DNA of 64,000 bases from Archangium primigenium (GTDB lineage Bacteria; Myxococcota; Myxococcia; Myxococcales; Myxococcaceae), in NCBI RefSeq assembly GCF_016904885.1, contig NZ_JADWYI010000001.1, forward strand, positions 8,489,224 to 8,553,223. Direction: 5' to 3'. Positions 1 to 64,000 of this stretch are shown here, piece by piece. Each line of letters begins with the position of its first letter. Position 1 is the first letter of the stretch. The translations under genes were made by a program, and so were the position numbers. Below the pieces are notes generated by a model. It had not been told where the DNA came from. It searched no databases and worked only from the letters and a program-made list of their open reading frames with translations.

Positions 1-1706
1 GCGAGGTGCTCACCGCGCTGCTGCACATGGAGGAGGAGATGTACGCGGGCCTCAAGGCCGCGCAGAAGATGAGCGTGGCGGAGCTGCTCGTGCGCGACGG
101 GGTGTGGCAGCCGGGCGCCGCCACCAAGGGCCCCTTCCAGGTGACGGTGACGCTCGGCGCGCTCGAGTTCTCCCCGCGCAACAGCGCGCGCGACATGCAC
201 CAGGCCATCCTGCGCCACTACGCGCGCACGGGCCGCCTGCCCTTCGGCACCGCCCGGAGCGAGGAGCCGGGCTTCGGCGCATCCACCCTCGCCGAGGAGC
301 GGCTCTCCTTCGACACCCGCATCCGGCCCCTGGTGGACGAGTTCACCCAGCGGCTCAAGAACGCCGAGCTGCCCGTGGAGGAGGCCTCCCAGCGCCAGGA
401 GCAGGTGCGCCGGCAGGTGGATCAGTTCTCGCTGCGCTACCGCCAGCGCCTCTTCCAGCGCGCGAACACCTACCGCTTCAACGCGCTCACTCCCAGCCGG
501 CTCTCCGAGGAGCTGTCCCGCCTCACCCAGCCCTCCTCGGAGCTGGTGGACATGTTGCGCGACGTGGCCAAGGGCGCCCACCTGGATCCGCTCGAGGGGC
601 CCTACTACGAGTCGCTGCGCAACACCGTGGCGCCCTTCAAGCCCATCGTTCAGGTGATGAAGCCGGACGAGAGCGGCAACTACGCCCTGCTCAACCCCTA
701 CCGGGCCCTGGTGGCGCAGATGTCCGACGAGCTCGTGGCCCGCGGCGGTTCCCGCGCTCCGCCCGCCGCCGCCGAGCCCGCTCCGCCCGGCAAGCCCGGG
801 GGCGGGGCCGCGCGGCTCACGGAGATGCTCACCCCGCTGGGCCGGATCGCCTTCTCGATGATGCTCGAGGAGGAGGGCTCCTACCTGCGCAAGGTGGATG
901 CCTGGCTGGACGCGCAGGGCATCATCGGCGAGCTGCGCCAGCCCTTCCGTCAGCCCTTCCTCACCGTGCGGGATCTGGGTCAGCAGGAGGTCGAGCAGAC
1001 CCTGCGCCAGCAGTGGGACACCACCTGGACCCGCATGCTGCGGCCCCTGCTGGACAACTACCCCTTCAACGCCCAGTCCACCCAGGAAGTGGAGCCGGGG
1101 GATCTGGAAATCCTCCGCCGGCAGGACGGCGTGCTCTGGTCCTTCGTGGACCGGGTGCTCAGCCCCGTGTGCGAGGAGCGAGGCACGGAGTGGGTGGTGC
1201 GCGGAGCGCTGCGTGACCAGCTCGTGCTGCCCGACAACCTGCTGCCCACGCTCTCGCGGCTCTCGCGGCTGTCGCGCGTGCTCTGGGACGCCGAGGGCCG
1301 CCCGCGCCCGCTCATGCTCCAGGTCATGCCCCTGCCCCTGCCGCCCGCGCCCACGCCCGGCAGCTTCGTCACCCTGGGCTCGCTCAAGTGCGGCAAGACC
1401 TCGGCCTTCGCCTACAACCAGAGCCCCGCCTGGCAGGGCTTCCCGCTGGAGTGGTGGGACCAGCAGACCGCCGCGCTGGTGCTGGAGGTGCGCTCGCCCG
1501 AGCAGCATGCCGTGCAGTACGGCTCGCTGGAGAAGACGCGCTCGGCCTGGAGCTGCTTCCGCCTGCTCGAGGCCTCCGTGGCCACCAAGGATCAGCAGCG
1601 CCTGTGGAGCCTGCTCGGGCGCAGCGGCAACACCCAACACACCCTGGAGGTCCGCTTCGGCCTCAAGGGCGAGCCCTGGACGCCGTTCCGGGAGGTCCCA
1701 CAGTGA
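1..1706 (+). CDS. tssM: Type VI secretion membrane protein TssM (IcmF), C-terminal part; 5' end outside window
   Basis: The frame is open to the left edge, so only the last ~567 residues are seen. The tail carries the TssM C-terminal beta-domain pattern: a hydrophobic strand (AALVLEVRSP), then SAWSCFRLLE, which matches the GPWALFRLL motif of the family, and a final strand ending in PWTPFREV. A Pro/Ala/Gly-rich linker lies near residues 250-270. In known systems TssM is an inner-membrane protein whose periplasmic end binds the outer-membrane lipoprotein TssJ. The next gene encodes a TssJ-like lipoprotein and starts inside this stop codon (GTGA), so translational coupling is likely. The assignment rests on the C-terminal motif and that partner; the transmembrane and NTPase parts are not visible. 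Confidence 0.72.
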   Translation, partial: EVLTALLHMEEEMYAGLKAAQKMSVAELLVRDGVWQPGAATKGPFQVTVTLGALEFSPRNSARDMHQAILRHYARTGRLPFGTARSEEPGFGASTLAEERLSFDTRIRPLVDEFTQRLKNAELPVEEASQRQEQVRRQVDQFSLRYRQRLFQRANTYRFNALTPSRLSEELSRLTQPSSELVDMLRDVAKGAHLDPLEGPYYESLRNTVAPFKPIVQVMKPDESGNYALLNPYRALVAQMSDELVARGGSRAPPAAAEPAPPGKPGGGAARLTEMLTPLGRIAFSMMLEEEGSYLRKVDAWLDAQGIIGELRQPFRQPFLTVRDLGQQEVEQTLRQQWDTTWTRMLRPLLDNYPFNAQSTQEVEPGDLEILRRQDGVLWSFVDRVLSPVCEERGTEWVVRGALRDQLVLPDNLLPTLSRLSRLSRVLWDAEGRPRPLMLQVMPLPLPPAPTPGSFVTLGSLKCGKTSAFAYNQSPAWQGFPLEWWDQQTAALVLEVRSPEQHAVQYGSLEKTRSAWSCFRLLEASVATKDQQRLWSLLGRSGNTQHTLEVRFGLKGEPWTPFREVPQ

Positions 1707-2191
1707 AGCCCTCGCGCCTGCTATTGAGCGCCCTCGCGCTGGTGCTGGCCGCCGCCTGCCAGCCGTCCACGATCCAGTTGCGCATCAAGGCCCCCCCTGG
1801 CACCAACCAGGGGCGCCCCCTGTACATGCTCGTGCGCAAGGTGGACGCGAAGCAGTACGCCGCCGAGTCCTACGCCGAGGTCTCGGTCCGCCTCGTCCAG
1901 GCCGACCCCAACCTCCTCCACTCGGAGATCATCTACCCGGGCACGGTGCGCCGGCTCGAGGTGAAGGTCCCCGGGGACTCGGACCTCGCCGTGTCGTTCC
2001 TCTTCACGGCGCCAGACGGCACCTGGCAGTCCTTCGTCGGCATGCCGCTGCCCCCCTCGCTCGATGTCGAGTTGAGCGAGGGCCGCATCCACACGGGACC
2101 GCCCCCCCCGACGACCGCGCCGTCCGACGCCAAGGCCGCCCCCCCCGCGGCCCCAGCGCCTCCCGCCCCCCCCGCGCCCGCCGCTTCCTGA
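1703..2191 (+). CDS. tssJ: TssJ-like type VI secretion outer-membrane lipoprotein
   Basis: 162 residues. The GTG start overlaps the tssM stop by 4 nt. The signal peptide ends in a lipobox (LAAAC), giving a mature N-terminal Cys-Gln-Pro. The ~100-residue middle region has the TssJ style of beta-sandwich (IQLRIKA, RPLYMLVRKVD, SYAEVSVRL, VKVPGDSDLAVSFLFT). TssJ anchors the membrane complex at the outer membrane by binding the periplasmic end of TssM. The last ~35 residues are a low-complexity Pro/Ala tail of unknown purpose that ordinary TssJ proteins lack. The family call relies on gene order plus these strand patterns. Confidence 0.66.
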   Translation: MKPSRLLLSALALVLAAACQPSTIQLRIKAPPGTNQGRPLYMLVRKVDAKQYAAESYAEVSVRLVQADPNLLHSEIIYPGTVRRLEVKVPGDSDLAVSFLFTAPDGTWQSFVGMPLPPSLDVELSEGRIHTGPPPPTTAPSDAKAAPPAAPAPPAPPAPAAS

Positions 2192-2230
2192 CATCCGCCC
2201 CTGCGCCCCCCCTGTCGCTCCGAGGTCCCG

Positions 2231-5200
2231 GTGAAACGCATTCCTTCCCTGTTCGTGCTGGCGTCGTGCCTGCTCGCGGCCTGCGGCCCCCCCTCCTCTT
2301 CGGGGAATGAGGCCTCTTTCGCGGTTCACGAGGCCGCCCTCGAGGTGAAGCTCGGCACGGGCCCGGCCCCGCTCATCGCGCCCGATGTGCCCAGCTTGAG
2401 CTTTCCCACCCAGCGGGTGTGCGGCACGGGCACCGAGCTGACGCTCACGGTGTTCAACGATGACGCCACGGACGCGCGCACCCTCCTCTTCACCGAGACC
2501 TCCGACCCGTTCGCCGTGACGGACATCCGGGATGAAGACGGCACGGCGCGGACCCTGCCCTTCAGCCTGGGGGCCCAGAAGCGGATGAGCTTCCGGGTGA
2601 AGTTCAATCCCCGGGCCCCCGCTTCCTTCAACGGCCAGCTCCAGATCTTCAGCGACGACTCCGTGAGGTCCACCCTCCGGATCGCCTTGTCGGGCACGGG
2701 CACCGGTCCGCATCTCGAACTGAACCCGACCTCGCTCGTCCTGAGCGGGTCCCCCGGCACGCAATCTGGTCCTCGTTCGGCGCTCCTGTTCTCGGCCGAC
2801 GACGCGGGCACGGATGACGCGGGCACCCCGGCGGATGCCGGCACGGATGACGCCGGCACGGACGACGCGGGCACCCCGGCGGACGCCGGCACGGGCGATG
2901 GCGGAGTCGCGGACACCTCGTTCCGTCGCACGGTGACGCTGACGAACCGGGGCACGGAGCGGCTGACCTCGCTCGCCCTCAGCTCCGCCAGCCCCGCGTT
3001 CACCGCCTCGCTTTCGAAGACCGCGCTGGAGCCTGGGGAGAGCGCGAGCCTGGTGGTGACCTTCGCCCCGCCCGCGGCCTCCAGCGCCGCGTTCTTCACG
3101 GACACGCTGCTCATCACCAGCGACGATCCGTGCTCGCCGGCGCTCCAGCTTCCGCTCTCGGGCTTTCGCGCGGCCGGAGCGGCGCCCACGCTCAACCCCA
3201 CCCAGCTCTCCTTCGCCGACCAGGACGTGGGCACGCTCAGCGCCACCCAGACCGTGACCCTCACCAACGAGGGCGCGGCCCAGCTCACCGTCGACTCCGT
3301 CTCGCTCCAGGGCGCATCGGATTCCGCCTCGCAGTTCATCGTGAGCCCCCAGAGCGGGTTCGTCCTTCAGCCGGGACACCAGCGCAGCCTGTCGGTGCGG
3401 TTCAACCCCACCACCGCCGGTGACAAGCTGGCCACGCTCCAGCTCATCCAGGGCGGCGCGGCGCTGACGCCCACGACGCAGCTCAGCGGCAAGGCCGTGC
3501 AGGCGCCCCTGCTCCAGCTCACGCCCCAGTCGCTCGTGTTCCCGAAGCAGCGCCCGGGAGCGGTGACGCAACAGACGGTCACCGTCGAGAACCCCGGCTC
3601 CGTGTCCCTCCAGTTCTCCGCCGCGCTCGCGCCCTCCACGCCCGCGGGCTTCGATTTCGAGCCCAAGGGCACCTTCACCCTCGCGCCCCATGCCACCCAG
3701 CAGGTGACCGTCACCCTGGCCCCCGCCAGCACCGCCGTCTCGGGGCCCGTGCTCGGCCAGCTCGCCTTCACCAGCCGTGACACCGTGACGTCCAGCACGC
3801 GTGAGACGCCCCTGCCCCTGCAAGGCGAGGTGGTGCGCACCCGCATCGTGCTCTCCACCGCGACGGTGTCGTTCGCCGACCAGGTCGTGGGTGCCACGCC
3901 CCAGATACGGGGGCTGGTCCTGCAAAACCCCACGGACCTGCCCATCAAGGTGTACGCCGTGGTTCCCGGCACGCTCGGGCCCTTCGCCCTCCAGAGCGGC
4001 GACCTGCCCGTGGACATCCCCGCCCATGGGGCCCACGGCCTCACCCTGTCCTTCGATCCGACCAGCCGTCAGCAGTGGGATGCCACCCTGCGCCTCACCA
4101 GCGACGCCACCGAGCCCATCGCGCCCGTGGCGCTCAGTGGCAAGGCCCTGGCCCCCGTGTTGAGCATCACCGACCCCGTGTCCCAGCTCCTGGACTTCGG
4201 TCCCCGGGCACCGGGCAGCGAGACCCCCCGGAGCGTGACCCTGAAGAACACGGGCGACGCGGACCTCGTCCTGACCCGGACCTCGCTCCTGGCGGACTTC
4301 CGGCTCCAGGGGCTCAGCCTGCCGCGCACCGTGGCGCCCAATGACACCGTCACGTTCCAGGTCGTCTTCGCCCCCACCAGCCTCGGGGACAAGACGGAGA
4401 GCCTCCAGTTCCATCTGGGCGGGTCCAGCACCCCGCTCGCCTCGCCGCAGCTCCCACTGCGCGGCAAGGGCTCCGGCGCCACTCCCGCGATGAGCCCCGC
4501 CCTGGTCGCCTTCGTCGACCAGGAGGTGGGCACGATCAGCGCCGCCCAGGGTGTGAGCATCACCAACTCGGGCGCTGCCCCGCTCATCGTCGACACCCTC
4601 GCCATCCAGGGGCCGTCGGACTCCGGCTCGCAGTTCACCGTGATCCCCACGACCGGCTTCGTGCTGGAGCCCGGGCACCAGCGCGACGTGTTGGTGAAGT
4701 TCAACCCCTCCACCGCCGGCGACAAGCAGGCCACGCTCCAACTCATCCACAACGGCACGGCCCTGGCCGCCAGCACCCGCCTCACGGGCAGGGGCGTGCA
4801 GGCGCCCCTGCTCCAGCTCACGCCGCAGTCGCTCGTGTTCGCGAAGCAGCGCCCGGGCCAGGTGGGGCAGCAGACCCTGACCCTCGAGAATCCCGGCTCC
4901 GTGTCCGTCCAGGTCACCGCCGCCCTGGATGCCTCCACCCCCGCGGGCTTCGACTTCGAGCCCAAGAGCACCTTCACCCTCGCGCCCCATGCCACCCAGC
5001 AGGTGACGGTCACCCTGGCCCCCGCCAGCGGCGCCGCCTCGGGACCGCTGCTCGGCCAGCTCACCGTGACCAGCCGTGACTCCACCTCCCCCATGTCCCG
5101 GCAGATTCCCGTGCCGCTGCGGGGCGAGGTGGTGCGCACCCGCGTCGAGCTCTCCACCCCGCTCCTGTCGTTCGCCGACCAGGTGGTGGGCAGCACGCCC

Positions 5201-8200
5201 CAGGCCCAGGAGCTCGTCCTGACCAACCCCACGGCGCTGCCCGTCCGGGTGTACGCCGTGGTTCCCGGCACGCTCGGGCCCTACGCCATCAAGAGCGGCG
5301 ACCTGCCCGTGGACATCCCCGCCAACGACTCCCGAGGCATCACCGTCTCTTTCGACCCGACCAGCCGCCAGCAGTGGGAGGCCACCCTGCGCCTCACCAG
5401 TGACGCCACCGAGGCCATCGCGCCGGTGCGGCTCACCGGCAAGGCGCTCGCGCCGGTGGTGTCCATCACCGACCCCGTGTCGCTGGAGCTGGACTTCGAC
5501 CTCCAGGCGCCGGGCAGCACGACCCGCCGGAGCGTGGCCCTGAAGAACACGGGTGATGCGGACCTCGTCCTGACCCGGACCTCGATCCTGGCGGACTTCC
5601 GGCTCCAGGGCCTCAACCCGCCGCGCACCCTGGTGCCCAACGAGACCGTCACGTTCGACGTCCTCTTCACCCCCACCAGCGTCGGGAACAAGATGGAGGA
5701 GCTCCAGTTCTACCTGGGCGCGTCCAGCACGCCCCTCCCGTCTCCGCGGCTCACCCTCCGGGGAAGAGCGGTCGGCGCCACCCCCGCGATGAGCCCCGCC
5801 CTGCTCGCCTTCGCCGACCAGGAGGTCGGCTCGGTCAGCACGCCCCAGACCGTGACCGTCAGCAACCAGGGCGCGGCGGCGCTCACCGTCGATTCGCTCT
5901 CCCTCCAGAGCACCGACACCACGGCCCAGTTCACCGTGAGCCCGAGCGGCGGCTTCGTCCTGGCGCCGTCGGAGCAGCGCGCCCTGTCCGTGCGCTTCAA
6001 CCCCACCACCGCCGGTGACAAGCAGGCCCTGCTCCAGCTCGTCAGCAACGGCACGACCCTGACCCCCTCCACCCGGCTCACGGGCAAGGCCGTGTTGCCC
6101 CCCCTGCTCCAGCTCACGCCGCAGGCGCTCACGTTCCCCAAGCAGCGCCCGGGCGTGGTGGCGCAGCAGACGGTCACGGTCGAGAACCCCGGCTCCGTGT
6201 CCCTCCAGGTCACCGCCACGCTGAGCGCCTCCACCCCCGCGGCCTTCGACTTCGAGCCCAAGAGCACCTTCACCCTCGCGCCCCATGCCACCCAGCAGGT
6301 GACCGTCACCCTGGCGCCCGCGAGCAGTGCCTCCTCGGGCGTGCTCAACGGCCAGCTCACCTTGACCAGCCGCGACCTCGCGTCCTCCTCGACCCGGCAG
6401 GGCTTCGTGCCGCTGCAGGGCGAGGTGGTGCGCACGCGCGTCGAGCCCTCCACCACGACGGTGTCGTTCACCGACCAGGTGGTGGGCGGCACGCCCCAGG
6501 CCCAGGGACTCGTGCTGCGCAACCCCACCGCCCTGCCCGTCCGGGTGCACGCCGTGGCCGCCGGCACGCTCGGGCCCTACGCCATCAAGGCCGGGGACCT
6601 GCCCGTGGACATCCCCGCCCACGACACGAAGAGCATCACCCTCTTCTTCGACCCGGCCAGCCGCCAGCAGTGGGAGACCACGCTGCAGCTCACCAGTGAC
6701 GCCACCGAGGCCATCGCGCCGGTGCGGCTCACCGGCAGGGCGCTCGCGCCGGTGCTGACCGTCACCGACCCCGTGTCCTCGAGCCTGGACTTCGGCCTCC
6801 ATGCGCCGGGCAGCGAGACCCGCCAGAACGTCACGGTGAAGAACACGGGCGACGCGGACCTGGTCCTGACCCGGCACTCCACGCTGACGGACTTCAAGGT
6901 GGAGGGGCTCAACCCGCCGCGCACCCTGGTGCCCAACGACACCGTCACCTTCGAGGTGGTCTTCGCCCCCACGAGCGCGGGAAGCAAGGGCGAGACGCTC
7001 CAGTTCTACGTGGGCGCGTCCAGCACGCCCCTCACGACGCCGCGGCTCACCTTGAGCGGCAGGGCGGCCGGCGCCGTCCCGGCGATGACGCCCGCGCTGC
7101 TCGCCTTCGGCAACCAGGAGGTGGGCACGACCAGCGCGACCCAGACCGTGACCGTCAGCAACCAGGGCGCGGCGCCCCTCGTCGTCGACTCGCTCTCGCT
7201 CCAAAGCACCGACAGCACGGCCCAGTTCATCGTGAGCCCGAGCGGTGGCTTCATCCTGGCGCCGTCGGCGCAGCGTGTCCTGTCGGTGCGCTTCAACCCC
7301 ACGTCCTTCGGAGACAAGCAGGCCACGCTCCAGCTCATCCGCGACGGCACGGCCCTGGCCACCACCACCCGCTTCACGGGCACGGGCGTGCAAGCCCCCC
7401 TGCTCCAGCTCACGCCCCACGCGCTCACGTTCCCCAAGCAGCGTCCAGGGGAGGTGACCCAGCAGACGGTCAGCATCGAGAACCCCGGCCTCGTGTCGTT
7501 GGATGTCACCGCCGCGGTGGCCGCGACGGGTGCGTCCACCGCCTTCGACTTCGAGCCCAAGGGCACCTTCACCCTCGGGCCCGGCGGCAAGCAGCAGATG
7601 ACCGTCACGCTGAAGCCCGCCACCACCGCCGCCTCGGGGCTCCTGCTCGGGCAGCTCAACGTGACGGGACGTGATTCGCAGGCCAACACGTCGCGGCAGG
7701 CCACCCTGCCCTTGCAGGGCGAGGTGGTGCGCACGCGCGTCGAGCCCTCCACCACGACGGTGTCGTTCACCGACCAGGTGGTGGGCAGCACGCCCCAAGC
7801 CCAGGGGCTCGTGCTGCGCAACCCCACCGCCCTGCCCGTCCGGGTGTACACCGTGGCCGCCGGCACGCTCGGCCCCTACTCCGTCAAGGCCGGGGACCTG
7901 CCCGTGGACATCCCCGCCAACGACGCGAAGAGCATCACCCTCTACTTCGACCCGGTCAGCCGCCAGCCGTGGGAGACCACGCTGCGGCTCACCAGCGACG
8001 CCACCGAGGCCGTCGCGCCGGTGCGGCTCGTGGGCACGGCGCTCGCGCCCGTGTTGACCGTCATCGACCCCGTGGGACTGAACGTGGACTTCGGACCCCA
8101 GGCCCTGGGGACCGAGACGCCGCGGAGCGTGACGTTGAAGAACACGGGCGACGCGGAGCTCACCCTGGCGCGCACCTCCACGATGGAGAACTACAAGGTC

Positions 8201-10873
8201 CAGGGGCTCAACCCGCCGCGCACCGTGGCGCCCAACGCCACCGTCACGTTCGAAGTCGTCTTCGCGCCCACGAGCCTCGGCTTGAAGGAGGAGAGCCTCC
8301 AGTTCTACGTGGGGACGCCCGGCACGCTCTTGCCCTCTCCGCAGATCAAACTGAGTGGAACGGCCTCCGGCCCCTCCGCCACGGTCTCGGGGGACCTCGA
8401 CTACAGGGCCCAGCGCATCAACGAGCCCACCTCCCGCAAGCTGCGCATCAGCAACGACCGGCTCGCCCCCGAGACGCTCGAGATCGTCAGCATCACCATC
8501 AAGGACAAGACCGTGGAGTTTTCCCTGGGCGGCTCCTACACGGGCCAGAAGGCGGGCCCGGGCGAGTTCCTCGACATCGAGGTCATCTTCCGCCCCACCA
8601 TCGTGGACAGGACGTCCACGGACTCCCTGCGCATCGAGTACAAGGGAACCCTGACCGGGGTGCCCGTCACGCGGTTCGTTCCGCTCAGCGGTGTGGGCGC
8701 GACCGCGCTGCTGGACGTGGAGTCGATCCTGTCCTTCGGCGATGTGGAGCTCAATCAGGCCAAGAGCTTGAGCCTCACCCTCACCAACAAGGGCAAGTCT
8801 CCCTTGCGGCTCAACAGCCTCGAGGGACTCACGGGCAGCGCCTTCCTGCTGGGGCAGATCAACTGGCCTCGGGAAGTGCCGCCGGATGGCACGGAAGTCA
8901 TCTCCATCACCTTCGCGCCCAACCGGCTGGATGCCGTCACCGCGGATCTCGTCATCGCGTCCAACGCGACGAGCAGCAACGTCACGGCGGGCAAGACGAC
9001 CATCCGGCTGTCTGGCCGAGGCGCCGCCGCCAAGGCGCTCTTCGAGCCCACGACGCTCGTGGTGGAGAACACGCCCCTGGGACAGACGGGCCTGGGCAGG
9101 CTGCGGGTGTCCAACGTGGGCTCCTCGCCCCTGAGGATCAACAAGGTCAATCCCAGCCCCCACTTCCGGGTCCGCGCGCCCGCGGGGGACTGGCCCGTGG
9201 TCATCGACATCAAGGACAAGGATGCCACCCAGTACAAGTATTACGACTTCGTGATCGAGTTCCACCCGGATGCCTTGCCCAAGGTCTCGGAGACGCTCGT
9301 CTTTCCGAGCAATGACTCCCTCTTCCCCCTCACGTCGGTCACCGTCGAGGGCGCGGGCTCCAAGCCCAAGCTGGTCGTGGACTCGGTCCTGCTCTTCGAC
9401 AAGGTGGCGCTCAACCCGGGAGGAACGGGCTACCAGGCCATGATCCGCAATCTCCAGGTGAAGAACGAGGGCACCGCGCCGCTCGTCATCCGCAGCCTCC
9501 AGCTCAGCAGCCACTTCTGCGTCAAATTGACCCTGAGTGGGGACTGCATCGAGCGGACGCTCCCCGACTTCGCGGGCATCACGCTGCTGCCCAACGAAGC
9601 GCAACTGCTCCAGGTGCAGGTGACGCCCACGAGCGAGAAGATGTCGGGCTCGCTCAGCCTCTCCACCAACGAGGAGTCGGCCGACGGCTTCACCAAGACC
9701 GTGGCCTTGCTCGTCGGCGTGGATGGGGTGTCCGTCCCCACCGAGACCGTGGAGTTCGGCACCTGTGACATGAACAAGCTGCCCACCACGCTCGTGGAGA
9801 AGGGCGTGGGCGTGACCAACACGGCGGAGGCCGAGGACTCCATCACCTCGGTCACCTTCTCGGAGGCGGACGCGCTCGACTTCTCCGTGGTGAACGTGAC
9901 CGCCTCCACCCCGCTCAAGGTCCCGGGCCGGGGCGGCGTGGAGCTGAAGCTGGCCTTCAAGCCCCGGATTGGCGCGGCGGGCACGCGCACGGCCACGGCC
10001 CACCTCTACACGCGCACCGGAAAGAAGCTCGAGCTCAAGCTCAAGGGCGTGGCCACGGGACTGTTCTCCGGCTTCAAGGACTTCGCGTGGGAGGTGGACT
10101 TCGGCACCCAGCGCCTGTCCGAGCCGAAGCCGCCCGTGCGCTTCCCGCTGCACAACCAGCTCGACCGGTCCATCTTCGTCAAGCGCGTCTGGGTGGACGG
10201 CGCCCAGAAGGAGGACTTCACCGCCGCGGCGGATGGCGGTGGGACGTGCCGGACGGTGGGCACGACGCAGGAGATTGAAATCCGCATGGGCGAGACGTGC
10301 GAGCTGCTGCTCACCTACGCGGCCCGGCGCGTCACCCTGTCGTCGGCGGTGCTGGTGCTGGAGCTGGCCACGAGCACGAGCACCAGCGCGGAGCAGCCTC
10401 CGGCCGCCCGCGTCGCGCTCAAGGGCGAGATGGTCTCCAGCGTGCTGCTCGTGGATCCGATGGAGGTGGACTTCGGCTGGGTGGACCTGGGCCAGACGAT
10501 CGAGCCCAGGGAGATCACCCTCACCAACCAGTCCCGCACGGGCACGCGGGTGCTCATCCCGGAGGTCACGCACCCCGAGCTCTTCACGGTGGAAGCGCTC
10601 GAGCCGGGCAAGGAGCTGCCGCCCGGGGGCACCACGCGGCTGCGCGTGACGTTCCACCCCAGCGCGGCGGGAGACAGCACGGGCGAGCTCCAGCTCCGGC
10701 TGCAGGGGGACAACGCGACGGACGTCACCGTCGGGCTGCGCGGGCAGGTGCGGGCCTTCGGCGGAGAAGGCGGCGGGAGCTACGGCTGCGGGGCCACGGG
10801 CGGCGGACACCTGGCCGGGGCCTGGCTGCTCCTGATGGCCCTGGGCCTGCGCTACCGGTCGCGGCGCGGCTGA
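2231..10873 (+). CDS. Giant lipoprotein of repeated ASH-type (choice-of-anchor D) domains with a MYXO-CTERM-like tail
   Basis: 2880 residues, GTG start. Residues 1-19 form a lipoprotein signal (FVLASCLLAAC). An Asp-Ala-Gly-Thr-rich linker lies near residues 190-225. Most of the rest is a string of ~100-residue immunoglobulin-like modules of the ASPM/SPD-2/Hydin (choice-of-anchor D) type, with the recurring phrases LxFxDQxVG, xQTVTVxNxG and VxFxPxxxG. From about nt 3182 to 8370 a ~432-residue block of four such modules is repeated four times. The C-terminus has Gly-Cys-Gly, a hydrophobic helix (AGAWLLLMALGL) and a basic end (RYRSRRG), as in MYXO-CTERM sorting tails. A cell-surface scaffold or adhesin role is inferred; no catalytic motif is seen. 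Confidence 0.85.
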   Translation: MKRIPSLFVLASCLLAACGPPSSSGNEASFAVHEAALEVKLGTGPAPLIAPDVPSLSFPTQRVCGTGTELTLTVFNDDATDARTLLFTETSDPFAVTDIRDEDGTARTLPFSLGAQKRMSFRVKFNPRAPASFNGQLQIFSDDSVRSTLRIALSGTGTGPHLELNPTSLVLSGSPGTQSGPRSALLFSADDAGTDDAGTPADAGTDDAGTDDAGTPADAGTGDGGVADTSFRRTVTLTNRGTERLTSLALSSASPAFTASLSKTALEPGESASLVVTFAPPAASSAAFFTDTLLITSDDPCSPALQLPLSGFRAAGAAPTLNPTQLSFADQDVGTLSATQTVTLTNEGAAQLTVDSVSLQGASDSASQFIVSPQSGFVLQPGHQRSLSVRFNPTTAGDKLATLQLIQGGAALTPTTQLSGKAVQAPLLQLTPQSLVFPKQRPGAVTQQTVTVENPGSVSLQFSAALAPSTPAGFDFEPKGTFTLAPHATQQVTVTLAPASTAVSGPVLGQLAFTSRDTVTSSTRETPLPLQGEVVRTRIVLSTATVSFADQVVGATPQIRGLVLQNPTDLPIKVYAVVPGTLGPFALQSGDLPVDIPAHGAHGLTLSFDPTSRQQWDATLRLTSDATEPIAPVALSGKALAPVLSITDPVSQLLDFGPRAPGSETPRSVTLKNTGDADLVLTRTSLLADFRLQGLSLPRTVAPNDTVTFQVVFAPTSLGDKTESLQFHLGGSSTPLASPQLPLRGKGSGATPAMSPALVAFVDQEVGTISAAQGVSITNSGAAPLIVDTLAIQGPSDSGSQFTVIPTTGFVLEPGHQRDVLVKFNPSTAGDKQATLQLIHNGTALAASTRLTGRGVQAPLLQLTPQSLVFAKQRPGQVGQQTLTLENPGSVSVQVTAALDASTPAGFDFEPKSTFTLAPHATQQVTVTLAPASGAASGPLLGQLTVTSRDSTSPMSRQIPVPLRGEVVRTRVELSTPLLSFADQVVGSTPQAQELVLTNPTALPVRVYAVVPGTLGPYAIKSGDLPVDIPANDSRGITVSFDPTSRQQWEATLRLTSDATEAIAPVRLTGKALAPVVSITDPVSLELDFDLQAPGSTTRRSVALKNTGDADLVLTRTSILADFRLQGLNPPRTLVPNETVTFDVLFTPTSVGNKMEELQFYLGASSTPLPSPRLTLRGRAVGATPAMSPALLAFADQEVGSVSTPQTVTVSNQGAAALTVDSLSLQSTDTTAQFTVSPSGGFVLAPSEQRALSVRFNPTTAGDKQALLQLVSNGTTLTPSTRLTGKAVLPPLLQLTPQALTFPKQRPGVVAQQTVTVENPGSVSLQVTATLSASTPAAFDFEPKSTFTLAPHATQQVTVTLAPASSASSGVLNGQLTLTSRDLASSSTRQGFVPLQGEVVRTRVEPSTTTVSFTDQVVGGTPQAQGLVLRNPTALPVRVHAVAAGTLGPYAIKAGDLPVDIPAHDTKSITLFFDPASRQQWETTLQLTSDATEAIAPVRLTGRALAPVLTVTDPVSSSLDFGLHAPGSETRQNVTVKNTGDADLVLTRHSTLTDFKVEGLNPPRTLVPNDTVTFEVVFAPTSAGSKGETLQFYVGASSTPLTTPRLTLSGRAAGAVPAMTPALLAFGNQEVGTTSATQTVTVSNQGAAPLVVDSLSLQSTDSTAQFIVSPSGGFILAPSAQRVLSVRFNPTSFGDKQATLQLIRDGTALATTTRFTGTGVQAPLLQLTPHALTFPKQRPGEVTQQTVSIENPGLVSLDVTAAVAATGASTAFDFEPKGTFTLGPGGKQQMTVTLKPATTAASGLLLGQLNVTGRDSQANTSRQATLPLQGEVVRTRVEPSTTTVSFTDQVVGSTPQAQGLVLRNPTALPVRVYTVAAGTLGPYSVKAGDLPVDIPANDAKSITLYFDPVSRQPWETTLRLTSDATEAVAPVRLVGTALAPVLTVIDPVGLNVDFGPQALGTETPRSVTLKNTGDAELTLARTSTMENYKVQGLNPPRTVAPNATVTFEVVFAPTSLGLKEESLQFYVGTPGTLLPSPQIKLSGTASGPSATVSGDLDYRAQRINEPTSRKLRISNDRLAPETLEIVSITIKDKTVEFSLGGSYTGQKAGPGEFLDIEVIFRPTIVDRTSTDSLRIEYKGTLTGVPVTRFVPLSGVGATALLDVESILSFGDVELNQAKSLSLTLTNKGKSPLRLNSLEGLTGSAFLLGQINWPREVPPDGTEVISITFAPNRLDAVTADLVIASNATSSNVTAGKTTIRLSGRGAAAKALFEPTTLVVENTPLGQTGLGRLRVSNVGSSPLRINKVNPSPHFRVRAPAGDWPVVIDIKDKDATQYKYYDFVIEFHPDALPKVSETLVFPSNDSLFPLTSVTVEGAGSKPKLVVDSVLLFDKVALNPGGTGYQAMIRNLQVKNEGTAPLVIRSLQLSSHFCVKLTLSGDCIERTLPDFAGITLLPNEAQLLQVQVTPTSEKMSGSLSLSTNEESADGFTKTVALLVGVDGVSVPTETVEFGTCDMNKLPTTLVEKGVGVTNTAEAEDSITSVTFSEADALDFSVVNVTASTPLKVPGRGGVELKLAFKPRIGAAGTRTATAHLYTRTGKKLELKLKGVATGLFSGFKDFAWEVDFGTQRLSEPKPPVRFPLHNQLDRSIFVKRVWVDGAQKEDFTAAADGGGTCRTVGTTQEIEIRMGETCELLLTYAARRVTLSSAVLVLELATSTSTSAEQPPAARVALKGEMVSSVLLVDPMEVDFGWVDLGQTIEPREITLTNQSRTGTRVLIPEVTHPELFTVEALEPGKELPPGGTTRLRVTFHPSAAGDSTGELQLRLQGDNATDVTVGLRGQVRAFGGEGGGSYGCGATGGGHLAGAWLLLMALGLRYRSRRG

Positions 10874-10945
10874 CCGAGCCTGTCGTCTCGCGCACAGGGA
10901 GCCCGGGCCGGTGAACAGTCTTCCCCCGCCCGCTCCCGCGCGGCC

Positions 10946-10951
10946 TAGAGT
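10946..10951 (+). promoter_or_regulatory. TAGAGT -10-like element before ppgK
   Basis: TAGAGT lies 24 nt before the ATG at 10976 and 12 nt before an in-frame TTG. A transcript starting ~7 nt downstream would have a short leader that contains GGAG. Confidence 0.35.
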
Positions 10952-10975
10952 GGGGCCCTCACGTTGGAGCCCTGG

Positions 10976-11761
10976 ATGCCCAAGCAAGCCGCGCCCAAGC
11001 AAGCCGTGCCCGTTCCGAGCCCCCGGAAGAAGACCCCTCGCGAGACCCGCGCCACCACGCCCCGCACCCTGGCCATCGACATCGGTGGCTCGGGCCTCAA
11101 GGCGCTCGTCCTCGGGCCGCAGGGCAAGGCGCTCGACGAGCGGCAGCGCGTGAAGACGCCCCGCCCCGCCACGCCCAAGGCCGTCCTGGCCGCGCTGCAC
11201 GCGCTCATCAAGACCCTCGGCGACTTCGAGCGGGTGTCCGTGGGCTTTCCCGGCGTGGTGGACGACGGTGTCACTCGCACCGCGCCCAACCTGCACCCGG
11301 ACTGGGCGGACTTCGACCTGGGCGCGGAGCTCCATAAGATGACGAACCGCCCGGTCCGCGTGCTCAACGACGCCGGCGTGCAGGGCTTTGGTGTCATCGA
11401 GGGCAAGGGCGTGGAGATGGTGCTCACCCTGGGCACCGGCATGGGCTGCGCCCTCTACGTGGACGGCAAGTACGTGCCCAACCTGGAGCTCGCCCACCAC
11501 CCGTTCCACGGCAAGAAGACCTACGAGGACTACGTGGGCCAGGCCGCCCTGGAGCGCGTGGGCAAGAAGAAGTGGAGCAAGCACGTGCACAAGGTGCTCG
11601 AGCAGATCCAACCCATCTGGAACCCCCGGCGCATCTACCTGGGCGGCGGCAACGCGCGGCTCATCGACTTCGAGCTGCCCAAGAACGTGACCGTCACCGA
11701 CAACGTGGCCGGCCTGCTCGGCGGCTTCGCGCTGTGGAAGGACGAGGCCGTCGACGAATGA
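10976..11761 (+). CDS. ppgK: Polyphosphate glucokinase (ROK family)
   Basis: 261 residues. Phosphorylates glucose to glucose-6-phosphate in the cytoplasm, using polyphosphate (and often ATP). Visible motifs: the phosphate-binding loop LAIDIGGSGLKA after a ~35-residue basic N-terminal extension, SVGFPGVVDDG, the catalytic region VRVLNDAGVQGFG with its Asp, and LGTGMGCALYVDG. It lacks the Cys-rich zinc motif of many ROK sugar kinases, as expected for PpgK. The ATG start is preferred because GGAG lies 6 nt upstream; an in-frame TTG at 10964 would add four residues. The adjacent genes are unrelated, so it is probably monocistronic. Confidence 0.87.
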   Translation: MPKQAAPKQAVPVPSPRKKTPRETRATTPRTLAIDIGGSGLKALVLGPQGKALDERQRVKTPRPATPKAVLAALHALIKTLGDFERVSVGFPGVVDDGVTRTAPNLHPDWADFDLGAELHKMTNRPVRVLNDAGVQGFGVIEGKGVEMVLTLGTGMGCALYVDGKYVPNLELAHHPFHGKKTYEDYVGQAALERVGKKKWSKHVHKVLEQIQPIWNPRRIYLGGGNARLIDFELPKNVTVTDNVAGLLGGFALWKDEAVDE

Positions 11762-11877
11762 CGGCCAGGGCCTGACCGCTCGCCCGCCCTCCAGGCCGCC
11801 GACATGGGCACCCGGAGGGCCAGCACCCGGGAACATCCGTGCACACCTTGTAGGAATCTCACCAAGGGAGTGACGGC

Positions 11878-12132
11878 ATGGATCCCAAAGACTACTTGAA
11901 CCGCTCCATGGGCATCCCCCTGGACCCGGCGAAGCAGAAGGACCCCGAGGAGCACGGCGACCGGGTTCCCGCCGAGGGCCGGGCCGAGGAGCTCAACGAC
12001 ATCACGGGACAGAACGGCGGCCAGCGCTCCGAGGTGGGCAACCCCTGGAACAGTCGGAGCCTGGAGACGGGCCTGTCCAACGAGTACGAGAAGCACGGCG
12101 GCCGAGGCAAGCCCAAGAAGAAGAAGGACTAG
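11878..12132 (+). CDS. Small hydrophilic conserved-looking protein of unknown function
   Basis: 84 residues, well started: AAGGGAGTGA lies just upstream of the ATG. No signal peptide or membrane segment. The composition is very polar, with many Asp, Glu, Gly, Asn and Lys residues, and the chain ends in the basic run KPKKKKD. It is probably intrinsically disordered. It lies 27 bp before the exonuclease gene on the same strand, so the two may be cotranscribed. I do not recognise a family; a stress-related or nucleic-acid-associated small protein is only a guess from composition. Confidence 0.62.
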   Translation: MDPKDYLNRSMGIPLDPAKQKDPEEHGDRVPAEGRAEELNDITGQNGGQRSEVGNPWNSRSLETGLSNEYEKHGGRGKPKKKKD

Positions 12133-12159
12133 CGTCCCCTCTCACCAGGCGAGCGTCCC

Positions 12160-13185
12160 ATGAGCGTGTCCACCTCGACCCGTAGGCCGCCCCTGGTGTC
12201 CGTGACGCCCGACGGTCTGTATTGCGCGCAGGGCGACTTCCACATCGATGCGTGGAGGCCCGTGCCGCGCACGCTCGTCACCCATGCGCACGGCGATCAC
12301 GCCCGCTGGGGCAGCCAGCAGTACCTGGGCACGAAGCCCTCCCAGGGACTGCTGCGCAAGCGCCTGGGCGCGGAGGCGGACATCTCCGTGCTCGACTATG
12401 GCGAGTGCATCACCATTGGCGGTGTGACGGTGAGCTTCCACCCCGCGGGCCACGTGCTGGGCAGCGCGCAGATCCGCCTGGAACACAAGGGCGAGGTCTG
12501 GGTGGTCTCCGGGGACTACAAGCGGGACCCGGACCCCACGTGTCTGCCTTTCGAGGTCGTCCCCTGCGACACCTTCATCACCGAGGCCACGTTCGCGCTG
12601 CCCATCTACCGGTGGGAAGACACGCGGCTCACCGCCGAGGAAGTCTTGCGCTGGTGGGACGCCAACCGGGAGGCGGGCAAGGCGTCGGTGCTCTTCTGCT
12701 ATGCCCTGGGCAAGGCCCAGCGGCTGCTCGCGGAGCTCGTGCGCCTCACGGACCGGGAGGTGCTGGTGCACGGTGCCACCCACGCGCTCGTGGAGGTGTA
12801 CCGCGAGGCTGGCGTGGCCATGAGTCCCACACGTCCCGTGTCCGAGGTGGAGAAGGGCACGTCCTACGCCGGGGCGCTGGTGCTGGCGCCTCCGAGCGCG
12901 GCGGGCAGCACGTGGATGCGCCGCTTCGGCGAGCACGAGACGGGTTTCGCCTCGGGCTGGATGCGGGTGCGCGGCAACCGGCGTCGCCGGGGCTATGACC
13001 GGGGCTTTGTCCTCTCGGACCACGCGGACTGGCCGGGCCTTCTGCGCACGGCGAAGGAGACGGGTGCCTCGCGCGTGCTGGCGACCCACGGCTCCAGCGA
13101 GATCCTCTCCCGCTATCTGCGCGAGAACATGGGCATCGACGCCGCGCCCCTGGCCACGCCCTTCGAGGGTGAAACCGAGGACTGA
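12160..13185 (+). CDS. Ligase-associated DNA-damage-response exonuclease (metallo-beta-lactamase/beta-CASP fold)
   Basis: 341 residues. The metal site of the metallo-beta-lactamase fold is clear: THAHGDHARWG near residue 45, FHPAGHVLGSAQ near 95, and GDYKRDPDP near 120. The C-terminal part holds SDHADWPGLL and ATHGSSE, the later His ligands of the beta-CASP group. The family (often misnamed mRNA 3'-end processing factor) is normally encoded beside an ATP-dependent DNA ligase, a DEXH helicase and a PdeM phosphoesterase. All three are present here, but ~3.6 kb downstream instead of adjacent. The likely role is processing of DNA ends before sealing. Codon use is typical for the window right up to the stop; the AT-rich insertion begins ~35 bp later. 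Confidence 0.9.
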   Translation: MSVSTSTRRPPLVSVTPDGLYCAQGDFHIDAWRPVPRTLVTHAHGDHARWGSQQYLGTKPSQGLLRKRLGAEADISVLDYGECITIGGVTVSFHPAGHVLGSAQIRLEHKGEVWVVSGDYKRDPDPTCLPFEVVPCDTFITEATFALPIYRWEDTRLTAEEVLRWWDANREAGKASVLFCYALGKAQRLLAELVRLTDREVLVHGATHALVEVYREAGVAMSPTRPVSEVEKGTSYAGALVLAPPSAAGSTWMRRFGEHETGFASGWMRVRGNRRRRGYDRGFVLSDHADWPGLLRTAKETGASRVLATHGSSEILSRYLRENMGIDAAPLATPFEGETED

Positions 13186-13220
13186 GCGGCGGCTCAGACC
13201 ACGTCGATGCGCAGCTGCAT

Positions 13221-15226
13221 GCAATATCTCTTGCAACCCTTCAAAACCCTATCGAAACCCCTCAACGTCCAGGATGCAGTCATGTCAAACAGGCACCCAT
13301 ATGAACAAGAAGTAATCGAACAAATAATAAACCATCTAAAAACCAGCCGAGGAGCCGAGTACAGCATCACGGGCGAGCACGTACCCGTAGGAAGAAAGAA
13401 TTGCGACTACGTCCTCACTAGCGCAGACAACTCCTCAACAATTGCAATAGAAATAGTTCGCCTAGTAGAGGCACCAGAAGCGATGGAACAGCATCGATGG
13501 CGCTCAATACTTTGGGAAGCACTAAAAGCTGAGTGCGCGAAGCGTGGAGTGTCTGGATTCGTTGTGCGCACACCATGGACAACAAGCAAAAAACCTAGGG
13601 AAATCAATAAACAACTAGCCCCCCAAATCGCTACCGAAGCAGCCAAATTCATTCTAGAGAATCCCACCGTCTCAAACTTCTCGATCGAGGACGTCCACTT
13701 CCAGCGCTCCCAGTGGATAGATGGCATCAGCAACTACGCCCATGGCTCAGCAAGATGGGTAAGTCCGACTGACGTGACTGCAACAGTACTCGACACGCTC
13801 ACCGACAAAGACGAGCAGTTGGCTCTGCCCGCCTCGGAAAGAATCCTCGCAGTCGTTCCATCTGGAATTCTGATAGGCGCGGATGAAATTTCCAGCAAAT
13901 TGGCGCTACGCAATGATCTATTCCGCATCAAAAATGCAGATCGCGTAATCTACGCATCCCTCAGCCAAAGCAAGATATCCACCATCTATGCACGCGAAGT
14001 TCGCGATTACCTCGCAGGCCGCAGCACATTCCCGATCACACACGCAGACCTAACTGACACATGGCTTCGCGCTCGAATTGAACACGACCAAGACGGCGCC
14101 TTCACGACGATAAAGACTCTCTACACAGAGAAAAAACACACCGATAAAATCAGCAAAAACACTCGCATAGCACTCACCCAACACGGGATCAAACTTCTAG
14201 AAAGGGGTCATTACGACGATGCAGCGTGGATAGTACGAACATTTCATACAGACCCACATCCAGATGCAGACCCAACACCACCAGTAGACGAAGCGACGGA
14301 CGAATCAGACACGACAGTAAGAGGCAACGTAGCCAGACTACTGAGTGGCGTCATAGCCAAAGCCCGCAAAGATTCCCTTGTAGAGTTTCTAGAAATCACC
14401 ATCCAACTTTCCAATGACAAAAACCATGACGTACAACGCGCGGCAGCACGTCCCCTTGGCATACTAATGGCTTGGCGCGACGTCACCGAAAAAGGATCCT
14501 TCCTACTCGACGAAAAACTCCGCTCAGCAATCAAAAGCCTTTGGCTTGACTACGTGACACAGTCATTCACAAACAAACTAGAGAGCGCTGCGGCAACCAC
14601 CTTAAGTAAAATCCATGACCTAACCGAAGACGACGTGACGCGTGTTCTCAGAACGCTCGCGAACTATCAAGCCGACGATGCAGAGAATGGGTTAACTCGA
14701 TTTATTATCTACTTCGCATTTCTCCGCTCGTCCGTTCCTGGGCTTCCCAAATCTTTCGAAGACACAAGCGTTCGCCTCGTCGTCCAAGACATTTTGCACA
14801 AGAACGAAAACCTACGCCGCAACGTCGCATACATGTTTCGCAGCACAATCGGTAGACATCCAGAAGTCCGGCAGGCAGTTGTTCCTCTTTTGCCCATGCT
14901 TCTGTCTGTCAGCAGAGACACTCAAACACTAAGATTCACATTGGATGGCGCTGTAGCCCTATCGCGTGAAGAATTATTGTCGCGCAATGAGGTTGAAGCC
15001 ATTCTCAGGGCACTTAGCGTAGCAGGCCCTTTCAACGTCCTAGAAGCCGAATTTCTTGCGAGCACTGTTCGAGACCTCGCCAGTGCATCAAGCGGGCATG
15101 TTGGCAAAATCGACAGCTTGATTTTCAACGTCATACGTGACAGCAACCTAAAGCAGGCGCTCAAGACGCCATCGCCCTCCGCAAACGATGCGGAGTAGTA
15201 ATTGTTGATTGCGCTCGGGCAATATC
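13221..15226. other. AT-rich inserted segment bounded by 8-bp direct repeats
   Basis: Base composition drops abruptly near 13215 and recovers near 15230, with frequent AAA, AAT, ATA and ACA codons that neighbouring genes avoid. GCAATATC occurs at 13221-13228 and again at 15219-15226, almost exactly at the two composition boundaries. This could be a target-site duplication or a recombination scar. No integrase, transposase, tRNA or inverted terminal repeat is seen inside or beside it, so the mechanism is unknown. The segment holds a single gene. Confidence 0.5.
13282..15198 (+). CDS. Unknown protein of foreign origin: nuclease-like N-terminus plus HEAT-like helical C-terminus; candidate defence gene
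   Basis: 638 residues from the ATG with AGGA ~10 nt upstream; a longer frame begins at 13207. Residues 1-130 have the layout of a PD-(D/E)XK nuclease: a helix with Glu (YEQEVIEQIINHL), a strand with Asp (KNCDYVLTS), then TIAIEIVRL, where the usual E-x-K reads E-I-V. Either the catalytic Lys has moved or the site is dead. Residues ~300-620 are alpha-helical and resemble HEAT-type repeats. Codon use is strikingly AT-rich beside its neighbours, which points to recent transfer. It lies alone inside a conserved DNA repair cluster. I do not recognise a named family; antiviral defence is an inference from architecture and context. Confidence 0.7.
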   Translation: MSNRHPYEQEVIEQIINHLKTSRGAEYSITGEHVPVGRKNCDYVLTSADNSSTIAIEIVRLVEAPEAMEQHRWRSILWEALKAECAKRGVSGFVVRTPWTTSKKPREINKQLAPQIATEAAKFILENPTVSNFSIEDVHFQRSQWIDGISNYAHGSARWVSPTDVTATVLDTLTDKDEQLALPASERILAVVPSGILIGADEISSKLALRNDLFRIKNADRVIYASLSQSKISTIYAREVRDYLAGRSTFPITHADLTDTWLRARIEHDQDGAFTTIKTLYTEKKHTDKISKNTRIALTQHGIKLLERGHYDDAAWIVRTFHTDPHPDADPTPPVDEATDESDTTVRGNVARLLSGVIAKARKDSLVEFLEITIQLSNDKNHDVQRAAARPLGILMAWRDVTEKGSFLLDEKLRSAIKSLWLDYVTQSFTNKLESAAATTLSKIHDLTEDDVTRVLRTLANYQADDAENGLTRFIIYFAFLRSSVPGLPKSFEDTSVRLVVQDILHKNENLRRNVAYMFRSTIGRHPEVRQAVVPLLPMLLSVSRDTQTLRFTLDGAVALSREELLSRNEVEAILRALSVAGPFNVLEAEFLASTVRDLASASSGHVGKIDSLIFNVIRDSNLKQALKTPSPSANDAE

Positions 15227-15614
15227 ATGAGTCACTTGGCAGGTAGACACGATGGTCCTCGGGCAGTTGGCCCGAGCGCGCCAATTCCAGGTACTCATCC
15301 TTGCTGCGCACGGTGGCGATGACCTTTGGCGCCCCGTCCCGCGTCACGACGACGGCGCCACGTGTGCCAGGTCCCGCCTCGAAGATGGCTTCGAGGGCCG
15401 CCCGTTGCTCGGCGGTGGGCTGAGCACGTACGCGCTGCACGATCATCATGACCAAGCCCGCTGGGCCTAGTGCCATCACAGCCAGTCCCAGCCAATCAAT
15501 TGGATCCTGTTCGCCTCGGCTCCACGCCACATAGAGCCAGAGGCTTGAAACCGCGACGAAGGTCACGATCCACACCAACAAGCCCAGTGACCACAAAGGC
15601 ATTCGCCGAATCAC
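15225..15614 (-). CDS. Small membrane protein of unknown function
   Basis: 129 residues, GTG start with GAGG 4 nt upstream; an ATG at 15602 would shorten it by four residues. Two N-terminal transmembrane helices (about residues 8-30 and 40-60: LLVWIVTFVAVSSLWLYVAW and LGLAVMALGPAGLVMMIV) are followed by a ~70-residue soluble domain. The topology suggests a two-helix hairpin with a cytoplasmic tail. GC content is normal for the genome, so it is probably not part of the AT-rich insertion, although its stop codon touches the insertion edge. Function unknown. Confidence 0.6.
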   Translation of the reverse strand: MIRRMPLWSLGLLVWIVTFVAVSSLWLYVAWSRGEQDPIDWLGLAVMALGPAGLVMMIVQRVRAQPTAEQRAALEAIFEAGPGTRGAVVVTRDGAPKVIATVRSKDEYLELARSGQLPEDHRVYLPSDS

Positions 15615-15720
15615 AATGCCTCACTTCGATTCGCGGACGTCGGCATGGGTGTTGCCCCCTCTGTCCGTAGACTGCCTCATGTCGGCAGGAGAGGGAACGC
15701 CCGCGAGACGGCCCTCGCGC

Positions 15721-16551
15721 TCAGGGGGCCTTCGTCAGCACCACTTCGCCCACGCGCTGCTCCGGCCGGGCCTTCTTGCCCCGCACGCGCGTCTCGCACA
15801 CCACGCCCACGACGCCCGCGCACGCATCGGCGAGCACCAGGGAGCACCGTGTGTCATTGAGCCCGGACACCTTCGCCGGGCACGCGCCCGTCTCGGCGCA
15901 GTCCACGGCCAGATCCTCCGCCTCGTTCACGAGCGCGAGGGAGAACGCCTCCTCCCGAGGCACCTGCCCATCCGGCAGGAAGTCCAGCACCCGCGTGCGG
16001 TCCACGGCGAGGCCTCCCGTCTCGGAGTCCTCGCTCGCACGAGGCGCCGCCGCGGCCGGTGACAAGGCCAGCCGGACCGCCTCGCCCGAGACGCCCCCCG
16101 CAGACCCGTGCTCGTTGAAGTACGCCCCACAGGCGTGCACCACCCGGGAACACTCCGGCGCCTGGGGCAGCGCGGTGCACTCCCCGGGTTTGGGCACCGC
16201 CAGGCGCGTCCCCATCCGGAAGAGCTGGAGATAGGCCGCCTTGCGCGTGGGCTCGTCACTCGACCGGGAGGGCTCCCGGTTGGGCCGGGCGAGGAACACG
16301 GCCCGCGCGTGCTCGCGGGCGGCGGCCTCCCGGGCCTTGCGTCCCCGGCGCGCCAGGCACTGCCCCAGGTCCACATGCACCGACGCGTGCTCGGGGTCGA
16401 GCCCGGCGGCGCGCGAGAACAGGGCGCAGGCGCGGGGGAAGTTCCGGGCCCGGTAGGCCTTGACCGCTCGCGCTCGGGTCGATTCGAAAGTCTCGGGAGT
16501 GGACGTGGCGGCGAGGGTCACGAGCAGCAGGAGCGCTGGACTGGCGAACAT
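15721..16551 (-). CDS. Exported TPR-containing protein of unknown function
   Basis: 276 residues. The start chosen at 16551 gives a good signal peptide (MFASPALLLLVTLAATSTPE); upstream sequence in this frame lacks export features. Residues ~25-75 look like one or two TPR units (AVKAYRARNFPRACALFSRAAGLDPEHASVHVDLGQC), a common start in myxobacterial periplasmic proteins. The C-terminal two thirds contain scattered Cys residues (CTALPQAPEC, CAETGAC, DTRCSLVLADAC) that probably form disulfides. It is transcribed away from the ligase gene, with ~210 bp between the two starts. No enzymatic motif is recognised. Confidence 0.68.
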   Translation of the reverse strand: MFASPALLLLVTLAATSTPETFESTRARAVKAYRARNFPRACALFSRAAGLDPEHASVHVDLGQCLARRGRKAREAAAREHARAVFLARPNREPSRSSDEPTRKAAYLQLFRMGTRLAVPKPGECTALPQAPECSRVVHACGAYFNEHGSAGGVSGEAVRLALSPAAAAPRASEDSETGGLAVDRTRVLDFLPDGQVPREEAFSLALVNEAEDLAVDCAETGACPAKVSGLNDTRCSLVLADACAGVVGVVCETRVRGKKARPEQRVGEVVLTKAP

Positions 16552-16762
16552 GGGCCGCGTGAGCGTGCACACGCCGATCACGGGCGTCCACGGCGGCACG
16601 GATGACAACGTCCACGGGGCAACGGCGCGTCCTCGCCGCCCACCTGACAGGGAGCGGCAGGGGCCCTTGCCTGCCTGCCCGCTCCCTCGCCGCCAATACG
16701 AGTCCCCGTTACCAAGTTGTCCCCAGGTCGGGGCCGCCTCTGACCGGGAGGGAGACTGCTGC

Positions 16763-18358
16763 ATGCGACGGTTCGTGGACCTCTATGAAGCCCTGGACTC
16801 CACCACCTCCACCAACGCCAAGGTGGAGGCCCTGGTCGCCTATTTCCGCGCGGCGCCACCCGAGGACGCCGCCTGGGCGCTGTATTTCCTCACCGGGCGC
16901 CGCCTCAAGCGGCTCGTGGCCTCCAAGGGGCTCAAACAATGGGTGCGCGAGCTGAGTGACACCCCCGAGTGGCTCTTCGACGAGGCCTACGCCTCCGTGG
17001 GCGACCTGGCGGAGATCATCGCGCTCCTGCTCGACCAGGCCGAGCGGCCCGCCGAGACCGAGGAACTGTCGTTGTCGCGGTGGGTGGAGGAGCGCATCCA
17101 GCCGCTCGCCGGACTGTCCCTACCCGAGCAGCGCGAGCGCATCACCGGCTGGTGGCACCTGCTGCCGCGCCGCGAGCTGTTCCTCTTCAACAAGCTGCTC
17201 ACCGGGGAGCTGCGCGTGGGCGTCTCGGACACGCTGGTGGTGCGCGCGCTGGCGCAGTTCGCCGGCCTGCCGCCCGCCTCCGTGTCCCACCGGCTCATGG
17301 GCACCTGGGCGCCCTCGAAAGCCTTCTTCCAGCAGCTCATCGCGCCGGACGTCTCGGACGCCGACAGCTCGCGGCCCTACCCGTTCTACCTCGCCAGCCC
17401 CCTGGAGCAGCCCGTGGAGGACCTGGGCGGGCGCGAGGAGTGGATGGCCGAGTGGAAGTGGGATGGCATCCGGGGACAGCTCATCCACCGCCAGGGCTCG
17501 CTCGCGCTCTGGAGCCGGGGCGAGGAGCTCATCACCGAGCGCTTCCCGGAGATCACCTCCGCCGCGGCGAGCCTGCCGCCGGGCACCGTGCTCGACGGCG
17601 AGGTGCTCGCCTATGCCGAGGGCCAGCCCCTGCCCTTCAGCCGCCTGCAGCGGCGCATTGGCCGCCAGAAGCTCACCGCCAAGGTGCTCGCCGAGGCCCC
17701 CGCGGCCTTCATGGCGTACGACCTGCTCGAGGAGAACGGCGAGGACCTGCGCCAGCGGCCCCTGCGCGAGCGCCGCGCGCGGCTCGAGGCGCTGCTCAAG
17801 GACAAGCCCCAGTTCCCCATCTCGCCCATCATCACCGCGCCCACCTGGGAGCAGCTCGCCACCGCGCGCGAGGAGTCCCGTGAGCGCAACGTGGAGGGCT
17901 TCATGCTCAAGCGCCTGGAGTCGCCCTACCTGCACGGGCGCAAGCGCGGGGACTGGTGGAAGTGGAAGATCGATCCCTTCACCGTGGACGCCGTGCTGCT
18001 CTACGCACACCCGGGCCATGGCAAGCGCGCCGCGCTCTACACGGACTACACCTTCGCGGTGTGGAACGGGGATGACCTGACGCCCGTGGCCAAGGCGTAC
18101 TCGGGTCTGACGGACCAGGAGATCTCCAAGCTCGACCGGTGGATCCGCGCCCACACCAAGGAGAAGTTCGGCCCGGTGCGCTCGGTGGAGCCCGAGCAGG
18201 TGTTCGAGCTGCACTTCGAGGGCATCGCCGCCTCGCCCCGGCACAAGTCCGGCGTGGCGCTGCGCTTCCCGCGCATCGCCCGGTGGCGCGCGGACAAGGC
18301 GCCCAAGGACGCGGACACGCTCGACCAGCTCAAGGGACTCATCCATGCCCCCGCCTAG
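16763..18358 (+). CDS. ATP-dependent DNA ligase of the ligase-associated repair cluster
   Basis: 531 residues. The start at 16763 has a strong GGGAGGGAGA ribosome site 8 nt upstream. Domain order: N-terminal DNA-binding domain (1-~200), then the adenylation domain with motif I EWKWDGIR (Lys232 is the AMP acceptor), LWSRGEELIT, VLDGEVLAY and EGFMLKR, then the OB-fold with WWKWKIDPFTVDAVLLYA. It seals nicks or breaks using ATP, probably as a partner of the exonuclease, helicase and phosphoesterase. Its stop overlaps the helicase start by 14 nt, so the three downstream genes form a tight operon. It is not a LigD: no polymerase or nuclease domain is attached. Confidence 0.93.
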   Translation: MRRFVDLYEALDSTTSTNAKVEALVAYFRAAPPEDAAWALYFLTGRRLKRLVASKGLKQWVRELSDTPEWLFDEAYASVGDLAEIIALLLDQAERPAETEELSLSRWVEERIQPLAGLSLPEQRERITGWWHLLPRRELFLFNKLLTGELRVGVSDTLVVRALAQFAGLPPASVSHRLMGTWAPSKAFFQQLIAPDVSDADSSRPYPFYLASPLEQPVEDLGGREEWMAEWKWDGIRGQLIHRQGSLALWSRGEELITERFPEITSAAASLPPGTVLDGEVLAYAEGQPLPFSRLQRRIGRQKLTAKVLAEAPAAFMAYDLLEENGEDLRQRPLRERRARLEALLKDKPQFPISPIITAPTWEQLATAREESRERNVEGFMLKRLESPYLHGRKRGDWWKWKIDPFTVDAVLLYAHPGHGKRAALYTDYTFAVWNGDDLTPVAKAYSGLTDQEISKLDRWIRAHTKEKFGPVRSVEPEQVFELHFEGIAASPRHKSGVALRFPRIARWRADKAPKDADTLDQLKGLIHAPA

Positions 18359-20867
18359 GCGCGCGCGGACCACCTCTCCGCGCGCGGCCACCGCGCCCCG
18401 GAAGAAGCCCCAGGTCAAGCTCCCGCCGCCTCCCGCCCCGGCGCCGGGAGGCATCGAGGCGTGGTTCGAGGAGCGGGGCTGGGCGCCGTTTCCCTTCCAG
18501 CGCGAGGCCTGGGCGGCGTACGAGCGGGGCGAGAGCGGCCTTATCCACGTGCCCACGGGCGCGGGCAAGACGTACGCGGCCTACATCGGGCCGCTCATGG
18601 ACGTGGCCCGGCGCCGGGAGAAGGGCCTGCAGGTGCTCTACATCACGCCCCTGCGCGCGGTGTCCCGCGACATCGAGCTGGCGCTGCTCGCGCCCCTGTC
18701 CGCCTTCGACGCCGACATCACCGTGGAGAGCCGCACGGGCGACACCTCCAGCAGCATCCGCCGCAAGCAGAAGGACCGGCTGCCCGAGGTGCTCATCACC
18801 ACGCCGGAGTCGCTGTCGCTCTTGCTGTGCCACGAGCGGGCCGAGGAGCTGTTCGCGCCCCTGCGCTCGGTCATCGTCGACGAGTGGCACGAGCTGCTGG
18901 GCAGCAAGCGCGGCACCCAGGTGGAGCTCGCGCTCGCGCGGCTGCGCCGCTTCGCCCCGAAGGTGCGCACCTGGGCCCTGTCCGCCACGCTCGCCAACCT
19001 GGACGAGGCCGCCCGCGCGGTGGTGGGGCCCGACGTGCCGCCCACGCTGGTGAGCGCGGGGCTCGAGCGCGACGTGAAGATCGAGACGCTGCTGCCCGAC
19101 ACGGTGGATGCGTTTCCGTGGGCGGGCCACCTCGGCATGGCCATGCTGCGCAAGGTGTCGGACTGGTTGGACCCCAAGCACCCCACGCTGCTCTTCACCA
19201 ACACGCGCTCCCAGGCCGAGCGCTGGTTCGAGGGCCTGCGCTTCCTCCACCCCGAGTGGGAGGACGTGCTCGCGCTGCACCACAGCTCCATCGACCGGGA
19301 GACGCGCGAGTCCGTGGAGCGAGGGCTCAAGGACGGCACGGTGCGGCTCGTGGTGTGCACGTCCTCGCTGGACCTGGGCGTGGACTTCGGGCCCGTGGAG
19401 CGCGTGGTGCAGGTGGGCAGCCCCAAGGGCATCTCCCGCACGCTCCAGCGCGCCGGCCGCAGCGCCCACCGGCCCGGCGCCACCGCGCACCTGCTCTTCG
19501 TGCCCACGCATGCCCTGGAGCTCGTGGAGATGGCGGCCGCCCGGGACGCGCTCGCCCACCGGGCCGTGGAGCCACGCACGCCCCTGCGCCAGCCGCTCGA
19601 CGTGCTCGCCCAGCACATGGTCACCTGCGCGGTGGGCGGCGGCTTCACCCGCGACGGCCTGCTCGCCGAGGTGCGTGACACGCTCGCCTACCGGGAGCTG
19701 AGCGCGGAGGACTTCGACCGCACCCTGCTCCTGGTGACGGAGGGCGGGCCCACGCTGCGCGCCTACCCGCAGTTCCGCCGCGTGCAGAAGCTGGACGAGC
19801 GCTACGTGGTGATGGACGCGCGCGTGGCGCGGCTGCACAAGCTCAACGTGGGCACCATCGCCTCGGACTCCTCCGTGGATCTGCGCTACTGGTCGGGCGG
19901 ACGGCTGGGCTCGGTGGAGGAGTCGTACGTGGGCCGGCTCCGTCCGGGCGACACCTTCCTCTTCGCGGGCAAACGGCTGGAGTTCTGCCGGATGAAGGAC
20001 CTCACGGCCTACGTGAAGCCCGCCAAGGGACGGGCCTCGGCCACACCCCGGTGGAGCGGCGGACGGCTGCCCTTGTCCGGCTCGCTCGCCGCGGCGGTGC
20101 GCCACACCTTCCACACCGTGCGCGAGGGCCACCTGGAGGCCGAGGAGCTGCGCGCGGCCCGCCCGGTGCTGGAGGCCCAGGCCCGCCTGTCCCGGGTGCC
20201 CGCGAGCGACACGTGCCTCGCGGAGCTGTGCCGCACGCGCGAGGGCCACCACCTCTTCCTCTACCCCTTCGAGGGTCGGCTCGTGCACGAGGGGCTCGCG
20301 GCGCTGCTCGCCCTGCGGCTCACGCGGCTGAAGAAGGGCACGTTCAGCCTGTCGGTGAACGACTACGGACTGGAGCTGCTGTCCCCCACGCCCTTCCCGT
20401 TCGAGGAGTGCCTCACCCCCGCGCTCTTCACGCGCGAGCGCCTGGTGGAGGACATCCTGGAGAGCGTCAACCTGGGGGAGCTGGCCAAGCGGCAGTTCCG
20501 CGACGTGGCGCGCGTGGCGGGGCTGGTGATGCCGGGCCTGCCCGGGGCGCGCAAGTCCACCCGGCAGATTCAAGCGAGCACGGGCCTGCTCTACGACGTC
20601 TTCGCGCGCTACGAGCCGGACCACCTGCTGCTCGTCCAGGCGCGGCGCGAGGTGCTGGAGCAACACTTCGAGCAGGTGCGCCTGGTGAGCACGCTGGAGC
20701 GCCTGGAGAAAACCCCCATCGAATGTGTCCACGTGCCACGGCCCACGCCGCTGGCCTTTCCGCTCATCGTCGAGCGCATGGGCGCCACCCTGTCCAACGA
20801 GACGCTGTTGGACCGGGTGCAGCGCATGAAGGAAAAATGGCTGCGAGAGGACTCCTCACCCGCATAG
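18345..20867 (+). CDS. Ligase-associated DEXH-box DNA helicase (Lhr-like)
   Basis: 840 residues. Superfamily 2 helicase motifs are complete: Walker A IHVPTGAGKTYAA near residue 70, motif Ib TTPESL, motif II VDEWHELLG, motif III SATLANLD, TSSLDLGVDFG, and motif VI QRAGRSAHRPG. The C-terminal ~400 residues match the long Lhr-type core extension rather than RecQ or UvrB. It is smaller than full-length Lhr (>1400 residues), as expected for the ligase-associated class. A short basic, Pro-rich N-terminal tail precedes the core. It overlaps the ligase by 14 nt and the phosphoesterase by 31 nt. It likely unwinds or remodels damaged DNA or RNA:DNA ends during repair. Confidence 0.92.
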   Translation: MPPPRRARTTSPRAATAPRKKPQVKLPPPPAPAPGGIEAWFEERGWAPFPFQREAWAAYERGESGLIHVPTGAGKTYAAYIGPLMDVARRREKGLQVLYITPLRAVSRDIELALLAPLSAFDADITVESRTGDTSSSIRRKQKDRLPEVLITTPESLSLLLCHERAEELFAPLRSVIVDEWHELLGSKRGTQVELALARLRRFAPKVRTWALSATLANLDEAARAVVGPDVPPTLVSAGLERDVKIETLLPDTVDAFPWAGHLGMAMLRKVSDWLDPKHPTLLFTNTRSQAERWFEGLRFLHPEWEDVLALHHSSIDRETRESVERGLKDGTVRLVVCTSSLDLGVDFGPVERVVQVGSPKGISRTLQRAGRSAHRPGATAHLLFVPTHALELVEMAAARDALAHRAVEPRTPLRQPLDVLAQHMVTCAVGGGFTRDGLLAEVRDTLAYRELSAEDFDRTLLLVTEGGPTLRAYPQFRRVQKLDERYVVMDARVARLHKLNVGTIASDSSVDLRYWSGGRLGSVEESYVGRLRPGDTFLFAGKRLEFCRMKDLTAYVKPAKGRASATPRWSGGRLPLSGSLAAAVRHTFHTVREGHLEAEELRAARPVLEAQARLSRVPASDTCLAELCRTREGHHLFLYPFEGRLVHEGLAALLALRLTRLKKGTFSLSVNDYGLELLSPTPFPFEECLTPALFTRERLVEDILESVNLGELAKRQFRDVARVAGLVMPGLPGARKSTRQIQASTGLLYDVFARYEPDHLLLVQARREVLEQHFEQVRLVSTLERLEKTPIECVHVPRPTPLAFPLIVERMGATLSNETLLDRVQRMKEKWLREDSSPA

Positions 20868-21520
20868 GCGACACCCCGGTGGAGCTGCGTCCCGAGCGGG
20901 CCCTGCACTGGCCCGAGGCGGGCGTGCTCGCCGTGGCGGACCTGCACTGGGGCAAGCCCGAGAGCTTCCACCAGCACGGCATTCCCCTGCCCACGGGCGT
21001 GCTGGAGGACGACCTCGCGCGCCTGTCCGCCGCGCTGCACGCCACGGGGGCGCGGCGGGTGCTGCTGGTGGGCGACCTCATCCACTCGCGCCGGGGGCTC
21101 ACCGCCGACGTGGTGGAGCGCGTGGCGGCCTGGCGTGCGGGGCATGACGTGGAGCTGGTGCTCGTGCGCGGCAACCATGACCGGCACCTGGACGTGCTGC
21201 CCGCCTCCTGGCGCATGCGGCTCGTCGAGTCGCACCTGGACGAGGGCCCCTTCCGCTTCGCCCACCACCCGGAGCCCGCCCCGGGCCGCTACGTGTGCGC
21301 GGGCCACCTGCACCCCACGGTGCGGCTCGACTCGGGGGCGGATCGGCTGCGCCTGCCCTGCTTCCACCTGGGGCCCCGCGTGGGCGTGCTGCCCGCGTTC
21401 AGCGCCTTCACCGGCGGCCTGGACATGCGGGCCGGCGCGGACGAGCGCCTCTTCGTCGTCGCGGGAGAGGACGTGGTGGAGATGCCCGCGCCCCGGAGCG
21501 CGCGGCGGCGGCGCGCCTGA
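20837..21520 (+). CDS. pdeM: Ligase-associated DNA-damage-response endonuclease PdeM (calcineurin-like)
   Basis: 227 residues. The start lies inside the helicase gene behind AAGGAAAA. Metallophosphoesterase motifs in order: VADLHWGK (Asp/His), VGDLIHSR, RGNHDRHLD, and AGHLHPTV. These residues coordinate two metal ions. It is the last of the three overlapping genes, so translation is coupled to the helicase. In this family the enzyme is thought to cut DNA ends, acting with the ligase, helicase and exonuclease. The C-terminus ends in a basic stretch (RSARRRRA) that may contact DNA. Confidence 0.9.
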   Translation: MAARGLLTRIGDTPVELRPERALHWPEAGVLAVADLHWGKPESFHQHGIPLPTGVLEDDLARLSAALHATGARRVLLVGDLIHSRRGLTADVVERVAAWRAGHDVELVLVRGNHDRHLDVLPASWRMRLVESHLDEGPFRFAHHPEPAPGRYVCAGHLHPTVRLDSGADRLRLPCFHLGPRVGVLPAFSAFTGGLDMRAGADERLFVVAGEDVVEMPAPRSARRRRA

Positions 21521-21524
21521 CGGC

Positions 21525-21854
21525 TCAGGTCTCCCGCGGCGAGCCGTGGTGCCGCAGGACGGACTTCCAGAAATCGTGGCCGCCCGAGCGGCGCCGCGCC
21601 CAGAAGTGCTCGAACTCCTCGCGGGTGAGCACCGTGGGATCGAAGGCCATCTCCTTGGCGACGTCGTCCAGGCCCGGCAGGCGCACACACGCCAGTTGGG
21701 TCTCGTGGGCCTCCTGGGCGTCCGCGAAGCCCACCCGGCCGTCCTGGTAGACGTCCACCTTGCGCTGCTCCCAGCCCGCGTCGTCGTGCTCGCTCAACAG
21801 CAGGACGGGGAAGTCCTGGCCGGGATGCAGCCACCTGACCGCTGAATACCTCAT
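21525..21854 (-). CDS. DUF6881-like small protein
   Basis: 109 residues from the ATG at 21854. The order of features matches the DUF6881 pattern as I remember it: MRYSAVRW, then PVLLLSEHDDAGWEQRKVDVYQDGRVGFAD, then a Pro-Gly-Leu-Asp segment and a final TREEFEHFWARR. These proteins are small, cytoplasmic and of unknown function, and are sometimes found near toxin immunity loci, but no toxin gene is seen here. It converges on pdeM with 4 bp between the stops. A longer in-frame start at 21932 gives an unlikely Gly/Ala-rich extension. Confidence 0.7.
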   Translation of the reverse strand: MRYSAVRWLHPGQDFPVLLLSEHDDAGWEQRKVDVYQDGRVGFADAQEAHETQLACVRLPGLDDVAKEMAFDPTVLTREEFEHFWARRRSGGHDFWKSVLRHHGSPRET

Positions 21855-22000
21855 TCCCGCGCTCGCGCCTTGAGGCCCCGTGCCGCCCGGGTCTCCGTAA
21901 GAGGAAGCCCCAGCGTATCGCGTTCGAGACACCTCCTGGCAAGTGTGCGCGGACGCCGAAGGACCGTCATGATGGGGGGCCCTCCGACCCGGGCCCGCAC

Positions 22001-22927
22001 ATGCACACCTCTCGATGGCTCCTGCCCCTCGTCGCCCTGCTCACCACGGCCTGTGCGACGACCCCCGCGCCCCCGCCCGAGGCCGCCGATGGCGCCGCCT
22101 CCCGCGCCTTCCTCTGGGAGGTGACCCGCCCGGAGACGCCGGACCGGCCGCTCTACCTCACGGGCTCCATCCATGTGGGCAAGCCTGGCCAGTACGCCTT
22201 CTGGCCCTCCATGAAGGCCGCGCTCGCGCGCTCCCAGGTCATGGTGGTGGAGCTGGATCCCGCCCGGGTCAACGCCGCGGACATGCAGGCCATGGTGAAA
22301 CACCTGGGCACCTTCACCCCGCCGGACGGCCTGAGCGCGCACCTGAGCGCGGAGACCCGGGCGCTCTTGCCCCCGGCGCTCGAGCGCATCCACATGACCC
22401 CGGCCGTCGCCGAGCACTTCCGGCCCTGGCTGCTGACGCTCATGCTCGCCGTCACGGACATGACGCACGCGGGCTACTCGGACCAGGGCGGCGTGGATCC
22501 GCTCCTCTTGATGGAGGCCCGGGGCACCCATCGCGTCGTGGAGCTGGAGACGGCCGAGGAGCAGCTGCGGATGTTCGCGGGGATGTCGGACGCGGTGCAG
22601 GAGGCGCAGCTCAAGGAACAGCTCGCGCCCACCCGGAGCAAGGAGGACCTCATCGCCCGCCTGTTCGCGGCGTGGGAGTCGGGAGACCCGGACACCCTGG
22701 AGGCCCTCGTCTTCGAGAAGAAGAGCGACCCCCTGTACACCGCCTATTACGAGGCCTTGTTCTACGCGCGCAACCGGCGCATGGCCGAGCGGATCGCCGA
22801 GCTGGCGGGCGGGAGCGAGACCGCCTTCGTGGTGGTGGGCGCGGGCCACCTGGTGGGCGAGCAGGGCCTGCTGGCGCTCCTGAGCGAGAGGGGCTTCACC
22901 TTGCGGCAGCTCCCCCGGGGGCCCTGA
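22001..22927 (+). CDS. TraB/GumN family lipoprotein
   Basis: 308 residues. The signal peptide has a lipobox (LLTTAC at ~18). The mature protein shows the family hallmarks: LYLTGSIHVGK near residue 50, VMVVELDPARVN near 85, GGVDPLLLMEARG, VVELETAEEQL, and the C-terminal VVVGAGHLVGEQGLLALL. The Gly-x-x-His and final Gly-Ala-Gly-His elements are the conserved presumed metal or catalytic residues of the TraB/GumN (TIKI-like) fold. TIKI is a metalloprotease; activity in the bacterial family is not proven. Expected location is the periplasmic face of a membrane. The gene stands alone. Confidence 0.85.
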   Translation: MHTSRWLLPLVALLTTACATTPAPPPEAADGAASRAFLWEVTRPETPDRPLYLTGSIHVGKPGQYAFWPSMKAALARSQVMVVELDPARVNAADMQAMVKHLGTFTPPDGLSAHLSAETRALLPPALERIHMTPAVAEHFRPWLLTLMLAVTDMTHAGYSDQGGVDPLLLMEARGTHRVVELETAEEQLRMFAGMSDAVQEAQLKEQLAPTRSKEDLIARLFAAWESGDPDTLEALVFEKKSDPLYTAYYEALFYARNRRMAERIAELAGGSETAFVVVGAGHLVGEQGLLALLSERGFTLRQLPRGP

Positions 22928-22934
22928 GCTGGCC

Positions 22935-22940
22935 TAGAGT
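22935..22940 (+). promoter_or_regulatory. TAGAGT -10-like element before the LytTR regulator
   Basis: TAGAGT ends 8 nt before the GTG start. No Shine-Dalgarno sequence separates them, so the mRNA is likely leaderless or nearly so. Confidence 0.45.
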
Positions 22941-22948
22941 ACGAACGC

Positions 22949-23704
22949 GTGAGCCCTCCCCTGCGCATCCTCATCGCCGACGACGAGCTGGTGGCCCGCA
23001 GGCGGCTGGCGCGGCTGGTGGCGGCCCTGCCCGACAGCACGGTGTGTGGCGAGGTCGCGGACGGGGAAGCCGTGCTCGACACGGTGCGCGCCGGCGGCGT
23101 GGACGTGGTGCTGCTCGACATCCACATGCCCGGCCTGAGTGGCCTGGACGCGCTCGCGCTGCTGCCCGCGGGCGGCCCCCACGTCATCCTCGTCACCGCG
23201 CACCCGGACCACGCCGTGGAGGCCTTCGAGCACGGGGCGGTGGACTACGTGCTCAAGCCCGTGGACGCCGCGCGGCTGCACAAGGCGCTGGAGCGCGCCC
23301 GCTCCCGGAGGGCGCCGCCGCCGCCCAGCGAGGCGCCCGCGCGGCCCCTGGACCGGCTGCCCATCCCCACGCGCCAGGGCATCGTGCTCGTGGCGCCGGA
23401 GGCCATCTCCCACGCCACGCTCGAGGACGAGCTGGTCACCGTCTTCACCGCCCAGGGGGACTTCCTCACCGACTTCTCCCTCCAGGAGCTGGTGGAGCGC
23501 CTGCCCGCCGAGGGCTTCCACCGGGTGCACCGCCGGGCCCTGCTCAACCTCGCCCACGTCACCCGGCTGGAGCCCCTGGAGACGGGCGGCTACCTGGCGC
23601 GCACGGGCCGGGGCCACACGGTGGAGGTGAGCCGCCAGTCCGCGCGCGAGCTGCGCCGGCGCCTGGGCCTGCGCCGCGGCGGCGAGGAGGAGCCCACGGG
23701 GTGA
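22949..23704 (+). CDS. LytTR-family response regulator
   Basis: 251 residues, GTG start. Receiver domain 1-~115: acidic pocket IADDE, phosphoacceptor Asp in VVLLDIHMPGLSG, Thr in VTAHP, Lys in DYVLKPVD. A Pro-rich linker follows (residues ~120-140). The LytTR DNA-binding domain occupies the last ~100 residues (DELVTVFTAQGDFLTDFSLQELVERLPAEGFHRVHRRALLNLAHV). It would act as a transcription factor controlled by phosphorylation. No histidine kinase is adjacent, so its partner must be elsewhere or fused to another gene. Confidence 0.9.
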   Translation: MSPPLRILIADDELVARRRLARLVAALPDSTVCGEVADGEAVLDTVRAGGVDVVLLDIHMPGLSGLDALALLPAGGPHVILVTAHPDHAVEAFEHGAVDYVLKPVDAARLHKALERARSRRAPPPPSEAPARPLDRLPIPTRQGIVLVAPEAISHATLEDELVTVFTAQGDFLTDFSLQELVERLPAEGFHRVHRRALLNLAHVTRLEPLETGGYLARTGRGHTVEVSRQSARELRRRLGLRRGGEEEPTG

Positions 23705-23748
23705 GCCCCCCTTGAAGGAGCAAGGGTTCCACTGCGAACATCCGGCCC

Positions 23749-24342
23749 ATGTCCCAGCAGCCGCAGTCCGCCGAGCCCCAGCCCCGGGGCGCCGTGTGCG
23801 CCCTCCATCCCGAGCGCTCCGCCGCCACCATCTGCAACCGTTGTGGCAACTACGCCTGCGAGCTGTGCTTCCAGGTGGCCCCCGACCGGCAGGACTACTG
23901 CGAGGCCTGCATGCCGCGCTCCGTGGTGCGGCCGGCCACGCGCATGTCGCGGCTGGGCGCCGTGATCGTGGACCAGCTCCTGCTCTTCGGCGGCGCCCTC
24001 GTGGGCGGCATCGTGGGGGGCATCTCGAAGGAGCCGATGGCCGTCTTCGTGCTGGCGCTCTCGGCCTTCGTCATCGTGGGCGTGATCCAGCTCATCATGC
24101 TCGACAAGTACGGGCAGAGCATCGGCAAGCGGGCCCTGGACATCAAGGTGGTGCGCATGGACGGCAGCGACGTGGGCCTGCTGCGGCTGCTCTTCCTGCG
24201 CAACGTCGTGCCCGCCGCCATCGGTCAGGCCACGTGCAGCATCTTCTCCCTCGTGGACGCGCTGGCCATCTTCTCCGAGCAGAGCCGCTGCCTGCACGAC
24301 TACATCGCGGACACCCAGGTCATCGACGTGAGCGACGCCTAG
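23749..24342 (+). CDS. RDD-family membrane protein with N-terminal zinc-ribbon/B-box-like motif
   Basis: 197 residues. Residues ~17-55 hold a Cys/His cluster (CALHPERSA, CNRCGNYACELC, YCEAC) like B-box zinc fingers, on the cytoplasmic side. Then an RDD domain: R-x-S-R-LGAVIVDQLLLFGG with the typical Arg and Asp in the first helix, GQSIGKRALDIKVVRMDG between helices, and a last helix ending in RCLHDYIADTQV. Function unknown; RDD proteins are often transporters or assembly factors. It converges on the next gene, and their stop codons share the four bases CTAG at 24339-24342. Confidence 0.85.
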   Translation: MSQQPQSAEPQPRGAVCALHPERSAATICNRCGNYACELCFQVAPDRQDYCEACMPRSVVRPATRMSRLGAVIVDQLLLFGGALVGGIVGGISKEPMAVFVLALSAFVIVGVIQLIMLDKYGQSIGKRALDIKVVRMDGSDVGLLRLLFLRNVVPAAIGQATCSIFSLVDALAIFSEQSRCLHDYIADTQVIDVSDA

Positions 24343-25259
24343 GGAATCAGCTCGAAGGCGCGCTGGAAGAAGAGCACCAGCGCCTTGCGCGACTCCAAGG
24401 CCGACTCCGGCGACGGGACGAGGTCCACCTCGCCGCCCTCGCCCCGGTGGGAGTAGGGGTCGGTGATGCGCGCGGCCGGCTGCAACCGGTCCCACCCGTG
24501 GGTGGCGCCCGGGTACACGGCCAGGGACACGTGCGCGTTGTCCGAGCGGCCCAGGCTGTCGATGAGCGTGCGGCAGGAGTCGGGCGCGTCATACGCGTCC
24601 GCGGTGCCCGCCTGGATGAACACCGGCGCGCCGGTGAGGTTCGAGAAGCCGTAGCCGGGCACGCGGTTGTACACCCAGCACACCGGGTAGAGCGGCGCGT
24701 GGGCCACGAACCGCTGGCCGGACTCGGCGCGGGCTTCGTTCTCGCGCGTGGCGGTCAGCATCGACATCACCCCGCCCCAGGAGAAGCCCATGATGCCGAT
24801 GCGCGAGGCGTCGATGGCCGGGTGGGCGGACAGGTACTTCAAGGCGCCGTAGGCATCCGGCAGCGTCTCGGAGACGGCCTGGGGCCGGCCCTCGGCGCCC
24901 CCGGTCAGGCCCCGGGCGGCCCACATGTCGATCTCCAGCGTGGCGATGCCCGCCTCGTGCAGCGCCCGGGCGTAGAAGGCGCCCCGGGTGTCCACACCGC
25001 CCGAGCCATGGGCGATCACCACCGCGGGCATCCGCCCCGACAGGCCCTGGGGCACGCTGAGCAGACCCGCCACCTGGAGGGGCGTGGGCGAGCCCACCGC
25101 GGGAAAGGAGACGAAGGCGCGAGAGGCCACGGGAGCCTCGATGGCGAGCTCGTCCAGGGGCGCGGCGGACACGGTCTCTCGCGGAGGCGCGGCGGCGGAA
25201 CAGGCGCTCAGCGCGGCGACGAGTGACACGCGGGTCAACCACGACGACATGGTGGGCAT
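24339..25259 (-). CDS. Dienelactone-hydrolase-type alpha/beta hydrolase, lipoprotein
   Basis: 306 residues. The start at 25259 has GGAG 7 nt upstream. The N-terminus is a lipoprotein signal (VSLVAALSAC). The alpha/beta hydrolase triad is visible: oxyanion region VIAHGSGG near residue 85, nucleophile elbow GFSWGGVMSML with Ser, Asp in IQAGTADAYDAPDSC, and His in YPGATHGWDRLQ. This pattern is that of dienelactone hydrolases (often a Cys nucleophile, here Ser). Substrate unknown; membrane-anchored esterase or peptidase activity at the periplasmic face is inferred. Confidence 0.85.
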   Translation of the reverse strand: MPTMSSWLTRVSLVAALSACSAAAPPRETVSAAPLDELAIEAPVASRAFVSFPAVGSPTPLQVAGLLSVPQGLSGRMPAVVIAHGSGGVDTRGAFYARALHEAGIATLEIDMWAARGLTGGAEGRPQAVSETLPDAYGALKYLSAHPAIDASRIGIMGFSWGGVMSMLTATRENEARAESGQRFVAHAPLYPVCWVYNRVPGYGFSNLTGAPVFIQAGTADAYDAPDSCRTLIDSLGRSDNAHVSLAVYPGATHGWDRLQPAARITDPYSHRGEGGEVDLVPSPESALESRKALVLFFQRAFELIP

Positions 25260-25376
25260 CTTCGTGCTCCAGGCTCCCAGGGGGGGCACATATGCGTCCG
25301 CCCCTCCCCCGAGACAACCCCCCCACCGGAGCGCGCCCCCGCCCCTGTCGACAACCGGGCGGAAGCGCCGCTTTTT

Positions 25377-26471
25377 TCAGCCCTTGGGGGCCACGAAGAT
25401 GCGGTTGGGGCCGGCGGCCTTGGACGCGCGCAGGGCCCGCTCGGCGGCGGAGACCAGGTCCTGCTCGGTGCGGGCCTGATCCGGGAAGACGGCCACGCCG
25501 GTGCTCACGGTGACCGCGCCCACCGCGGCGCCCGTGCCCTCGGGGAAGTCCAGCTCCTCCACCGCCTTGCGCAGACGCTCGGCGTAGTTGAGCGCCCGGT
25601 CCAGGTCGGCGTTGCAGAGCACCACGCCGAACACGTCCCAGTCGTAGCGGGCGGAGATCTCCGAGGAGTTGTCGCTGCGCGCGTGGGTGACGGGGTCCTC
25701 CATCAGGTCCGTCACCAGTTGGGCCACGCGGCGCAGGAGCTTGTCGCCCTCGGCATAGCCCCGGGTGAGGTTGAGGTGGCGAAAGCCGTCGATGTCCACC
25801 ATCAGGAGCACCAGCTTCTGCTCGCGGCGCCGCGCGCTCAGCAGGCCCGCGCTCAGGGCCTCCTGGAAGTAGCGGTGGTTGTAGAGCCCGGTGAGCCCGT
25901 CGCGGAACGCCAGGCGCTCGCTCTCGGGGATGAGGGGCTGGGAGCTGACGCGCGACTCGGCCGAGCGCGGCTCCACCGTCTTCACCCGCGTGCTCGACAG
26001 GGGCGAGCGCCCCGTGGCCGGCTTGAGCGCGGGCCGCAGGCCGAGCTGCTCCTTGAGCTCGAGCACCATCTTGTCGCGGATGGCCACCAGGGCGGCGTTG
26101 TGCACCGCCTGGCCCACGGTGTTCTTGAGCTCCTGCTCGGTGAAGGGCTTGGTGAGGAAATGGTTCACCCGCGCTTCGTTGATGGCCTTCTGGGCGTCCT
26201 CCAGCTTCTGGGATGCCGTCACCAGGATGCGCGCGGCATGGGGTTGGAGCTCGGAGACGCGCTTGAGGAGATCCACCCCCATGAGCCCGTCACCAAGGTT
26301 TTGATCCGATACGACCGCGTGCAGTTGTTCCCGCTGGAGGACTTCGAGCGCTTCCTCCGCGGACCTGGCGAGAAAGACGGTGAAGTCCTTGCTCAGGTAG
26401 TACTGCATCAGGGCCAGCATCGTCCGGTTGTCCTCGACCACTAGGACCTTCGCAGCAACAGGCTCACTCAC
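25377..26471 (-). CDS. Response regulator with degenerate GGDEF domain
   Basis: 364 residues from the GTG at 26471. REC domain 1-~125 with phosphoacceptor Asp in VVSDQNLGDG and Lys in FLTKPFT. A helical linker follows (~125-195), then a GGDEF-type fold starting at FRDGLTGLYNHRYFQEAL and LMVDIDGFRHLN. The signature GG(D/E)EF is replaced by D-W-D-V-F (RYDWDVFGVVL), so cyclic-di-GMP synthesis is unlikely. The downstream strand TVSTGVAVFP and the AERAL helix are intact, so the fold is kept. It may act as a phosphorylation-controlled scaffold or c-di-GMP receptor, as known for other degenerate GGDEF regulators. No kinase is adjacent. Confidence 0.87.
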   Translation of the reverse strand: MSEPVAAKVLVVEDNRTMLALMQYYLSKDFTVFLARSAEEALEVLQREQLHAVVSDQNLGDGLMGVDLLKRVSELQPHAARILVTASQKLEDAQKAINEARVNHFLTKPFTEQELKNTVGQAVHNAALVAIRDKMVLELKEQLGLRPALKPATGRSPLSSTRVKTVEPRSAESRVSSQPLIPESERLAFRDGLTGLYNHRYFQEALSAGLLSARRREQKLVLLMVDIDGFRHLNLTRGYAEGDKLLRRVAQLVTDLMEDPVTHARSDNSSEISARYDWDVFGVVLCNADLDRALNYAERLRKAVEELDFPEGTGAAVGAVTVSTGVAVFPDQARTEQDLVSAAERALRASKAAGPNRIFVAPKG

Positions 26472-26567
26472 CAGGGCACACCAACACGACGAGGGGCATG
26501 CAAGAGGCGCCGAGCGTCGCAAAGGTGGGGGCATGGTCGCAAGGGTCGAAGCGACCGGAGTGTCATT

Positions 26568-28055
26568 TCAATCTCCCGGCCACTCGTGGACCGGGCTGCC
26601 GGACGCCGAGAGCGCCACATAGCGCTCCAGCAGTGCGCCCAGGGCGTCGGGCCGGGGCATGTGACCTTCCAGGCGGGCCAACATCTTCCGCTGCCAGCGT
26701 GCTCCCGTGCACCGGGCCCGCACCCGGGCCTGGATGAGACCGAGCAGGGCCTCCACCTCGGTGGGGTCCACGCCCGCGCCCACCAAGCCCTCGCGCGCGA
26801 TGGGCAGCAGGCGCTCCACCAGGACGGGCGCGGAGACGGGCCGGGGCATCGACAAGGGGCGCTCGGGCCACAGCAGGGTCGCGTCCATGCCCTGGCGCGC
26901 GGCGCGCAGGAAGTTCTGCTGGGCGTAGGCGAAGGGCATCGCGGGCAGCCAGGCGTCGACCTGGCGACCCAGACCCAGGGTGAGGCCCAACAACAACGCG
27001 CCGTTGGCCAGCATGTCCTCCACCGTGGGACCGGCGGGCAGGGCCCGCATCTCGATGCGCACGTGGCCGCCGTCACCGGGATCGTACACGGCGCGGTTCC
27101 AGCTCCACACTGTCCCCTGGTGCAGTCGCAGCTCGTCCAGGCGGGGCACCGCGCCCCGGGCCAGGGCCTCGCGAGGGGACTCCTCCCCCATCACGGGCAG
27201 GAGCGGCGGATAGAGCGCCACCGACTCGGCGAACAGCTCCCAGGGGCCCTCGCGCACCCAGCCGTGCCCGAAGGACACCCGGCCCGGCCGGGGCGCCTCG
27301 GCGGACACCTCGCCCCGGTCGTCCACCGCCTGGCGGAAGAGCGCCACCCGCGTCTCGTCCCACAGCCGCCGCCCGAGCAGGAAGGGCGAGTTGCCGCTGA
27401 TGGCCAGCACCGGCGCCGTGGCGAGCTGGCACGCGTTGTACAGCCGCGCGAAGTCCGCCGGGTTGGTGCGCAGGTGGAACTGCACCGAGGTGTTGGCCCC
27501 CTCCAGCGTGACCTCGTCCCACTCCCGCGAGAACTGGTCCTCCCCCTGGATGACGACCCGCACGGGCTCGGCGCCCCGGTTGCGGCGCAGGGAGGTGGCC
27601 ATGGCCCGGTAGCGCGCCATGGGGGTGAGGGAGCTGGGGCCCAGGTCCCCGTCGCGCAGCGTGGGGAGGATGCCCGTCACCACCACGCGTCCGCCCACCG
27701 TGGCCGCCGCGCGCCGCACCTCCGCGAGCGCGCTCTCGAACTCCGCGCGCATGGCCGAGAAGGGGCGCCCCGCGAGCGGGCCGGGCAGCATGTTGCATTC
27801 CAGGTTGAAGCGGCCGATCTCCACCGTCACCCGGGGGTCCTCCGTCCGGCCGAGCACCTCCTTGTTGAGCGGCAGGGGCCGGCCGTGCGTGTCCACCAGG
27901 AACAGCTCCAGCTCGGCGCCCAGCGAGTGCTCGCCCACGCCGAAGCCGGGCCGCGCCAGCACCTCGCGCAGCACGCCGAGGCTCTCCTCGAGCCGCTGGC
28001 TGAACCGGCCGTACTCCTCGTCCGTGAAGGTCTCCGACTGGATTTGCAGGCCCAT
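26568..28055 (-). CDS. GCS2-family glutamate-cysteine ligase-like enzyme
   Basis: 495 residues. The ATG has GAGGAGG ~8 nt upstream. Carboxylate-amine ligase features: LGAELELFLVDTHGRPLP near residue 45, the metal- and substrate-binding ITVEIGRFNLECN-like strand (VTVEIGRFNLECNMLPGP), VIQGEDQFS, SVQFHLRTNPADF, and HVRIEMRALPAGPT, which matches the E-x-R-x-x-D/P motif near the C-terminus. Members join glutamate to cysteine or a related amine with ATP. It is the second gene of a two-gene unit: the upstream FAD enzyme ends 12 bp before it. Glutathione, ergothioneine-type or peptide ligase roles cannot be separated from sequence alone. Confidence 0.82.
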   Translation of the reverse strand: MGLQIQSETFTDEEYGRFSQRLEESLGVLREVLARPGFGVGEHSLGAELELFLVDTHGRPLPLNKEVLGRTEDPRVTVEIGRFNLECNMLPGPLAGRPFSAMRAEFESALAEVRRAAATVGGRVVVTGILPTLRDGDLGPSSLTPMARYRAMATSLRRNRGAEPVRVVIQGEDQFSREWDEVTLEGANTSVQFHLRTNPADFARLYNACQLATAPVLAISGNSPFLLGRRLWDETRVALFRQAVDDRGEVSAEAPRPGRVSFGHGWVREGPWELFAESVALYPPLLPVMGEESPREALARGAVPRLDELRLHQGTVWSWNRAVYDPGDGGHVRIEMRALPAGPTVEDMLANGALLLGLTLGLGRQVDAWLPAMPFAYAQQNFLRAARQGMDATLLWPERPLSMPRPVSAPVLVERLLPIAREGLVGAGVDPTEVEALLGLIQARVRARCTGARWQRKMLARLEGHMPRPDALGALLERYVALSASGSPVHEWPGD

Positions 28056-28067
28056 GGCGCTACCTCC

Positions 28068-29480
28068 TCAGGACAGCGGGAGCGAGAGGCGAGAGGGGGA
28101 CAGTCCCGGCTGGGACGCGAAGGCGCGCAGCAGTCGCGAGGACAGGGCGGTCGCCTGGGCGCGGATCTCCGGCACCGCGGTGCTCTCCCACAGCTCGCCC
28201 CGGCGCAGCGGTCCGAGCGTGAAGAGCCCCTCGGCCACCCGGCCCCGGGCGTCGAGCAGCGCGCCCTCCCCGTCCGTGGCCAGGCCCAGGCCCAGGGAAT
28301 CCAACCGGCCCAGCCCCGAGTCGAGCAGCGCGCGCAGCAGAGGATGACCCCGGCCGAGGGACGCATCCGGACCGGTACAATTGATGACGTGCCGCACGCG
28401 CAGGGACTCCTCGCGCCCGAGCCCGCGAGGGCTCAACCGCGCCTCCACCCACTGCTCGTCCACCATCCGGAAGCCCCGCACCCGCGCCGCCTGCGGGCGC
28501 AGCACGCCCGCGCTGCGCAGCTGGCGCACGGTCTCGTTGACGCTCGGGGCCATGCGGTGGCGGTGCACGTCCCAGAAGGTGCGCAGGTGGCACAGGAAGC
28601 GGCGGCGCTCGGAGGGCGCCAGGTCCCCCCAGAGCGAGGCCGTCACGGGCCGCAGCGCGTCCACGACCCCTCGCCAATCCTCGGGTGCCCGGGCCGCTTC
28701 TCGCCGCAGCGTGCCGAGCAGCGAGCGGACATGCCGGGGCGCGGGGAACGTCGGCGGCGGCGCGGCGGGCCCATGGCGGTGCACGTGGGGCAGCAGGCCA
28801 TGCCGCGACACGGCGTGGATGCGGCCCTCGTGGTGGCGCTCGGCGAGCGACAGCACCGTGTCCACCATGGTCAGGCCCGTGCCGATGAGCAGCACCGGAT
28901 CGTGCGGCGCGATGCCGTCCAGGGCGCCCGGAGCCCAGGGCGAGCGGACATACCGGGGGCTGGCGAACAGCCCGAGATCCTCCACCGGCAGGTCCGCGGG
29001 CTGGGCATTGCCCACCGCCAGCACCACCCGCTGGGCTTCCAGCCGGGAGCCGTCGAGCAGCTCCACCTGGTAGCCCCCGCCGTCCGCCCGGGACAAGGAG
29101 ACGGCCTCGCCCTTGAGGGGCATGAAGCTCACCTGGGGGGCGGCGTGCCGGCGCGCCGTGCGCAACACCGACTCCAGGTATTGGCCGTAGCGCCGGCGCT
29201 GGACGAAGTCACACGGGGCCGTGTCCGGCGCCACGCGGCGCATCCAGCGCAGGAAGTGCTCGGGGTCGTCCGCGAAGGCGCTCATCTTCGCCACGGGAAC
29301 GTTGAGGAGGTGACTCGCGCTCGGCGTGGAGTAGGCCAGTCCCGGGCCAATGTTTCCGGAGCGCTCCAGGAGCGCCACCCGGAGCGGACCCGAGGCATGA
29401 CGCAACAGCTGCACCGCCAGCAGTGTCCCACTCGCACCGCCACCCACCACCAGGACATCCCACCGCCGCTCGGAGCTCAC
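28068..29480 (-). CDS. FAD/NAD(P)-binding oxidoreductase (NAD_binding_9-like)
   Basis: 470 residues, GTG start. FAD-binding Rossmann motif VLVVGGGASGTLLAVQLL near residue 10, then LLERSGNIGPGLAYSTPSASHLLNVPV, typical of the YdhS-like FAD-NAD(P) binding group. A second nucleotide-binding motif (PVLLIGTGLTMVDTVLSL) lies at ~200. VINCTGPDASLG near 385 is the usual ATG-like FAD closing motif. Soluble, no signal. It likely oxidises or reduces a small molecule, and the tight coupling to a glutamate-cysteine-ligase-like gene suggests a thiol or amino acid derivative. The substrate is not known. Confidence 0.8.
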   Translation of the reverse strand: MSSERRWDVLVVGGGASGTLLAVQLLRHASGPLRVALLERSGNIGPGLAYSTPSASHLLNVPVAKMSAFADDPEHFLRWMRRVAPDTAPCDFVQRRRYGQYLESVLRTARRHAAPQVSFMPLKGEAVSLSRADGGGYQVELLDGSRLEAQRVVLAVGNAQPADLPVEDLGLFASPRYVRSPWAPGALDGIAPHDPVLLIGTGLTMVDTVLSLAERHHEGRIHAVSRHGLLPHVHRHGPAAPPPTFPAPRHVRSLLGTLRREAARAPEDWRGVVDALRPVTASLWGDLAPSERRRFLCHLRTFWDVHRHRMAPSVNETVRQLRSAGVLRPQAARVRGFRMVDEQWVEARLSPRGLGREESLRVRHVINCTGPDASLGRGHPLLRALLDSGLGRLDSLGLGLATDGEGALLDARGRVAEGLFTLGPLRRGELWESTAVPEIRAQATALSSRLLRAFASQPGLSPSRLSLPLS

Positions 29481-29486
29481 CCCGGG

Positions 29487-29492
29487 AGTCTA
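29487..29492 (-). promoter_or_regulatory. TAGACT -10-like element before the FAD oxidoreductase
   Basis: On the minus strand TAGACT ends 6 nt before the GTG start at 29480, a spacing that fits a leaderless mRNA. Confidence 0.42.
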
Positions 29493-29673
29493 AGTCCGGG
29501 GGTCCGGGTCGACATCCCCCCGGTCCGCCTCTACCCCAGCCGACCAGCCGTGCACCGGTCTGGACTCCTCCAAGGGCAAGCCCCCCGCGCGGCCCGTCCC
29601 CCCCCCGAGGGGTCCGTCCCTCCCCGGGGCCCGGAGCGCATGGCGGCGCCGGGTGTGTTATCGCTCGGGGACG

Positions 29674-30774
<1,101 letters not shown>

Positions 30775-30803
30775 CGGAGGCTCGCCCCCGTCCCGGGACG
30801 CCC

Positions 30804-32006
30804 ATGGCGAGCGCCTTGACTCCCCACATCGTCATCGTCGGCGCGGGCCCCGCGGGCTCCTCGGCCGCGATCCTGCTCGCGCAGCGGGGCGCGCGCGTCA
30901 CCCTGCTCGAGCGCGCCCGCTTCCCCCGGGACAAGACGTGTGGGGATGGCTGCACGCCCCGGGCCCTGTGGATGCTGGAGCGGCTGGGGCTCGGCGCCCT
31001 GCCCGACGAGGTGGGCGCGCCGGTGGACTCGGTGCGCGCCGTGTCCCCCGGCGGCCTCACGTGGAACGCCGTCATCCCCGAGCGGCTCTTTGGCGGGCGC
31101 GCCAGCGTGGTGCCCCGGGAGGTGCTCGACGAGCGGCTGGTGCGGCGCGCGGTGCAGGTGGGCGCCACGCTGCGCGAGGGCGTGCGGGTGGTGGGCCTGG
31201 AGCGCGCGCGCGACGCGCTGCGCGTACACTGTCAGACCGGCGAGCCACTCGACGCCGACGTGGTGCTCGGGTGTGACGGCTCGCCCTCGGTGGTGCGCGG
31301 CGCGCTCGGCGCCCCGGCGTTCCCCGAGCACGAGGGCGCCTTCGCCGTGCGCGCCTATTATGAGGACGTGCGGCTGACCCACCCGCGCAGCATGGGCTTC
31401 TTCTGGGAGGAGGCCCTGCTGCCCGCGTACGGGTGGATCTTCCCGCTGCCCGGAGGCCGCGCCAACGTGGGGCTCGGCATGCGCGCCGACCAGCTCGCCG
31501 CGTCCGGCGCGCGGCTGCCCGAGCTGCTCGAGCGCTTCTGCGCCAGCCCCCACGTGGCCCGGGAGCTCACGGGCGCCCGGCGCGTGGGCCGGGTCAAGGG
31601 CCACCACCTGCCCTACGGCTCCTCGGCCCACCAGACCACCTTCGATCGCGCGCTGCTGCTCGGCGACGCGGCCGGCTTCGTCAATCCGCTCACGGGCGAG
31701 GGCATCGAGTTCGCCCTGGAGTCGGGCGCCTTCGCCGCCGAGACGCTCGTGGAGGCCTTCTCCACGGGAGACCTGTCGGCGCGGGGACTGCACGGCTACG
31801 CGCGGCGCTGGCGCCCGCGCTTTCGCACCGCGTTCCGGCTCAATCGTCGGTTGATGTGGGCCTTCGAGCGGCCGCGCATGCTCGACCGCGTCTTCCGCAT
31901 CGCCAACCAGGAGACCTGGGCCGGGGACGAGCTCATCGACGTGCTCAGTGGCGAGGCGACGCGGCTGTCCTGGCGTTTCCTCGCGGCGGTGACCTTCCGC
32001 AGCTGA
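30804..32006 (+). CDS. Geranylgeranyl-reductase-family FAD-dependent oxidoreductase
   Basis: 400 residues. FAD motif IVIVGAGPAGSSAAILLAQRGARVTLLER at the N-terminus, then FPRDKTCGDGCTPRAL, the CGDG signature of the geranylgeranyl reductase/ChlP group. The second FAD motif is LLLGDAAGFVNPLTGEGIEFALESG. The family reduces isoprenoid double bonds in lipids, quinones or chlorophyll precursors; some members act on polyketides. A role in menaquinone or isoprenoid lipid saturation is inferred. It lies 29 bp after rlmN on the same strand and may be cotranscribed, though the functions are unrelated. Confidence 0.85.
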   Translation: MASALTPHIVIVGAGPAGSSAAILLAQRGARVTLLERARFPRDKTCGDGCTPRALWMLERLGLGALPDEVGAPVDSVRAVSPGGLTWNAVIPERLFGGRASVVPREVLDERLVRRAVQVGATLREGVRVVGLERARDALRVHCQTGEPLDADVVLGCDGSPSVVRGALGAPAFPEHEGAFAVRAYYEDVRLTHPRSMGFFWEEALLPAYGWIFPLPGGRANVGLGMRADQLAASGARLPELLERFCASPHVARELTGARRVGRVKGHHLPYGSSAHQTTFDRALLLGDAAGFVNPLTGEGIEFALESGAFAAETLVEAFSTGDLSARGLHGYARRWRPRFRTAFRLNRRLMWAFERPRMLDRVFRIANQETWAGDELIDVLSGEATRLSWRFLAAVTFRS

Positions 32007-32211
32007 GCGGGGCGGCGCCTCGCGCCCGAGGACGAGACGAGTGTTCACCGGCGGCGCCCGGGCCGCCTCCGCGCGGTGCGTCACCGGCGTGCACTGACGC
32101 GTGGATGACGTCTGAACGGGAAGCGTCCGCCCCAGCCCGCTGTCCCCTTGCATGCCCTCGGAGCGTGGGCACATTCTCCCTCGCGGACGGCCATTACAGA
32201 GAGGCGGGGGA

Positions 32212-32595
32212 ATGCTTTCCATTCATGAGCATACGAATCTGCAAGAGGCCAGCGACGAACTGTTGGAGTTCGTCCTGGAGCCCTCCAACTGGATGACGGC
32301 CACCGCCACGGGGCAGGCACCCGCGTCGGTGCCCGCTCAGGACGTGCAGAACCAGCGCCGCGTGGGAGCGCTGCGCGTGTACGCGGTGGTGGAGGTCGCG
32401 CCCTCGCTGGAAGTCTTCCTGCGCGTGGCCTTCCGCGCGCCGGGCCTCACGCCGGTGAAGGCGGCGGACCACCTGGAGACGTTCCTCAAGCAGCGCCTGC
32501 CGCTCACGCCCAACAGCGAGTGGCAGGTGGAAGTGGACGAGCGGCGGTGGATCCACTTCGTGCGCCGCTACGCCTCTGCGCGCCTTCAGGCGTGA
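32212..32595 (+). CDS. Conserved-looking small soluble protein of unknown function
   Basis: 127 residues. The ATG follows GAGGCGGGGG. No signal peptide or transmembrane segment. The sequence alternates helices (ASDELLEFVLE, PVKAADHLETFLKQR) with strands (VGALRVYAVVEVAPSLEVFLRVAFRA, EWQVEVDERRWIHFVRRY), which suggests a compact alpha/beta domain. No motif is recognised. TTGCAT and CATTCT, 18 nt apart at about 32149-32178, could be its promoter. Its stop overlaps the convergent phosphoesterase gene by 10 nt. Confidence 0.65.
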   Translation: MLSIHEHTNLQEASDELLEFVLEPSNWMTATATGQAPASVPAQDVQNQRRVGALRVYAVVEVAPSLEVFLRVAFRAPGLTPVKAADHLETFLKQRLPLTPNSEWQVEVDERRWIHFVRRYASARLQA

Positions 32596-33470
32596 AGCCC
32601 CGCGGGCGCATCCGCCTCCCCCTCACCGGGGAGGGCCATGCGCCCGCCCGTCACCTGGCCGCCCTCCACCTCGATGAGCCAGTACCCCTCGCGGCCCGCC
32701 TGCGTGGAGGAGCCCGCGCCGAACACGTGGGGGCGCTCCGCGGTGGCCGGATGGTGGTAGCGCCGGTGGATGTGGCCATGCAGCACCGCGAAGCGCGGCC
32801 CCGGCAGCAGGGACAACAGCGCTTGGGCATCCTTCAAGCCATGGAAGCGGTGATCCGCGCGGCCCCGTGCGGTGAAGGGCGCGTGGTGCACGCCCACCAG
32901 GACGGCCCGGCCCGCGAGCCGTGGGTCCTCCACGATTCCCGCCAGTCCCTCCAATTGCGCCGCGCCGATGTGGCCATAGGCGAGCCCAGGCACGGGCGGC
33001 ACCCGCGCCGAGGACAGGCCCACCACTGCGGCCTCGTCGCCCACCAGGCGCACGAAGGGAAAGGCGCCCTCGCGCTGGTACTCGGGCAGGTCGCTCTCCA
33101 TCAACGCGCCGAAGTGCCGGGCGAAGCGCCCCGTGCGGTGGCTGCCCGGAGTGAAGACGTCGTGGTTGCCGGGAATGACCGTGCACCGGCGCGGCATGTC
33201 CGCCAGGGGCCCGAGCGACTGGCGCGCGAGCACGAACTCGGGCTCCAGCGCGTACTGGGTGAGGTCTCCGGTGACGATGAGGTGATCCACGCCGGGCCGC
33301 AGCGAGTCGCGCGCGATGGCGGCGAACGTCCCGGGGGCGTGCGCGAAGGCCTTTCGCCGCCCCCCCCACTGCTCGAACATGGCGAGCCACCGCCGCCAGC
33401 CCAGGGGCCCGAGCGGCAGCGCCGCGTAGTCCGCCGTCATGTGGACATCCGAGCAGTGCAGGAAGCGCAT
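32586..33470 (-). CDS. Calcineurin-like metallophosphoesterase
   Basis: 294 residues. The start at 33470 has a strong GAGGAGGAGA. Dinuclear metal motifs: LHCSDVHMT, VTGDLTQY, IPGNHDVF, VGVHHAPF, and LHGHIHRRYHH. The order is that of the class III cyclic nucleotide phosphodiesterase/3',5'-cAMP phosphodiesterase-like group, but the substrate is not fixed by these motifs. No signal peptide is present, so it is cytoplasmic. It is transcribed away from gluQ with 69 bp between starts. Confidence 0.85.
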   Translation of the reverse strand: MRFLHCSDVHMTADYAALPLGPLGWRRWLAMFEQWGGRRKAFAHAPGTFAAIARDSLRPGVDHLIVTGDLTQYALEPEFVLARQSLGPLADMPRRCTVIPGNHDVFTPGSHRTGRFARHFGALMESDLPEYQREGAFPFVRLVGDEAAVVGLSSARVPPVPGLAYGHIGAAQLEGLAGIVEDPRLAGRAVLVGVHHAPFTARGRADHRFHGLKDAQALLSLLPGPRFAVLHGHIHRRYHHPATAERPHVFGAGSSTQAGREGYWLIEVEGGQVTGGRMALPGEGEADAPAGLHA

Positions 33471-33518
33471 CCGTCTCCTCCTCGCGAAAACTGCGCACGC
33501 CGCGCGCGGGGGCCAAGC

Positions 33519-33524
33519 TAGGCT
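33519..33524 (+). promoter_or_regulatory. TAGGCT -10-like element before gluQ
   Basis: TAGGCT ends 15 nt before the gluQ ATG; the intervening bases contain no ribosome binding site. Confidence 0.33.
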
Positions 33525-33539
33525 GCCCGGCTCGACCCC

Positions 33540-34499
33540 ATGAGCTTTCGCGGACGCTTCGCGCCCAGCCCCACCGGCCGCATCCACCTCGGCAATGCCC
33601 GCAGTGCCCTGCTGGGCTGGCTGCAGGCCCGCGCGGCCGGGGGCCGCTTCCTCTTGCGCATCGAGGACCTGGACCGCGCACGCTGCAGGCCCGCCTTCCT
33701 GGAGGACCTGTACCGGGACCTGACGTGGCTGGGGCTGGACTGGGACGAGCCCCCGCTCGTGCAGAGCGAGCGCGGAGACCTCTACCGCGACGCCCTGGAG
33801 CGGCTGGAGCGCCTGGGCCGCGTCTACCCCTGCTTCTGCACACGCGCGGAGATCGCCCGGGCGGCGAGCGCGCCCCACGGCCTGGGCGACGAGGGCCCCC
33901 GCTATCCCGGCACCTGCGCCCTGCTGCCCCGGGAGGTCCGCGAGGAGCGCGCGCGCACCCGGCCCCCGGCGATGCGCTTCCAGCCCCTGCCGGGCGCGTG
34001 GTGCTTCGAGGACGGGCTGCACGGCCCGGTGTGCCAGGACGTGGCCACGCTGGTGGGGGACTTCGTCGTGCGCCGCAATGACGGCGTGGCCAGCTACCAA
34101 CTCGCGGTGGTGGTGGACGACGTGGCCAGCGGCATCACCGACGTGCTCCGGGGCGATGATCTGCTCGGCTCCACCCCCCGGCAACTCCAGCTGTACCAGG
34201 CGCTGGGCGCCCCACCGCCCCGCTTCTGGCACGTGCCCCTGGTGCTGGGCGAGGACGGCAAGCGGCTGGCCAAGCGCGAGGGCGCCTTCGCGGTGGCCGA
34301 GCTGCGCGAGCGGGGCCTTCCCGTCGAGCGCGTGCTGGGAGTGCTCGCCGCCTGGAGCGGGCTCGGGGATGGAAGCCCGGTGACGCTCGCCGAGCTCGTC
34401 CGCCGCTTCGAGCCGGGTGCCCTGCCTCGCGCGCCCGTGGTGGCCCGGGAAGCCCTGCTGCGAGAAGCCTTGGGATGGGAGCCCGCACCGAGGGGTTGA
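33540..34499 (+). CDS. gluQ: Glutamyl-Q tRNA(Asp) synthetase
   Basis: 319 residues, about the size of GluQRS and lacking the anticodon-binding half of GluRS. Class I signature FAPSPTGRIHLGNARSALLGW (HIGH variant IHLG), catalytic LRIEDLDRAR, a zinc site from CFC...Y..C (residues ~98-125), and a KMSKS-like KRLAKREG. The enzyme attaches glutamate to queuosine in the anticodon of tRNA(Asp). It is an RNA-modification gene, as are rlmN and miaE nearby, but the three are not one operon. Confidence 0.92.
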   Translation: MSFRGRFAPSPTGRIHLGNARSALLGWLQARAAGGRFLLRIEDLDRARCRPAFLEDLYRDLTWLGLDWDEPPLVQSERGDLYRDALERLERLGRVYPCFCTRAEIARAASAPHGLGDEGPRYPGTCALLPREVREERARTRPPAMRFQPLPGAWCFEDGLHGPVCQDVATLVGDFVVRRNDGVASYQLAVVVDDVASGITDVLRGDDLLGSTPRQLQLYQALGAPPPRFWHVPLVLGEDGKRLAKREGAFAVAELRERGLPVERVLGVLAAWSGLGDGSPVTLAELVRRFEPGALPRAPVVAREALLREALGWEPAPRG

Positions 34500-34506
34500 G
34501 GTGGGT

Positions 34507-35052
34507 ATGTCGGGACGCGCCGTGTTCCTCTGGATAGCCCTGCCCTTCGTGGCCCTGAGCGCGCTGGCGCTCTGGTGGACGCGCGAGCCTCCGCCCGCGC
34601 CCATCCGTGTGGTGCCCGTCCCCCTGGCGCCCGAGCCTCCGCCCGCCGAGCCCACGCCGGAGCCGCCCGCGCCGCCCCCGCTCGCGCGGCCAGTCCCGCC
34701 GCCGCCGCGCCCGGCCCCCGAGGACCCGCCCCTGCCGGAGATTCCCCCGGGCACCTGGCGCCCCGAGGAGGTCCACGTGGCGCTCCAGGCGATCCAGCCG
34801 CTGATGCGCCAGTGTCTGCGGGACGCCGAGGGCCGCCACGTGGGACCCCAGGACGTCCGCATGCGCTTCACCCTCGAGTCCCGCGAGGGGCGGGGCCATT
34901 TCCTGCGCGGCGAGGTGGTGGACAGCAGCCTGCAGGATCCCTTCGTCTTCGCCTGCCTGCAGGACACCCTGGAGGACACCACCTTCCCGGCGCCCGAGGG
35001 TCGGCCACCGCTGACCCTCACCTACCCGTTCCACTCGCGCGCCGCGCGCTGA
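34507..35052 (+). CDS. AgmX/PglI C-terminal-domain protein with Pro-rich periplasmic linker
   Basis: 181 residues. One N-terminal transmembrane helix (AVFLWIALPFVALSALALWW), then a TonB-like Pro/Glu-rich stretch (residues ~25-85), then a ~90-residue domain with IQPLMRQCLRDAEG and the closing pattern FACLQDTLEDTTFPAPEG...LTYPF. That pattern matches the AgmX/PglI C-terminal domain common in myxobacteria, with its two conserved Cys. AgmX itself is linked to gliding motility. This short form lacks the long N-terminal part, so only an envelope-spanning role is inferred. The ATG follows GAGG; a GTG at 34501 is an alternative start. Confidence 0.75.
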   Translation: MSGRAVFLWIALPFVALSALALWWTREPPPAPIRVVPVPLAPEPPPAEPTPEPPAPPPLARPVPPPPRPAPEDPPLPEIPPGTWRPEEVHVALQAIQPLMRQCLRDAEGRHVGPQDVRMRFTLESREGRGHFLRGEVVDSSLQDPFVFACLQDTLEDTTFPAPEGRPPLTLTYPFHSRAAR

Positions 35053-35204
35053 GCCCACACCCCCCGTCCGGGCCGCGGGCGCCGGGTGATCGCCGCACAA
35101 TTTTCCACCCGGTCTGCCGCGAGGGCCGACGGGAGGACTCCCGCGAGAACAGACGTTCTTGAAATCCGGGGCGGTGCGTTATGGTGTATGCCCTCGCTCG
35201 CGAC

Positions 35205-36041
35205 ATGCCCGTCACCGTTCAACAGCTCGTTCCCCGGGACACCGAAGCGCTGCGGGCGCTGCTCGCGCGGGATCCAGCCCACAACCTCTACCTCCTGGGG
35301 TTGTTGGAGGAGTTCGGCCTCGTGTCCGCGGAGCAGCGGGGCAGCTTCTCCTACTGGGGGCGCTTCGATGGCGGCACGCTCACCGCGGCGCTCTTCGTGG
35401 GCGGCGAGGGCGGGCTGCTGGTGCCCTCGGCCCATGACGGCGCGTCCACGGGCGTCATCGCGGACGCGCTGGCGGATCGGGTGCGGCTGCGCTCGGCGGT
35501 GGGCGAGAAGCCCGCGGTGGACGCGCTCGTGCGCAGCCTGTGCACGGGCAAGCCGAAGCTCTCGCGCACCTACCGGCTCTTCTCCGTGTCCGCCGATGAC
35601 CTGGGCCCCTTCACCAACCCGCTCTTGCGGCTGGCGCGCGACGAGGACCTCGCGCGCCTGTTGCCCCTGGCGGCCGGGGCGGTGAAGGAGCTGCACGAGC
35701 GGGATCCCCTCGTGGAGGACTCGCGCTTCGAGCAGCGGGTGGCCCAGCGGGTGCGCGCGCGGCGCACCTACGTGTTGGAGGAGAACGGCGAGCTGGTGTT
35801 CAAGGTGGACATCGGCAGCCGCTCCCAATACGGCGCGGAGCTGGAGGGCCTGTACACAGTGCCCGCCCACCGCCGCAAGGGCCACGCCGTGCTGTGCCTG
35901 GGACAGATCTCCCGCTTCCTGCTCTCGTCCCTGCCACGACTCACGCTCCGGGTGGAGGAGAAGGACGAGTCCATGGCGCGCATCGCCCGGCGGGTGGGCT
36001 ACCTGGCCGGACGCACCCAGCGCCTGGTGCTGATGGACTGA
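35205..36041 (+). CDS. GNAT-family N-acetyltransferase with DUF4081-like N-terminal domain
   Basis: 278 residues from the ATG at 35205; an in-frame ATG at 35181 would add eight residues. I prefer the inner start because the outer ATG overlaps a TANNNT hexamer (TATGGT, 35180-35185). The N-terminal half resembles the DUF4081 GNAT-like domain (RDTEALRALLARDPAHNLYLLGLLEEFG). The C-terminal half is a GNAT fold with the acetyl-CoA loop around YTVPAHRRKGHAVLCLGQISRFLL (Arg/Lys-x-x-Gly/His type). It probably acetylates a small molecule or protein N-terminus; no partner is adjacent. Confidence 0.8.
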   Translation: MPVTVQQLVPRDTEALRALLARDPAHNLYLLGLLEEFGLVSAEQRGSFSYWGRFDGGTLTAALFVGGEGGLLVPSAHDGASTGVIADALADRVRLRSAVGEKPAVDALVRSLCTGKPKLSRTYRLFSVSADDLGPFTNPLLRLARDEDLARLLPLAAGAVKELHERDPLVEDSRFEQRVAQRVRARRTYVLEENGELVFKVDIGSRSQYGAELEGLYTVPAHRRKGHAVLCLGQISRFLLSSLPRLTLRVEEKDESMARIARRVGYLAGRTQRLVLMD

Positions 36042-36047
36042 TAGAGT
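36042..36047 (+). promoter_or_regulatory. TAGAGT -10-like element before miaE
   Basis: TAGAGT begins right after the preceding stop codon and ends 10 nt before the miaE ATG. Confidence 0.38.
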
Positions 36048-36057
36048 CCGCCGCCTC

Positions 36058-36681
36058 ATGTCCCGCCCCACGCTCGACCGCCGTCCCCTCTCCGGAGAGG
36101 GCCCCGTCATCCTCCGGGTCCCCACGGATCCGCGCTGGCTGCCCCTCGCGCTCGAGCGCTTCGACGAAGTGCTCGTGGACCATGCCCACTGCGAGAAGAA
36201 GGCCGCCGCCAACGCCCTGTCGATGATCCAGGTCTACCCGGACCTGCCGGGCCTGCCCGCGCAGATGGCGCGGCTGGCGCGCGAGGAGAGCTCGCACCTG
36301 GCGCGGGTGCTGGAGTTGATGGCCGACCGGGGCCTGACGCTCGGCCGCGACGTGGGCGACCCCTACGCCCAGGGACTGCAGAAGGCGGTGCGCACCTCGC
36401 ACGAGGGCCGCCGGGTGGACCGACTGCTCGTGGCGGCCGTCATCGAGGCGCGCTCCTGCGAGCGGCTGTCCCTGCTGGCCGAGGGCCTGGAGGAGCCGCC
36501 CCTGCGCCGCTTCTACGCGGAGCTGGCGCAGTCCGAGGACGGCCACCAGTCGCTCTTCTTCCGGCTCGCCGTCACCGCCGCCGACGGCGACGTGGCGCAG
36601 GTGGACGCCCGACTGGACGAACTCTTGCAGCTCGAAGCCCAGGTGCTCGAGCGCGTGGGCTTGCGCGCCGCCATTCACTGA
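36058..36681 (+). CDS. miaE: tRNA-(ms2io6A)-hydroxylase MiaE
   Basis: 207 residues, the usual MiaE length. A four-helix di-iron protein: ligands in DEVLVDHAHCEKKAAANAL, REESSHLARV, VAAVIEARSCERLSLL, and SEDGHQSLFFRL. It hydroxylates 2-methylthio-N6-isopentenyl adenosine at position 37 of tRNAs, using O2. In Salmonella the enzyme links aerobic growth to tRNA modification. The gene starts 17 bp after the acetyltransferase stop. Confidence 0.9.
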   Translation: MSRPTLDRRPLSGEGPVILRVPTDPRWLPLALERFDEVLVDHAHCEKKAAANALSMIQVYPDLPGLPAQMARLAREESSHLARVLELMADRGLTLGRDVGDPYAQGLQKAVRTSHEGRRVDRLLVAAVIEARSCERLSLLAEGLEEPPLRRFYAELAQSEDGHQSLFFRLAVTAADGDVAQVDARLDELLQLEAQVLERVGLRAAIH

Positions 36682-36693
36682 GCACGACAGCCT

Positions 36694-36724
36694 CCCGGAA
36701 GTGCCGCCCGTCCCCGCTTCCGGG
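36694..36724 (+). terminator. Hairpin after miaE
   Basis: CCCGGAAG at 36694-36701 pairs with CTTCCGGG at 36717-36724 across a 15-nt loop. No T-run follows, so it could be a weak terminator or an mRNA 3' stabiliser. Confidence 0.35.
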
Positions 36725-36750
36725 ACGAGCCCAATGCCTTGCATCGGGTG

Positions 36751-36763
36751 AACCGCCGCGGTT
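36751..36763. promoter_or_regulatory. Palindrome AACCG-ccg-CGGTT upstream of the GH44 gene
   Basis: A 5-bp perfect inverted repeat with a 3-bp centre, ~140 bp before the GH44 start, in a short AT-richer patch. It is a candidate operator for carbohydrate control. Confidence 0.25.
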
Positions 36764-36899
36764 TGCCACGCCGCCATAAAGCGAGACTCATTCCGCGCGG
36801 ATTCCATCCCGGGTGCAGGTTGCTGGATGTATTGCGCGTGTTCAAGGTTTGCCCCGGATGTCAAGAGCATGGGGAGTACCCATGCAAGGGGGGAAACGG

Positions 36900-39128
36900 A
36901 TGAAGTGGCAGCGTCGTCTTCATGGCAACGGGTCCGTCTACACGCAGATAAAGCAACTCCAACAGGAGTCGATGCCGTGGCTCCTGGGCCTGGGCCTGTG
37001 TCTGTCCTCTCCCGTGTGGGCGCAGAACGCGGCGGCGACGGTGGACATCAACGTGGCGGCCGGGCGGCACGCCATCAATCCGTTCATCTATGGCGTGGCA
37101 TATGGCACCCAGGAGCAGCTGGCGGATCTCAACGCGCCGCTCAACCGCCGGGGCGGCAACGCCACCTCGCGCTACAACTGGAAGCTCAACGCGGCCAACC
37201 GCGCCAATGACTATTATTTCGAGAGTCTGCCCTACTCCAGCCCGGAGCCGGGGGGCGAGGCGGATGCCTTCATCCAGAGCACGCGCGCCGCGGGCGCCGA
37301 GCCGCTCATCACCATCCCGCTCGTCGGCTGGGTGGCCAACCTGGGTCCGGGCCGCGCGAAGATGTGCAGCTATTCCGTCGCCAAGTATGGCGCGCAGCAG
37401 GACAGCGATCGGGCGTACTACCCGGACGCGGGCAATGGCGTGCTCGCCAGCGGGCAGAACATCGTCAACGATCCGGCGGACGCCAACGTGGCATCCACCC
37501 CCGAGTTCCAGAAGGGCTGGGTGGAGCACCTGCTCGCGCGCTGGGGCGGCGCGGCGAACGGCGGCCAGCGCTTCTACATCATGGACAACGAGCCGAGCCT
37601 CTGGCACCAGACGCACCGCGACGCGCAGCCCGTGGGGCTCACCATGAAGGAATTGCGCGACAAGCACCTGGCGCACGCCGCCATGGTCAAGAGCGTGGAC
37701 CCGGCGGCCCTCATCATGGGCCCCGAGGAGTGGGGCTGGAGCGGCTTTCTCTACAGCGGCTACGACCACCAGGAGGGCCCCAAGAGCGGCTACACGCGCT
37801 ACCCGGACCGCGAGGCCAACGGGGACTGGGACTACCTGCCCTGGCTGCTCGACCAGTTCCACAAGCACGAGCAGTCCACGGGCCAGCGGCTGCTGGACGT
37901 GTTCACCGTGCACTACTACCCGCAGGGCGGCGAGTTCAGCACCGACACCTCCAGCGCCATGCAACTGCGGCGCAACCGCTCCACGCGCTCGCTGTGGGAC
38001 GCGAACTACGTGGACGAGACGTGGATCAACGACAAGGTGCGGCTGGTGCCCCGGCTCAAGGAGTGGGTGGCCACCTACTACCCCGACACCGCGGTGGGCA
38101 TCACCGAGTACAACTGGGGCGCCGAGGGGCACATCAACGGCGCCACCACCCAGGCGGAGATCCTCGGCATCTTCGGCCGCGAGGGCCTGGACTACGCCGC
38201 GCGCTGGGAGACGCCCGCGGCGACCACGCCCACCTACAAGGCGATGAAGCTCTACCGCAACTATGACGGCCTCAAGTCCACCTTCGGGGACACGAGCGTG
38301 GCCTGCGCCGTGGCCAACCCGGACAACCTGTCCGCCTTCGCCGCCGAGCGCGGGAGCGACGGGGCCCTCACCGTCATGGTCATCAGCAAGGTGCTCTCCG
38401 GGGACACGGCCGTCACGCTCAACGTGTCGGGCTTCAGCTCCGGACAGAAGGCCCAGGTGTGGCAGCTCACGTCCGCCAACGCCATCACCCCGCTCGCGGA
38501 CCTCGCCGTGGAGGCGGGCGTGGTGAAGACGAGCGTGCCCAGCCAGAGCGTCACCCTCATCGTCCTCCCCTCGGGCAGCGCCACCGGCAACCAGCCGCCC
38601 GTGGCCAAGCTCACCGCCACCCCCACCTCGGGCCCCGCCCCGCTGGTGACGGCCTTCGATGCCGCGGGCTCCGCGGACCCGGACGGCACGCTGGAGAGCC
38701 ATGCCTGGAACTTCGGCGACGGCACGCAGGCCACGGGCGCCACGGCGAGCCACACCTATACGCGCGGCGGCACCTTCACCGTCACGCTCACCGTCAAGGA
38801 CAACCGCGGCGCCACCGCCTCCGCCACCACCACCGTCCAGGTGACCGCCACCACCCTGGAGACGCCCACCAGCTTCTACGCGCAGCGCTCCGGCCAGGAC
38901 ATCACCCTGCGCTGGACGGACACCTCGCAGAGCGAGGAGGGCTTCCTCGTCGAGCGCGGCGTCACCTCCTGGCCCATCGACTTCCAGGAAGTGGGCCGCG
39001 TGGGCGCCAACGTCCGCGCCTTCGTGGACAAGCAGGTGCCCTCGGGCAACTACTTCTACCGGGTGCGCGCCTTCAAGGGCGCGCTCCTCTCCGAGCCCTC
39101 CAACATGGACGGCACCCAGGTGCCCTGA
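36900..39128 (+). CDS. Secreted glycoside hydrolase family 44 enzyme with PKD and fibronectin-III-like domains
   Basis: 742 residues. The ATG at 36900 follows AAGGGGGG. The signal peptide is unusually long: a ~25-residue basic lead, then PWLLGLGLCLSSPVWAQ. The GH44 catalytic domain spans ~45-560. Its acid/base Glu lies in YIMDNEPSLWH and the nucleophile Glu in VGITEYNWGAEG. GH44 enzymes cut xyloglucan, carboxymethyl cellulose and related beta-glucans. A PKD domain follows (AKLTATPTSGPAPLVTAFDAAGSADPDG), then an FN3-like domain to the end. It is followed by a secreted GH16 gene, which suggests breakdown of plant or fungal polysaccharide. Confidence 0.9.
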   Translation: MKWQRRLHGNGSVYTQIKQLQQESMPWLLGLGLCLSSPVWAQNAAATVDINVAAGRHAINPFIYGVAYGTQEQLADLNAPLNRRGGNATSRYNWKLNAANRANDYYFESLPYSSPEPGGEADAFIQSTRAAGAEPLITIPLVGWVANLGPGRAKMCSYSVAKYGAQQDSDRAYYPDAGNGVLASGQNIVNDPADANVASTPEFQKGWVEHLLARWGGAANGGQRFYIMDNEPSLWHQTHRDAQPVGLTMKELRDKHLAHAAMVKSVDPAALIMGPEEWGWSGFLYSGYDHQEGPKSGYTRYPDREANGDWDYLPWLLDQFHKHEQSTGQRLLDVFTVHYYPQGGEFSTDTSSAMQLRRNRSTRSLWDANYVDETWINDKVRLVPRLKEWVATYYPDTAVGITEYNWGAEGHINGATTQAEILGIFGREGLDYAARWETPAATTPTYKAMKLYRNYDGLKSTFGDTSVACAVANPDNLSAFAAERGSDGALTVMVISKVLSGDTAVTLNVSGFSSGQKAQVWQLTSANAITPLADLAVEAGVVKTSVPSQSVTLIVLPSGSATGNQPPVAKLTATPTSGPAPLVTAFDAAGSADPDGTLESHAWNFGDGTQATGATASHTYTRGGTFTVTLTVKDNRGATASATTTVQVTATTLETPTSFYAQRSGQDITLRWTDTSQSEEGFLVERGVTSWPIDFQEVGRVGANVRAFVDKQVPSGNYFYRVRAFKGALLSEPSNMDGTQVP

Positions 39129-39165
39129 GCCCCGGGCGGATGGCACGCCGCGTCAGTCGACTGGG

Positions 39166-39199
39166 GAACAAGACAAGAACAGTTTTCACTGTCTTGTTC
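39166..39199 (+). terminator. Stem-loop between GH44 and GH16
   Basis: GAACAAGACA (39166-39175) and TGTCTTGTTC (39190-39199) form a perfect 10-bp stem around a 14-nt loop. It is AT-rich and lacks a T-run, so an operator or mRNA-processing site is also possible. Confidence 0.4.
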
Positions 39200-39226
39200 T
39201 CATAAACCGTGATTTCTGGTATTGAA

Positions 39227-39264
39227 GAGCCTTCGGGACTGACTCGTTTCAGCCCCGAAGGCTC
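39227..39264 (+). terminator. Strong hairpin just upstream of the GH16 start
   Basis: GAGCCTTCGGG (39227-39237) pairs with CCCGAAGGCTC (39254-39264), 11 bp perfect, and is followed by CTTTCTCG. It ends 23 nt before the GH16 ATG, so it may terminate GH44 transcripts or act as an attenuator in the GH16 leader. Confidence 0.5.
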
Positions 39265-39287
39265 CTTTCTCGATCCCAGGCACGAAC

Positions 39288-40673
39288 ATGTCCCGACCGA
39301 CCTTTACCTCGAAGTTCCTGGCCGCCTGCGCGCTGACGGCCTTCTCTGGCTGCGCGATGGACGGCGCCGAGCAAGACGTGAACCCCGCCCAGGCGCCCGA
39401 GGTCGTGGGACAGGTGCAGGGCGAGCTCGACTACAACCCGGGCTCGGGCTGGAGCCTGGGCTGGTCGGACGAGTTCGAGGGCTCGAGCCTCAACACCGGC
39501 AACTGGACCACGCTCAACAGCGACCTCGATCCGGTCACCAACAACTGCAACTTCGGCACGGGTGAGATCGAGTACCCCCGGACGCAGAACGTCTCGGTGA
39601 GCGGCGGCAAGCTCATCATCAAGGCCGAGCGCACCAGCCCCACCACCGTGAGCGACACCCGGTGCGGCAGCCACCAGCGCACGCTGTTCTCCGGCCGCCT
39701 GCACACCAAGGGCAAGGTGGAGCGGCGCTATGGCAAGATCGTGGCGAGCATCAAGGTGCCCTCGGGCTACGGCATGTGGCCGGCCTTCTGGACGCTGGGC
39801 TCCAACGTGCAGCAGGCCGGCTGGCCCGCCAGCGGTGAGATCGACATCCTCGAGTGGCACTCCAACGAGCCCTCGTGGATGAAGTCCGCCGTGCACTGGG
39901 CCAACGCCAACAACCAGCAGGCCGACTGGGGCACCGGCCAGAGCGGCAGCGGCAACCTGGCCGACTCCTTCCACACCTACGAGGTGGAGTGGGACGCCGG
40001 CATGATGGTGTTCCGGCTGGACGGCCGGTACGCGGGCACGACGTTCTACCACAACGAGTCCGAGTTCCAGCAGAACCACTACCTCATCCTGAACCTGGCC
40101 ATGGGCGGCAACTGGTACGGCTTCCCCGCGGCCGGCAGCATCGCGCTGACGCAGGGCCAGCCCAAGACCATGGAAGTCGAGTGGGTGCGCTGGTACCAGA
40201 AGGGCGGCACCACGCCTCCGCCCTCGGGCAGCGGCTCGGTGTCCAACGCGAGCTTCGAGTCGGGCCTGTCTGACTGGACCACGTGGACGCCCAACGGCAC
40301 CGCGGGTGCCGCCATCAGCGAGACGTACAACGGCGCGCGCACGGGCTCCTACCACCTGACGCACTGGAGCGGCGCGCCCTTCGAGACCTGGACGTACCAG
40401 GTGAAGACGGGCCTGGCCAACGGCAGCTACAAGGTGCGCGCCTGGGTGCGCAAGGGTGGCAACTTCCCCATCGCCCGCCTGCAGGGCAAGACGAGCGGCT
40501 CCGCGGCGCCCGTGTACACCAACCTGGGCACCTACAGCGGCTGGACGCTCGTGGAGACGCCCACCATCAACGTCACCTCGGGCTACCTGGAGTTCGGCTT
40601 CCACACCCAGGCCACCACGGCGGACGGCGCCAACTTCGTCCACATGGATGACGTGGAGATCGTGAAGCTCTAG
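39288..40673 (+). CDS. Secreted GH16 endo-beta-glucanase (laminarinase type) with C-terminal carbohydrate-binding domain
   Basis: 461 residues. The N-terminus is a lipoprotein signal (ACALTAFSGC), so it is probably surface-anchored. The GH16 domain spans ~45-305. The catalytic motif is GEIDILEWH (E-x-D-x-x-E, nucleophile first Glu, acid/base last Glu). WSLGWSDEFEG and the aromatic SGYGMWPAFWTLG match beta-1,3-glucanases. After a Gly/Ser/Pro linker, residues ~325-461 form a beta-sandwich carbohydrate-binding module (NASFESGLSDWTTWTPNG...HLTHWSGAPFETWTYQ). Likely substrates are beta-1,3(-1,4)-glucans of fungal or algal cell walls. Confidence 0.92.
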   Translation: MSRPTFTSKFLAACALTAFSGCAMDGAEQDVNPAQAPEVVGQVQGELDYNPGSGWSLGWSDEFEGSSLNTGNWTTLNSDLDPVTNNCNFGTGEIEYPRTQNVSVSGGKLIIKAERTSPTTVSDTRCGSHQRTLFSGRLHTKGKVERRYGKIVASIKVPSGYGMWPAFWTLGSNVQQAGWPASGEIDILEWHSNEPSWMKSAVHWANANNQQADWGTGQSGSGNLADSFHTYEVEWDAGMMVFRLDGRYAGTTFYHNESEFQQNHYLILNLAMGGNWYGFPAAGSIALTQGQPKTMEVEWVRWYQKGGTTPPPSGSGSVSNASFESGLSDWTTWTPNGTAGAAISETYNGARTGSYHLTHWSGAPFETWTYQVKTGLANGSYKVRAWVRKGGNFPIARLQGKTSGSAAPVYTNLGTYSGWTLVETPTINVTSGYLEFGFHTQATTADGANFVHMDDVEIVKL

Positions 40674-40687
40674 TGGCGTCGCGCCAC
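40673..40687 (+). terminator. Tight hairpin overlapping the GH16 stop codon
   Basis: GTGGCG-TCG-CGCCAC (40673-40687) begins on the last base of the TAG stop. It is short and has no T-run. Confidence 0.3.
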
Positions 40688-40733
40688 CCCCACGGTCGGT
40701 CGGATTGAGAGGCGGGAGGAACCGGCGGTGCAC

Positions 40734-40739
40734 TAGGTT
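40734..40739 (+). promoter_or_regulatory. TAGGTT -10-like element before the MFS transporter
   Basis: TAGGTT ends 8 nt before the ATG at 40748; GGGAGGA lies upstream of it and cannot serve as a ribosome site for that start. Confidence 0.38.
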
Positions 40740-40747
40740 GCGCCGCC

Positions 40748-41944
40748 ATGGGTTCCCCCGCCTCCGCCGTTTCCAGCCTCGTGCGTCCCCGTCCCGCGCT
40801 GCTCGCGCTCGCCTATCTGGCCTTCGTGAGCCTGGGGCTGCCGGACGCGGTGCTCGGCCTCGCCTGGCCGTCCCTGCGTGACACGTTCGCCCTGCCCCAG
40901 GTGGGCATGGGCGCCATCCTCGCGGCGAGCGCGACGGCCTACTTCGCCTCGGGCATGTTCGCCGGACGGCTGCTGCGCGCGCTCCACGTGGGCCGCCTGC
41001 TGGCGCTGAGCACGGCGCTCGTGGCGCTGGGCCTGTTCGGCTACGCGACCGTGCCCGTGTTCGTGCTCTTCCTGGGCGCGGCGTGCTTCATCGGCTTCGG
41101 CTCGGGCGCCATCGACGCGACGCTCAACACCTACGCCGCGCGGAACTTCGGCCCCAAGCACATGACGTGGCTGCATGCGGCCTACAGCATCGGCGCCACG
41201 CTGGGCCCGGTGCTCATGACGACCCTGCTCGCGCGGGGCGCCGGCTGGCGCGCGGGCTACGCCACCCTCGGGGGCATCCTCGCCCTGCTCGCGCTCGTCT
41301 TCCTCGCCATGCGCCAGCGCTGGACGCGCGCGCCGGACGCGTCCGAGGCGCCCGCCGAGACGAGCGTTCCCCCCACCACCACCGCCCTGGAGGCCCTGCG
41401 CCGGCCACGGGTGCGGCTGCAGAGCCTCATCTTCTTCTTCTACGTGGGCGTGGAGGTGACCGCGGGCCAGTGGAGCTACACGGTGCTCACCGAGGGCCGG
41501 GGCCTGGGCACCGCGGAGGCGGGCACCTGGGTGAGCCTCTACTGGGGCAGCCTGTTCGTGGGCCGCGTGCTGTCTGGCTTCGTGGTGGAGCGGCTCGGTC
41601 CGGTGCGCCTGCTGCGCGGGAGCATGGGGCTCGCGGTGCTGGCCGCGCTGCTCTTCGCCGTGCCCGCCCTGCCCCCCGCGCTGGGCCTGGGCCTGCTGGG
41701 ACTGGCGATCGCGCCCATCTACCCCGCGCTCATGTCGGAGACGCCCCGGCGGGTGGGCGGCGACGTGGCCGCGCACGCCGTGGGCTTCCAGGTGAGCGCG
41801 GGCACCGTGGGCATCGCCGTGCTCCCGAGCGCCGCGGGCTTCGTGGCCGAGCGCTTCGGCATCGCGTTCGTCGCGCCCCAGCTCCTCGCGTACACGGTGG
41901 TGCTCGCGCTGCTGCATGGTGTGCTCACCGCGACGGCGGACTGA
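40748..41944 (+). CDS. Major facilitator superfamily transporter
   Basis: 398 residues with about 12 hydrophobic helices and the usual cytoplasmic loop around residues 195-220. Polar or charged residues within helices (FVSLGLPDAVLGLAWPSLRD, GSGAIDATLNTYAARNFGPKHMTWLHAAYSIGATLGP) resemble the FucP/sugar-type MFS branch, so a sugar or sugar derivative is a reasonable substrate. It sits 74 bp after the GH16 gene on the same strand, which fits uptake of oligosaccharide products. Having its own -10-like element suggests separate transcription. Direction of transport is not known. Confidence 0.82.
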   Translation: MGSPASAVSSLVRPRPALLALAYLAFVSLGLPDAVLGLAWPSLRDTFALPQVGMGAILAASATAYFASGMFAGRLLRALHVGRLLALSTALVALGLFGYATVPVFVLFLGAACFIGFGSGAIDATLNTYAARNFGPKHMTWLHAAYSIGATLGPVLMTTLLARGAGWRAGYATLGGILALLALVFLAMRQRWTRAPDASEAPAETSVPPTTTALEALRRPRVRLQSLIFFFYVGVEVTAGQWSYTVLTEGRGLGTAEAGTWVSLYWGSLFVGRVLSGFVVERLGPVRLLRGSMGLAVLAALLFAVPALPPALGLGLLGLAIAPIYPALMSETPRRVGGDVAAHAVGFQVSAGTVGIAVLPSAAGFVAERFGIAFVAPQLLAYTVVLALLHGVLTATAD

Positions 41945-42052
41945 CACCCACCCACCTGGGGTGAGCGGGGTCAACGAATCCTGGAATGTCTTGGCGCGCG
42001 CGAGTTGTCTTCGCGTTAGCCTCCCGTCCGTTGTCATCAGACTGGAGCTGTC

Positions 42053-42730
42053 ATGACGGACCCCAAGTCGCTCCCTCCCGAGGACGCCTCGCGCCCGGAG
42101 GCCCCCGCCTCCGACGTGCCCGAAGGCGCCACCCGCCGCGAGTTCATCGCCACCGCCACCACGATCACCGTGGGCGGGGCCCTGCTGCTGGAGGCCTGCG
42201 GACACACGTCCGCCGCCCCTCCCCCCTCCGCGCCCGGGCCCACGCCCGGAGCCCCCCCCCCCGGCGAGATGGAGGTCCACCTCACCGTCAACGGCCAGCC
42301 CCGCGCGCTCAAGGTGGATCCCCGCACGAGCCTGCTGGACGCGCTGCGCGAGCGCATGGACCTCACCGGCACGAAGAAGGGCTGTGACCATGGCCAGTGC
42401 GGCGCGTGCACGGTGCTCGTCAATGGCCGGCGCGAGCTGAGCTGTCTGTCGCTCGCGCTCATGCAGGAGGGCGCCGAGGTGCGCACGGTGGAGGGCCTCG
42501 CCCAGGGCGAGACGCTGCACCCCATGCAGGAGGCCTTCCTCACCTGCGACGCGCTCCAGTGTGGCTATTGCACGCCCGGGCAGATCATGAGCGCCGTGGG
42601 CCTGTTGTCCGAGCCCTGTGGCACTGCGGACGCGGACGTGCGCGAGGCCATGAGCGGCAACATCTGCCGGTGCAGCGCCTACCCCAACATCGTCGCCGCC
42701 ATCCAGCAGGTCCGGCGGCAGCCCCAGTAA
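42053..42730 (+). CDS. paoA: Periplasmic aldehyde oxidoreductase, [2Fe-2S] subunit (PaoA/YagT type)
   Basis: 225 residues. A twin-arginine signal (ATRREFIATATTITVGGALLL) is followed by a possible lipobox Cys and a Pro-rich linker. The mature part has two [2Fe-2S] motifs: CDHGQCGACTVLVNGRRELSC (plant-type ferredoxin) and CGYCTPGQ with CRCSAYPN. It passes electrons from the molybdenum subunit to the FAD subunit. It is the only subunit with an export signal, as in E. coli PaoA, so the folded complex would be carried through Tat. The next gene begins 21 bp downstream. TAGCCT ~30 nt upstream could be the -10 element, with CTGGAG as ribosome site. Confidence 0.93.
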   Translation: MTDPKSLPPEDASRPEAPASDVPEGATRREFIATATTITVGGALLLEACGHTSAAPPPSAPGPTPGAPPPGEMEVHLTVNGQPRALKVDPRTSLLDALRERMDLTGTKKGCDHGQCGACTVLVNGRRELSCLSLALMQEGAEVRTVEGLAQGETLHPMQEAFLTCDALQCGYCTPGQIMSAVGLLSEPCGTADADVREAMSGNICRCSAYPNIVAAIQQVRRQPQ

Positions 42731-42751
42731 CCCCCTCCCGGGAGAACGCAC

Positions 42752-43738
42752 ATGCATCCCTTCCATTACGTGCAGACGCAAGAACCGGGCGCCGGCGTGG
42801 GCCAGGTCAGCGGCTCGCCCCAGGCCACCTTCCTCGCCGGCGGCACGGGCCTGTTGGACCTGATGAAGCTCGGCGTCCAGACCCCCCAGCTCCTCGTGGA
42901 CGTGCGCAAGCTGCCGCTCGCCCAGGTGGAGGAACTGCCCGAGGGCGGCCTGCGCCTGGGCGCCCTGGCGCGCAACAGCGACGTGGCCAACCACCCGCTC
43001 GTGCGCGAGCGCTACCCCGCACTCTCCCAGGCGCTGCTCGCCGGGGCGTCGGGGCAGATCCGCAACATGGCCACCGTGGCCGGCAACGTGATGCAGCGCA
43101 CGCGCTGCCCGTACTTCCGCGACACGGCCACTGCCTGCAACAAGCGCGCGCCCGGCACGGGCTGCTCGGCGCTCGAGGGCATCAACCGCTCCAACGCGGT
43201 GCTCGGCGGCAGCGACGCCTGCATCGCCACCCACCCCTCGGACATGTGCGTGCCGCTCGCGGCGCTGGACGCCACCGTGCGGGTGCTCGGCCCCCGGGGT
43301 GAGCGCACCGTGCCCTTCACCGAGTTCCACCTCCTGCCGGGCTCCACGCCCGAGCGCGAGACGGTGCTCGAGCACGGCGAGCTCATCCTCTCCGTGGACC
43401 TGCCCGCGCTGCCCGCGGCGCGCCGCTCGCTGTACATGAAGGCGCGCGACCGCGCCTCCTACGCCTTCGCCCTGGCCTCGGTGGCCGCGGTGCTGGAGCT
43501 GGAGGCGGGCCGCGTGAAGACGGCCCGCATCGCGCTGGGCGGCGTGGGCACCAAGCCCTGGCGCGCCACGGCGGCCGAGCAGAAGCTCATCGGCCAGCAG
43601 GCCTCGCCCGCGCTGTACGAGGCGGCGGCCACCGCGGCGCTCGAGGGCGCCCAGCCGCGCGCCCACAACGGCTTCAAGGTGGAACTGGCCCGGCGGCTCA
43701 TCGTGCGGTCCCTCACGACGCTCGGAGGCAAGTCATGA
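42752..43738 (+). CDS. paoB: Periplasmic aldehyde oxidoreductase, FAD subunit (PaoB/YagS type)
   Basis: 328 residues. FAD-binding fold of the CO-dehydrogenase flavoprotein group: ATFLAGGTGLLDLMKLGVQ near the N-terminus and GASGQIRNMATVAGNVMQRTRC in the middle. The extra Cys cluster RCPYFRDTATACNKRAPGTGC is the [4Fe-4S] insertion known in PaoB, which supports this identity over plain xanthine dehydrogenase subunits. It accepts electrons from the [2Fe-2S] clusters. Its stop overlaps the paoC start by 4 nt (ATGA). Confidence 0.92.
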   Translation: MHPFHYVQTQEPGAGVGQVSGSPQATFLAGGTGLLDLMKLGVQTPQLLVDVRKLPLAQVEELPEGGLRLGALARNSDVANHPLVRERYPALSQALLAGASGQIRNMATVAGNVMQRTRCPYFRDTATACNKRAPGTGCSALEGINRSNAVLGGSDACIATHPSDMCVPLAALDATVRVLGPRGERTVPFTEFHLLPGSTPERETVLEHGELILSVDLPALPAARRSLYMKARDRASYAFALASVAAVLELEAGRVKTARIALGGVGTKPWRATAAEQKLIGQQASPALYEAAATAALEGAQPRAHNGFKVELARRLIVRSLTTLGGKS

Positions 43739-45945
43739 CGAACAAGCTCATGGGTCCCCCGGTGGACCGGGTGGATGGTCGGCTCAAGGTGACGGGCCAG
43801 GCGCGCTACGCCGCCGAGCACACGCTGCCCAACACGGCCTACGCCGTCATCGTCCAGAGCACCGTGGCGCGCGGCACCGTGCTGCGCATGCAGACGGCCG
43901 AGGCGGAGCAGGCCCCGGGCGTGCTCGCGGTGCTCACCCCGCGCAACACGCCCAAGCTGGCGGGCCTGGCGCAGTACGCCGCCATCTCCGTGCTGCCCCG
44001 GGTCACCGCCATGCAAGACAGCGAGGTGCTCTACAACGGCCAGCCCATCGCCCTGGTGGTGGCCGACAGCCTGGAGCGCGCCACGCACGCCGCCTCGCTG
44101 GTGACGACCACCTACGTGGACAAGCCCGCCACGCTGGACCTCAAGAAGGCGCGCATCGAGCCCGCCCCGGGCATCTTCGGCGGACCCCCGCCCGGGCACG
44201 TGCGCGGGGACGTGGCCGCCGCGCTCAAGGCCGCCGCCGTGCGCGTGGAGGGCACGTACACGACGCCCGCCGAGACGCACAACCCCATGGAGCCCCACGC
44301 CACCGTGGCGGTCTGGGACGACCCCGAGCACCTCACGCTCTACGACGCCAACCAGGGCGTCTTCTTCATGCGGCAGTTCCTCTCCGTGCTGTTCGGCATG
44401 CCGCAGGAGAACATCCGCGTGCTCGCGCGCTACATCGGCGGCGGCTTCGGCTGCAAGGCGCTGCCCTGGGCCCACGTGGTGCTGAGCATCCTCGCGGCCA
44501 AGCACGTGAACCGGCCGGTGAAGCTCGTGCTCACGCGCCGGCAGATGAACATGCAGGTGGGCTACCGCCCCTTCACCGAGCAGAAGGTGGAGCTCGCCGC
44601 CTCGGCCAAGGGCAAGCTCACCGCCCTGCGCCACACGGGCCAGTCGGAGCTGTCCGAGGAGGACAGCTTCGCGGAGCTCTTCACCGGCGTGAGCGGCATG
44701 CTCTACGCGTGCCCCAACGTCACCACGGCCCAGCAGGTGGCGCGCCTGAGCGTCAGCACGCCCACCTTCATGCGCGGCCCGGGTGAGGCCCCCGGCACCT
44801 TCGCGCTGGAGAGCGCCATGGACGAGCTGGCCCACGCGCTGAAGATGGATCCGCTGGAGGTGCGCCGCATCAACCACGCGGACACGGATCCCGAGCACGG
44901 CCACCCCTGGTCCAGCAAGTCCCTGCTGGAGTGCTACCGCACGGGTGCCGAGCGCTTCGGCTGGGCCAAGCGGCCCCTCGCGCCGCGCTCCATGAAGGAC
45001 GGCAACGTGCTCATCGGCTGGGGCATGGCCACCGCCACCTTCCCCGCCATGCGCTCGCCGGCCTCCGCCGTGGCGCGCGTGATGCCGGACGGCTCGGCGC
45101 TCGTGCAGTGCGGCGCGTCCGACCTAGGCACGGGCGCCTACACGGTGCTCACCCAGGTGGCCGCCGACGCCCTGGGCATGGCCGTGGGCAAGGTGCGCAT
45201 GGAGATGGGGGACAGCCTCTTGCCCCTGGGCCCGCTCGCGGGCGGCTCGTCCACCACCGCCTCCGCCTCGCCCGCGGTGCAGACCGCCGCCGCCGAGGCG
45301 CGCAAGAAGCTCGTCCAGCTCGCCGTGGCCGACAAGCAGTCGCCCCTGAGCGGCCTGGCCGAGAAGGACGTGCTCGTCGAGGACGGCCGGCTCTTCTCCA
45401 GCAAGGACAAGAGCAAGGGCGAGACGTATGCCCAACTGCTCGCGCGCCAGAACCTCCCCCACGTGGAGGGCAAGGGCGACGCGGCCCCCAAGCCCGAGGA
45501 GAAGAAGTACAGCTCGCACGCCTTCGGCGCCCACTTCATCGAGGTGCGCGTGGACGAGGCCCTGGGCACCGCGCGCATCAGCCGCGTCGTCACCACCATG
45601 GCCGCCGGCCGCATCCTCAACGCCAAGACGGCGCGCAGTCAGATTTCCGGCGGCGTCATCTTCGGCCTGGGCATGGCGCTCACCGAGGAGACGCTGCGGG
45701 ACCCGCGCTCGGGCCGCGTCATGACGGCGGACCTGGCGGACTACCACGTGCCCGTGCAGGCGGACGTGCCGGACATCGACGTGCACTTCGTCGAGGAGAA
45801 GGACCCCCACGTCAACCCGCTGGGCATCAAGGGCATTGGTGAGGTGGGCACCACGGGCGTCGCCGCCGCCGTGGCCAACGCCATCTTCCACGCCACCGGC
45901 AAGCGCGTGCGGGATTTGCCCATCACCCTCGACAAGCTGCTGTAG
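43735..45945 (+). CDS. paoC: Periplasmic aldehyde oxidoreductase, molybdenum-binding subunit (PaoC/YagR type)
   Basis: 736 residues. Xanthine-oxidase-family large subunit: GQARYAAEHTLPNTAYAVIV at the N-terminus, AGGGFGCK-like IGGGFGCKALPW, FMRGPGEAPGTFALES, and near the C-terminus GIKGIGEVGTTGVAAAVANAI, whose Glu is the catalytic base. The cofactor is expected to be molybdopterin cytosine dinucleotide. The enzyme oxidises aromatic and other aldehydes to acids, for detoxification. A paoD/XdhC-like insertion chaperone, the fourth gene in E. coli, is not present here. A strong terminator-like hairpin follows. Confidence 0.93.
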   Translation: MTNKLMGPPVDRVDGRLKVTGQARYAAEHTLPNTAYAVIVQSTVARGTVLRMQTAEAEQAPGVLAVLTPRNTPKLAGLAQYAAISVLPRVTAMQDSEVLYNGQPIALVVADSLERATHAASLVTTTYVDKPATLDLKKARIEPAPGIFGGPPPGHVRGDVAAALKAAAVRVEGTYTTPAETHNPMEPHATVAVWDDPEHLTLYDANQGVFFMRQFLSVLFGMPQENIRVLARYIGGGFGCKALPWAHVVLSILAAKHVNRPVKLVLTRRQMNMQVGYRPFTEQKVELAASAKGKLTALRHTGQSELSEEDSFAELFTGVSGMLYACPNVTTAQQVARLSVSTPTFMRGPGEAPGTFALESAMDELAHALKMDPLEVRRINHADTDPEHGHPWSSKSLLECYRTGAERFGWAKRPLAPRSMKDGNVLIGWGMATATFPAMRSPASAVARVMPDGSALVQCGASDLGTGAYTVLTQVAADALGMAVGKVRMEMGDSLLPLGPLAGGSSTTASASPAVQTAAAEARKKLVQLAVADKQSPLSGLAEKDVLVEDGRLFSSKDKSKGETYAQLLARQNLPHVEGKGDAAPKPEEKKYSSHAFGAHFIEVRVDEALGTARISRVVTTMAAGRILNAKTARSQISGGVIFGLGMALTEETLRDPRSGRVMTADLADYHVPVQADVPDIDVHFVEEKDPHVNPLGIKGIGEVGTTGVAAAVANAIFHATGKRVRDLPITLDKLL

Positions 45946-45951
45946 AAGCAC

Positions 45952-45984
45952 GGAGGGCGGAGCATTTCCTGTGCCCCGCCCTCC
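45952..45984 (+). terminator. Rho-independent-type terminator after paoABC
   Basis: GGAGGGCGG-(A)-GCA pairs with GTGCCCCGCCCTCC across a ~6-nt loop with one mismatch, followed by CTTGATTCT. It lies 6 bp after the paoC stop. Confidence 0.65.
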
Positions 45985-46032
45985 CTTGATTCTCAGCGGG
46001 AGCCGCTCCGCGCCGTGCGGAGCATCATCCCT

Positions 46033-46470
46033 TCAGCTCGGAAGATGTTTCCGGTACAGGCTGACGTTCGTGGGGCGCGACCCGTCGGGAAGCTTCACCT
46101 GCTGGACGACACGCATCGTCGTTCCGACGTCATCGAGCTGCCGCTCGGCGAACATCAGCGCCTGGCCGCCCCTGAACGCCACTGAATCGAGGCGACGCGC
46201 GGAAGGCGCCGAGACGGCGAGCGCATCGGCCAGTTCGCCTCCCGCGAAACGAGCGGGCGCTCCGTCGGGAATGCCAGAGAAGCTGACCTGGTGGCTCGCA
46301 CCCGCGGCGTCCACCCAGTCGATCGTGAACGTCAGGCGCCCCTCGGCCTCGGAGATGACGTACCAGCCCGCGCGCGGGGGCAGCCCCTGCTCGTGGTTGC
46401 AGGATTCGGGAATCAGAACCCAGGTGCCCAGAAAGCCGGCCCAAGGGCATTGCGAGGAAGATGAGCTCAT
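46033..46470 (-). CDS. Hypothetical lipocalin-like-sized soluble protein
   Basis: 145 residues from the ATG at 46470. Mostly beta strands: GFLGTWVLIPESCNH at the start resembles the G-x-W of lipocalin-type barrels, followed by GRLTFTIDWVDAAGASHQVSFSG and MRVVQQVKLPDGSRPTNVSLYRK. The C-terminal region is like the DUF1579/lipocalin-like type that measures a small ligand, but this is only shape-based. No signal peptide. It ends 87 bp from paoC, convergently. Upstream in-frame sequence is not convincing as coding. Confidence 0.55.
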   Translation of the reverse strand: MSSSSSQCPWAGFLGTWVLIPESCNHEQGLPPRAGWYVISEAEGRLTFTIDWVDAAGASHQVSFSGIPDGAPARFAGGELADALAVSAPSARRLDSVAFRGGQALMFAERQLDDVGTTMRVVQQVKLPDGSRPTNVSLYRKHLPS

Positions 46471-46484
46471 GGCGCGCCTGGAGG

Positions 46485-46490
46485 AGTCTA
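46485..46490 (-). promoter_or_regulatory. TAGACT -10-like element before the small beta protein
   Basis: On the minus strand TAGACT ends 14 nt before the ATG at 46470. Confidence 0.33.
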
Positions 46491-46508
46491 CCAGACCGGG
46501 GCCGACGA

Positions 46509-47435
46509 TCACCTCCGCGCGGGCCGCGTGGTGAGTCGTGCGCGCAGCCGCCGCTCCAGGATGGGAAGCATCTCCTGGATCTTCGGTGACGCGAAGCGAT
46601 GCCGGGGATAGACGAGGTGGACGGGCGCGCGCGCCGTGGACCATCCAGGGAGGACCCGGATCAACCCTCCCTCCTCGAGCTCGTCCTGAATCAACGTCTC
46701 CGGAAGAAGCGCGATGCCCTCACCGGCCTTCATGAGATCGATGATCATCGCGAATGACGTCGATGCGTTCGTGATCCCCGGCTTCACGCGGGTCGTCTTG
46801 CCGGCGGCGGTCCGGAGCACCCACGGCGGCTCCGCGCCTTTCCTCGTGCTCATCAGGAAGCCAATGCAGGGGTGCCGGGAGAGCTCTTCCGGTGCGTCGA
46901 TCGCGGGAGCGCGGCGCAGGTAGGCCGGACTCGCCGCCAGGATCTGGCATCCCGCACCGATGGGCTTCGCGATGAGGCTCGAGTCGTCGAGGTCGCCGCC
47001 GCGAATCGCGATGTCGAACCCCTCCGCGATCACGTCGACCGCACGATTGCTGAGATGGGTTTCGACCCGGACGCCCGGAAACCTCGCATGGTACTCGGCG
47101 ATCGACTCCGCGATCTCCCGGGTCGCGAAATCGCTCGGCCCCGTCATCCGCAAGACGCCCGTCGGGCGCTGCTGCGCCTGGGAGGCCTCCTCGCCCGCGT
47201 GGAGCAACGCATTCACCGCGGCCTCGGCCTTCGTGAAGAACTCGCGCCCCACGTCGGTCAATTTCAAGGTGCGCGTCGTCCGCGTGAGCAGACTGCTTCC
47301 GAGGGAGGCCTCGAGCGCGGCGACCCGGTCGCTCACGGTGGAGGCGGGAATCCCGAGCACGCGCGCCGCGCCCGTGAAACTTCCACTGTTCACGACGTGC
47401 ACGAAGACGAGCGCCGCATTGAGGTCCATGCCCAT
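46509..47435 (-). CDS. LysR-family transcriptional regulator
   Basis: 308 residues. Winged helix-turn-helix at residues 1-60 (FVHVVNSGSFTGAARVLGIPASTVSDRVAALEASLGSSLLTRTTRTLKLTDVG), then a periplasmic-binding-protein-like effector domain (FPGVRVETHLSNRAVDVIAEGFDIAIRGG). A second in-frame ATG at 47429 is possible. It is divergent from the nitroreductase gene, the classical LysR arrangement, with two overlapping palindromes in the 98-bp gap. It likely activates that gene in response to an electrophile or related metabolite and represses its own transcription. Confidence 0.9.
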   Translation of the reverse strand: MGMDLNAALVFVHVVNSGSFTGAARVLGIPASTVSDRVAALEASLGSSLLTRTTRTLKLTDVGREFFTKAEAAVNALLHAGEEASQAQQRPTGVLRMTGPSDFATREIAESIAEYHARFPGVRVETHLSNRAVDVIAEGFDIAIRGGDLDDSSLIAKPIGAGCQILAASPAYLRRAPAIDAPEELSRHPCIGFLMSTRKGAEPPWVLRTAAGKTTRVKPGITNASTSFAMIIDLMKAGEGIALLPETLIQDELEEGGLIRVLPGWSTARAPVHLVYPRHRFASPKIQEMLPILERRLRARLTTRPARR

Positions 47436-47446
47436 TGTCCGCCCTG

Positions 47447-47472
47447 CCGGAGAATATCTCCGGATTATCCGG
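47447..47472. promoter_or_regulatory. Two overlapping palindromes in the LysR/nitroreductase intergenic region
   Basis: CCGGAGA-ATA-TCTCCGG (47447-47463) overlaps CCGGAT-T-ATCCGG (47460-47472). Both lie near the LysR start and ~62 bp before the nitroreductase ATG, where a LysR operator is expected. Confidence 0.55.
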
Positions 47473-47533
47473 CCTTAACAAGACCGGTGTTTCGCGGGAG
47501 ATTGCGCGTCGATCTTTCTGGAAGGAGCACGAC

Positions 47534-48124
47534 ATGCGCCCGCCCATCTCGCCGGATTCCGTGAAACAACTCTTCACCGAGGCCCGATCGCACCACCACT
47601 GGACCGATCAGCCCGTCACCCCAGACACGCTGCGGGCCATCTACGAACTGATGAAGTGGGGACCGACCTCGGTCAACGCGATGCCCGCCCGGCTGCTGTT
47701 CGTGCAAAGCGCCGCGGAGAAAGAGAAGCTCGTCCCGTGTGTCATGGGCTCCAACGTCGAACAGATCCGCACCGCCCCGGTGACCGCGATCGTCGCCTTC
47801 GATGAGCGCTTCTTCGCGCATTCAAAGAAGCTCTTCCCCGCCTACGACGCCACCGAGCTCTTCGCCAATGACACTCGCTTGAGCGAGGCGACGGCCTTCC
47901 GGAACAGCTCCCTGCAAGGGGCCTACATGATGTTCGCGGCCCGCGCGCTGGGGCTCGACGTGTGCCCCATGTCGGGCTTCGACAACGCCCTGGTGGACCA
48001 GAGCTTCTTCCAGGGGACGACCTGGAAGTCGAATTTCCTCTGCACGCTGGGCTATGGCGACGAGTCGAAACTCTACCCGCGCGGACCGCGGCTGAGCTTC
48101 GACGAGTCCTGCCGGATCGTTTGA
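47534..48124 (+). CDS. Nitroreductase-family FMN oxidoreductase (RutE/HadB type)
   Basis: 196 residues. GAAGGAG lies 7 nt before the ATG. The family pattern is plain: LFTEARSHHHWTDQPVTPDTLRAIYELMKWGPTSVNAMPARLLFV binds FMN at the N-terminus, and GLDVCPMSGFDNALVDQSFF and FLCTLGYGDESKLYPRGPRLSFDE match malonic-semialdehyde reductases of the RutE group. The enzyme reduces small aldehydes or nitro compounds with NAD(P)H. Without other rut genes nearby, pyrimidine breakdown is unlikely; an electrophile detoxification role is inferred from the LysR and aldo/keto reductase neighbours. Confidence 0.88.
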   Translation: MRPPISPDSVKQLFTEARSHHHWTDQPVTPDTLRAIYELMKWGPTSVNAMPARLLFVQSAAEKEKLVPCVMGSNVEQIRTAPVTAIVAFDERFFAHSKKLFPAYDATELFANDTRLSEATAFRNSSLQGAYMMFAARALGLDVCPMSGFDNALVDQSFFQGTTWKSNFLCTLGYGDESKLYPRGPRLSFDESCRIV

Positions 48125-48227
48125 GCCGCCCGCGCGCCCCGATGGACAGCCGCTGAGACGGGTGGTGGCGGTCCCAGGATAAAAGCTCCCTCTGGCACCC
48201 TTTCACGCCGGTCGTATCGTGAGCGCC

Positions 48228-48275
48228 ATGAGCAGGCCGATCGAGGCATCCGGTGGCCTGCATGAAGGGGAATGA
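48228..48275 (+). CDS. Candidate 15-codon leader ORF before the aldo/keto reductase
   Basis: An ATG at 48228 opens a 15-residue frame (MSRPIEASGGLHEGE) whose TGA ends 3 nt before the next gene's ATG. TATCGT at 48215-48220 lies 7 nt upstream, the spacing seen at several other starts in this window. AAGGGGAA, which serves the downstream start, is inside the frame. Translation of the leader could gate the reductase. Purely sequence-based; no family. Confidence 0.3.
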   Translation: MSRPIEASGGLHEGE

Positions 48276-48278
48276 CGC

Positions 48279-49304
48279 ATGCGTTATCGACTGTTCGGCC
48301 GCACGGGCCTTTACGTCTCGGAACTCTGCTTCGGAGCGATGACCTTTGGCGGGAAGGGCTTCTACGAGCCCATTGGAAAGACGGCCCAGGCCGAGGCCGA
48401 CGAACTCGTGTCCCTCTCGCTCGAGAGCGGCATCAATTTCTTCGACACCGCGGACGTCTACTCCGAGGGCGAGTCCGAGAAGATCCTCGGCAAGGCCCTC
48501 GGCGCGCGTCGCAAGGACGTCGTGCTCGCCACGAAGGTGCGCGGCAAGGTCGGCACGGGTCCGAACCAGCAGGGCCTCTCCCGCGCGCACATCCTGAGCT
48601 CCATCGAAGGCAGCCTGAAGCGCCTCGGGACCGACTGGGTCGATCTCTACCAGATTCACGGCTTCGACCCGGTGACCCCCTTCGACGAGACACTGCGTGC
48701 CCTCGACGACGTCGTCCGTTCGGGCAAGGTGCGTTACATCGGCTGCTCGAATCTGGCGGCCTGGCAGCTCGCCAAGGCCAACGGCATCGCGGCGCAGCGT
48801 GGTTGGGCTCGCTTCGAGTCATTGCAAGCCCACTACACGATCGCCACCCGCGATCTCGAACGCGAGCTCGTGCCGCTCCTGAACGACGCCCAGATGGGGC
48901 TCATGGTCTGGAGCCCGCTCTCCGGGGGCCTGCTGTCCGGAAAGTATGGCCGTGACGGCAAGGGCCCTGACGGCTCGCGCCGCGCCCGCTTCGACTTCCC
49001 GCCCGTCAACAAGGACCGCGCCTTCGACTGCATCGACGCGATGCGGAAGATTGGCGACGCCAAGGGCGCGAGCGTCGCGTGCGTCGCGCTCGCATGGCTG
49101 CTCGCGAAGCCCCACGTCTCCGCGATCATCGTCGGCGCGAAGAACGAGCAGCAGCTCAGGGACAACCTGAAGGCGAGCGACTTCGTGCTCGACCCCGCCG
49201 AGATCGCCGAGCTCGACACGGTGAGCGCGCTGCCCACCGAATACCCGGGCTGGATGATCGAGTTCCTGGGAAACCTGGGCAGAGCACCGAAGAACGCTCG
49301 CTAA
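48279..49304 (+). CDS. Aldo/keto reductase
   Basis: 341 residues. Complete AKR barrel: GRTGLYVSELCFGAMTFGG, catalytic Asp and Tyr in INFFDTADVYSEGESE, Lys in VVLATKVRGK, and His in DLYQIHGFDPVTP. The NADPH region follows (AIIVGAKNEQQLRDNLKASDF). Typical of the AKR11/YajO-like group that reduces aldehydes and ketones with NADPH. AAGGGGAA lies 8 nt before the ATG. It is separated by 21 bp from a second reductase, so the two probably share a transcript. Confidence 0.9.
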   Translation: MRYRLFGRTGLYVSELCFGAMTFGGKGFYEPIGKTAQAEADELVSLSLESGINFFDTADVYSEGESEKILGKALGARRKDVVLATKVRGKVGTGPNQQGLSRAHILSSIEGSLKRLGTDWVDLYQIHGFDPVTPFDETLRALDDVVRSGKVRYIGCSNLAAWQLAKANGIAAQRGWARFESLQAHYTIATRDLERELVPLLNDAQMGLMVWSPLSGGLLSGKYGRDGKGPDGSRRARFDFPPVNKDRAFDCIDAMRKIGDAKGASVACVALAWLLAKPHVSAIIVGAKNEQQLRDNLKASDFVLDPAEIAELDTVSALPTEYPGWMIEFLGNLGRAPKNAR

Positions 49305-50318
<1,014 letters not shown>

Positions 50319-50328
50319 TTCTTTGCGC

Positions 50329-50334
50329 TAGACT
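50329..50334 (+). promoter_or_regulatory. TAGACT -10-like element before the XRE regulator
   Basis: TAGACT ends 7 nt before the GTG at 50342. This favours GTG over the ATG at 50315 that overlaps the previous stop. Confidence 0.42.
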
Positions 50335-50341
50335 GCGGCCC

Positions 50342-51169
50342 GTGACCGCCGCGTCCCTGTCGTCTCCGCGCTCCGAGCTGGGGCACTTTCTCCGGACCCG
50401 CCGGGCGCGGCTGCGGCCGTCCGATGTGGGGCTGACCGAGGGCGCGCGGCGGCGCACGCCAGGGCTGCGGCGCGAGGAGGTCGCGCAGCTCGCCGAGGTG
50501 GGGGTGAGCTGGTACACGTGGCTCGAGCAGGGTCGCGACATCCACGTGTCGGAGGCGCTGCTCGAGCGACTGTCGAGCGCGCTGCGCCTCGATGCGGCGG
50601 AACGGTCGTACCTGTTCGAGCTCGCCCAAGGTCGCTCGCCCCGTCCGGTGGCCGCGACGCCGCCGCTCGTGAGCCCCCTGCTCGCGCGCACGATCGAGGC
50701 GCATCACCATCCGGTGACGGTCTCGACCATGCGCTGGGACGTCGTCGCGATGAACCAGCCCGCGCTGAAGCTTTGGGGTGATCGGCGTGGCACGAATGCC
50801 CTGCGGAACATCTTCCTCGGCCAGGGACCGCCGCTCGTCACGGTGGAGCACGAGGCCCACGCACGAAACCTCGTGGCGCGCTTTCGCGCGGAAGCCGCGC
50901 GCGCGAGTGCGCATGAGCGGTTCCAGGAACTCGTGGACGAGCTGACGGCGAGGAGCCCCGAGTTCCGCCGACTCTGGACGCTGCATGACTTGGATGCCGA
51001 GCCCGAGGGCACGAAGGTCGTCGACATCCCCGGAACCGGCCGCATCGAGCTCGCGCACGTGACGCTGATGCACATCGAGCCGGACGCACGCACGCTTCGA
51101 GTCCTCTTCTATTCTCCCGTCGGCCCCGAGAGCGCGCGGCGAATGGCGCGTGCGCTCGCGGAACGTTGA
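50342..51169 (+). CDS. XRE-type regulator with MmyB-like ligand-binding domain
   Basis: 275 residues from the GTG at 50342. Helix-turn-helix at ~10-75 (LGHFLRTRRARLRPSDVGL, RRRTPGLRREEVAQLAEVGVSWYTWLEQGRDIHVSEALLERLSSAL), the strongly conserved start of the MmyB-like group. The C-terminal domain (~100-275: VSTMRWDVVAMNQPALKLWGD, HVTLMHIEPDARTLRVLFYSPV) is the PAS-like MmyB ligand-binding fold. Such regulators often sit beside reductases and respond to lipids or small hydrophobic molecules. It follows the aldo/keto reductase by 23 bp and may regulate that pair. Confidence 0.87.
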   Translation: MTAASLSSPRSELGHFLRTRRARLRPSDVGLTEGARRRTPGLRREEVAQLAEVGVSWYTWLEQGRDIHVSEALLERLSSALRLDAAERSYLFELAQGRSPRPVAATPPLVSPLLARTIEAHHHPVTVSTMRWDVVAMNQPALKLWGDRRGTNALRNIFLGQGPPLVTVEHEAHARNLVARFRAEAARASAHERFQELVDELTARSPEFRRLWTLHDLDAEPEGTKVVDIPGTGRIELAHVTLMHIEPDARTLRVLFYSPVGPESARRMARALAER

Positions 51170-51230
51170 AAGCACGAGGGACGTGCCGCGCTGCGTGGCT
51201 CGATGCCATCGCCGCCCATGGTCCAGGCCG

Positions 51231-51728
51231 TCAGGGGCCCAACCCATCGAACGGGCACTCGACACAGGCGTCGTAGTCGCAGAGCCGGCAGACCTTCATC
51301 GCCGTGCTCGCTTGAGGAACCGACTGCTCGAGCAGCTTGCTCGCGAGCCGCCCCAGGCGCTCCCGCTCTTCCGCATCCAGTCCGTGAAGGAGACGTGCCA
51401 GGGCCTCGGCGCGCTGCTCCCTCGCGGTCCGGGCGAACTCACGGCCCTGGAGGGTGAGGTGCAACGCGACCTTGCGGGCATCCTCGCCCTCGCGCCGCTC
51501 CACATAACCTCCCTGAACGAGCCGATCGACGAGCCGGACACAACCTGAGTGCGACAGGTCGAGGGGCGCCCTCAGCAATTCAATCGAGCGGTCGGGATAC
51601 TTCGAGAGGAGCAACAAGGCGCTCACCTCGGCGGGGTTCAGGCCCTCCAGGGCCACCGCGCTCCGCACCTGCGCCGTGACCCACTCCGCGAGAGCGCCCA
51701 GCACGTTTCCAATGTTGTCCCCATCCAT
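51231..51728 (-). CDS. MarR-family regulator with C-terminal Cys cluster
   Basis: 165 residues. The ATG at 51728 is 7 nt after a perfect TATAAT; the earlier ATG at 51737 overlaps that -10 box and cannot be the start. Winged helix: LNPAEVSALLLLSKYPDRSIELLRAPLDLSHSGCVRLVDRLVQGGYVERREGEDARKVALHLT. The C-terminus adds four Cys (VCRLCDYDACVECPF), a CxxC...CxxC arrangement suited to metal binding or redox sensing. It is divergent from a DUF417 membrane protein, with an operator-like palindrome in its own promoter. A repressor released by oxidation or metal is likely. Confidence 0.88.
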   Translation of the reverse strand: MDGDNIGNVLGALAEWVTAQVRSAVALEGLNPAEVSALLLLSKYPDRSIELLRAPLDLSHSGCVRLVDRLVQGGYVERREGEDARKVALHLTLQGREFARTAREQRAEALARLLHGLDAEERERLGRLASKLLEQSVPQASTAMKVCRLCDYDACVECPFDGLGP

Positions 51729-51735
51729 TCCTTGC

Positions 51736-51764
51736 ATTATATGCTCGGCGCATATACAACGCAA
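51736..51764 (-). promoter_or_regulatory. marR promoter: TTGCGT, 17 bp, TATAAT
   Basis: Read on the minus strand, TTGCGT (51764-51759) is followed by 17 bp and TATAAT (51741-51736). The expected start of transcription falls on or next to the ATG at 51728, which implies a leaderless mRNA. Confidence 0.6.
51738..51756. promoter_or_regulatory. MarR-type operator palindrome TATATGC-N5-GCATATA
   Basis: A perfect 7-bp inverted repeat (51738-51744 and 51750-51756) overlaps the -10 box of the marR promoter and lies 59 bp before the divergent DUF417 gene. It fits autorepression and control of the partner. Confidence 0.65.
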
Positions 51765-51814
51765 ATCGTGCAGCGTGGTCGCCTGCCTACCCCTCGCGCG
51801 CACAAGAGCCCCAC

Positions 51815-52312
51815 ATGACAACGTCAGCGCCCGCTCCCGCCTCTTCCGAGGCTGGTCATTCCCACGAGGTCCGTCTCCAATTCCTCCAGACAGTGGCCAT
51901 CGGGCTGCTTCGCTATGGGCTCGTCTTCATCATCCTGCTGTACGGCACGTTCAAGTTCTTCGCGTTCGAAGCCGAGGAGATCAAGCCCCTGATCGAATAC
52001 TCGCCGTTCATGTCGTGGTTGTACGCGGTGTTCAGCGTGCGCACCACATCCGCTCTGATTGGAGTTGTCGAGGTTGGCATGGGTTTGTTCATCGCCACGC
52101 GGCGGTGGGCCCCGCGACTCTCGGGGCTCGCGAGCCTCGCCGCCTCGGGCATGTTCGTCATGACCCTGAGTTTCCTCGTCACGACGCCTGGGGTCTTGGA
52201 GCCCACCAGTCCAGTGGGCGGTTTTCTGCTCAAGGATTTGATGCTCCTCGGCGCGGCGCTCTTCACGGCCGCCGAGGCGCTGATCGCGGCCACGGCGTCG
52301 CGTTCGGCCTGA
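51815..52312 (+). CDS. DUF417 (YkgB/RclC-like) inner-membrane protein
   Basis: 165 residues with four transmembrane segments. The diagnostic region is LLRYGLVFIILLYGTFKFFAFEAEEIKPLIEYSPFMSWLYAVFSVRTTSALIGVVEVGMGL, shared with YkgB and RclC. RclC belongs to the reactive-chlorine resistance system of E. coli; its action is unknown. Here it is paired with a Cys-rich MarR regulator, which fits an oxidant-induced membrane protein. No RclA or RclB homologue is adjacent. No ribosome site is evident before the ATG. Confidence 0.87.
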   Translation: MTTSAPAPASSEAGHSHEVRLQFLQTVAIGLLRYGLVFIILLYGTFKFFAFEAEEIKPLIEYSPFMSWLYAVFSVRTTSALIGVVEVGMGLFIATRRWAPRLSGLASLAASGMFVMTLSFLVTTPGVLEPTSPVGGFLLKDLMLLGAALFTAAEALIAATASRSA

Positions 52313-52372
52313 ACCTGAGCAGCCACCGAGAGGTTGCCCGTCGCGCTCCGACGGATTCACCCGAGCCGTGAA

Positions 52373-52837
52373 TTAGAAGTCGGGCTTGGGACACGGGATG
52401 GGCGCGTCGGGGGGATAGCAGACCGCCTCCGTCCGGGAGTCCTCGCCGAAGTCCGTCACGAGCATTCCATCCTCCCCCAGGTAGAGGATGTCGTGCTCGC
52501 GCTCTCCGGCGCGCTCCCCGCTCGACCGGCACGCCGTGCGCCGCACCTGCCGGTCCTCACGCACCTGCTCGCCCTCCAGGACCCGCACGCGCAGGGGCTG
52601 GGAGAGGAAGGCCTCACGGTTCCGGGTACAGAGCACCACCTCCGTGGTCCACAGGCTGGTGTGTCCCGTGCGCACGCGGGCGGCGGGGGCGGTGATGCCC
52701 TGGACCTCGAGCGTCCGTCCCGAGAAGGCCGCGGGAGGCCCGGTGACCTCCAGCCGCACCTCGTAGCCCTCCTGCGCGCATCCCGAACAGGCCAACACCG
52801 CGGTCAGCCCCATCCACACCCGGCTCGGTCCCTTCAT
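52373..52837 (-). CDS. Lipoprotein of unknown function
   Basis: 154 residues. AGGAGG lies 9 nt before the ATG. Lipoprotein signal ending in TAVLACSGC. The mature part begins with a beta strand pattern (YEVRLEVTGPPAAFSGRTLEVQG) and has several Cys residues (VVLCTR, RRTACRS, AVCYPPDAPIPC). It overlaps the preceding lipoprotein gene by 4 nt (ATGA), so the two are translated together and may act together at the outer membrane. No family is recognised. Confidence 0.72.
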   Translation of the reverse strand: MKGPSRVWMGLTAVLACSGCAQEGYEVRLEVTGPPAAFSGRTLEVQGITAPAARVRTGHTSLWTTEVVLCTRNREAFLSQPLRVRVLEGEQVREDRQVRRTACRSSGERAGEREHDILYLGEDGMLVTDFGEDSRTEAVCYPPDAPIPCPKPDF

Positions 52838-53826
52838 GGTCTATGTCCTCCTGACAAGGGGATGCGCAGCAAGGGCAGATCCACGGGGCCGCGCAAGCGC
52901 ATTTCACCGTTGCCCCCGGGCACGGCGAACACCGCGTCCACCTCGCCCACCAGGCGTCCGCCGTCCGTGAAGTCGAGCCGTGAGATGCGCCACGTGCCGC
53001 GCAGGACGGGGGCGGCGCGGGGCGCTCCGCCCACGAGCCCCGAGGCGCCCGGCCGCCGGGGGCAGTCCTCGCGCGGAAAGCCCTGGCCCACCTCGAGCGC
53101 CAGCGGGTAGGTGGCCGTGAGGGGATCCATGCAGTGCCAGAGCGCCACCGTCAGCGGCACCTCGTCGCCGGGCACCGTGAACGCGAAGCCGAGAGACACC
53201 GCGCCGCCATGCGCGGGCAGGTACGTGGCGTGGCACAGGTGGGCCGCCCGGCGCTCGTCCCCGGTCTCGAGAACCACCTGGGTGGCGGCACGCTCCGGCT
53301 CGGTGCAGGCGCCCAGCGTGCCCAGCGGCGTGCTCCAGCCCTCGCGACTGTCCCGGGCCGAGGGGGGCGAGGCCTCACACGCGTACGACAAGGGCCGGTC
53401 CAGGTCCGCATCGCGCCGCAGCCGGCCCTCCGCCGTGAGTTGGATCTGATGGCGCTCGACGAAGCGCCAGCCCTCCTCGCGCATCCGCGCGTAGCGGGCC
53501 GGAGGGTGGCGGCACACGAAGGGCTCCAGGGCCAATTCGTCCACCACCCGCTCGCCGTCGCGGCTCCGAATCACCCACGGCGCCCGGACGAGCACGCCCG
53601 TCTCCGCCTCCGTCGACCACCGCCGCAACGAGGGGTCCTCCGACGCGAGGAGACCCTCGTCCCTCAAGCCCTCCACCTCCACCGTGTACCGCTCGAGCGC
53701 CGCGCGGCTGCCCAGCACTTCCAGCTCGTAGCGCTCGCGCGCCCCCGGGGATGGGCAGGCCGTCAGGAGCGCCGCCGCGCCCGCCAGGACCCCTCCCCAC
53801 GTTCGTGCTCGCCAGGGCTCTCGCAT
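52834..53826 (-). CDS. Larger lipoprotein of unknown function, coupled to the next one
   Basis: 330 residues. Lipoprotein signal (LAGAAALLTAC), then YELEVLGSRAALERYTVEVEGL, which mirrors the YEVRLEVTG...RTLEVQG start of the downstream lipoprotein; the two may be distant paralogues with a shared N-terminal beta domain. Several Cys residues (EPFVCRHP, LSYACEAS, LGACTEPE, AHLCHATY) probably form disulfides. It has no catalytic motif that I recognise. It is followed by the small lipoprotein with a 4-nt overlap. Confidence 0.72.
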   Translation of the reverse strand: MREPWRARTWGGVLAGAAALLTACPSPGARERYELEVLGSRAALERYTVEVEGLRDEGLLASEDPSLRRWSTEAETGVLVRAPWVIRSRDGERVVDELALEPFVCRHPPARYARMREEGWRFVERHQIQLTAEGRLRRDADLDRPLSYACEASPPSARDSREGWSTPLGTLGACTEPERAATQVVLETGDERRAAHLCHATYLPAHGGAVSLGFAFTVPGDEVPLTVALWHCMDPLTATYPLALEVGQGFPREDCPRRPGASGLVGGAPRAAPVLRGTWRISRLDFTDGGRLVGEVDAVFAVPGGNGEMRLRGPVDLPLLRIPLSGGHRP

Positions 53827-53898
53827 GTGCCATGTCTCCCGTGGGGGAGAACCGGGAGACGGCCCCCCGGTGCTCCGCCCCCCCGAATGCCCGTCCGC

Positions 53899-54963
53899 CT
53901 ACTTGCTGTCGGGCGGTGCCACGCGCGACCGGAAGTCCGCCTTGCGCGTGGCGTCCTCGCGCTCGTCCTGTCGCAGCCGCTCGAGCACGGCCGGGTCGGT
54001 GACGGCCGGGATGACCGCCAGGCGCTTCTTGCCCACCACCCGGGTCGAGGCGGGCTCGTAGAAGTACGCGTAGTGGGGCGCCAGCACCGACTGCAGGCCG
54101 TGACGCCCCAGCCGGTAGTAGCCCAGCTCCGCCCGGGTCAGCACGTAGTCGGCCAGGTTCACGCCCTGGGCCGTCAGCTGATCCTCCGCTCGCCGACGGG
54201 CGTCGTCCGGCGCGAGCAGTTGCTGGCCAGACACCTCCGCGAAGCGCTGCGCCGTGTCGCGCACCGTCGCCTCGTGGGAGATGACCTCACCGGCCGGCGT
54301 CAGGTGCACCGCCACCTTGCCGCCCGCCCCGATGACGGGCAGCCCCGCCAGCTGCTCGTGGAAGGCCACCGCCACCTGGTACACGGTGGCGCCCACGCGG
54401 TTGCCCTTCGGGTCGGTCATGTCGTTCATGTACCGGCGGACGCGGTAGGGCCGCAGGTCGTGCGCGGCGGCCTCGGGCAGCTTCCGCCGCACGTGGGCCC
54501 GGGCGAGGGCGATGTAATCGGACTCCTTGAGCGGCAGGGCCGCGACGCCGGGGCTCGCGTGGAAGCGCGTCTTGTCCAGGAACATCTCGGCGCCGCTGCG
54601 CGCGTCCATGCGCAGCTCCCAGCCGTTGCCGGTCACCGAGACGTCCTGCTCGGTCTTCTTCAGGGTCTGGGTGTCCAGGCCCAGGACGCGGGCCCGTTCC
54701 CGCACCTGCTCGGTGGCGTCACCCACGGGCCGCAGCGTGTAGATGGGGTAGCGCAGGCTGGCCGAGCGGCCCGCCACGAACTCCCGCTGCACCCGCGCGT
54801 AGGCCTGGGTCGCGAGGGTGTCCTGGTCCGGCGTCTCCGCCACGGAGGTGGCCAGGGTCTGGGCGGAGGTGGAGGCGGGGGAGACGGACGGCTCGCCCTT
54901 GTCGGCGCAGCCCATCCCGGTCAGGCCGACGAGCACCAGGCCCACGACGATGTTCTTTCTCAT
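53899..54963 (-). CDS. Lipoprotein resembling a stand-alone FTP/PepSY-type propeptide
   Basis: 354 residues. GGAGAG lies before the ATG, and the signal ends in GLTGMGC. The central region VYQVAVAFHEQLAGLPVIGAGGKVAVHLTPAGEVISHEATV has the strand order and the G-L-P-V-x-G phrase of fungalysin/thermolysin propeptides, and a helix with repeated Ala/Arg (DDARRRAEDQLTAQGVNL) follows, as in PepSY domains. Such domains normally inhibit and fold an attached protease. None is attached here, but the gene just upstream encodes a secreted protein with a caspase-like His/Cys arrangement. A trans-acting inhibitor or chaperone is inferred. Confidence 0.6.
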   Translation of the reverse strand: MRKNIVVGLVLVGLTGMGCADKGEPSVSPASTSAQTLATSVAETPDQDTLATQAYARVQREFVAGRSASLRYPIYTLRPVGDATEQVRERARVLGLDTQTLKKTEQDVSVTGNGWELRMDARSGAEMFLDKTRFHASPGVAALPLKESDYIALARAHVRRKLPEAAAHDLRPYRVRRYMNDMTDPKGNRVGATVYQVAVAFHEQLAGLPVIGAGGKVAVHLTPAGEVISHEATVRDTAQRFAEVSGQQLLAPDDARRRAEDQLTAQGVNLADYVLTRAELGYYRLGRHGLQSVLAPHYAYFYEPASTRVVGKKRLAVIPAVTDPAVLERLRQDEREDATRKADFRSRVAPPDSK

Positions 54964-54995
54964 GGTCTTCTCTCCTGGATCGCGGGGGGTGGGGC

Positions 54996-55823
54996 TCATC
55001 CCTGGTGATATGACCAGGCGATCCACAGGCCGTAGTCGGAGGCATCCCGACGGGCCCAGGTCTTGTTCAGGTGGTCCAGGCGGTACAGGGTGCTGTTCGA
55101 GTCCGGGCCGGCGGTCACCAGGCCGCCCGTGTCGTTGGCCCACCAGTCCTCCACCGCCCAGAACCACGCCGACTTGAACGAGTCCGCGCCGCCAATGGCC
55201 CGGTCCACCCAGTCCGAGGGCACTTCGTCCGTGGTGTAGAAGTCCAGGGAGGTGTCGCGGTAGCCCATCACGTACTCATGCCCCTGCAGCAGCGCGGCGC
55301 CCCACTGCTGATCCGGACGCTCGTCCACGCTGTAGCAGGTGAACCACAGCGACCAGCGCGTTTCGCCGACAAAGGGAGTGGCATGACTGCCCGAGCGCTC
55401 GCCGAACCGGATGTTCTGCGAGTCGAACCAGCAGGAGCTGGTGCTGCCCGACCTGCAGACGGGCGCCTTGTACGTCTGCCCCGACGAGTACTTCGGCGCG
55501 GCACCATGGCCCGAGTAGGCGATGAGGTCCGAGTCGTCACTGGAGATGTGGTCGAACCCGCCGAACGAATCCTCGGTGTAGTCGCTCGCCCAGACATCCG
55601 TGTTGGCGAACCGATGCATCCGGATGTGCCCACGCGAGGCCAGCGCGGCGTCGAAACCGTTCATCTGGTCGTCCGTGAAGCTCAGCGAGCTGGAGCTGCA
55701 TTCACAGCCATCCCAGCTGGTGATGTGCGCGGCCGAGTAGCTGAATTGCTGTGCCATGCTGGGTGTCTGGCTGAGCAGTGCCAGCACCGCCGCCCAGGGC
55801 GTCAACGTCCGAATCGCTTTCAC
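54996..55823 (-). CDS. Secreted DUF6345-like protein with caspase-fold-like His/Cys dyad
   Basis: 275 residues, GTG start behind GGGGGAGGA. A Sec signal ends at PSMAQ (residue ~25). The mature chain has the pattern of clan CD peptidases and of DUF6345: a strand ending in His (SDLIAYSGHGAAP, His106) and ~57 residues later a strand ending in Cys (RWSLWFTCYSV, Cys163). Additional Cys at 40, 42, 123 and 131 could form disulfides. The C-terminal third is aromatic-rich (SAWFWAVEDWWANDTGG). A secreted cysteine peptidase or an inactive relative is plausible. It is 32 bp upstream of the propeptide-like lipoprotein gene and probably cotranscribed with it. Confidence 0.62.
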   Translation of the reverse strand: MKAIRTLTPWAAVLALLSQTPSMAQQFSYSAAHITSWDGCECSSSSLSFTDDQMNGFDAALASRGHIRMHRFANTDVWASDYTEDSFGGFDHISSDDSDLIAYSGHGAAPKYSSGQTYKAPVCRSGSTSSCWFDSQNIRFGERSGSHATPFVGETRWSLWFTCYSVDERPDQQWGAALLQGHEYVMGYRDTSLDFYTTDEVPSDWVDRAIGGADSFKSAWFWAVEDWWANDTGGLVTAGPDSNSTLYRLDHLNKTWARRDASDYGLWIAWSYHQG

Positions 55824-55913
55824 GTGAGCTGTCCTCCCCCACCAGCGGTGCGAGGCCGCCGGAGCTGCGCCTGTCCACCACTCAGTGGACAGGGCAGGAT
55901 GGACAGTGACACG

Positions 55914-55929
55914 GATTTAACGTTAAATC
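55914..55929. promoter_or_regulatory. 16-bp perfect palindrome GATTTAACGTTAAATC
   Basis: Perfect dyad without a spacer, ~91 bp before the start of the caspase-like gene. Its symmetry and AT-richness suggest a dimeric regulator site. Confidence 0.5.
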
Positions 55930-55950
55930 AAGTTTTACGGCTTGAAGACA

Positions 55951-55979
55951 GGGTTTCCATGTGGTGCCTGGGTTTCCAT
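55951..55979. repeat. Direct repeat GGGTTTCCAT x2
   Basis: Copies at 55951-55960 and 55970-55979, 19 bp apart (nearly two helical turns), so both would face the same side of the DNA. This is the arrangement of a tandem activator site. Confidence 0.4.
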
Positions 55980-56125
55980 CTCCATCCATGCGCGACGACG
56001 CTCTCGGGCCACGGCCATGGGTCTGATCTGGTCGGGGAAACGCTGCCCCTCTCGGTGGTCTGACACCTTCACGGGGAGGTAGCATCCCCGCCTGCCCCGG
56101 GCGCGCTGGGGCTTGGGAGGATCGG

Positions 56126-56650
56126 ATGGCAGCACGCAAGGCGATGGCGAAGAAGACGTCCACGAAGAAGACGCCCGCGAAGAAGACGCCCGCGAAGAAA
56201 CTCGCTGCGACGAAGAGCGCCGCGAGCAAGACGCCCGTGAAGACCCCGGCGAAGGTCGCGGCCAAGAAGAAGACCCCTGCCCGCCCCTCCTCGCGCCGCG
56301 CGGACCTCGGCGCCCCGGCGGACGACTTCTTCGCGCAGCAGCCCCCGGAGCGGCGCGAGCACCTCGAGGCCCTGCGGGCCCTGGTGAAGAAGGCCGCTCC
56401 CGGAGCCCGCGAGTCCATGAAGTGGGGCATGCCCTACTACGAGCTGAAGGGCGGGTTCTGTTCGCTCTACGCCGCGTCGACCTACGCCGGCCTCAACATC
56501 ATGGCCCCCCCGGAGAAGCTCGACGATCCGGAAGGACGGCTCGAGGGCACCGGGAAGACCATGCGCCACCTCAAGGTGCGCGGCGACGCGGACCTCCACG
56601 AGGCGAGCATCCTGCGCTGGGTGAAGGCCGCGGTGGCGCACCACGCCTGA
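56126..56650 (+). CDS. DUF1801 protein with histone-H1-like basic tail
   Basis: 174 residues. GGGAGG lies 6 nt before the ATG. Residues 1-~60 are a Lys/Ala/Thr/Pro tail made of repeats such as KKTPAKKTPAKK, like eukaryotic H1 and bacterial H1-type proteins. The remainder is a DUF1801 (YdhG-like, iron-chaperone-type) domain: FFAQQPPERREHLEALRALVKKAAPGARESMKWGMPYYELKGG and GKTMRHLKVRGDADL. The tail should bind DNA, so the protein may bring this small domain to the nucleoid. The family's function is not established. A strong terminator follows. Confidence 0.85.
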   Translation: MAARKAMAKKTSTKKTPAKKTPAKKLAATKSAASKTPVKTPAKVAAKKKTPARPSSRRADLGAPADDFFAQQPPERREHLEALRALVKKAAPGARESMKWGMPYYELKGGFCSLYAASTYAGLNIMAPPEKLDDPEGRLEGTGKTMRHLKVRGDADLHEASILRWVKAAVAHHA

Positions 56651-56699
56651 AGCAGGCACACCCGGAGCGCGCCCCGCGTTGCTGGCGAGGCAACACCGG

Positions 56700-56726
56700 G
56701 GGCGGGACATCCCATTTGTCCCGCCC
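56700..56726 (+). terminator. Rho-independent terminator after the DUF1801 gene
   Basis: GGGCGGGACA pairs perfectly with TGTCCCGCCC across a 7-nt loop, followed by TGCCTTGATTTTCATTTTT. Confidence 0.8.
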
Positions 56727-56791
56727 TGCCTTGATTTTCATTTTTCACACGGGTTGGGATGCGGCCCTCTGCCCCACAGGAGCTGCCGCGC

Positions 56792-58813
56792 ATGACCCGA
56801 AACCCGTTGGTTCCGTTGTCTTTAATGTCCCTGCTGTCCCTCGCGCCCGGCTGCCAGCCGGTGGACGAGAGCGTGCCCGACGCGCAGCCCGTGGCCCCGG
56901 CCGCGGTGGAGCAGAAGGCGGCGGTGGCGGGCTTCGCCGAGTTGCACCACCACATGTTCGCCGAGGCGGCGTTTGGCGGCGGGTGGTTTCATGGCAGCCA
57001 CACGGGTGAGTTGACGAGCTGCGATGGCGGCATGCCCGAGAGCAGCCATGCCCGGGTGCGCATGGACCTGAGCAACATGCTCAACCTGTGCCCCAACTCG
57101 GGCGCGGTGAACCTGGGCGGCGTGCCCATCCTCAGCTCCCTGTTCGGCGTGGGCGGCGCGGTGGCCTCGGAGTTCATCGGGAAGATCGAGGGCACCGAGG
57201 GTGACACCGGCCTGCACCTGGGCCGCAAGCAGGTCCAGACCCAGTGGCCGCGCTGGGACACCATCGCCCACCAGCAGGCCTTCGAGGGCTCCCTGCGCCA
57301 GGCGCACCTGGGCGGCCTGTCGCTCGTGACGGTGTCCCTGGTGAGCAACGGCTTCCTGTGCAGCGCCCTGCCCTACCAGAACCTCAAGCGCCCCTGCGAC
57401 GAGATGGCCGACGTCGAGGTGCAGATTCAAATGGCCAAGGACTTCGACGCGCGCACGTCCTGGGCGGAGATCGCCCTGTCGCCCGCGCATGCCCGGCAGA
57501 TCATCGCCTCGGGCAAGCTCGCGATGGTGCTCTCCATCGAGGTGAGCAAGCTGTTCGGCACCAAGGACTGGCGCTCGGAGCTCAACCGCTTCCACGCCCT
57601 GGGCGTGCGCTCGCTCCAGCCCGTGCACCAGCTGGACAACCGCTTCGGCGGCGCGGCGCTGCACAACATCATCTTCCAGGCCGCCCAGTTCCTGGAGAAC
57701 TGCCACATCGACTACGACTGCGGCGCCACGGGCGCGGGCTTCACGCTCGGCTTCGACGTGGACGCCAACTGCCGCAACGTCAAGGGCCTCACCCCCGACG
57801 GCAAGGCGCTGGTGCAGGAGCTCATGGCCAAGGGGATGCTCATCGACATGGCGCACATGTCCGAGCGCGCCGTCGAGGACACGGTCGCCCTGACGCGCTC
57901 CAACACCTACTACCCGGTCTACATCTCCCACGGCCACTTCCGCGAGGTGATGAACCCGGACGTCGCGGACGCCGAGAAGTCCACGCCCGCCCACATCGTG
58001 CGCTACCTGCGCCAGTCCGGCGGCATCTTCGGCCTGCGCACCGCGCATGACGAGACGCGCGACTACACGCGCACGCCCATCGCCAACTCCTGCCAGGGCT
58101 CCACGCGCTCCTTCGCCCAGGCGTACGAGTTCGGCCGCCAGGGGCTCAAGGTGCCCATGGCCTTCGGCGCGGACCTCAACGGCTTCATCCAGCAGACGCG
58201 GCCGCGCTTCGGCTCCTACGGCGCGTGCTCGGCGGGCTTCAAGGCCGAGGCGGATGCCCAGGCCGCCCAGCAGCGCGTGTCCGGCCCGCCGCGGCTGGGC
58301 ACCGACTTCGACACGTACGGGCTCGCGCACGTGGGCCTGCTGCCCGACCTGCTGCGGGATCTCAAGCAGCTGGGCGCCAACACCACGGGCCTGGAGGGCT
58401 CGTCCGAGGTCTTCCTGCGCATGTGGGAGCGCGCGCAGTCCACGCGCGCGGGCATGGTGGACGCGGCGGCGGACATCGACACCGGCGGCGTGGCGGCGTA
58501 CGTGCCCAAGGCCACCCGGGAGGCCCAGTACCCCCAGGTGTGCGGCAAGGCGTACGCCCCCAACTCCAAGGTGCTCGGCGAGGTGTGCCGCTTCAACGAG
58601 GAGTGCGTGAGCGCCAAGTGCACCTCGTCCGACTGCGGCAAGGTCACCGGCACCTGCATCTGCGATGGCGACAACGACTGCGGCGCCCAGCAGTACTGCG
58701 GCTGGGGCCTCAACCTGGGCGCCTGCCAGAACAAGAAGGCCCGGGGCGCCATCTGCTCGGCGAACAACGAGTGCCTGTCGAACAACTGCCGCTGGTCGTA
58801 CACCTGCGGCTGA
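56792..58813 (+). CDS. Secreted M19-like (membrane dipeptidase family) hydrolase with Cys-rich tail
   Basis: 673 residues. AGGAG precedes the ATG at 56792. A lipoprotein signal ends in SLAPGC. The TIM-barrel metal ligands resemble M19 dipeptidases: HHH near the start (AELHHHMFAEAAFGG, in place of the usual D-x-H-x-D), Glu in MVLSIEVSKLFG, His in LIDMAHMSERAVED, His in YISHGHF, and Asp in AFGADLNGF. The last ~80 residues form a Dickkopf-like Cys-rich module (EVCRFNEECVSAKCTSSDCG, CDGDNDCGAQQYCGWG), common on myxobacterial secreted proteins. It lies 161 bp before the lanthipeptide precursor on the same strand, so a role in trimming that peptide is possible but unproven. Confidence 0.78.
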   Translation: MTRNPLVPLSLMSLLSLAPGCQPVDESVPDAQPVAPAAVEQKAAVAGFAELHHHMFAEAAFGGGWFHGSHTGELTSCDGGMPESSHARVRMDLSNMLNLCPNSGAVNLGGVPILSSLFGVGGAVASEFIGKIEGTEGDTGLHLGRKQVQTQWPRWDTIAHQQAFEGSLRQAHLGGLSLVTVSLVSNGFLCSALPYQNLKRPCDEMADVEVQIQMAKDFDARTSWAEIALSPAHARQIIASGKLAMVLSIEVSKLFGTKDWRSELNRFHALGVRSLQPVHQLDNRFGGAALHNIIFQAAQFLENCHIDYDCGATGAGFTLGFDVDANCRNVKGLTPDGKALVQELMAKGMLIDMAHMSERAVEDTVALTRSNTYYPVYISHGHFREVMNPDVADAEKSTPAHIVRYLRQSGGIFGLRTAHDETRDYTRTPIANSCQGSTRSFAQAYEFGRQGLKVPMAFGADLNGFIQQTRPRFGSYGACSAGFKAEADAQAAQQRVSGPPRLGTDFDTYGLAHVGLLPDLLRDLKQLGANTTGLEGSSEVFLRMWERAQSTRAGMVDAAADIDTGGVAAYVPKATREAQYPQVCGKAYAPNSKVLGEVCRFNEECVSAKCTSSDCGKVTGTCICDGDNDCGAQQYCGWGLNLGACQNKKARGAICSANNECLSNNCRWSYTCG

Positions 58814-58974
58814 GCGGGCCACCCCGCGAGGAGGGGCGCACCGCCAGACGAGTCCTTGGCCCCACCGGGACCCGGACTTGGCGCGGGCGCCCCTGGCCAA
58901 CACCTTGAGCCACGAGGTGAACGAGCGGGAGATGGGCTCTCGCTCTCCTCACCTCAGTGGCAAGGGGGTCGGTC

Positions 58975-59076
58975 ATGAAACGCAAGGTACTCGCGTTGCA
59001 GCAGCTCGCTTCGAACGTCACGCAGCAGGAGGCCTGGCCACGCTCGGGTCTCAGCCTGCTGGCCTGTCTGGCCTAG
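58975..59076 (+). CDS. lanA: Class III lanthipeptide precursor peptide (single labionin/lanthionine ring)
   Basis: 33 residues, short enough to be missed by gene callers. AAGGGGG lies 6 nt before the ATG. Leader: MKRKVLALQQLASNV, with the V-L-A-L-Q box found in class III leaders (compare LFDLQ or ILELQ), then TQQEAWP. Core: RSGLSLLACLA, in which Ser24, Ser27 and Cys31 form S-x2-S-x3-C, the labionin/lanthionine motif; the S-x-x-S-L-L-x-C phrase also occurs in SapB (RamS) and AmfS. The chain ends two residues after the Cys. The LanKC gene follows after 94 bp. I see no second precursor nearby. Confidence 0.82.
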   Translation: MKRKVLALQQLASNVTQQEAWPRSGLSLLACLA

Positions 59077-59105
59077 CGGAGCCGCGCAGCTGTCACCGGG
59101 AGGGT

Positions 59106-59137
59106 CACGGACACCGGGCACACCCCCGGGCCCCGTG
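59106..59137 (+). terminator. Nested hairpin between lanA and lanKC
   Basis: CACGG/CCGTG (outer) and CCGGG/CCCGG (inner) stack, followed by GCCCTCCGTTTTATT. A leaky terminator would give more precursor than synthetase, as in other lantibiotic operons. Confidence 0.4.
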
Positions 59138-59170
59138 GCCCTCCGTTTTATTCGACGGGGGGAAACACGC

Positions 59171-61819
59171 ATGGAAGGCATTGAGCGCAGGGCGCACCGG
59201 GACCTCTATCTCTTCACCCTGCTGCATCCGGAGCGCTACGAGGGGTTGGATACCTACCGCTCCCGGCAGCCGGGCTTCGCGGAGCTGCTCGCGCCCCTGC
59301 TGCCCGAGGGCTGGCGGGCGGCCCCGCGCGGCATCTGGTACCACGTGCTGCCCCCGGACAACCGCACGCCCGTCTCCGGCTTCAAGCTCCACCTGTCCTC
59401 CGTGCCCGAGCAGGCCCAGGCCCTGGTGACCGCCGTGGTGCCGGTGCTGCTCGCCGAGGGGGTCGCCTTCAAGCTCCTGGTCGACGCGGCCATGCTCGAC
59501 CTGGGCAACTCCAGCCTGAGCTCCGGCGGCGGCTGCGGGAAGTTCATCACCGTCTACCCCCAGGACCTGGACCAGTTCCGGCGGCTGCTCGAGCGCCTGG
59601 AGCCAGTGACCCGGGGCTTCGTGGGCCCCTACATCCTCTCGGACCGGCCGTACCGGGACAGCAAGGTGCTCTTCTACCGCCACGGCACCTTCCACGCGCC
59701 CCACGAGGTCAACCTCCAGGGCGAGCCCGAGACGTGCCCGCTCGGCCCCGATGGCCGACGCGTGGAGGATCCCCGCCTGCCCTACTTCACCCTGCCCGAC
59801 GGGGTGAGCGATCCGTTCCCCGAGGCGCCCGGCGCGGAGGACGAGGACGACGCGCTCCACCACCGCTACCAACCCCTCTCCGTCCTGGGCACGTCGAGCA
59901 AGGGCGGCGTCTACCTCTGCCAGGACCTCCAGACGGGGCGGGAGGTGGTGGTCAAGGAAGCGCGGCCCCACGTCAACCGGGGCCGGCATCAGCCCCATGA
60001 CGCCGTGGCCTGCCTGGAGAACGAGCGCCGCGTCCTGCGGCGCCTGGAGGGCACGGACGCGGCGCCCCGGGTGCTGGACGCGTTCCAGGAGTGGGAACAC
60101 CACTTCCTCGTCATGGAGCGCGCCCCGGGCATGAGCCTGCCCCGGCTGCTGGCGCGCAATGCCCTCGGGCTCGTGCTGGAGGGCCGTCCCACGGCCGACC
60201 AGTTGAGGACCTTCGCGCGGACCTTCACGCACCTGGCCCGTCAGCTCGCGGCCCACGTGCGGGCCATCCACGCCCGGGGCGTGGTCATCCGGGACCTCGC
60301 GCCCCAGAACATCCTCTTCGACCCGGAGAGCGGCCGGGTGACGCTCATCGACTTCGAGTCCGCGTACTGCGAGCACGCGGACGTCGCCAGCCCGCTCATT
60401 CCCCTGGCCACGCCCGGCTTCGGCCTGGACCCGCACGACCCGCGCAACCGCGACGCGCCCACGCGCGAGCAGGACCTGCGCGCCCTGGGCCGGGTCCTGG
60501 GGGAGCTCTTCCACCCGGTGGCCCCGTTCTTCGCGCTCGCCCCCGAGCGTCGGGAGCCCCTGCTCGCGCACTTCGCCCGGGAGCGCGGCATCCCCGAGGT
60601 GTTCGTCCAGCTCGCCCTGGCCGCCGAGGAGCCCGTCCGCTTCGAGGCCCTGCTCGACGAGGCGGAGCGGACCGTGCCCCCCGCGCCCTCGCGCCCCCCG
60701 CCCCGGCTGGACGCGGCGACGCTCGGCGCGCGCATCGACGGCGCGGCGCGCTACCTCGAGGAGGAGATCGCGCATGAAGCGGACCCGCTCGGCCTGCCCA
60801 CCGACTACCGGCGCTGCGTGACCAACCGGCTGGGCGTGGCTTACGGGGCGGCGGGCATCGCCCTGGCGCTCCATCGTCTGCGCGGCGCGGTGCCCGAGCG
60901 ATTCCTCACGGCGCTCCGGGACGAGGCGGCGCGCGCGGACCATGCGCACTACCCTCCGGGGCTGTACGTGGGCCTGGCGGGCATCGCCTGGAGCCTGTTG
61001 GAACTGGGCCAGCACGAGGCGGCCGAGCGGCTGCTGGCCACGGGCGCGGCGTCTCCGCTGCTCGGCCAGGGCGCGGACCTGTTCTACGGCGACGCGGGCT
61101 GGGGACTCGCCCAGCTCTTCTTCCACCAGCGGCTGGGGGACGCCCGCTACCTGCACGCGGCCCGGGAGGCCGCCGTGCGCATCGACGCGATGCTGGAGCA
61201 GGGCCCCGCGGGACCGCACTACCGCAACCGGGGCGACGTCTACTGCGGCCTGGCCCACGGGAGCGCGGGCATCGGCTACTTCCTCTTGCGGCTCTCCGAG
61301 GCCACCGGCGAGCCCGGCTGGCTCGAGCGGGCACGGGCCCTGCTCGACCATGACCTGGGCCGGGGACAGGAGCGCGACGGCGCGCTGTGCTTCCAGCGCT
61401 CGGAGGGCGAGCAGGTCCTCTACCCCTACTGGGCCATGGGGGGCGCGGGCCTGGGCGCGCTCGCGCTGCGCTTCCACGCGGTGACGGGCGAGCCGCGCTA
61501 CCTCGAGGCCGCCCGGCGCATCGCGCGGGACTTGCGCGGCCAGTACACCGTCTTCCCCTCGCACTTCTACGGCATGGCGGGCCTGGGCCACTTCTTCGTG
61601 GACCTGCACCAGCACACCGGCGAGGCCGAGGCGCGCGAGGAGGCCCTGCGCTTCGGCGAGCGCGCGCTGCTCTACGCCATCGACCGACCCACGGGCTGGG
61701 TGTCCCCGGGCGAGGGCCTCCTGCGCGTGTCGGCCGACTACGCCACGGGCTCGGCCGGCCTGGGCGTGTTCCTCCACCGACTCCGAGTGGGCGGCGGCGT
61801 GCCCTTCCTCGACTTTTGA
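59171..61819 (+). CDS. lanKC: Class III lanthionine synthetase LanKC
   Basis: 882 residues from the ATG at 59171, behind GGGGGGAAA. Three parts in order. (1) ~1-230: lyase domain for phospho-Ser/Thr elimination (LYLFTLLHPERYEGLDTY...GGGCGKFITVYP). (2) ~230-510: Ser/Thr kinase, with Gly-rich GTSSKGGVYL, Lys262 (VVVKEARP), Asp375 (VIRDLAPQNILF) and Asp394 (LIDFESAY). (3) ~520-882: LanC-like cyclase with GLAHGSAGIGY (His696). The LanC zinc Cys are absent: the WCxG-type site reads WAMGGAG and the CHG-type site reads FYGMAG, which marks class III rather than class IV. It modifies the adjacent 33-residue precursor. No transporter or dedicated peptidase lies next to it. Confidence 0.92.
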   Translation: MEGIERRAHRDLYLFTLLHPERYEGLDTYRSRQPGFAELLAPLLPEGWRAAPRGIWYHVLPPDNRTPVSGFKLHLSSVPEQAQALVTAVVPVLLAEGVAFKLLVDAAMLDLGNSSLSSGGGCGKFITVYPQDLDQFRRLLERLEPVTRGFVGPYILSDRPYRDSKVLFYRHGTFHAPHEVNLQGEPETCPLGPDGRRVEDPRLPYFTLPDGVSDPFPEAPGAEDEDDALHHRYQPLSVLGTSSKGGVYLCQDLQTGREVVVKEARPHVNRGRHQPHDAVACLENERRVLRRLEGTDAAPRVLDAFQEWEHHFLVMERAPGMSLPRLLARNALGLVLEGRPTADQLRTFARTFTHLARQLAAHVRAIHARGVVIRDLAPQNILFDPESGRVTLIDFESAYCEHADVASPLIPLATPGFGLDPHDPRNRDAPTREQDLRALGRVLGELFHPVAPFFALAPERREPLLAHFARERGIPEVFVQLALAAEEPVRFEALLDEAERTVPPAPSRPPPRLDAATLGARIDGAARYLEEEIAHEADPLGLPTDYRRCVTNRLGVAYGAAGIALALHRLRGAVPERFLTALRDEAARADHAHYPPGLYVGLAGIAWSLLELGQHEAAERLLATGAASPLLGQGADLFYGDAGWGLAQLFFHQRLGDARYLHAAREAAVRIDAMLEQGPAGPHYRNRGDVYCGLAHGSAGIGYFLLRLSEATGEPGWLERARALLDHDLGRGQERDGALCFQRSEGEQVLYPYWAMGGAGLGALALRFHAVTGEPRYLEAARRIARDLRGQYTVFPSHFYGMAGLGHFFVDLHQHTGEAEAREEALRFGERALLYAIDRPTGWVSPGEGLLRVSADYATGSAGLGVFLHRLRVGGGVPFLDF

Positions 61820-61917
61820 TGGGGCCACCAACGTCCACTTCCGGATAGACACGATTCAATTAGTAAAATTGCACAAAGTGGCCAGCGTCCGAGGGCGGAA
61901 CGACGCCGTGCGCCATT

Positions 61918-61963
61918 GCTTTTACAAAGCGAAGCCAGAAAGGTAGCCGAACCTTTTACAAGG
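61918..61963 (+). promoter_or_regulatory. Twin palindromes GCTTT-TAC-AAAGC and CCTT-TTAC-AAGG in the pckG leader
   Basis: The copies at 61918-61930 and 61952-61963 share CTTTTACAA and lie ~34 bp apart. The second includes most of the AAGGAG ribosome site. They may be operators or an RNA element. Confidence 0.42.
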
Positions 61964-61971
61964 AGATGGAC

Positions 61972-63765
61972 ATGGCCTCGCTCCAGAACCAAGGGATCCA
62001 GGACAACGCTCCCACGAAGAACCCGGAGTTGATGGCCTGGGTCTCGAAGATGGCCCGGCTCACGCAGCCGGACCGGATCGTGTGGTGTGACGGTTCGCAG
62101 GAAGAGAAGGAGCGCCTGACGGCGCAGGCGGTGGCGGAGGGCATCCTCATCCCGCTCAACCCGGAGAAGCGGCCGGGCTGCTACCTGCACCGCTCCAACC
62201 CCAATGACGTGGCGCGGGTGGAGCACCTCACCTTCATCTGCACGACGAACAAGGAGGACGCCGGGCCCACCAACAACTGGATGGAGCCCGAGGCGGCGTA
62301 CACCAAGCTCACCCACCTGTTCTCCGGCAGCATGCAGGGCCGCACGATGTACGTGGTGCCCTACATCATGGGCCCGCCGGGCAGCCCCTTCGCCAAGGTG
62401 GGCGTGGAGCTGACGGACAGCATCTACGTGGCGCTCAACATGCGCATCATGACGCGCATGGGGCGCGCGGCGCTGGAGATGCTCGGGGACTCGGGCGACT
62501 TCAACCGCGGCCTGCACAGCACGGGGGACCTGAACCCGGACCGCCGCTACATCTGCCACTTCCCCCAGGACAACACCATCTGGAGCTTCGGCAGCGGCTA
62601 TGGCGGCAACGTGCTGCTGGGCAAGAAGTGCCTGGCGCTGCGCATCGGCAGCTACCTGGGGCAGGACGAGGGCTGGCTCGCCGAGCACATGCTCATCCTC
62701 GGGGTGACGAGCCCCAAGGGCGAGACGACGTACGTGGCGGCGGCGTTCCCCTCCGCGTGCGGCAAGACGAACTTCGCCATGATGATTCCGCCCAAGGAGT
62801 ACGCGGGCTGGAAGGTGGAGACGATCGGGGACGACATCGCGTGGATGCGCGTGGGTCCGGACGGCCGGCTGTGGGCCATCAACCCCGAGGCGGGCTACTT
62901 CGGCGTGGCCCCGGGCACCAACCACAAGAGCAACCCCAACGCCATGGCCACCGTGTCGCGCGACACGCTCTTCACCAACGTGGCCCTGACGCCGGACGGC
63001 GACGTGTGGTGGGAGGGCATGGACGGCGAGGTGCCCGAGGAGCTCACCGACTGGCAGGGCCGGCCCTGGAAGAAGGGCAGCCCGGAGAAGGCCGCGCACC
63101 CCAACAGCCGCTTCACCGCGCCCATGGCCAACAACCCCGTGTTGAGCGCCAAGGCGAACGACCCCATGGGCGTGCCCATCTCCGCCATCATCTTCGGCGG
63201 GCGGCGCTCCACCACGGTGCCGCTCGTGCTCCAGGCCTTCAACTGGACCCACGGCGTGTTCCTGGGCGCCACCATGGGCAGCGAGACCACGGCCGCGGCC
63301 ACCGGCAAGGTGGGCGTGGTGCGGCGCGACCCCATGGCCATGCTGCCCTTCTGCGGCTACCACATGGGTGACTACCTCCAGCACTGGCTGGACATGCAGA
63401 AGGCCATCTCCCACCCGCCGAAGATCTTCCAGGTCAACTGGTTCCGCCAGGACAAGAACGGCAAGTTCATCTGGCCGGGCTTCGGGGAGAACATGCGCGT
63501 GCTGGAGTGGATCGTGAACCGGGTGCACGGCCGCGTGCCCACCGAGGAGACGCTGCTCGGCTGGGTGCCCCGCGCCGACCAGGGCCTCAACACCCAGGGC
63601 CTGGACCTGTCGCGCGAGGCGCTCGCCGACGTCACCTCCATCCGCACCGATGAGTGGCGCGCCGAGCTCAAGAGCCAGGAGACCTTCTTCGAGTCGCTCG
63701 GGACCAAGGCCCCCGAGGCCCTGATGCTCCAGCGCAAGCTGCTCATCTCGCGCCTGGAGAGCTGA
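61972..63765 (+). CDS. pckG: Phosphoenolpyruvate carboxykinase (GTP)
   Basis: 597 residues. I use the ATG at 61972 because AAGGAG ends right before an in-frame ATG at 61966, leaving the correct 6-nt spacing only for the second. GTP-type PEPCK motifs: kinase-1a loop with the reactive Cys, [13 protein letters not shown]; metal-site strand [36 protein letters not shown]; and [12 protein letters not shown]. It converts oxaloacetate to PEP with GTP, the entry to gluconeogenesis, which fits growth on amino acids and lipids. It is followed by a terminator-like hairpin. Confidence 0.96.
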
Positions 63766-63792
63766 GACCCGCACGCACCGCGACAGTCCTCC

Positions 63793-63831
63793 GGGGCCGC
63801 CCCTCTTCCCCACACGGAAGGGAGCGGCCCC
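63793..63831 (+). terminator. Terminator after pckG
   Basis: GGGGCCGC pairs with GCGGCCCC, with an inner CCTCTTCC/GGAAGGG-type continuation, followed by GATGTTTTGG. Confidence 0.6.
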
Positions 63832-63843
63832 GATGTTTTGGAG

Positions 63844-63849
63844 TAGACT
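63844..63849 (+). promoter_or_regulatory. TAGACT -10-like element before the last gene
   Basis: TAGACT ends 8 nt before the ATG at 63858; no ribosome site lies between. Confidence 0.42.
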
Positions 63850-63857
63850 CTCGGGCC

Positions 63858-64000
63858 ATGAGAATGGTCCCCGTCCTGTTGGCGGCCCTGTTGATGATTC
63901 CCGGACCGGCCCACGCCCAGCGTGCCGGCGCCTCGCGCAATCCAAAGGAACTCATCAAGCAGGCCGAGAAGCTCTTCGAGCAGAAGAAGTACCTGGAGGC
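63858..64000 (+). CDS. Exported TPR-type protein, N-terminus only; gene runs out of the window
   Basis: 47 residues are visible. A Sec signal (MVPVLLAALLMIPGPAHAQ) is followed by KELIKQAEKLFEQKKYLEA, the first helix pair of a TPR-like repeat. A second ATG at 63864 could be the start. This layout is common in myxobacterial periplasmic proteins. The function cannot be judged from the part shown. Confidence 0.7.
   Translation, partial: MRMVPVLLAALLMIPGPAHAQRAGASRNPKELIKQAEKLFEQKKYLE

Follow-up and report, generated by a model that had tools for sequence, protein, structure and literature searches.

A discrete two-gene class III lanthipeptide cassette with a single predicted ring unit in Archangium primigenium

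A 64,000-nucleotide stretch of the Archangium primigenium genome (the window) contains a minimal class III lanthipeptide locus, in which a short precursor gene, lanA, is followed on the + strand by a synthetase gene, lanKC. A preliminary description of this DNA took the product for a SapB/AmfS-like peptide reduced to one ring and, as the lineage forms fruiting bodies, considered a surface-active or morphogenetic role attractive. The features of the locus are summarized in Table 1.

Table 1. Features of the lanA-lanKC locus (coordinates refer to the window).
Feature	Position	Strand	Basis
Cassette, 3,004 bp, replacing the CitMHS/TrkA_C transporter gene of congeners G001/G002 between the same flanking genes	58826..61829	+	blastn ends; Pfam
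Upstream region, probable promoter	58830..58974	+	Blocks common to three one-ring loci (MAFFT alignment)
Ribosome-binding site AAGGGGG	58962..58968	+	Sequence; 6 nt 5´ of lanA ATG
lanA, class III lanthipeptide precursor, 33 codons	58975..59076	+	ATG 58975, stop codon ends 59076; conserved in three genomes
Leader box V-L-A-L-Q-Q-L, residues 5-11	58987..59007	+	Identical in three one-ring precursors
Core ring unit S24-G-L-S27-L-L-A-C31	59044..59067	+	Predicted single lanthionine/labionin site
Hairpin between lanA and lanKC, 12-bp outer and 5-bp inner stem	59099..59144	+	Folds, pair counts, terminator-like scan
lanKC, class III lanthionine synthetase, 882 aa	59171..61819	+	ATG 59171, stop codon ends 61819; Pfam, NCBIfam, alignments
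RamC_N/phospho-Ser/Thr lyase domain	59294..59848	+	ThurKC catalytic positions: K72, H74, K101, K124, D158, R170, R202
Protein kinase domain (best Pfam stretch)	59867..60367	+	K262, E285, D375, N380, D394-F395-E396
LanC-like cyclase domain without Cys-containing Zn-binding motifs	60842..61786	+	Pfam; alignment

The translation of lanA is MKRKVLALQQLASNVTQQEAWPRSGLSLLACLA. As first described, V-L-A-L-Q (residues 5-9) lies in the leader, and the core bears a single S24-x2-S27-x3-C31 with two residues after the Cys. Counterparts of both genes occur in two further family genomes, G031 and G083, which belong to one genus. The leader MKRKVLALQQL is invariant in all three precursors, and its 11 codons differ silently only (4 of 4 differences synonymous versus G031, 3 of 3 versus G083). 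The core reads S-(G/A)-L-S-L-L-(A/L)-C, a single unit each time; the Cys is the last residue in G031, while two residues follow it in A. primigenium and G083. The ring sequence, S-x-L-S-L-L-x-C, supports the proposed resemblance to SapB and AmfS. The ribosome site, judged ideal in the preliminary description, is replaced at about the same place in the alignment by GGAGGG in G031 and GAGGAGGG in G083. Conservation of the 33-codon frame upstream of orthologous lanKC genes, which that description had made its own test, is observed in the three genomes. A search for reading frames that combine the leader box with S-x2-S-x3-C matches only lanA in the window and nothing when the window is simulated 40 times with a first-order Markov model. 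The DNA pattern for M-K/N-x-K/N-V-L-A-L-Q, which leaves two-ring leaders uncovered, has one match in each of the three genomes and none in the other 93 of the family, which together indicate that lanA is not a chance frame.

The A. primigenium precursor scores 16.6 bits against the Pfam RamS model (cut-off 24.3) and has no match to NCBIfam SapB_AmfS at E<=1. The G031 and G083 precursors also fall under both cut-offs, whereas that of the congener G001, the only two-ring precursor tested, exceeds them; automated annotation may therefore miss one-ring precursors. The description of the 33-codon precursor as "unusually short" holds only in part: class III precursor models span 33 to 44 positions, and two further family precursors (L027 and L024) likewise have 33 aa. 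A candidate precursor accompanies 20 of the 21 LanKC loci in the family, downstream of the synthetase in three cases; at L025 none was found within 1.5 kb of flank.

LanKC contains the RamC_N, Pkinase and LANC_like domains (Pfam) and passes the NCBIfam LanKC model with 738.7 bits (cut-off 575), while its score with the class IV LanL model, 522.5 bits, is under the cut-off of 650. With the lanA frame, this bears out the assignment as a two-gene class III locus. A longer frame from GTG 59135 was rejected, since all 8 of the aligned clade members share M-x-GIERRA at the ATG start. Solved LanKC chains are strong sequence matches (best E 6.7e-63). Other LanC proteins carry Cys-containing motifs where the cyclase domain has PYWAMGGAG and SHFYGMAG, so that the Zn ligands are missing. 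Class III cyclases without Zn ligands are described in the parts consulted of PMC7268733 and PMC10604976, and the latter also provides the ThurKC catalytic residues used for the lyase comparison in Table 1. The counterpart of ThurKC Lys108 is Ser115 rather than a Lys, a point against the pathway proposed below; chain 8car has Ala at this position and shares His696 of the AHG motif. Otherwise, the lyase and kinase catalytic residues are present and the 882-aa LanKC is intact. As ring type is hard to predict from the synthetase (PMC13380574, in the portion available), we assign neither labionin nor lanthionine from the LanKC sequence.

The region upstream of lanA shares three blocks among the one-ring loci in a MAFFT alignment: GGAGGG(R)CG.. 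from 58830, CAACACCTT at 58898-58906 and CGGGAGATGGGCT at 58926-58938. A sigma-54 promoter in the second block was discarded by inspection because the GG/GC spacing varies between the loci, and a sigma-70-type scan of 58700-62000 found no site. Between lanA and lanKC, a hairpin is conserved in position in the three genomes, with 97.2% of 36 cells paired compared with 39-56% in slid controls, which support the predicted helix but not selection acting on it. Covariation is weak alone: the three sequences show one double change, and 178 of 500 shuffles do equally well. The energy z-scores are -1.4, -4.3 and -1.3 for the one-ring loci and -3.6, -2.5 and -2.5 for two-ring loci, and a terminator-like scan found 1 site versus 0.9 expected. 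A T-run follows the hairpin in A. primigenium (59146-59149) and is absent from G031 and G083; we therefore abandoned a general intrinsic terminator, and the hairpin is probably a transcript-processing or attenuation element.

The locus is a discrete cassette with different flanks in each carrier, which is a new result. In A. primigenium, blastn similarity to the congeners G002 and G001 breaks off at 58825/58827 and restarts at 61830; at this site both congeners hold an unrelated transporter gene. The unit consists of about 150-170 bp of upstream DNA, lanA, the hairpin and lanKC, spans about 3.0 kb and ends 10 bp past lanKC. Between the same flanks, G031 has 3,027 bp where its relative G017 has 4 bp unmatched, and G083 has 3,066 bp where G082 has 42 bp. 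In the three neighbourhoods, lanKC is the sole shared gene (blastp on genes from the GC3 script; lanA is too short for the caller). The cassette contains no transporter, and a strict ABC-signature regex has no match in the flanking DNA retrieved for each one-ring locus. Since the cassette lies between different neighbours in each genome, "two genes, no transporter", as the locus was first characterized, is a property of the conserved unit. No transposase or integrase is encoded within the 3.0 kb, and no inverted repeat or target-site duplication is obvious by eye at the ends. GGGCCACC occurs near both ends in A. primigenium only.

The cassette is present in 3 of the 96 family genomes. Occurrence of the same unit at differing chromosome sites in related species points to a portable, optional trait rather than a core fruiting-body part. 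We consider it likely that a self-contained class III cassette was acquired or relocated in one piece by related myxobacteria, although each site difference could reflect either gain or loss, which makes an accessory secreted hydrophobic peptide, rather than a conserved structural morphogen, the best account of the product. In the proposed pathway, the cassette comprises its own putative promoter region, lanA, the hairpin and lanKC. LanKC would bind the V-L-A-L-Q leader helix, its kinase domain would phosphorylate both core serines, the RamC_N lyase domain would remove the phosphate, and the metal-free cyclase would close a single ring onto Cys31. The product would contain either one labionin or a lanthionine together with dehydroalanine; each outcome corresponds to the loss of 2 H2O. 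Leader removal and export would fall to host proteins encoded elsewhere. A role as a strain-variable signal or competition factor is a guess from the distribution. More tentatively, the pair may be a nomadic minimal RiPP unit that relocates without mobility genes, works wherever it has landed on host export and protease, and supplies an exchangeable one-ring signalling or competition peptide.

The cassette could instead be an old family trait that descended vertically, changed place through rearrangement and disappeared from most species. This is possible because the LanKC identity between A. primigenium and G031 (73%; 71% to G083) is close to that of the neighbouring M19 peptidase gene (75%), and the LanKC tree, in which the A. 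primigenium row was flagged for unusual composition, joins G031 and G083 of the same genus (92/91). Nevertheless, each of the three different sites is matched by a cassette-free relative with the same flanks, and the LanKCs of G031 and G083 are only 79% identical compared with 89-90% for two flanking genes, which renders vertical descent rather unlikely.

A surface-active morphogen of the SapB/AmfS type, cut to one ring and acting in fruiting-body development, fits the ring sequence, the weak sub-threshold RamS similarity, the hydrophobic core and the sister-clade two-ring precursor of G001. However, the narrow distribution argues against a core fruiting-body role: G017, 92-95% identical to the carrier G031 in the DNA around the site, lacks the cassette there and in both family-genome searches, and no linked gene is common to the three loci. 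Nor does the tree fix the ancestral ring number. The one-ring LanKCs form one clade (100/100) that is sister to the two-ring LanKCs (93/90, just below the tree tool's strong-support mark), but the next relatives, G082 and G083b, also appear to have a single-unit core. The two-ring state may therefore be derived, rather than the one-ring state reduced as originally proposed. Overall, the morphogen reading is improbable. A two-ring locus in decay that no longer yields a product would explain the shorter core beside a two-ring sister clade, but is very improbable given the intact 882-aa LanKC with its catalytic residues, the exclusively silent differences over leader codons 1-11 and the ring unit retained in three genomes.

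The cassette ends delimit the small amount of DNA that accompanies a class III pathway: a 33-codon gene and the gene for a single enzyme, the host apparently providing export and leader removal. LanA and LanKC offer a convenient minimal substrate-enzyme pair for studying whether a LanKC makes lanthionine or labionin from a lone S-x2-S-x3-C unit. Their relatives provide an evolutionary case of sister enzymes serving one-ring and two-ring precursors, and of a peptide trait that varies between very closely related genomes.

SapB (RamS/RamC) and AmfS of Streptomyces likewise involve a LanKC with a RamC_N domain. Their precursors have a short leader with an L-x-L-Q-type box and the ring unit S-x-x-S-L-L-x-C, as here, and their loci include an adjacent ABC transporter pair. 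In contrast, the A. primigenium cassette has one ring unit, no transporter and a precursor under the RamS cut-off. The two-ring loci of the congeners G001-G003 share the LALQ leader, the hairpin after lanA and a second unit of the SSGLSLLLC type, with LanKCs 51-52% identical to ours, but they lie at a different site and their precursors of 50-51 aa contain two units (S-x2-S-x3-C or S-x2-S-x4-C). Melittapeptins are class II (LanM) products unrelated to LanKC. The available part of PMC13380574 cites them as myxobacterial lanthipeptides and gives SapB and AmfS two lanthionine units each. Among the matches listed, no title or abstract opening mentions a class III peptide with one ring from a myxobacterium, which is weak evidence of absence as most subscription papers lie outside that scope. 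Lipolanthine clusters carry decarboxylase and acyl biosynthesis genes for avionin and the long acyl chain, whereas our cassette holds only lanA and lanKC. A lipolanthine-like product, with the C-terminal Cys decarboxylated to form an avionin ring, is thus the least probable reading, despite the single S-x2-S-x3-C and the terminal Cys in G031, as the cassette has no further gene and two residues follow the Cys in A. primigenium and G083. One-ring class III products are already known: lipolanthines (microvionin, nocaviogua) combine a class III-type synthetase with one avionin-containing macrocycle (PMC10435860, part of the text), and andalusicin (ThurA1-ThurKC) of Bacillus thuringiensis is a class III product with one labionin ring and a protease outside the cluster (PMC10604976, part of the text). 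Andalusicin, however, involves 11 dehydrations, a methyltransferase and more than one precursor, whereas the A. primigenium peptide has just two conserved core serines.

In the 64-kb window, the precursor gene lanA is the sole ORF of 20–80 codons that combines a leader box with S-x2-S-x3-C, a pattern with no match in 40 first-order Markov simulations of the window. A degenerate DNA pattern of the one-ring leader start occurs at exactly one place each in the window's own genome and in two further genomes, G031 and G083. It has no match in the remaining 93 of the 96 genomes of the family sample, and a reversed control has none. The precursors in G031 and G083 are MKRKVLALQQLNPDKKHPQDQMPISALSLLLC and MKRKVLALQQLSSGKTQQESAVLGSALSLLLCHH, respectively, which shows that the 33-codon frame noted in the preliminary description is kept upstream of orthologous genes for the synthetase LanKC. 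Within the first 11 codons, the differing codons are all synonymous (4/4 against G031, 3/3 against G083). Alignment of the three precursors reveals a freely replaced linker and a conserved ring unit; apart from the Cys and the pair of serines in the core, no Ser/Thr/Cys position is common to all three.

Features of the one-ring locus and of the second class III locus in the same genome
Feature	Position	Strand	Detail
lanA ORF	58975-59076	+	translation MKRKVLALQQLASNVTQQEAWPRSGLSLLACLA
Ribosome-binding site	6 nt 5' of lanA ATG	+	AAGGGGG
lanKC	59171-61819	+	882 aa
LanKC RamC_N	residues 42-226		Pfam
LanKC Pkinase	residues 233-399		Pfam
LanKC LANC_like	residues 558-872		Pfam
Second class III locus (L009)	C1, about 6047-6055 kb		in L009 coordinates: precursor 4279-4455, LanKC 4727-7519, exporter 7544-9790 minus

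With 738.7 bits, LanKC exceeds the cut-off of 575 set for the class III model of NCBIfam; it is 73% and 71% identical to its orthologues in G031 and G083. A start at GTG 59135, taken from a mechanical ORF list, was rejected because all eight aligned clade members begin with M-x-GIERRA. In the alignment, the cyclase lacks the Cys-containing motifs that other LanC proteins carry. Residues whose importance for the lyase and kinase was established in ThurKC (PMC10604976) have counterparts at K72, H74, K101, K124, D158, R170, R202, K262, E285 and DFE 394–396; ThurKC Lys108 has no Lys counterpart in LanKC, with Ser115 at the aligned position.

By analogy with ThurKC, as described in PMC10604976, the LanA leader helix would bind the N-lobe of the LanKC kinase. 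The kinase would phosphorylate Ser24 and Ser27, the lyase would then eliminate at the core serines and the cyclase would join Cys31, giving a predicted product that keeps the hydrophobic ring S-G-L-S-L-L-A-C plus Leu-Ala. According to two papers, the Sx2Sx3C motif yields lanthionine in some class III peptides and labionin in others (PMC7268733), and the ring outcome is hard to predict from the synthetase (PMC13380574). Export and leader removal should be supplied from elsewhere in the genome, because no further gene travels with the cassette.

The second class III locus of this genome (L009) is adjoined by its own C39-peptidase ABC exporter and two HlyD proteins. Its precursor carries a bacteriocin-type double-glycine leader ahead of the class III LxLQ box (..ELEQVVGGAEVLALQGL..), an arrangement also present at L019 (G091) and L020 (G068), and these leader sequences suggest a two-step leader removal. 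Double-Gly leaders in class III are mentioned in general terms in PMC7268733. The double-glycine site for the L009 exporter is absent from the one-ring leader of the window.

At E≤1e-60, a LanKC occurs in 17 of the 96 family genomes (21 loci by row count). A tree of 24 N-terminal sequences, comprising these 21 loci and three from other phyla, resolves three family clades; its root is drawn at the midpoint, the three foreign sequences are flagged as long-branched, and three rows, the window's included, are flagged as unusual in composition. In clade A, the one-ring trio (100/100) has the two-ring trio of the congeners G001–G003 as its sister (93/90), and G082 and the second LanKC of G083 (G083b) lie outside both. 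In the latter pair the precursor, MKKVLALQQLAPKSDFDPLSLSSLVSISCCKGTQPK, is downstream of LanKC. Since its core also seems to hold a single ring unit, the one ring of the window peptide may be either a reduced or an original state. In a clade A paralogue (L016 and L026, near 4308), LanKC is followed by the precursor, whose ring unit ends in Cys-Cys (SLVSISCC). With the best few candidates per genome scored, LanKC matches occur in 9/145 genomes of the order sample (E≤1e-150) and 11/195 of the phylum sample (E≤1e-120); among these candidates, no LanKC at least 50% identical lies outside seven genomes, all of the same family.

Elsewhere among these loci, seven of the eight members of one myxobacterial clade are split (L014, L018, L022, L023, L024, L027, L028), and L017 alone is fused. 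The split genes stop after the lyase-kinase part, ~490–506 residues from the match start, and their cyclase is encoded by another ORF or reading frame; these loci are candidates for a naturally split class III synthetase. At L021 (reverse complement 1286–1411), a precursor, MEQVLALQYFDDELELPDSDACTSSVSCTSTASCASHRSKT, lies beside a LanKC, with weak scores below cut-off for thiocillin-type models.

A hairpin between lanA and lanKC is predicted in all six folded loci (three one-ring, three two-ring). In the one-ring loci, 97.2% of the 36 cells of the outer 12-bp stem are paired, with one double change, against 39–56% in slid versions; the covariation adds little, because 178 of 500 shuffles reach the observed value. 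Among these loci, a T-run 3' of the hairpin occurs in the window only. Three upstream blocks are common to them in the alignment, the first starting at 58830.

The ends of the cassette are defined by comparison with relatives. Similarity to G002 DNA ends at 58825 and restarts at 61830, leaving 3,004 bp without counterpart there, a stretch that starts 149 bp before the lanA ATG and reaches 10 bp beyond the stop of lanKC; the left edge of the block conserved in the one-ring loci lies within 5 bp of the 58825 break. In G001 and G002, the genes that border the cassette in the window, for an M19 peptidase (84% identical) and PEPCK (90–91%), lie on either side of a gene for a 660-aa CitMHS/TrkA_C transporter on the opposite strand. 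This anion transporter gene, at the cassette's place, lies at about 2700–4680 of L065 and at 3521–5503 (minus) of L066. In G003 the transporter adjoins PEPCK, but the best M19 match is on a separate contig. In G031, the cassette is bordered by the genes for a sigma-54 activator and for AHSA1, which are adjacent in its very close relative G017 (98% and 94% identical); blastn leaves 3,027 bp unmatched in G031 and 4 bp in G017. Between G083 and G082, similarity breaks ~166 bp 5' of lanA and resumes ~27 bp 3' of the lanKC stop codon, leaving 3,066 bp unmatched in G083 and 42 bp in G082. With genes called by an in-house GC3 script, no neighbour is common to the three loci. The cassette contains no mobility gene, and no clear repeat or target duplication was seen by eye at its ends at the three sites. 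The occurrence of a single enzyme clade at three different sites requires relocation or repeated gain, and the cassette may have been lost at some sites.

From the similarity to SapB, a morphogenetic role had been proposed. The presence of the cassette in 3/96 family genomes, and its absence from G017 although the closely related G031 carries it, argue against a core developmental role; this pattern would be better matched by a putative accessory product, a secreted signal or competition factor. The two-ring peptide of G001 passes the RamS (30.4, cut-off 24.3) and SapB_AmfS (26.1, cut-off 25) models, whereas the three one-ring peptides fall below both and reach the cut-off of no class III precursor model. 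For class III chemistry with one ring there are precedents: andalusicin, with one labionin ring (PMC10604976), and the lipolanthines (PMC10435860). Among the titles and abstracts listed in a literature search, none gave an earlier account of a one-ring SapB-like two-gene unit. Three features seem to be new: the SapB-like core with one ring, the two-gene unit with defined ends, and the occurrence of this unit at different chromosomal sites.
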